From positions 1 through 22,171 of IMG/VR virus record IMGVR_UViG_3300023444_000010: a DNA stretch of 22,171 nt. One strand, written 5' to 3'. This stretch comes from a virus. Of this stretch, positions 1 to 22,171 are shown piece after piece (within the stretch, counting starts at the first letter, position 1; every line of letters begins with the position of its first letter). A program made the position numbers and the translations under genes. The notes beneath the pieces are model-generated. The model had not been told where the DNA came from, made no database searches, and saw nothing but the letters and a program-made list of their open reading frames with translations.

Positions 1-30
1 ATTAATTAAATCATGAAGTTACGCTTCAAA

Positions 31-332
31 TCAGGCGATTTTCTTCACTACATTTTTGATAATCTTCGCTCTGTTGGGCATAAGAATTTTCATCCTCTGC
101 AGCAGAACCTTCAATTCTTTTGAAGGGTAGAGACCACTCTTAGCCTTATGATTTTGTCTTTTGCAGGGAGCAGAACATTAAGGGATTTCACTTCCCGCAT
201 CTCCTCAATGAATTTTCTCGGTTCTTTGAGTCTTCCCTTCTCCGCCTGTTCTTTAAGTTTGTTAAGCCCCGCCTCAAGACGCTCAACAAACCGGTTTAGG
301 ATTGCCGTCTCTTTTTCCTGTCTGCAGATGGG
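31..332 (-). pseudogene. Decayed transposase-like remnant (IS1634/IS4-like, tentative)
   Basis: No intact gene covers this stretch. The minus strand is open from 332 to a TGA at 111-113 but begins directly after an in-frame TAA and has no convincing start. The translation has a charged helical stretch with RQEKETAILNRFVERLEAGL followed by KGRLKEP. From memory this resembles the helical linker of IS1634/IS4-type DDE transposases, where a run of E/K residues precedes a KGRLK-type motif. The last part, to a TGA at 31-33, is open in a different minus frame and reads as a basic C-terminal tail (KELKVLLQRMKI...), so a frameshift or internal deletion would be needed to join them. No catalytic DDE residues or terminal inverted repeats are visible. 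It could instead be the tail of an unrelated helical gene. The family assignment is recall, not a search result. Confidence 0.38.
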
Positions 333-334
333 TT

Positions 335-382
335 AAAAAAAACCTCCTCCCTGCCCCTGATAGCTCAGAGGCAGGGGGAAGG
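335..382 (-). terminator. Rho-independent terminator of the minus-strand gene at 420-725
   Basis: On the minus strand, arms at 370-382 and 343-355 pair (CCCTGCC core plus flanking pairs, with one wobble and one mismatch). An inner CTGA/TCAG stem and a four-base loop add to the hairpin. It is followed by eight T residues (335-342 read on the minus strand). It lies just downstream of the stop at 420-422. Confidence 0.75.
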
Positions 383-384
383 CT

Positions 385-456
385 CAGGACTCCGGGTAGA
401 TATCGACTGTGTAAGGCCGTCAGGACTCCGGGTAGATTTCGACTGTGCAAGGCTGT
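385..456. repeat. 36-bp imperfect tandem duplication at the 3' end of a gene
   Basis: Units 385-420 and 421-456 are both 36 bp and differ at three positions. The second unit encodes the C-terminal codons of the minus-strand gene (..PCTVEIYPES). The first unit lies beyond the stop and, in the same phase, would encode PYTVDIYPES and the same TGA. It is a head-to-tail duplication of twelve codons with the gene still ending at the original stop. Confidence 0.85.
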
Positions 457-725
457 GTGGCCATCGCCTTACACCCTAACGTTTCGCGGATAGCCTCCTC
501 TGCACAGACGGCATTACCTGCTACAATAACTCGTACAGTGCGCCGGGTGCGTTTTACCTTGTGCTGCCAGTACTCTGGATGGTCAAATGAGAGGATCTCA
601 CCATCTTTGATTGATGGCCAATACGATGTTACTCCCTCACCGTCGACGCCCAACACCTTGTAATATGTGGCGTCATGGCCACCCTCGATCCCTATGATCT
701 TGCTGATGTCGGCATTTCTGAGCAT
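420..725 (-). CDS. Conserved-looking small protein of unknown function, 101 aa
   Basis: I do not recognise the family. The start is ATG at 725 because a strong Shine-Dalgarno (AAGGAGGG) sits about 6 nt upstream. The 34 codons that would extend the frame further upstream run through the promoter and are not coding. The protein is soluble, with no membrane segment or signal peptide. Its N-terminal half is glycine- and aspartate-rich (IGIEGGHDATYYKVLGVDGEG), followed by a basic strip (HKVKRTRRTVRV) and a C-terminal part with two cysteines. It is a single-gene unit with its own TTGACA-N17-TAAAAT promoter at 760-788, two direct repeats upstream of it, and a terminator at 335-382. This points to independent control rather than membership of the late operon. 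Its last twelve codons are tandemly duplicated beyond the stop. Confidence 0.72.
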   Translation of the reverse strand: MLRNADISKIIGIEGGHDATYYKVLGVDGEGVTSYWPSIKDGEILSFDHPEYWQHKVKRTRRTVRVIVAGNAVCAEEAIRETLGCKAMATQPCTVEIYPES

Positions 726-759
726 GTGTTCCCTCCTTTTTGTTTGATTGTTATGGTTT

Positions 760-788
760 ATTTTAGCAGATTTATATATTTTTGTCAA
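760..788 (-). promoter_or_regulatory. Sigma70-type promoter for the gene at 420-725
   Basis: Read on the minus strand: -35 TTGACA (783-788), 17-nt spacer, -10 TAAAAT (760-765). The predicted start is near 753, giving a leader of roughly 28 nt that contains the AAGGAGGG ribosome binding site. Near-consensus elements with ideal spacing. Confidence 0.8.
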
Positions 789-790
789 GC

Positions 791-840
791 CACAAAATAC
801 AGGGGTATAAGCATAAGCGAGACACAAGATATTGGGGTAT
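791..840. repeat. Two 18-bp direct repeats upstream of the 760-788 promoter
   Basis: Copies at 791-808 (cacaaaatacaggggtat) and 823-840 (cacaagatattggggtat) match at 15 of 18 positions and start 32 bp apart, about three helical turns. Relative to the predicted minus-strand start near 753 they lie around -38 to -55 and -70 to -87, where activator sites usually sit. Confidence 0.6.
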
Positions 841-845
841 GATTA

Positions 846-886
846 AAAATCGGGGGCATCCCGTCGAGCTGCGTAAGCAGCGACGG
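846..886. repeat. Bulged hairpin repeat, copy 1
   Basis: The sequence aaaatcggggg (846-856) is followed after four bases by a hairpin: outer stem CCGTC/GACGG (861-865 with 882-886), a two-base bulge GA, inner stem GCTGC/GCAGC, loop GTAA. It starts two bases beyond the stop of the regulator gene at 889-1077. On the minus strand it ends with CCCCCGATTTTT, so a weak terminator role is also possible. Confidence 0.7.
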
Positions 887-888
887 AC

Positions 889-1077
889 TCAATCACTCAA
901 CGCTTTGACAAACTCCTCAATAGCTATCCTTATAAACTGTGATACAGTCATATCATGAGATTTAGCCACCGCCTTAATCCGTGCCAGCATATCAGATGAT
1001 AGCGGCAATAATATACGTGTATCATATCGCACCGGTTTTTTTTTGCGACCTAAACTGTCAAGCTGTGTGATATCCAT
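889..1077 (-). CDS. Ribbon-helix-helix (Arc/MetJ/CopG-type) DNA-binding regulator, 62 aa
   Basis: A short DNA-binding protein with the RHH layout: a basic N-terminal arm and beta-strand (RKKKPVRYDTRILLPLS, residues about 11-27), helix 1 (SDMLARIKAVAKSHD), then helix 2 after the turn (TVSQFIRIAIEEFVKAL). Such proteins act as dimers in which the strand pair reads the major groove; they are usually repressors or antitoxins. ATG at 1077 is chosen because the promoter at 1084-1112 places the transcript start on that ATG; upstream codons of the frame run through the promoter. No partner toxin gene is adjacent, so a phage repressor or transcription regulator is more likely than an antitoxin. It diverges from the probable small terminase gene and may act on the promoters between them. 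The role is inferred from fold and context. Confidence 0.75.
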   Translation of the reverse strand: MDITQLDSLGRKKKPVRYDTRILLPLSSDMLARIKAVAKSHDMTVSQFIRIAIEEFVKALSD

Positions 1078-1083
1078 GCAGGC

Positions 1084-1112
1084 ATGATAGCACGTATATA
1101 TAATAATGTCAA
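1084..1112 (-). promoter_or_regulatory. Sigma70-type promoter for the RHH gene, apparently leaderless
   Basis: Read on the minus strand: -35 TTGACA (1107-1112), 17-nt spacer, -10 TATCAT (1084-1089). The seventh base after the -10 is the A of the ATG (1077), so the mRNA should carry no leader. No Shine-Dalgarno sequence precedes the ATG. Confidence 0.75.
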
Positions 1113-1159
1113 GCGCTGGGACGATACGTGGCCGCGCCAGTCCGAGCCACGCCGCGCAG

Positions 1160-1201
1160 AAAATCGGGGGACACACGGCAAGCTGCGTTAGCAGCGCCGT
1201 G
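1160..1201. repeat. Bulged hairpin repeat, copy 2
   Basis: Same orientation and layout as the copy at 846-886: aaaatcggggg (1160-1170), then outer stem CACGGC/GCCGTG (1174-1179 with 1196-1201), two-base bulge AA, the same inner stem GCTGC/GCAGC, loop GTTA. The outer-stem bases differ from copy 1 but remain paired. It lies between the two divergent promoters. Confidence 0.72.
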
Positions 1202-1208
1202 CCCATAC

Positions 1209-1238
1209 TTGATAATCCATCATGTATATGTATATAAT
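1209..1238 (+). promoter_or_regulatory. Sigma70-type promoter for the probable small terminase, apparently leaderless
   Basis: -35 TTGATA (1209-1214), 18-nt spacer, -10 TATAAT (1233-1238). The seventh base after the -10 is 1245, adjacent to ATG at 1246, so the leader would be 0-3 nt. No Shine-Dalgarno sequence is present upstream of the ATG. Confidence 0.7.
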
Positions 1239-1245
1239 CTCTACA

Positions 1246-1818
1246 ATGCCTGTAACAAAATATACAACAAAAAAACAGCATAAAGCAAAAGGCACACCCA
1301 TCACCCCACAAGAAAAAAAAATTATCAAAGCCTTACACGCATCAGGAGCGGTTAGTATGCGAAAAATCTCGGAAATGATGTCCCGATCCCTCCGTACCGT
1401 GTTCGACATCTGCCACGATCCACGCATTACAGACGACGAGGCGTATAGACATCTCATAGCCCAACTTGCGGACGAGAAAGAGCGCATCCGCATCAACCGG
1501 CTGTTAGGCCATAAGGCCGACCTGGTGCTCAACAAGTACCTTGATGCGTGTTTAGAGGGTGAGATAAGCCCCGATAAAATAAGCGTAATAGCGACCACAG
1601 CGGTCAAAGACAAGTCGTTTCAGCAGGAGCGGTTATTGGCTGACAAGCCGACTGAGATCGTTTCGAGCCAGGGGCGGATTGCGACTGATGACCGCATGGT
1701 AGTTGCCATCGAGCAGGTCATAATTGAGCAGAGCAGGGAGCGGGAGCGCAGGGCTCTGGATGTATCTATTGACAACGTCTGTGAGGACGGGGCTTCATCT
1801 ACACGTGCGGAGACCTAA
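1246..1818 (+). CDS. Helix-turn-helix protein, probable terminase small subunit, 190 aa
   Basis: The N-terminal region (residues about 20-57) is a homeodomain-like helix-turn-helix: TPQEKKIIKAL, then SMRKISEMMSRSLRTVFDI as turn and recognition helix. Small terminases use such a domain to recognise the packaging site. The middle is helical and charged (ADEKERIRINRLLGHKADLVLNKYL written in parts: ADEKERIRIN, KADLVLNKYL), suited to ring oligomerisation, and the C-terminus is polar. It sits one gene upstream of the large terminase, the usual place, and has the usual length. ATG at 1246 is preferred over the in-frame ATG at 1222 because the latter lies inside the promoter; translation would be leaderless. 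A transcription regulator with the same HTH type is the main alternative, since it is separated from the large terminase by a promoter region. Confidence 0.6.
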   Translation: MPVTKYTTKKQHKAKGTPITPQEKKIIKALHASGAVSMRKISEMMSRSLRTVFDICHDPRITDDEAYRHLIAQLADEKERIRINRLLGHKADLVLNKYLDACLEGEISPDKISVIATTAVKDKSFQQERLLADKPTEIVSSQGRIATDDRMVVAIEQVIIEQSRERERRALDVSIDNVCEDGASSTRAET

Positions 1819-1873
1819 GCATGCTTTTTCTGCGCACCCCGGGGCCGGGAAACGGACGGACGACTGCGGGTAG

Positions 1874-1886
1874 TGTCATAATGACA
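1874..1886. promoter_or_regulatory. Perfect 13-bp palindrome, candidate operator of the terminase promoter
   Basis: TGTCAT-A-ATGACA is a perfect inverted repeat. Its right half (ATGACA, 1881-1886) coincides with the candidate -35 element of the promoter feeding the terminase gene, the usual geometry of a repressor site. Confidence 0.5.
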
Positions 1887-1911
1887 TGGTCTAAACGGGG
1901 TATGTTATACT
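1881..1911 (+). promoter_or_regulatory. Candidate extended -10 promoter upstream of the large terminase
   Basis: -10 TATACT (1906-1911) is preceded by TG at 1903-1904, making an extended -10. A poor -35 ATGACA (1881-1886) is 19 nt away. The transcript would start near 1918 and have a leader of about 150 nt before the terminase GTG. Confidence 0.5.
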
Positions 1912-1953
1912 TTGGAGACAGGTGGAGATAGACAGAATGGGTATAGTTTAAAA

Positions 1954-2079
1954 ATGGGGAGATATGTGGAAGGCGTTATGCACTGTAAAGGGAATTTACA
2001 CTTACTTAAAAAACGAGGGGTTACGGCTTATTTATATATAACTACGGCACGAATTTTACGGGGGTTGTATAAAAAGTGA
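1954..2079 (+). CDS. Possible 41-aa leader ORF overlapping the terminase start
   Basis: An open frame from ATG 1954 to TGA 2077-2079 encodes a small basic peptide (MGRYVEGVMHCKGNLHLLKK, then ending in LRGLYKK). Its stop overlaps the GTG start of the large terminase as GTGA, the classic arrangement for translational coupling. This would explain why the terminase GTG has no well-placed Shine-Dalgarno. The ATG itself lacks a good ribosome binding site. A Shine-Dalgarno-like GGTGGAG (1921-1927) instead precedes an ATG at 1937 that opens a four-codon frame closing just before 1954, so reinitiation is possible. The function of the peptide is unknown. The overlap is what supports it; the ORF could be chance. 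Confidence 0.35.
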   Translation: MGRYVEGVMHCKGNLHLLKKRGVTAYLYITTARILRGLYKK

Positions 2080-2107
2080 GTGGTGAGGAGTGTAAAGGAA
2101 GTTTACA
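1984..2107. promoter_or_regulatory. Two TGTAAA-N5-TTTACA inverted repeats flanking the terminase start
   Basis: Perfect 6-bp arms with 5-bp spacers at 1984-2000 (spacer GGGAA) and 2091-2107 (spacer GGAAG). Their centres are 107 bp apart, one in the leader and one inside the first codons of the terminase. The similar purine spacers suggest related protein-binding sites or RNA hairpins. Confidence 0.5.
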
Positions 2108-3734
2108 GAAGTCCTCTGACGCAAAAAAGCTGAGTGCTGCGGAGATAAGGGCGGTAGAGGCTGGTTCTGCGTTAGCGTGGGCATACAATAACGAGCTGAA
2201 GTTAAGCGGTGGCGAGTTCACGTTAGAGGGTCATTTATATCAGGCTCAGTGGATAGGTTCTGGGGCGAGGGTGGTAACGGCGAGGAAGGCAGCGCAGATG
2301 GGATTTACGGAGGGGGCGATAATAAGGGTTTTGCATGGGCTGATATACGGGAAGTATCCGCAGGGTGTGTTATATTTGCTACCTACGAGGACGGACGTGA
2401 CGGAATTTTCGAAGGGGCGGTTTTCGACGTTAATAGGCAAAAACGCATGTATAGGGCGATATGTCAAGGACACTGACTCGGCAAATGTCAAGAAGGTAGG
2501 CCGGGGGATGCTGTATTTAAGGGGGGCAAGGGTGGCGCAGAAGTTGGAGGGGACTAAGGCCACGAGTTCGCAGTTAAAGAACATACCTGTGGACATGGTA
2601 GTGTTTGACGAAAAAGACGAGATGTCCCCTGCGATGGTAAGGCTTGCTATGGAGAGGATGTCACACAGTTTGGTCAGGCAGGAGATTAATTTAAGCACGC
2701 CTACGATACCGAGCTATGGGGTGGACAGGGACTATGAGATGCGCAGCGACATGAGCGTCTGGATGATTAAATGCGAGCGGTGCGGTGGCGAGACGTGTCT
2801 GGAGCTTGAGTTTCCGGACTGTCTTATAGATACGTCTGAAGGGGTCAGAAGGGTGTGCCGCAAGTGTAAGCGTGAGATATATCCTTTTAACGGCCGATGG
2901 GTGGCGAGGAAGCCGGAGCTTTCGAAGGAGCATGTGGGGCTGTGGGTGTCGCAGCTTAATTCTGTATATATAGACCCTGCCGAGATATTGCGGGAGTATC
3001 TTGAGGGGAACGATCTGGCCGAGTTTTATAACTCCAAGATGGGCATGGCCTATATAGCGGCTGAGAATCGTCTGACTCAGAGGGACGTCTACGCCTGCTG
3101 TGGCTACGACCTGCCTGCTGAATCTAACGTCCGGTATTACTGCGCTATGGGCGTGGATGTGGGCAAGCAGCTGCATTACGTTATAGGTTATCCCGATGGT
3201 GAGGAAAAAAGCCGCATATTGAGGATGGGCCGGGTGAGCAGCTTTGAGGACCTGCACGACATAGCCCGTAGGTTTCAGGTTAAGGTGGCGGTTATAGACG
3301 CTCTGCCTGAGACGAGAAAAGTGCGGGAGTTTCAGGCGGCGGAGGAGTACAAGGTATATATGTGCTATTATCAGGACTCGCTCAAAAAGCAGATAAGGAT
3401 TAACGAGCAGGAAGATATGATGACCGTAAACAGAACCGAGATATGCGACGAGACGCACGATATGATAGTCAAGGGGCAGGTGGAGATACCGAGGCGGTGT
3501 CCGGAGGTGGAGGTGTACGCCGAGGAGATGTGCAATATAGCTAAGGTGCTTGAAGAGAACGAGTTTACCGGCTCAAGAGCATATAAGTACAAGTCGCTTG
3601 GGGCTGACCATTACCGTCATGCGACTAACTATTTTAAGCTGGCGTGCAAAGACGGCATGGTTTTGTATCAGCCGGAGGTGGTGGACGTATCTTCAGATTA
3701 CGATATAGCCGTAAACGACTGGAGTCCGATATGA
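2076..3734 (+). CDS. Terminase large subunit, GpA-like, 552 aa
   Basis: The ATP-driven packaging motor and DNA-cutting enzyme. The N-terminal ATPase has a GpA-type phosphate-binding segment ARKAAQMGFTE (residues 69-79) and a Walker B VDMVVFDEKDEM with D178 and E179. A zinc-ribbon-like pair follows (C233/C236 and C261/C264), typical of the GpA family. The C-terminal RNase H-like nuclease shows the acidic residues D361 (GVDVGKQ) and D408 (VIDALPETR) and the terminal GADHYRHA with D511, H512 and H515. Length fits the family. The GTG at 2076 is the only start before the conserved part that keeps the full N-terminus; it overlaps the stop of an upstream small ORF and has only a distant GGGGG upstream. 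A terminator follows at 3744-3766. Early codons are very rich in ATA and AGG, visibly more so than the capsid gene. Confidence 0.93.
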   Translation: MSGEECKGSLQKSSDAKKLSAAEIRAVEAGSALAWAYNNELKLSGGEFTLEGHLYQAQWIGSGARVVTARKAAQMGFTEGAIIRVLHGLIYGKYPQGVLYLLPTRTDVTEFSKGRFSTLIGKNACIGRYVKDTDSANVKKVGRGMLYLRGARVAQKLEGTKATSSQLKNIPVDMVVFDEKDEMSPAMVRLAMERMSHSLVRQEINLSTPTIPSYGVDRDYEMRSDMSVWMIKCERCGGETCLELEFPDCLIDTSEGVRRVCRKCKREIYPFNGRWVARKPELSKEHVGLWVSQLNSVYIDPAEILREYLEGNDLAEFYNSKMGMAYIAAENRLTQRDVYACCGYDLPAESNVRYYCAMGVDVGKQLHYVIGYPDGEEKSRILRMGRVSSFEDLHDIARRFQVKVAVIDALPETRKVREFQAAEEYKVYMCYYQDSLKKQIRINEQEDMMTVNRTEICDETHDMIVKGQVEIPRRCPEVEVYAEEMCNIAKVLEENEFTGSRAYKYKSLGADHYRHATNYFKLACKDGMVLYQPEVVDVSSDYDIAVNDWSPI

Positions 3735-3743
3735 TGATTTTAT

Positions 3744-3766
3744 GCAGCTAACCGCTGCTTTTTTTT
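3744..3766 (+). terminator. Rho-independent terminator after the large terminase
   Basis: A short hairpin GCAGC-TAACC-GCTGC (3744-3758) is followed directly by eight T residues (3759-3766). The 5-bp stem is modest but the T run is perfect and it lies 10 nt beyond the terminase stop. Confidence 0.65.
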
Positions 3767-3779
3767 AAAAGCCGCACAC

Positions 3780-3968
3780 ATGAGTAAATTTGATTACAGA
3801 ACATTTAAGAAAGAGACTGCCGAGATATGGAAGTGGCGGCAGGAAATCAGAACTAAAGCCGCGACAGAGGCTTACAGGGAGGGCTATGACAGAATATTCA
3901 GAAAAAACCGCGATTCGCGGCGGGAAGACATATTCAGAAAAAACCACGGGAAAAGAGTTGACAAATAA
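3780..3968 (+). CDS. Small charged protein of unknown function, 62 aa
   Basis: An ATG-initiated frame just after the terminase terminator. I do not recognise it. The product is very basic and probably helical (YRTFKKETAEIWKWRQEIRT at the N-terminus) and has a repeated IFRKN element (RIFRKNRDSR and DIFRKNHGKR) made by a 36-bp-periodic DNA repeat. No Shine-Dalgarno is visible, which weakens the call. Its last 83 bases overlap another frame that has a better ribosome binding site, so only one of the two may be expressed, or both as overlapping genes. It lies in a control region between two terminators, which also suits a nonessential accessory peptide. Confidence 0.42.
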   Translation: MSKFDYRTFKKETAEIWKWRQEIRTKAATEAYREGYDRIFRKNRDSRREDIFRKNHGKRVDK

Positions 3969-4086
3969 GTTTACACATGATAATAATAAGTGTAAGGAGT
4001 GTAAACAGAAAATCATAGACGGGTTAAGACAGATAGCCGGAGGCAAGAGAAAGATAGAATCTTTGCTTAAATCGCTGTCTGCTTAA
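3886..4086 (+). CDS. Small protein with a CxxC pair, unknown function, 66 aa
   Basis: The start is ATG 3886, preceded closely by AGGGAGG. A longer ATG start at 3790 in the same frame would overlap almost all of the neighbouring small gene and has no ribosome binding site. The product is polar, has the repeat YSEKT (twice, 12 residues apart), a CKECK pair that could be half of a metal site, and a basic helical C-terminus (GGKRKIESLLKSLSA). It overlaps the 3780-3968 frame by 83 bases. The coding sequence contains a TTGACA/TAATAA promoter and its repeated elements, so either the promoter or the coding role may dominate here. A terminator follows its stop at 4107-4146. No family is recognised. 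Confidence 0.45.
   Translation: MTEYSEKTAIRGGKTYSEKTTGKELTNKFTHDNNKCKECKQKIIDGLRQIAGGKRKIESLLKSLSA
3894..3948. repeat. Short direct repeat with 36-bp period
   Basis: The element atattcagaaaaaaccgcg begins at 3894 and recurs as atattcagaaaaaaccacg at 3930, 36 bp later, with one mismatch in 19. Because 36 is a multiple of three, both overlapping reading frames gain a repeated peptide. A CCGCG-ATT-CGCGG palindrome follows the first copy. Confidence 0.75.
3958..3986 (+). promoter_or_regulatory. Sigma70-type promoter upstream of the acetyltransferase/portal genes
   Basis: -35 TTGACA (3958-3963), 17-nt spacer, -10 TAATAA (3981-3986), predicted start near 3993. It is the best promoter seen before the structural operon, but a terminator hairpin (4107-4146) lies between it and the first downstream start codon at 4154. 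Confidence 0.62.
3969..4006. promoter_or_regulatory. Repeated GTTTACAC/GTGTAAAC elements over a promoter
   Basis: GTTTACAC (3969-3976) lies between the -35 and -10. Its reverse complement GTGTAAAC lies at 3999-4006, with a partial copy GTGTAA at 3990-3995 around the predicted start. The arrangement resembles operator half-sites for a repressor and shares the TGTAAA/TTTACA core with the palindromes at 1984-2107. Confidence 0.5.
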
Positions 4087-4106
4087 GCCTGAGCTGTAAA
4101 AGGGTT

Positions 4107-4146
4107 AAAAGCCGGTTTTGGAAATATTCCATTATCGGCTTTTTTT
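4107..4146 (+). terminator. Terminator hairpin immediately before the acetyltransferase start
   Basis: Outer stem AGCCG/CGGCT, flanked by A residues on the left and seven T residues on the right, with an inner TGGAA-ATA-TTCCA stem. It ends 8 nt before the ATG at 4154. It can terminate transcripts from the left or act as an attenuator for the structural genes. Confidence 0.7.
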
Positions 4147-4153
4147 GTATGTA

Positions 4154-4615
4154 ATGGAATTCAAGGTAGAGAAATTAACCCCGGAATTGCAGCAGGAGCT
4201 TCAGCCTCTGCTTTATGACCATTGGCAGGAAATTGCCCGTCACAAGGATGCGATAAAGCTTGAACCCATATGGGAGCTTTATTATGAGCTACAGGACAGA
4301 AATTGTCTTGTTGTGGTCACCTTCCGTGACGAAGACAAGCTGGTGGGCTATATAGTTACTTTTGTGTCAAGGCATCCGCATTACAGGTCTTTAGTGATCG
4401 GGCAAAACGATATCATTTATATAGACCCTGCTTATCGTAAGGGCACCCACGCTTACAGGCTTATTAAGTTCTCTAACGAGGTGCTGAAGGAAGCGGGTGT
4501 TATGAAAATAACCATGCATTTAAAAATCAAGCATGACTTTGGCAGCCTGCTTCAACGCATAGGATTTAAACCCATAGAGTGTATTTATGAGCTTGACTAT
4601 ATAGGAGGTGAATAA
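4154..4615 (+). CDS. GNAT-family N-acetyltransferase of the phage head module, 153 aa
   Basis: Likely transfers an acetyl group from acetyl-CoA to an unknown acceptor. The GNAT core is visible: strand KLVGYIVTFV (residues 62-71), then strand and acetyl-CoA loop NDIIYIDPAYRKGTHAYRLI (85-104), and the C-terminal segment HLKIKHDFGSLLQRIGF (122-138) typical of small GNATs encoded next to podophage portals. The canonical Q/RxxGxG/A loop is imperfect (YRKGTHA), so activity is not certain. ATG 4154 is chosen because an earlier in-frame ATG at 4118 lies inside the terminator hairpin. No Shine-Dalgarno is visible before 4154. The stop abuts the next gene's ATG. Its function in these phages is not established to my knowledge; modification of a virion or host protein is conceivable. 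Confidence 0.78.
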   Translation: MEFKVEKLTPELQQELQPLLYDHWQEIARHKDAIKLEPIWELYYELQDRNCLVVVTFRDEDKLVGYIVTFVSRHPHYRSLVIGQNDIIYIDPAYRKGTHAYRLIKFSNEVLKEAGVMKITMHLKIKHDFGSLLQRIGFKPIECIYELDYIGGE

Positions 4616-4906
4616 ATGGCAATAACCACAATAGCTGTCGCCTCTGCGGTAGCCGCGGGTGCAGCAGCTTATTCAGCTTCAGAGTCCCGTAAGCAGCGTA
4701 AGTTAGCCGAGAAGGCCAGGAAGCAGCAGCAGGAGCAGTTTGCTGCTGAGCAGCAGCGGATGGATCAGGCTGAAGCAGAGCGCAAGGCCGAGGAGCAGAA
4801 GGCCGCGGAACTTGTAAGAAAGCGCAGACAAAGTGTCATAGCCTCACGGTTAAGGCGCAGAGGCCGTGAATCAACTATATTGGGTGGAGCTACTACTTTA
4901 GGATGA
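4616..4906 (+). CDS. Small helical protein between acetyltransferase and portal, 96 aa
   Basis: Start ATG 4616 follows an excellent AGGAGGTGA and the previous stop directly. The N-terminus is an alanine-rich hydrophobic segment (TTIAVASAVAAGAAAYSASE, residues 4-23), followed by a long charged coiled coil rich in K, E, Q and A (about 24-70), and a basic tail ending RRRGRESTILGGATTLG. Small proteins with this layout and a GR.STILGG-type C-terminus are common next to podophage connector genes and near ejection-protein genes. I take it as a minor virion or assembly protein; its exact role is unknown. The N-terminal segment could insert in a membrane. Confidence 0.7.
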   Translation: MAITTIAVASAVAAGAAAYSASESRKQRKLAEKARKQQQEQFAAEQQRMDQAEAERKAEEQKAAELVRKRRQSVIASRLRRRGRESTILGGATTLG

Positions 4907-4913
4907 TTATTCG

Positions 4914-6578
4914 ATGAGTAAACTGGTAGATGAAATATTATACTACGACGCTCAGATGAAAGCGGAAAAGCAGTTCTATGAATCCGTTTTTCAGGATATT
5001 ATAGATTACGTCGTAACTCATCACCCGAACATAACAGGTGCGACCACCCCCGGCAAGGAACGCGGAAAGCTGCAGTATGACGGCACACCGCGCAGCGCGC
5101 TGAACATAGCCACCAGCGGCATATATGGCCTGATGGTATCGCCTAATATCAGGTGGTTCAGACTAAGGTTGTCGGATGGGGACTTAAATAAACGCTCGGA
5201 CGTAAGGACATGGCTGCAGGATACGGAAGAACGCATGTACGGGGCGTTCGCAAGGTCCAATTTTTATGCTGAGATGAAGTCTTATATAAGGGACGGGCTG
5301 TCGGTAGGTACGGCTAACATGTTTATATACGAGTCAGTAGGCGATGGAGCGGTGTATTTTCGTACTGTACCTATAGGTGAATATAAGATAGCCGAAAACG
5401 CCAATAAGGTCGTGGATAGAGTACACCGGGACTTTAAGATGACGCTTAAGCAGATAGTCGAGACTTTCGGCGAAGACAGACTGCCGGAGAGGATGAAATC
5501 AGCTTTAAGGGACGGCTCCTCAAGGCGTATGCTTGAGAAGTTCACCATCAAGCACGCTGTGTTTCCGAGAAAGAAATATGATCCCAACAAGCTTGACGCT
5601 CTGAATAAGCCCTGGGTTTCTGTGTATCTTGCCATCGGAGACTCCACGATGGGAACCGGCGGGCAGGTGGATGTGCTGTCCAAGGGCGGTTATGACGAAT
5701 TCCCTTACGCTATATGGCGGTTTGACAAAGAAACGGACGAGATATACGGCAGGTCTCCGGCCTGGCATGTGCTGCCTGAAATCAAGGGCATACACCTGCT
5801 TGAGAAGGATTTGATGAAGGCCGCTGAGCTTGCTGTTAATCCGCCCATGAACGTGCATGTGAACATGCGCAAGAACTTCAAACGCATACCCGGCGGGATT
5901 AATTACTTCAAAAATCCGGAGGAAAAAGCAGACGCCATGCACACGGGAATTAATTATCCGGTCGGGTTGGAGGAGTCAAACCGCAAACGGCAGATAATCA
6001 ATGAAGCGTACTTTGTGGACTTCTTTCTTTTAATAGCTTCCCGTGAAGGTACTATGACCGCAACAGAAGTGCTGGAGCTACAGGGTGAGAAAATCTCTAT
6101 ACTTGCTCCGGCTATCACGTCACTGTCTTCAGAGGCTTTAGATAAGATAATCGACAGGATGTTTTCCATAGAGCTTAACGCAGGCAGGCTCAGCCCGCCG
6201 CCTGACGTACTAAGAGGACAGTCGATAGATATAGATTACATAGGCCCTTTGGCTCAAGCGCAACGCAGAGCTTTCGAGACACAGGGTATTATGAGGTCTT
6301 TTGAGATGGCAAGGCCCATATTTGAGTTCATGCCGCAGACGCTTCAGAACATCAACTGGGATAAGACTGTAAAGGAAATATTAAGGTCCGGCGGCTTCCC
6401 GGAGGGAGACTTAAGAACGGACGATGAAGTGGAGAGCATCAGGCAGGCTCAGGCGAAACGTGAGGCGGAGCTTTTGCAGATGCAGCAGTCGGAAGTGCAG
6501 GCCAAGAATATTAAAAACCTTGCTATGGCCGACAAGGCAAGCGGGGGTAAGCTCAAAGAGGTTGTAAGTGGAACATAG
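4914..6578 (+). CDS. Head-to-tail connecting protein (portal), PF12236-like, 554 aa
   Basis: Forms the dodecameric portal at the capsid vertex that docks the terminase and later the tail. The N-terminal region has the expected pattern of this family: a helical start (ILYYDAQMKAEKQFYESVFQ), then DGTPRSALNIATSGIYGLMV and SPNIRWFRLRL, equivalent to the 'lAsgl..l.sP...WF.L' signature. The centre has LPEIKGIHLLEKDLMKAAEL and NPPMNV, and the C-terminal part has MTATEVLELQGEKISILAP and the long helix with LDKIIDRMFSIEL. The end is a glutamine-rich helical tail (AQAKREAELLQMQQSEVQAK). Length is typical. Only a weak AGGA lies upstream of the ATG, so coupling to the gene just before (7-nt gap) is likely. 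Its last bases overlap the next gene by 11 nt. Confidence 0.93.
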   Translation: MSKLVDEILYYDAQMKAEKQFYESVFQDIIDYVVTHHPNITGATTPGKERGKLQYDGTPRSALNIATSGIYGLMVSPNIRWFRLRLSDGDLNKRSDVRTWLQDTEERMYGAFARSNFYAEMKSYIRDGLSVGTANMFIYESVGDGAVYFRTVPIGEYKIAENANKVVDRVHRDFKMTLKQIVETFGEDRLPERMKSALRDGSSRRMLEKFTIKHAVFPRKKYDPNKLDALNKPWVSVYLAIGDSTMGTGGQVDVLSKGGYDEFPYAIWRFDKETDEIYGRSPAWHVLPEIKGIHLLEKDLMKAAELAVNPPMNVHVNMRKNFKRIPGGINYFKNPEEKADAMHTGINYPVGLEESNRKRQIINEAYFVDFFLLIASREGTMTATEVLELQGEKISILAPAITSLSSEALDKIIDRMFSIELNAGRLSPPPDVLRGQSIDIDYIGPLAQAQRRAFETQGIMRSFEMARPIFEFMPQTLQNINWDKTVKEILRSGGFPEGDLRTDDEVESIRQAQAKREAELLQMQQSEVQAKNIKNLAMADKASGGKLKEVVSGT

Positions 6579-6879
6579 CATGAACATAGAAAAGATGCTT
6601 TTGACAGAATCAAACATAGAGGCGTTCAGAAAGACGTTTTCCACGCCGGAAGGTAAGCAGGTGCTTGACGTGATACTGATTTTGGGCGGTTATTTCAACG
6701 ACGATATAAAAACTGACATTGAAACCGGAAAGCGCAACCTGTGTACGAAGATTCTAAAATTTATGGGTGTTGTGGAAGACGGGCGTTCCAACGAGTTCGT
6801 GGAAGCCTTTACAAACACTATAGCGCATATAAGCGCAAAACAACGAGGAGGTACAGAAGATGTCAGAACAGACGAGTGA
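6568..6879 (+). CDS. Bbp19-like small head protein, 103 aa
   Basis: A small protein between portal and scaffold, the position of Bbp19 in BPP-1. It shows the pattern of that family as I recall it: a segment TPEGKQVLDVILILGGYF followed by ETGKRNLCTKILKFMG, equivalent to '..g..vL..ll...g.f.....EG.RnvgL.il'. Its exact function is not known; head assembly is inferred from position. GTG 6568 is preferred over ATG 6580 because AGAGG lies 6-7 nt upstream of the GTG, while no ribosome binding site fits the ATG. It overlaps the portal by 11 nt and the scaffold by 20 nt, which argues for coupled translation. Confidence 0.72.
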   Translation: MEHSMNIEKMLLTESNIEAFRKTFSTPEGKQVLDVILILGGYFNDDIKTDIETGKRNLCTKILKFMGVVEDGRSNEFVEAFTNTIAHISAKQRGGTEDVRTDE

Positions 6880-7612
6880 GGGATTAACCGATCAAGTCAA
6901 CGATCAGCAGCAGAATCAACTGGGATGGCGGGCAGCTCTGCCGGATGAACTGAAGCAGAACGAAGTTCTGAGCCAGTACACCAATATAGGCGAAGTGTCA
7001 AGGGATTTCCTGAAGCTGAAGGAAGAATCCGCAAGTATGCTCAAGAAACCGGACGAAAACGCTACTGAGGAAGAAAAGACCGCTTTTTACAGGGCTTTAG
7101 GCGTTCCGGAAAAACCCGACGAGTACGAAATCAAACGGCCTGACGGTATGCCGGAAGGCTATACCTACGACGAAAAGTTTGAAGCACAGTTCAGAGAGGT
7201 GGCTTTAAAGCACAAGCTTTCTAAAGGTGCGGTTGAGGGCGTCTATAGCGACATGATGAAGTATATCTTCAGTGAGCATGAAGCCGCAGCCAAGACCCTG
7301 CAGGAAGAGGACAAAAAGCTTGAGACAGAGCTTAAGACCTCATGGGGTGCTGATTACGACTCAAACGTACAGAAGTCTGAAAGGGCTATGGCCAAGTTCG
7401 GGGAAGAGGAAGGCGTAAAGCTGCTTGAAGAAGCCGGTCTTAAAAATCACCCGGCTATAAGGAAGTTGTTTCACAGGATATATGAGGCAATAGATGAGGA
7501 TGTCTTTGCGACAGGTTCAAAGGGCGATACGCCTAAAGTCAAGCGTACGATATCCGGTCTGCCTTATCTGAATTTTAACAACTCTCCTACCATGCCGGGG
7601 AATACTTCATGA
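6860..7612 (+). CDS. Capsid scaffolding protein, 250 aa
   Basis: Acidic, helix-rich protein directly upstream of the major capsid, as expected for the scaffold that guides prohead assembly and is then lost. The N-terminal third is glutamine- and acid-rich with GWRAALPDELKQN, a tryptophan-plus-'LP.e+' pattern common in phage scaffolds, and a linker YRALGVPEKPDEYEIKRPDG, also frequent in them. The rest is coiled-coil-like with a basic C-terminal end (GDTPKVKRTIS) suited to contact the capsid shell. No protease motif is visible. A strong GAGGAGGT precedes the ATG; the gene starts inside the end of the Bbp19-like gene and stops 16 nt before the capsid gene. Confidence 0.86.
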   Translation: MSEQTSEGLTDQVNDQQQNQLGWRAALPDELKQNEVLSQYTNIGEVSRDFLKLKEESASMLKKPDENATEEEKTAFYRALGVPEKPDEYEIKRPDGMPEGYTYDEKFEAQFREVALKHKLSKGAVEGVYSDMMKYIFSEHEAAAKTLQEEDKKLETELKTSWGADYDSNVQKSERAMAKFGEEEGVKLLEEAGLKNHPAIRKLFHRIYEAIDEDVFATGSKGDTPKVKRTISGLPYLNFNNSPTMPGNTS

Positions 7613-7628
7613 AAGGAGAAAATAAGCA

Positions 7629-8645
7629 ATGCCAACTAATGACATAAACGCTCAGTTGACACTTCTGGAGATGGCCCGTCGGAAGAACCCCGACGGTACA
7701 GCTGCACGCATTGCTGAAGTGCTGAATCAGGCTAACGAAGTTTTCAGCGATATAGTGTGGCTTGAGGCCAACGGCACCACATTTCATCGTGTAGTGCGCA
7801 GGACTTCACTGCCTACGGGTACATGGCGGCAGCTTAACAGCGGTGTGCCTACCCAGTCCTCGACCACTGAAACAGTGGATGAGACTATCGGGCTGCTTGA
7901 GAACTACTCTGAAGCTGATAAGTGGATAATCGACAACTCCTCAAATCCAGGGGAAGCGAGGATGCAGGAAGCGGCCGCAGTGCTTCAAGGGATGGGACAG
8001 ACGTTTGTCAAGACCATATTCAACAGGTCAACTACGACCAACTACGGTGACGTAACCGTAAATCCGGAGAGGTTTAACGGTTTGCCTGCCAGGTTGAACG
8101 TTGTACAGTCAAACGGTCTTGTGCTGAGTCAGGGCGGCAGTGGTGCCGACACTACAAGCATTTACATCGTGCAGTGGGGGCCTGATACCGTGCATATGGT
8201 TTATCCGAAAGGCTCTCAGACCGTTGGTATCGAGCATCAGGACAAAGGGCAGGTGACTGTCTCGGCGGCCACTTCCAGCAGGGCTTCTACTTCGCAGTAC
8301 GAAGCCTACAGGGACTGGTTCAGGATCAACGCCGGTCTTGTCGTAAGGAATCCCCGTTCCATAGCGAGGCTGGCCAACATCGAGACCTCTGGAGCCAGCA
8401 ACACCTTCGATGAGGACAACCTGATCAAGCTGATTAACAGGATGTGGAACAGGGGCCGTGGCGCTATCATTTACTGCAACGAGACGATTCTGACTCAGAT
8501 GCAGATCAGGCTTAAGGACAAAAACAACGTTAACTACACTGCCGGTGGCGGTGACGGTCTTGCGGGTGAGGACATCATCAGGTTTAACGGCCGTCCGGTC
8601 AGGCTCGTTGAGCAGATTGGTGGCACTGAAACAGCGATAAGCTGA
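7629..8645 (+). CDS. Major capsid protein, GP7/Bbp17-type, 338 aa
   Basis: Main shell protein with an HK97-type fold. Recognised by its start (DINAQLTLLEMARRKNPDGT), the pattern VVRRTSLPTGTWRQLNSGVP, the helix with EARMQEAAAVLQGMGQTFVK and the segment FNGLPARLNV, all typical of GP7-family capsids of epsilon15 and BPP-1-like phages. The central part has IYIVQWGPDTVHMVYPKGS and the C-terminal part RNPRSIARLANI and AIIYCNETILTQMQ. A strong AAGGAGA lies 9 nt upstream. The gene shows the most regular codon choice of the region (more GGT, ATC and AAC), as expected for the most highly made protein. It needs the scaffold and the cement genes on either side. Confidence 0.92.
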   Translation: MPTNDINAQLTLLEMARRKNPDGTAARIAEVLNQANEVFSDIVWLEANGTTFHRVVRRTSLPTGTWRQLNSGVPTQSSTTETVDETIGLLENYSEADKWIIDNSSNPGEARMQEAAAVLQGMGQTFVKTIFNRSTTTNYGDVTVNPERFNGLPARLNVVQSNGLVLSQGGSGADTTSIYIVQWGPDTVHMVYPKGSQTVGIEHQDKGQVTVSAATSSRASTSQYEAYRDWFRINAGLVVRNPRSIARLANIETSGASNTFDEDNLIKLINRMWNRGRGAIIYCNETILTQMQIRLKDKNNVNYTAGGGDGLAGEDIIRFNGRPVRLVEQIGGTETAIS

Positions 8646-8661
8646 GAAAGGAGGACATGAG

Positions 8662-9195
8662 ATGATACTTGATAGTCAGCTACTGCTTGGGAAAAACATA
8701 TCCCACGCAAGCAAAAGCGCGAATTCAGTAGTTTCTTTTACCAATGTCCTTCAGATGGACGGCGTAAAGAAAATGCTGATGAACAACGCATCGGGCCGTT
8801 ACGACTTCGCTGCTCGCAGCGCAAATGCCGTGAATGACCTTGGCGCGGCAGGCGATCTGATGCTCAACATCAGGGTGACAAGCTCAAAGTCCGGGCTGAC
8901 AGCTTCATCTGCGGCAGCGCATTTGCAGGTGAGGCTGCATAAGAAAGCTTCGGCTTCTTCCATTAAGTCCGGCTCTGTCGTGTTCACCTATGAAGTCAAG
9001 AGCATTAAGAAGGCTGCTTCACAGGCTTCTTGGCAGAAGCTCGGCTCTTACATTGTAAGGGCTAAAATCCCTCGTGACATCTGGGGTGATACGACCAAGA
9101 AGTACATAGGTCTTACCACCAAAGTCATAACGGGTAAAATCGCAAAGGGTAAACTCACGGCATGGCTTGGCCTTGCTGACGATACAGCCCTGTAA
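8662..9195 (+). CDS. Bbp16-type capsid cement protein, 177 aa
   Basis: Stabilises the shell by binding its outer surface. The start MILDSQLLLGKNI and the following VNDLGAAGDLMLNIRV match the Bbp16 cement family as I remember it, and the gene lies directly after the major capsid as in BPP-1. The product is a beta-rich basic protein with several repeated serine/lysine stretches and no cysteine. A perfect AAGGAGG is 8 nt upstream of the ATG. A strong GC hairpin (9204-9225) follows the stop. Confidence 0.85.
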   Translation: MILDSQLLLGKNISHASKSANSVVSFTNVLQMDGVKKMLMNNASGRYDFAARSANAVNDLGAAGDLMLNIRVTSSKSGLTASSAAAHLQVRLHKKASASSIKSGSVVFTYEVKSIKKAASQASWQKLGSYIVRAKIPRDIWGDTTKKYIGLTTKVITGKIAKGKLTAWLGLADDTAL

Positions 9196-9203
9196 ACAAG
9201 CAG

Positions 9204-9225
9204 GCGGGGGCCTTTGGGCCTCCGC
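9204..9225 (+). terminator. GC-rich hairpin after the capsid-cement pair
   Basis: A 9-bp stem GCGGGGGCC/GGCCTCCGC (one G-T pair) with loop TTTG. Only TTATG follows, so complete termination is unlikely; partial termination or protection of the abundant capsid mRNA is more plausible. Confidence 0.55.
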
Positions 9226-9243
9226 TTATGCTAAGGAGGATGC

Positions 9244-10182
9244 GTGAGATTTAACGGCAACATAACAGAGCAGTACAGTTTAGAGAACCTTGTCAATGCC
9301 GATATCCTTGAAAAAGGTAAGGCCCTGTTTGCCCAGGGTTTCAGCATCAGGCCACGGGATAACAAGATAGCACCGGCTGTTCCCGGAAAGTCTTTTAACG
9401 TCCCGTGGGTGTACGTCTGTCCGGACGACTCCAAGGATTGCGGATTCTGGCATCAGGTGATTTTCGACACCTACGGGTTGTTTCCGCTTGGCTGTCTGGA
9501 CTGCTGGAAAGTAGTGGTAAGACCGAAGACCGTTAAGCAGCTGTTTGCCCTGCACGAGTATCAGGACAGTGAATACAAGTACAGCAGGACGAAAAACGGC
9601 ACTCCGGCGGGATATTGTAAATGCGGGATAGAGCTTCGAAAGTACGTACACGGCAATTACGGCGGGTACTTCTATAACTCTTCACTCGAAGAGGGGCTTC
9701 AGTGCTATGAAAAAGTCAGGGCTGATATTACGAAATATATCGGCGCTGACATAAGTGTGACGCTCAAAAGGGCCTGCACGGAGTATGAGCTTAAATACGG
9801 CGATTCCTCAAGATGGGAAGAACTGCTTGAGAAAGGCTCGTATGAAGACAAAGACGGCAACGTCATCACCGTGCCGCCGCTTGATGTGCTGAAGCAGAAG
9901 ATAGAGGCTATCAAGCTGAATGTCTCCATGACTGCCGAAGACATGCAGGCGGAGGAGGGCTATAATGTGCAGCAGCCCGGATATGTGAAAATACACGTCA
10001 TGAGGTCATGGCTCGAAAGGGCTTACGATGTGGGGGACCCGACGGCTCTGGAATTCAACGAAGGCGGTAAGCTTTACTACACACCGCCGGTAACATACCA
10101 TAACAGGACTATAAGTCCGGAAGAATTTGAAAGATACAAAGCTAACATTAAGATGAACGACAACACGACAGCTTGCTTCTAA
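9244..10182 (+). CDS. Cysteine-rich protein of unknown function in the head-tail module, 312 aa
   Basis: I cannot assign a function. The start is GTG 9244, with AAGGAGG 4 nt upstream; the ATG inside that site is in another frame. The N-terminal half holds eight cysteines: C59 and C66, C84 and C87 (GCLDCWKVVVRPKTVKQLF), C125 and C127 (YCKCGIELR), C154 and C178. C59-C66, C84-C87 and C125-C127 look like ligands for zinc or an iron-sulfur cluster. A conserved-looking segment YGGYFYNSSLEEGLQCYEKV follows. The C-terminal half is helical and polar and ends CF. There is no signal peptide or membrane segment. Its place between cement and adaptor suggests a structural or assembly role, but such a metal-binding pattern is unusual for a virion protein. 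Confidence 0.8.
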   Translation: MRFNGNITEQYSLENLVNADILEKGKALFAQGFSIRPRDNKIAPAVPGKSFNVPWVYVCPDDSKDCGFWHQVIFDTYGLFPLGCLDCWKVVVRPKTVKQLFALHEYQDSEYKYSRTKNGTPAGYCKCGIELRKYVHGNYGGYFYNSSLEEGLQCYEKVRADITKYIGADISVTLKRACTEYELKYGDSSRWEELLEKGSYEDKDGNVITVPPLDVLKQKIEAIKLNVSMTAEDMQAEEGYNVQQPGYVKIHVMRSWLERAYDVGDPTALEFNEGGKLYYTPPVTYHNRTISPEEFERYKANIKMNDNTTACF

Positions 10183-10194
10183 AGGGGGTGCTTT

Positions 10195-10485
10195 ATGGAC
10201 GTTTACGATTGTGTCAAAGAGGTGTTTTATGGGAATATGACCTTCAAGCCGGACGCTCCGCTTGACAGCAAGGAGCGCACGATTAAGCTTCCTCCGGGCA
10301 CGGAGATAGACAATGTGATAGCCACTTACTTTAAAAAACGGGAAGCAGAAAGCGAACCTGAACAGAAGGCTCAGCCTGTGGGGGACAAAATCCCCGACAA
10401 CGACGAACTGAACGTTTTAGAGAAAAAGCAGGCGATGGTAAAAGAGCAGTTAAAGAGCAAGTTTAAAAAGCACGGCAGGGGGTAG
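10195..10485 (+). CDS. Small charged protein of the head-tail module, 96 aa
   Basis: Not recognised. The N-terminal half (DVYDCVKEVFYGNMTFKPDA, then IKLPPGTEIDNVIATYFKKR) could be a small globular domain. The C-terminal half is a charged, probably disordered or helical tail with KQAMVKEQLKSKFKKHGRG at the end. AGGGGGT precedes the ATG, and the stop lies 4 nt before the adaptor gene, so it is co-translated with it. It may be a small completion protein or chaperone, but nothing in the sequence proves this. Confidence 0.7.
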   Translation: MDVYDCVKEVFYGNMTFKPDAPLDSKERTIKLPPGTEIDNVIATYFKKREAESEPEQKAQPVGDKIPDNDELNVLEKKQAMVKEQLKSKFKKHGRG

Positions 10486-10489
10486 ATAA

Positions 10490-11383
10490 ATGGCCTTATC
10501 CCTGATTTCAACAGAGACGGACATTTGCAACCAGGCTCTTTCCCGCATAGGTCATGAAAAGATTTCTGACGTTGAAAACCCGACAACTAAGGCGGGCAGA
10601 CAGTGTCAGTTGAATTATGCGAATATTCGGGACAACATGTTTTCCGAATACACATGGAATTTTACAATCAAGCGGGACAGATTAACCGCTGCCGGACTGC
10701 TTGATAACTCGTCAAACATTATATCGTTTGTGGTAAATGCGGGCGCTGACACCATAACAGACGACGGCAGCAGATTTCTAACCGGAGAGTTCAGTGACGG
10801 GGACAAAATCTATATTACAGGCTCAGGTTCTAACAACACGACTTATGATATAGATACTGCCGCTGCCGGAACTCTAACACTCGAAACCCATGAATCAGTA
10901 ACTGCTGAAGTGCTTACAAATGATTCTGACTTAAAACTTTATGCTGTTCCGGCCGGTGATGTGTACAGCTACAAATATGCGTTACCGGCAGACGCTATTA
11001 AAATGATTACTGTAAATGATATGGGGCTTACTTCCAAACCGCCTGTATGGGAAGTAGAAGGCGGGTATATAGTTACGAATGAAAAAGACACCAACGACCA
11101 GATAGACATCAAGTATGTGCAGCGCATATCGGATGTGACTAAATTTCCTTCGGCGTTCAACAGAGTGCTTTATCTTAAGCTTGCTGCGCAGATATGTATA
11201 CCCCTAACTAACGACAGGGGACTGTATAAAGATATATTACTTGAGCTTGAAGATGCTTTAGAGAAAGCCAAGTTTATTATGGCTACGGAGGACAATCCTG
11301 AAACGGATGTAGCGGACGACAATTTTAAGTGGCTTAACGGACGGGGCGGCGTCGAGGCTGAAACGCCTGTCATAAGGACGTGA
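10490..11383 (+). CDS. Head-tail adaptor (tail tubular protein A-like), 297 aa
   Basis: Joins portal to the tail nozzle. The N-terminus has the family signature STETDICNQALSRIGHEKIS (residues 5-24), followed by an ENPTTKAGRQCQLNYANIRD segment and the FSEYTWNFTIKRDRL motif, equivalent to 'hpWnFa..r..L'. After about residue 66 a beta-rich insertion of roughly 75 residues interrupts the fold (TITDDGSRFLTGEFSDGDKI, YITGSGSNNTTYDID and TLTLE). The family sequence then returns at YSYKYALPADAIKMI and ends with the helical LYLKLAAQICIPLTNDRGLY. GGGGGT precedes the ATG. Length is somewhat above the family's usual because of the insertion. Confidence 0.86.
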   Translation: MALSLISTETDICNQALSRIGHEKISDVENPTTKAGRQCQLNYANIRDNMFSEYTWNFTIKRDRLTAAGLLDNSSNIISFVVNAGADTITDDGSRFLTGEFSDGDKIYITGSGSNNTTYDIDTAAAGTLTLETHESVTAEVLTNDSDLKLYAVPAGDVYSYKYALPADAIKMITVNDMGLTSKPPVWEVEGGYIVTNEKDTNDQIDIKYVQRISDVTKFPSAFNRVLYLKLAAQICIPLTNDRGLYKDILLELEDALEKAKFIMATEDNPETDVADDNFKWLNGRGGVEAETPVIRT

Positions 11384-11387
11384 ATGA

Positions 11388-14300
11388 ATGGCTAAAGAAT
11401 ATAAACTTATATCGGCTTTTAACGGTGGTGAAGTGTCACCACTGCTGGACGGCAGGGCCGACCTTGAGAAATATTCCACGTTTTTAAAAATCTGCCGGAA
11501 TTTTTTAGTAACTCCGCAGGGGCCTTTAATCAGCAGGCCCGGATTCAAGTACATCAACGAAGTTAAAAATTCCAGCGACCAGGTACGGCTGATACCTTTC
11601 AGGTTTTCCGATCAGGATGCTTATGTGCTGGAGTTCGGCGACCAGTATGTAAGGTTTCACAAGTTTAATGGTACATTGCAGGCCATTGACACGGATCAGG
11701 TTGTGCTGTTTCATTTCAACGATGGCAACGGCTCTGTCACAATGCAGGACGACTCGTCAAACAGTTACGATGTGGACAATGTCACGCATTTTGCTCGTGG
11801 CACAGCGCAGGTGCTTACTGACAACAAAAAATTCGGCTCCGGTTCGTTATATCCGGACGGCGATAGCGATTACCTTGAGTTCGACAACTCAACGGCTTTC
11901 GGTACATCAGTCAACTTTGGCCCTGTCGCAGGCGGTGGCACGGACGAAGACTGGGCGTTTGACTGCTGGATTTATCCCGAAGCAGGAAACGCTGACCCCT
12001 ATACACTGTTTTCGCAGCGTACCGGAGCAAACGATTTTTACAGGCTGCATCTTAACTCTAATATAAGTCTGTTATTGCGAACTGACGAAGTAAACGGCAA
12101 TCAGAATTTCTATGATAAAAGTCCGGTAAACAAAACATTAAACAGTAGTGTCAATGCTCCAAGCACAAGCACTGCAGTAAAAAAATTTGTTGCTTCCGTG
12201 AAGTTCGATAGTTCCAACAATGAAGATTTATACGCTGCCGACCATGCGGATTTCAATTTTTCGTCTGACCATAAGTTTAAAATTACATCATGGATTTATA
12301 TGCCTGACGTTACGATAAGGCGGAATTATATATCATGGGTGTCTAACGGACCTGATCGCATATATTTTCGTGTTGACGTTGGAGGTGACCTGGTTGGCGG
12401 GCTGAAAGAGTCAGCGCAGTCTAATGTTGTTGTAACATATTCAGGCATATCTGCAAATACATGGCATTATGTTGAGTTTTCATGTGACGGCACAACTCTC
12501 TATCTGTTTATAGACGGCGTTTTAAAAGACTCAACAGCAAGGACCCTAAATACTAAAGATTATACAAGCCCTTTTTATATAGGTAGTAGCGGGAGCGATC
12601 TTTATTTCAACGGATATATGGAAGATTTTCGTGTAGCGCATGAAGCAGGGCACACAAGCAATTATTCAGTGCCTGTTGCTCCGGAGAATATGCTTTATCC
12701 TGTATTTGAGATTAAGGACAGTGTAGGTGGTTCTGAGACAATTATAGGTAACTATTCAGTGGATTTTGATTCGTGGCATCATGTGGAGGTAACAGGCGAT
12801 GGCGGGGGTGCGACGGCAAAGACTTATCTGTTTGTAGACGGTGTGCTGCAAAACTCCGGCGGTACGGATATGTCTAATGCTCTGAAAAATTATACAGAAA
12901 ACTACTTCATAGGCGCACATCATAACGGTACAGCTTTAGAGAACTATTTTAAGGGTTATATAGACGAGCTTCAGATTAAAAAGGTCAACACTCACACGGC
13001 GTCATTTACGCCTAATACGTCCGAATACGGCACGATTGGCACATCTCCATATGAAGTAGCGACGCCTTATGCGAAAAACGACATATTTCAGATTAAATTT
13101 GCACAGTCAGCCGATACCGTTTATCTTGCGCATCCTGACTATGCGCCTCGCAAACTCGTAAGAATAAACAACTATACGTGGAAGCTATATACCATAAACT
13201 TTCTTCCTGAACCCTTAACTACAGAGAAGGTTGAACCGTCTGCTACTTTAACTTTAGGGCAGGCAGGCAAGGGTGATTCGGTAGCCTGTACAGCTTCAGC
13301 GAGTGTGTTCGCTGACGGTGATATAGGCAAAGAAATAAGAGAAAAGGCGTCCTCCGGACAGGGCAGGGCTGCAATTGTGGGCTATACAAACGCTACGACG
13401 GTCACAATTGATATATTCGAGGACTTCTCCGGCACGACGATTCAAAACGGCAAATGGGAGCTTGTTGGCTCAAACACAGACGGCACTATCACGATAAGCG
13501 GTAACACTTTAGGTGGCACTGATGTCATGTATGGAGAGGTAGTAACTCTTACGGCATCTAAAAACATCTTTGCCGGAGATGCCACGGACGTGGGGAAATA
13601 CATCACCACTGATGACGGTACGGGGAAGGCTGTATATAAAATTGTCGGTTCGTCTTCTACGACAGCCGTAACCGCCGTAGCTTTAGCGGACACTACTTAT
13701 GATACAAACCTTGTGCTGCAGAAAGGTGAATGGGAGCTTAAAAAATCCGTATGGGACAGCACACTGGGTTATCCTGGAGCGGTCAGCTTTTTTGAAAACC
13801 GCCTGCTGTGGGCGGGTTCTGACACTTACCCTGATACTCTATGGGGCTCCGTTGTGGATGATTACGAAAACCATCTTGCCGGTACTAACGACGATGACGC
13901 TTACTCTTTTACCCTTGCCGGAAGGCAGGTTAATAAAATCCAATGGATAGAGGATGGCGATTCGCTATTTATAGGCACAGCCGGTGCTGAATGGATATTA
14001 GGCAGCCGTGGCTCTTCCGCACCTGTCACGCCTACAAACGTAGATGCCAGACTACAGACTTCTCATGGTTCAGCAAACGTACAGCCTATACAGATAGGGC
14101 AGGAAGTTCTGTTTGTGCAGCGGGATGGCAAACGAATGAGGGAGCTATTATTTTCGTTTGAAACAGACGCATTAAACGCTACAGATTTAAATGTACTGGC
14201 TGAACACATAGCAACGTCGGGGATAAAACAGGTGGACTATCAGCTGCATCCGTATTCAACCGTATGGTGTGTGACAAACGACGGCAAGTTGCTTGGGCTG

Positions 14301-15008
14301 ACTTTTCTTAAAGAACAGAAAGTTATTGCATGGCATGAGCATACAACGGGGCTGAACGGATTATTTGAATCCGTAGCCGTTATACCGAATATACCCGATA
14401 ACACGGACGATGTATGGGTTATCGTCAAGCGCACCGTAAACGGTTCAACAAAGCGTTTTGTAGAAAAAATGGAAACCATGTTTGACGCTTCAGACCTGAC
14501 AAGCGAATCTTTTTTGTTTATGGATGCAGGTATAAAGTATGACGGCGTCTCAACTGCTACCATAACGGGACTTGACCATCTAAACGGAGAAACAGTGTCA
14601 GTAGTTGCGGACGGCTTGCAGCAGGCGGACAAGACCGTCTTCGGCGGCTCCATAACACTTGATTCCGCTGCATCGCATGTAGCTGTTGGTGTTCATACTA
14701 ACGCTGTGGCGCAGTTGATGAAGATAGAAGCAGGTGGCGGGTTAAGCGGAACAGCGCAAATTCGGGCTAAGAAAATAGTGTCGGTTGGGCTGAGGTTTAA
14801 CAAGACTTACAATTTCTCGCTTGGTCCTTCAGAGACTGATACGGACAATTACGAGAACAAGTTTACATCCGGAGAACTGTACTCCGGAGACTTTGAAAAA
14901 GTAGATTACCCCGAAGGCTGGGAAACAGACGGGCATATAACAGTTGTGCAGGATAAGCCGTTTCCCATGACACTTGAGGCTGTAGTTGCGGAGGTGGAAT
15001 TGATATGA
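11388..15008 (+). CDS. Tail nozzle protein with nested LamG-like domains, 1206 aa
   Basis: Forms the distal tail tube below the adaptor. Residues 1-100 carry the family start (SAFNGGEVSPLLDGRADLEK, TPQGPLISRPGFKYI, VRLIPFRFS). About 101-224 is the first half of a LamG/concanavalin-like jelly roll (VVLFHFNDGNGS, FDCWIYPE). About 225-434 is a complete second LamG domain (ISLLLRTDEVNGNQNFYDKS, WHYVEFS, LFIDGVLKDS, YIGSSGS, GYMEDFRV). About 435-547 is the missing second half of the first one (DSWHHVEVTG, LFVDGVLQNS, FIGAHHNG, GYIDELQI). The nozzle sequence resumes with FAQSADTVYLAHPDYAPRKL, carries two copies of a 65-residue beta module ending GKWEL and GEWEL, and continues with YPGAVSFFENRLLWAGS and LWGSVVDDYENH. 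LamG domains usually bind surface glycans. AAGGA precedes the ATG; ATGA overlaps the next gene. Confidence 0.87.
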   Translation: MAKEYKLISAFNGGEVSPLLDGRADLEKYSTFLKICRNFLVTPQGPLISRPGFKYINEVKNSSDQVRLIPFRFSDQDAYVLEFGDQYVRFHKFNGTLQAIDTDQVVLFHFNDGNGSVTMQDDSSNSYDVDNVTHFARGTAQVLTDNKKFGSGSLYPDGDSDYLEFDNSTAFGTSVNFGPVAGGGTDEDWAFDCWIYPEAGNADPYTLFSQRTGANDFYRLHLNSNISLLLRTDEVNGNQNFYDKSPVNKTLNSSVNAPSTSTAVKKFVASVKFDSSNNEDLYAADHADFNFSSDHKFKITSWIYMPDVTIRRNYISWVSNGPDRIYFRVDVGGDLVGGLKESAQSNVVVTYSGISANTWHYVEFSCDGTTLYLFIDGVLKDSTARTLNTKDYTSPFYIGSSGSDLYFNGYMEDFRVAHEAGHTSNYSVPVAPENMLYPVFEIKDSVGGSETIIGNYSVDFDSWHHVEVTGDGGGATAKTYLFVDGVLQNSGGTDMSNALKNYTENYFIGAHHNGTALENYFKGYIDELQIKKVNTHTASFTPNTSEYGTIGTSPYEVATPYAKNDIFQIKFAQSADTVYLAHPDYAPRKLVRINNYTWKLYTINFLPEPLTTEKVEPSATLTLGQAGKGDSVACTASASVFADGDIGKEIREKASSGQGRAAIVGYTNATTVTIDIFEDFSGTTIQNGKWELVGSNTDGTITISGNTLGGTDVMYGEVVTLTASKNIFAGDATDVGKYITTDDGTGKAVYKIVGSSSTTAVTAVALADTTYDTNLVLQKGEWELKKSVWDSTLGYPGAVSFFENRLLWAGSDTYPDTLWGSVVDDYENHLAGTNDDDAYSFTLAGRQVNKIQWIEDGDSLFIGTAGAEWILGSRGSSAPVTPTNVDARLQTSHGSANVQPIQIGQEVLFVQRDGKRMRELLFSFETDALNATDLNVLAEHIATSGIKQVDYQLHPYSTVWCVTNDGKLLGLTFLKEQKVIAWHEHTTGLNGLFESVAVIPNIPDNTDDVWVIVKRTVNGSTKRFVEKMETMFDASDLTSESFLFMDAGIKYDGVSTATITGLDHLNGETVSVVADGLQQADKTVFGGSITLDSAASHVAVGVHTNAVAQLMKIEAGGGLSGTAQIRAKKIVSVGLRFNKTYNFSLGPSETDTDNYENKFTSGELYSGDFEKVDYPEGWETDGHITVVQDKPFPMTLEAVVAEVELI

Positions 15009-15607
15009 TAGCTGCTTCTTTGCCTGCTGGAATAGCTGACGTGTCCACGCAGGTTGCACCGACAGCAAGTTTTTTTACGCCGACTAATGTATTATTTGCC
15101 TCTAACATTGTCAGTCAGTTAAGTGGCATGTACTCTGCTTATCAGAGTGGGAAGATAGCTGAAATAACGGCTAAGATGCGTGCGGACGCTATAAGGTTTA
15201 ACGCCCGTATGAACGCTCGCATAGCTGAACGTAACGCCGAAATCATACAGCAGCGTGCCAAATTTCAGGAAGCCAAAAAGCGCAAGCAGACCTCACGCCT
15301 GTTAGGGCAGATTAAATCCTTATACGGTAAAGCCGGAGTTGCTATGAAAGGCACACCTGAATTGGTGCTTGAGGACGTGGCAATACAGGAAGAGATAGAT
15401 GCGATGGCCATACGTGTGGGCGGGTTTATAGATACTCAGAATGCCCGGCTGGAGGCTTCTAACGAGAGATTAAGAGGCAGGCTGGCTGACATACAGGAAG
15501 CGGTAAGTATAGCGACAGCAAAAACCGGCACGATAACTAATATGCTGAAAAGTGCGGCTGATATCTTAAGCCTTACGGAAGAAGCACAAAGGAAAGGAAT
15601 TATTTGA
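15005..15607 (+). CDS. Ejection (internal virion) protein, gp14-like, 200 aa
   Basis: Helical protein expected to be packed in the virion and released to help DNA cross the cell envelope. The N-terminus has a small hydrophobic region (NVLFASNIVSQLSGMYSAYQ), then a long coiled coil (about 55-100) and the signature LGQIKSLYGKAGVAMKGTPE followed by LEDVAIQEEIDAM, matching the 'r...a..Gv.~~GtP..vl.d.a...e.d' pattern of small podophage ejection proteins. It overlaps the nozzle gene by four bases (ATGA) and has GGAGGTG upstream, so translation is coupled. No enzymatic domain is visible. Confidence 0.78.
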   Translation: MIAASLPAGIADVSTQVAPTASFFTPTNVLFASNIVSQLSGMYSAYQSGKIAEITAKMRADAIRFNARMNARIAERNAEIIQQRAKFQEAKKRKQTSRLLGQIKSLYGKAGVAMKGTPELVLEDVAIQEEIDAMAIRVGGFIDTQNARLEASNERLRGRLADIQEAVSIATAKTGTITNMLKSAADILSLTEEAQRKGII

Positions 15608-15640
15608 ATATAAAAGCCGTGTAAGCGGCGGGAGATTAAA

Positions 15641-17425
15641 ATGCCCAAGATACCGACAGGAGAGCAGTTCAGAAGAGAAGTTCCGCCGGGCGGTGTTACC
15701 CCAACAAGGTACAGGACACCTTCCGTGGATACGTCAGGGCTTGCCATAGCAACGGCACAATCCGGAGAAGCCGTCAGACAAATCGGAAAAATGCTTCAGG
15801 GTATAGCCGTTCAGCGGCAAAAACAGGACGATCTGAATTTTGTGAACGACTGGAAGCTCAAAGCTTCAAACGCCTTACGAGACCTGTATCTTGAGGAATC
15901 CAAAAAGCAGGGCGTGGACGCTCAAGGGGCAAGAGAAAGTTATCTTAAGGCAGCACAGCGCAAGGAAGCGGAGTTTTTTAAAAACGTGCCTGAGCACCTC
16001 ATGGACGAACTCAGGTTTAATTGGGAGAAAGTTAAATCTTACCACGAAACAGACGTCATCAAGCACGAAAACAGACAGCGGATAATAAGTATAGAGACTA
16101 TCCGCAAGACAAAGCTGGATGAAGCTAAAAGTTTGGCTATATCCAACCCTGCAAAGTATCTGGATTTTATACAGGAGTATTGGGATTATATTAACGACCA
16201 TGAGCAGGTGGGGACTTACGACGAAACAACAGCGGAAGCTTTACGGAAAGCAGGTGCTTCTGATATAACCGCCACGGCGTTAAGCACCCTGATCAAGACA
16301 GGGCCGGTGGATAAAGTGGAGCTTCAGCTTACTACGGGCGAATATAACGATCTGCTAAGTGCAAAAGCCAAAGACGAGCTTATCAAACAGGCCAAAGCGG
16401 AGCGTAAGACAAGGGCAAGGGAAACTAAGATTCTGAAGGCGCAGACTGAAAAAGACAGGCATGATGCTGCGCTTAACGAACTCAATGACGCCGTAAACGC
16501 CTATTATGACGATTTAATAAAAGCCGAAACCGTGGATGACATACAGGAACTTTTAAGCGATATAAGGTTTGACGGGATATTTGATACAAGAGAGGACGAC
16601 CCGCTTGGAACACGCCGGAAGAAAGAGCAGAGCGCGCTTATATCCAGGCTGGAGGCAAGAGCTAAGATGCGGGAGATGGAAAACGACCCGTTTAAGGTGT
16701 CTGACCCTGAAGTGCTTGCGTCTGTTATAGAGGATATTAATGACCCGGTTAATATCCTTAAATGGATAGACCCTTTAGGCAGGGCTGATTATAGAAAAAT
16801 CAATGAGCTGATAGGCAAGGAAGAAAACGGTAAGCCTGCGGGCCTGTCCGTCCGGGACGCCGGAATGCTCAAAACAATGCTTGGCAACAACGTAAGGTAT
16901 ATCCCGACTGAAACAGCACTGGCTTATAAAGAATTTGTGCAGGCGTTTAGAAACTTTACTTATCTGGCGGGGATGGACGACCCCGAAATAAAAGAGATAC
17001 TTGCCATAAATAAGGAAGACCGCACGGAGGAAGAACGCAATAAGCTTCGTAACGCTAACATAAGAGCGCACGCCGAAGCCTTAAGGCAGTTCCATGAAGC
17101 CCTGCAAAGCAACCCTGAGCAGGATCCTATCAAGCTCAAAGACAGCATACTGCTTCCGCTTATACAGGGGGAGGTCAAGTCTTCTCTGGATAAGTTCATG
17201 GAATCGCTCAAAACATCCGTTGTTGGTAATGTACTTAGCTTTGCGACAAAAAACATTCTGCCTGTAGCTGCCGCAGTGGAACTGACGAGACTGACCAAAG
17301 GCAGGAAGAAATTAGACCCTGACGACCCGCAAGACAGGGCTATAGCCAATAAGATTTTAAGTGAGGCAAGCGGAGATGTCGAAAAAGCAAGGCAGATAGC
17401 AAAGGCTAAAGGATATGAGTTCTGA
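15641..17425 (+). CDS. Ejection (internal virion) protein, gp15-like, 594 aa
   Basis: A long, largely alpha-helical, lysine/glutamate-rich protein. The start (MPKIPTGEQFRREVPPGGVT) and the following helix SGEAVRQIGKMLQGIAVQRQ are typical of the middle internal core protein in podophages. The body is repeated helical segments with no cysteine motif or catalytic signature. Near the C-terminus one moderately hydrophobic stretch (VVGNVLSFATKNILPVAAAV, about residues 527-546) could contact a membrane or a partner. GGGAG precedes the ATG. The end overlaps the next gene by 11 nt. Position between the gp14-like and the very large protein supports the role more than any single motif. Confidence 0.72.
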   Translation: MPKIPTGEQFRREVPPGGVTPTRYRTPSVDTSGLAIATAQSGEAVRQIGKMLQGIAVQRQKQDDLNFVNDWKLKASNALRDLYLEESKKQGVDAQGARESYLKAAQRKEAEFFKNVPEHLMDELRFNWEKVKSYHETDVIKHENRQRIISIETIRKTKLDEAKSLAISNPAKYLDFIQEYWDYINDHEQVGTYDETTAEALRKAGASDITATALSTLIKTGPVDKVELQLTTGEYNDLLSAKAKDELIKQAKAERKTRARETKILKAQTEKDRHDAALNELNDAVNAYYDDLIKAETVDDIQELLSDIRFDGIFDTREDDPLGTRRKKEQSALISRLEARAKMREMENDPFKVSDPEVLASVIEDINDPVNILKWIDPLGRADYRKINELIGKEENGKPAGLSVRDAGMLKTMLGNNVRYIPTETALAYKEFVQAFRNFTYLAGMDDPEIKEILAINKEDRTEEERNKLRNANIRAHAEALRQFHEALQSNPEQDPIKLKDSILLPLIQGEVKSSLDKFMESLKTSVVGNVLSFATKNILPVAAAVELTRLTKGRKKLDPDDPQDRAIANKILSEASGDVEKARQIAKAKGYEF

Positions 17426-20400
17426 TATATTCGATATAGTAGCGGCGGAGAATGATCCACTGACTGTCTTCAGCTTGCAGGATGAGGCGACACAGGACAG
17501 AATCAGGGACTCCCTGCGGCTTTCGGCTACGTTGGACGTGCCACCTTCGCAGGTGTATGCGGACTATGACATATATAAAGAAGAAGTTAACCGCCGCAAC
17601 CTAAGCCCCATCGAGAAAGTCTGGCCTAACTTCAAAGCAGGTGTGGGAGATGTAATAACAGCCACCGGCACGGTGCTTAAGCTCATGGGTGAAGAAGACG
17701 CCGGAGGGGATTTGATAGAGTACGGCAATCGGCTGTCAATGTCCTATATCCCGATGGCCGAAGAACGTGAGTTCAGTTGGTTCAATATGTTAAACACTGA
17801 TTATCTTGCCACGCACCTGACAAGAAGTGTGCCGTTTACACTCTCGTTAATTCCGCTTGGTCTCGTAGGGTTTTACGGCGGTGAGGCAGTGGCTACAAGG
17901 CTGGCTCTGGGGGCTTTCGGCAGAACGGTTTTACGAGGCATAGGCGCAACCGCTTTATCAAGGCCGATAGAATCGGCGTTTGAAGCTGCCCAGACATATC
18001 AGGACGCTTTGACAAAAGGCATGAGCGATGACGAGGCACGGCAGGCTGCGGAGTTTACGTTTAAAGCCAATCTTGCGTTAGCCGCAACGGACGTATCGGA
18101 GATAGCTACAGCGTTTATGCCGATTAAGTTGCCGGCGAAAGTAGCGGGTAATGTGCTTTTAAAAAGGGCTGCAGCGGCCTTGCCGGTAAAGCTGTTAGGT
18201 GTAGCCGGTATGGAGGCAGGGGAAGAAGCTATACAGGAAGCTATACAGCGTAAAGCTTTAGGGGAGGATATAAAGTTAGACCCGCAGATGACTGAAGCTA
18301 TGGCGTTAGGCGCAGTCTTTGGGCTGGGGTTAGGCGGAGCAGGCTCGATATACACGGTGCTGACCGGCAGGGTTAAAAAGCAGATGTCTCAGCAGCAGCG
18401 AGACGCCCTTGAAGACCGCGTAGATGAGCTTCAAGCGGATGGTATGGACGAACAGCAGGCTACAATCAAGGCTCTGGATGAGTTTACGGAGACGGAAGAA
18501 GGACAGCAGCTTGTAGAGACTGTTATGCAGGATATAGTTGATACGGTTGAGGGTAAAAAAGAGCCCGCTAAAATAGAAGAACCCACCGTAGCCGAAATCA
18601 CGAAAGAGCAGCCGGTAGAGGAAAGAGCTACCGCCAAAGAACCCTGGCAGATGACAAGGCCGGAAGAAACATTCAAGCAGGAGCTTGAAACAGTGCGTAA
18701 ACTTGCTGAGACCGAACCGGCGTTTCAGCCTTTTCCTCACGGCCTCGGCGGCGGGTTTAAAAACATCGAGATAGCCAAAGCGATTGAAAAAGCACAAAAG
18801 AACAAAAAGCTTAACGAACGGGAAAAACGCATATACCTTGCCGCTTTGGAAATAGCAAACGAAAAGCTTACAGAGCAGATAGCCAACACGCCGGATATAG
18901 ACATAGAAGACTATATCGACAATGCCCTGACCCGTATGATGCAGGAGCATTATTCCAAAGCAGATCAGGAAAAGTTCATAGTCAGTCAGATTAAGAAAGC
19001 TGTCGAGAAGGCCGGTGGGGGCAAGCAAATTATCACGGACGAGGCTGTACTTCTGAGAATGCGGCTGCGCGCTGAAGCCCGTGGGGCAAAATTAGCGGAA
19101 GCTGAGACAAGGAAGCTGATGCAGAAGCAGCATAAGCTGCATATGAAAATGCTTAAAGCGGCAAGAATAGAAGTGGCTAAGTTCATAAGAGAGAACCTGC
19201 CACAGTCGAAGCGTGGACGTTTTCTGTCCGCTGTAGCTAACGAGATGAATTTAGTCAAACAGAAATCCATTATCGAAACTGTTAACAAAATAGCCGAGAC
19301 GGTAACAAAGAATAAAATCATCAAGGAAATTAAAAGGCTTGCGCATCCGCCCAAGACGGTGGAGTTGGGTTATCGCAAACGCATCAAAGCGTTACTTGAG
19401 GATGTAAGCCTTGATAAATTTACGCAGAAAACCATAGACAAAGCAACAGAGCTTAAGAAGTTCATTGAAGCTAACCCGAATATAAACATTCCTGATTATC
19501 ATCTGAAAAAGCTTGCTGCTGTTACTAAAAAGCCGCTTACCGGTTTAACTACGCAGGAGCTGTTAACCTTAAAGGAAGAGCTTGTCAGGCTGACTGCTTT
19601 GGGTAAGCTGAAAGCCAAGCTCTTAAAATACGCCGGTGAAGCCAAAATTCAGCGGGAACGTGCGAAGCTGCTTGCGAGCACAAAAAACATAGACCCGAAA
19701 GTGCCGACCGGTACAGATGACATAAGCAGGCAGCGCAAGCTGTTTAAGGAATCAGCGTTATGGTATTACCTGCAGACACTTACACCGCTTAGAGTCGCTG
19801 ATATGTTTGACGGGTTTAAAAACTTTACAGGCGAGCATGCCCGCTGGATGAAAGATATAGCCAACAGGGAGACAAGCGCATTATACACAGCGAAAACGGA
19901 CGAAGTATCAGCGTATAGCGAAATGCTGAAATCAGGCGTTAAAAGCGTCTCGGAAGACCGGCAGATAGCTATGGCGATAAACATATATCATCAGATGGGC
20001 GCTTACGATCAGGTCAAGACCCTGCTTGAAAAGCACGGCATGAAGGAAATACCGGAAATTACCGTGAAAGAACAGGAAATAATAAACATCATGCGGCGGT
20101 ATCTGAACGCAAACGTTGAGGACATAGCCGCTTTAGCGGAAGAACGCCGTAACGAGCCGTTTGTTAAAGTAGAAAACTATTTCCCGCTGAAGTACGAAAA
20201 TGACCCGCATAACGTGGAGATAGACAATCTTGTGAAACAGACCCGCAGGTTTAATAAGCATTCAGTTAAACAGGACTTCGTGTATGAAAGAGTAAAGGGC
20301 GTTAAGCTGATCCCCCGCACGGACATATTCAGTGTATTCAGTGAAGCGTTAAACGAGCAGCAGTATTTCCTGAAAGTTCAGCCGATGCTGGATGATATCA

Positions 20401-21551
20401 AAACTATCGTGCAGTCAAAGGAATTTTTAGAAAAAGCTGGGGATTTCGTTACTCGCTGGTGGCTTAAGCAGATAGACATCATGGCGCGCCGGGGCTGGTC
20501 AGCGCAGGGTAAGGCTAATCCGGCGTTAAGGCAGATAAGAATTAACCTTTCCCGAGCTGTGCTGGGATATAAACTGTCCTCCGTGTTAATGCAGCCGTTT
20601 GCCATCTTTGACGCTATGGCTTACATGCAGGCTAAATATGGCACAGGCGCAGCTATGAAAATCCTGGGTGAGTTTACGAAAGCGTGGGTTAATCCCCGTC
20701 TTGCCGAGCAGTACGCCAATGTTACGCCGGTGCTGGCTGTAAGGGAGACCGGTGAACCGGTTATGGCTGAGCTGGAAGCTGCGGCCGACAGGTTAGGCAG
20801 CCCGAAAGGAATTGTAAATGTTTACCTGAGAAACTCCATGCGTCTGTTGCAGAAAGCAGATTTAATAACAGCCGCCGGTGTAAGAAAAGGCATACTGAAA
20901 GTGCTGGAAGAAAGGGGGATCCCCAACGCTGAAACTGAAGCGGACATCATTACAAACCTTGTGTCGGCCTCCGCTGAAGTGGCTTACAGGCCTCAGATAC
21001 TCGCTGAGGGCGATTTCGCAAAACTCTGGTTTGCGTTTCAGAATTTCTTCTTAAACCGCTGGGGCATTATAGCTCATGATATAATAGGCTCAGCCGTCAA
21101 GGGTGAGATGCAGTCTAAACTTACGTCCGCTTTTGCGCTGGCTGTCTTCGTAACAGGCGGTATGCTTGAGGACTGGGCACGAGAAAAGTTGTTTGAATTC
21201 ACTACCGGCAAGGAGATACCTGACCGTAATCCGCTGCTTGAAGGATTTATGTCCATACCGTCTAACATACCGTACTTTGGACAGTTCTTTTATGCCATGA
21301 TGACAGGTCTTGATGCTGATCCGCCTGCGGTAAGAGTGCTGGGAAATATCTTTAAAGGTGGCCGCAAATTGATTGCCGGTAAAAAACCTGAAACTAAAGG
21401 CAAAGGAGCATTAAATATACTTGAAAGCACAGCTATTTTTTTCCCGGGCATTCCGGGTACTGCTCAATTTGCCGATTTTATAGAAGGGACGATATTCAGA
21501 CCTGTAAAAAAATCTGACAGTAATGTAAAATTTAAGAAAGTAGAGATATAA
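17415..21551 (+). CDS. Large ejection (internal virion) protein, gp16-like, 1378 aa
   Basis: The largest protein of the window, last in the ejection set, as for T7 gp16. Layout: N-terminal soluble part (1-135); hydrophobic, glycine-rich segments at about 137-180 (TLSLIPLGLVGFYGGEAVAT) and about 293-313 (ALGAVFGLGLGGAGSIYTVL); a charged, possibly disordered linker (about 315-420); a long lysine/glutamate-rich helical region (about 440-760); a C-terminal region with aromatic and basic segments (QIRINLSRAVLGYKLSSVLM) and another hydrophobic stretch near 1235-1250 (AFALAVFVTGGML). These features fit a protein that unfolds through the tail and forms an envelope-spanning channel. I see no lytic transglycosylase or peptidase signature, unlike T7 gp16. 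Start ATG 17415 lies inside the previous gene; AAAGG is upstream. Late codon use matches neighbours. Confidence 0.78.
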   Translation: MSSDIFDIVAAENDPLTVFSLQDEATQDRIRDSLRLSATLDVPPSQVYADYDIYKEEVNRRNLSPIEKVWPNFKAGVGDVITATGTVLKLMGEEDAGGDLIEYGNRLSMSYIPMAEEREFSWFNMLNTDYLATHLTRSVPFTLSLIPLGLVGFYGGEAVATRLALGAFGRTVLRGIGATALSRPIESAFEAAQTYQDALTKGMSDDEARQAAEFTFKANLALAATDVSEIATAFMPIKLPAKVAGNVLLKRAAAALPVKLLGVAGMEAGEEAIQEAIQRKALGEDIKLDPQMTEAMALGAVFGLGLGGAGSIYTVLTGRVKKQMSQQQRDALEDRVDELQADGMDEQQATIKALDEFTETEEGQQLVETVMQDIVDTVEGKKEPAKIEEPTVAEITKEQPVEERATAKEPWQMTRPEETFKQELETVRKLAETEPAFQPFPHGLGGGFKNIEIAKAIEKAQKNKKLNEREKRIYLAALEIANEKLTEQIANTPDIDIEDYIDNALTRMMQEHYSKADQEKFIVSQIKKAVEKAGGGKQIITDEAVLLRMRLRAEARGAKLAEAETRKLMQKQHKLHMKMLKAARIEVAKFIRENLPQSKRGRFLSAVANEMNLVKQKSIIETVNKIAETVTKNKIIKEIKRLAHPPKTVELGYRKRIKALLEDVSLDKFTQKTIDKATELKKFIEANPNINIPDYHLKKLAAVTKKPLTGLTTQELLTLKEELVRLTALGKLKAKLLKYAGEAKIQRERAKLLASTKNIDPKVPTGTDDISRQRKLFKESALWYYLQTLTPLRVADMFDGFKNFTGEHARWMKDIANRETSALYTAKTDEVSAYSEMLKSGVKSVSEDRQIAMAINIYHQMGAYDQVKTLLEKHGMKEIPEITVKEQEIINIMRRYLNANVEDIAALAEERRNEPFVKVENYFPLKYENDPHNVEIDNLVKQTRRFNKHSVKQDFVYERVKGVKLIPRTDIFSVFSEALNEQQYFLKVQPMLDDIKTIVQSKEFLEKAGDFVTRWWLKQIDIMARRGWSAQGKANPALRQIRINLSRAVLGYKLSSVLMQPFAIFDAMAYMQAKYGTGAAMKILGEFTKAWVNPRLAEQYANVTPVLAVRETGEPVMAELEAAADRLGSPKGIVNVYLRNSMRLLQKADLITAAGVRKGILKVLEERGIPNAETEADIITNLVSASAEVAYRPQILAEGDFAKLWFAFQNFFLNRWGIIAHDIIGSAVKGEMQSKLTSAFALAVFVTGGMLEDWAREKLFEFTTGKEIPDRNPLLEGFMSIPSNIPYFGQFFYAMMTGLDADPPAVRVLGNIFKGGRKLIAGKKPETKGKGALNILESTAIFFPGIPGTAQFADFIEGTIFRPVKKSDSNVKFKKVEI

Positions 21552-21561
21552 GGAGGACGTC

Positions 21562-21687
21562 ATGCCTTACAAAAGAAAAGGGAAATGCGTATATAAAAAA
21601 TCCGGTAAAAAAGTAGGTTGCTCAAAGTCAGTTAAGAGAGCAAAGAGATACATGAGGGCTTTATACGCCCATACGAAAGGGAGGTAA
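21562..21687 (+). CDS. Very basic 41-aa protein of unknown function
   Basis: A short gene with a perfect AGGAGG 5 nt before its ATG, 10 nt after the large ejection gene. The product has 16 lysine or arginine residues out of 41, two cysteines (C9, C20), and ends YMRALYAHTKGR. The sequence around GKKVGCSKSVKRAKRYMRAL resembles small phage proteins with a 'GC..s...akrylaALyan' pattern that I recall from many phage genomes, whose function is unknown to me. Nucleic acid binding is plausible given the charge. Its last codons carry the GGGAGG that serves the next gene, so the two are translated in series. Confidence 0.75.
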   Translation: MPYKRKGKCVYKKSGKKVGCSKSVKRAKRYMRALYAHTKGR

Positions 21688-21694
21688 TAACGAG

Positions 21695-22078
21695 ATGAAA
21701 AAACTTGCTGTTATACTTATGCTTTTGCTTATGCCGCTTACGGCTTATGCCGTGCAGCCGGATGTGCTTGCTGAATCTGCTGATCCCTCTGATACGACTA
21801 TAGACACCACAGGCAACACGACCATGCACGGTGGGAGTGCTCTGTACAAAGAACTAACTTGCTTTTTCTCAGGTACAGCCGGAACGTTCAACGCCGACAT
21901 AGACGGCTCGCTGGACGGTTCTACGTTCTACGGTATGTATGACGATATTACGGCGTTAGGCGGCTATTCAGTAGTGAATCAGCCGTTTATTTATTACAGA
22001 GTGGGTATAGACACCTGTACTAACTGCGCTCTGACAATAAAATGTATACCTGTAAATTACGACGCAAGCGGGAGGTAA
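21695..22078 (+). CDS. Secreted beta-rich protein with Sec signal peptide, 127 aa
   Basis: A classical signal peptide: KK start, hydrophobic core LAVILMLLLMPLTA, likely cleavage after AYA (residue 19), before VQPDV. There is no lipobox cysteine. The mature part is small and beta-rich (FSGTAGTFNADIDGSLDGST, then VVNQPFIYYRVGID). It resembles beta-sandwich domains with an 'SLDG..f' motif found in phage surface proteins, and has four cysteines (C57, then C107, C110 and C116 in TCTNCALTIKC) that could form disulfides in the periplasm or outside the cell. GGGAGG lies about 10 nt upstream. A Sec signal is odd for a virion protein; it may act at the host surface, in lysis or in exclusion of other phages. 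Function unknown. Confidence 0.75.
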   Translation: MKKLAVILMLLLMPLTAYAVQPDVLAESADPSDTTIDTTGNTTMHGGSALYKELTCFFSGTAGTFNADIDGSLDGSTFYGMYDDITALGGYSVVNQPFIYYRVGIDTCTNCALTIKCIPVNYDASGR

Positions 22079-22081
22079 GTA

Positions 22082-22171
22082 ATGCGGTTTCTGATATTGA
22101 TTTTAACTTTGCTTTTAGCTTCACCGGCATTGGGCTGGGACGTAGGCACCGGTGACATGACTCTCAACGGC
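22082..22171 (+). CDS. Second secreted protein, cut by the window end
   Basis: ATG 22082 follows GGGAGGT and lies 3 nt after the previous stop. The 30 visible codons encode a signal peptide (hydrophobic core FLILILTLLLASPA, probable cleavage after ALG at residue 18) and the first mature residues WDVGTGDMTLNG. The gene runs off the right edge, so length and function cannot be judged. Together with the gene before it, it forms a pair of exported products at the end of the late operon. Confidence 0.65.
   Translation, partial: MRFLILILTLLLASPALGWDVGTGDMTLNG

Follow-up and report, generated by a model that had tools for sequence, protein, structure and literature searches.

The window analysed here, a 22-kb IMG/VR virus record taken at its full length of 22,171 nucleotides, contains a gene for a tail nozzle of 1206 residues, around which lie genes for a terminase, a portal, a major capsid protein, an adaptor and an internal virion protein. 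Because these genes adjoin the nozzle gene, the region is the structural module of a short-tailed phage. The adaptor gene (10490–11383, phrog_394) is upstream and a phrog_418 gene (15005–15607) is downstream, and the nozzle gene lies between the adaptor gene and the internal virion protein gene, as the T7 gp12-like family leads one to expect. Residues 7–1204 of the nozzle correspond to positions 7–708 of the 712 in the phrog_376 (tail protein) profile (E = 4e-197), so that both ends of the family are covered, and the tail nozzle of Carin1 (PDB 8ck1) matches it with an E of 6e-101, residues 106–589 of 8ck1_A being aligned to residues 551–1057 of the window protein. The likeness to the T7 gp12-like nozzles, or tail tubular proteins B (phrog_376; 8ck1 of Carin1; T7 gp12, PMC6702177), lies in the alignment of the core over its whole length, in the adaptor gene upstream and in the internal virion protein gene downstream; the difference is that the window protein has ~450 extra residues in one hairpin. 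An alignment against six nozzles places them after the hairpin FHKFNGTLQ. The gene and its parts, in the reading developed below, are:

11388..15008, plus strand: tail nozzle gene, T7 gp12-like, 1206 aa; phrog_376, PDB 8ck1; follows the adaptor gene
11388..11690, plus strand: nozzle core, N-terminal part, residues 1–101, ending in the hairpin FHKFNGTLQ, which takes inserts in relatives (six-nozzle alignment)
11691..12062, plus strand: probable outer LamG domain, first half, residues 102–225; held-out LamG model 1–103, 55.8 bits; 38% identity to the LamG of the nozzle L147 over 100 columns
12063..12689, plus strand: inner complete LamG domain, residues 226–434, AT-rich; held-out model 1–203, 116.5 bits; Laminin_G_3 59.4 bits; G+C 0.397
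12690..13028, plus strand: probable outer LamG domain, second half, residues 435–547; held-out model 115–204, 55.2 bits; Laminin_G_3 45.9 bits over 58–140
13029..15005, plus strand: remainder of the nozzle core, residues 548–1206; phrog_376, 8ck1_A

Two further features were seen in the tail proteins. The adaptor (10490–11383) aligns through residues 7–276 to positions 2–181 of the phrog_394 profile with ~90 extra residues inside the family alignment, which suggests that tail proteins next to the nozzle are also decorated. In the nozzle core, a small β domain looks tandem-duplicated at 13278–13757 (residues ~631–790; GDSVACTASASVFAD...GKWEL and GEVVTLTASKNIFAG...GEWEL, local score 95), and several of the aligned nozzle relatives have one copy only. 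A weak Pfam match to Intron_maturas2 (0.0007 to 0.04), below its cut-off, was rejected as chance.

Three stretches in the nozzle insert region were detected with Pfam Laminin_G_3. Taken alone, the first outer piece had no Laminin_G_3 match, the inner piece matched positions 10–141 of the 151 of the profile in one run, well above the curated cut-off of 27.6 bits, and the second outer piece matched only the latter part of the profile. When the two outer pieces were joined, they scored 61.2 bits over positions 15–140 in a single stretch, better than either half, as the initial annotation had anticipated; this score probes the complementarity of model positions and not the physical pairing of the halves. 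We also used a phage LamG model of 204 positions, built without the window and without L091, another LamG-bearing nozzle. On this held-out model, residues 107–225 align to positions 1–103, residues 229–429 to 1–203 and residues 448–544 to 115–204, and the gap between 103 and 115 is filled by residues 435–447 (MLYPVFEIKD...), which are present but unaligned. The outer halves are complementary: at the cut, the outer domain has neither lost nor duplicated any part. The succession of a first half, a whole domain and a second half is the one that the initial annotation had described; the motifs that it quoted are all present in the translation of 11388–15008, and its boundaries were right to within a residue or two (102–225, 226–434 and 435–547 after refinement). 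Within the Laminin_G_3 (concanavalin A-like lectin/glucanase) superfamily, PF13385, the inner domain is a standard member and the outer one qualifies when its two halves are taken as one sequence; it differs in being discontinuous, with another LamG of the superfamily lying within it. We consider it most probable (about 0.83) that in this nozzle an A1-B-A2 domain insertion lies within another insertion, namely a LamG domain in the core hairpin and a second, distantly related LamG domain in a β-hairpin turn of the first; the outer halves, 102–225 and 435–547, would pack together as one domain.

A set of 268 nozzle-bearing ORFs was gathered from viral contigs, public genomes and public phages. 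Most of these relatives have at the FHKFNGTLQ hairpin either nothing or an FCCH/Ig-like domain of ~75 residues, indicating that the hairpin is a general insertion site. LamG was found in 14 nozzle ORFs (L320 and L322 nearly duplicate each other, and L095 is incomplete). One complete LamG occupies exactly the site of the window in L087, L095, L147, L274 and L279; L094, L146, L320 and L322 have one LamG there and a second in a later nozzle loop, between VKRT and RYIEYM; and L335 has two LamGs in series at the site. In L147 the later loop is empty, with the plain sequence VKRTIDGATQRYIEYM. The comparison with nozzles that lack the inner domain, proposed in the initial annotation, could thus be made with nozzles that have no insert or one complete LamG at the same site (those just named and others). 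Aligned to the window, the single-domain relatives place both outer ends on the nozzle, and in L087, 35% identical to the window protein, most of the inner domain falls in a gap. Close relatives of the window nozzle were not found in the viral contigs or genomes, nor was any relative close to it found there both with and without the inner domain. In cultured phages, LamG was seen in other proteins, mostly of cyanophages, with no LamG nozzle among the best nozzle matches listed. Together, the relatives with none, one, tandem or differently nested LamGs at this site show that nozzles acquire LamG decorations repeatedly.

The serial pair in L335, and the fact that tandem LamG arrays are common in phages, would suit another origin of the three stretches, as the relic of a three-LamG tandem array in which the outer halves remain as fragments and form no common fold. 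We regard such a relic as unlikely, given that the fragments jointly span the model a single time with hardly a gap or an overlap, that the cut falls in a turn with core motifs kept in both fragments, that two independent deletions at matching positions would be needed, and that, outside the nozzles, no LamG ORF contains fragments of this kind except for a partial match in L209.

The nested insertion was also seen outside the window. In a survey of 170 LamG domains in 85 non-redundant ORFs, the pattern was present in 3 of the 14 LamG nozzles (the window, L091 and L348) and in none of the 71 other LamG ORFs, which hold single or tandem domains, the short non-nozzle ORF L209 being the sole fragment-like exception. 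Since none of these 71 ORFs shows it, the complementarity in the window is not due to chance. L091 and L348, whose contigs come from other metagenomes than the window, share one arrangement, where the outer domain is broken after model position 170–174 and resumes at 158–177, in a different loop from that of the window; nesting at this other loop looks independent. L091 and the single-LamG nozzle L087 are close relatives (72% identity in the best segment), and the ~200 extra residues are seen directly in their alignment.

The inserted part had been described as more AT-rich, which is indeed the case: G+C is 0.511 in the first outer half, 0.397 in the inner domain and 0.425 in the second outer half, compared with 0.476 in the window, and among 630-base stretches the inner one ranks at the 0.6 percentile. 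The low G+C fits a separate origin, to which it lends weak support, since the inner domains of L091 and L348 are not distinct in this respect. A differing G+C in the insert, along with the repeat-rich nature of LamG genes, might also point to an assembly artefact in the metagenomic contig. This is very improbable, however, because the frame is open over 1206 codons with the nozzle core continuing on both sides, and nested LamG nozzles recur in two other contigs from other metagenomes.

To locate the cuts on a structure, we used an AlphaFold2 model of the single LamG of L147 (pLDDT 95.4), which is a concanavalin A-like jelly roll and also resembles phage LamG proteins. On this model the window is cut in the turn between strands 94–100 and 106–112, the second half resuming at the second of these strands, and L091 and L348 are cut in the loop after strand 169–171 and before strand 183–191; both sites, as modelled, are strand connections that can take an insert with adjacent termini. 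In the PDB, the structures closest in fold to the LamG models were jelly-roll subdomains of clostridial binding domains at ~13–20% identity, which reflect the common fold and not function; no solved structure resembling the LamG region in sequence was found. The AlphaFold2 model of nozzle residues 95–555 reached a pLDDT of 54.6 and a pTM of 0.45, from an alignment that was pairing-neutral, with tandem LamG triples and with outer-half rows taken from different domains; ordinary alignment programs put every single LamG on the inner domain and leave the outer halves short of homologues. When similarity profiles of the half-domains were compared over 54 reference LamGs, the two outer halves were uncorrelated (r = -0.13) and the second outer half correlated with the second inner one (r = 0.73); the pairing of the halves is therefore not established by sequence alone.

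These profiles, with no common closest relative for the outer halves and with the second outer half resembling the second inner one (31% identity), are what might be expected if two complete LamGs were interlaced, the first outer half pairing with the second inner and the first inner with the second outer. Interlacing would, however, require the chain to cross between two sandwiches, whereas the inner halves are joined without a linker via a hairpin, as in ordinary LamGs, and the single-domain relatives leave both outer ends on the nozzle; we rate it a little below even the array relic. Given the poor model of residues 95–555 and the indecisive comparison of half-domains, the nested pairing rests on complementarity, on the linker-free inner domain, on the single-domain relatives and on the parallel cases. 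The central proposal of the initial annotation, that a loop of one LamG received a whole related LamG without loss of the frame, is thus supported by the complementary halves, the single-LamG relatives, the nesting in two other nozzles and a cut that falls in a hairpin turn of the homologue model. This support does not extend to its suggestions that the two jelly rolls would be stacked, would lie on the side of the tail and may bind glycans.

The termini of a LamG domain are adjacent in the fold, so that a turn could accept a whole domain and leave the host sandwich intact. In the nested architecture, a LamG of the concanavalin A-like jelly-roll type would sit in the hairpin of the nozzle core, and the second LamG would sit in a β-hairpin turn of the first and project from it. 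The nozzle, in six copies, might then display 12 jelly rolls, which may bind extracellular or cell-surface glycans and so assist adsorption; we infer this virion position, glycan binding and role in adsorption from the fold and from the usual behaviour of phage decorations. With an identity of only 19% between first halves and 31% between second halves, the inner domain was not copied recently from the outer one. At the two junctions no target-site duplications or repeats longer than 6 bases were found, and the gene region contained no tandem repeats. The arrangement could have come about by the insertion of a foreign LamG or by recombination within an array of tandem LamGs.

In L091 and L348 a strand-1-like motif follows the inner LamG (residues ~485–530 and ~505–540, respectively; KLLIRGD, TKLLLHLDS), and the inner domain's own start lacks that strand, suggesting that the inner domain there may be circularly permuted, with its first strand after its last, as would follow if an out-of-register unit had been drawn from an array of tandem LamGs. 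A broader proposal, which we hold tentatively and at somewhat short of even odds, is that podovirus nozzles are repeatedly enlarged by LamG self-nesting, which arose at least twice, at different outer turns, in the window and in L091/L348 (with a permuted inner domain in the latter), plausibly by out-of-register recombination between tandem LamGs such as those of L335.

Promiscuous Ig-like domains are mobile β-sandwich modules that are fused to or inserted in virion proteins, where they probably aid adsorption. The LamGs described here belong to this known kind, the promiscuous β-sandwich decoration of phage structural proteins; they differ in having the LamG fold and in lying one inside another rather than being appended in series, and the self-nesting is what is new. 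A survey of A1-B-A2 domain insertions in ECOD describes compact inserts with close termini, which favour insertion, and includes nested insertions; 34% of its insertion events fall within one H-group, inserts are usually smaller than their hosts, and the text does not mention concanavalin or jelly rolls (PMC13114784). As in these cases, the host domain in the window is split by a compact domain whose termini lie close together; what differs is that the two belong to one family and are about equal in size. The chief value of the case is for protein evolution. Phages adapt by decorating their virion proteins, and one nozzle site with none, one, two serial or nested LamGs makes the steps directly comparable. 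It also offers a natural example, useful for the study of domain insertion, of a fold that tolerates its own kind inserted at two different turns. Counts of tandem domains from sequence scans can miss discontinuous domains, as here, where Pfam reports three LamG stretches for two domains.

Two minor observations concern the relatives. L087 and L091 agree almost completely at the edges of the outer LamG but share only 2 of 30 residues in its middle, which suggests that domain cores were swapped by recombination. PQ492659.1, Limnohabitans phage DC33, is filed under Inoviridae, yet this 39-kb record contains the gene for a podovirus-type nozzle along with the tail genes around it, and its taxonomy line looks wrong.
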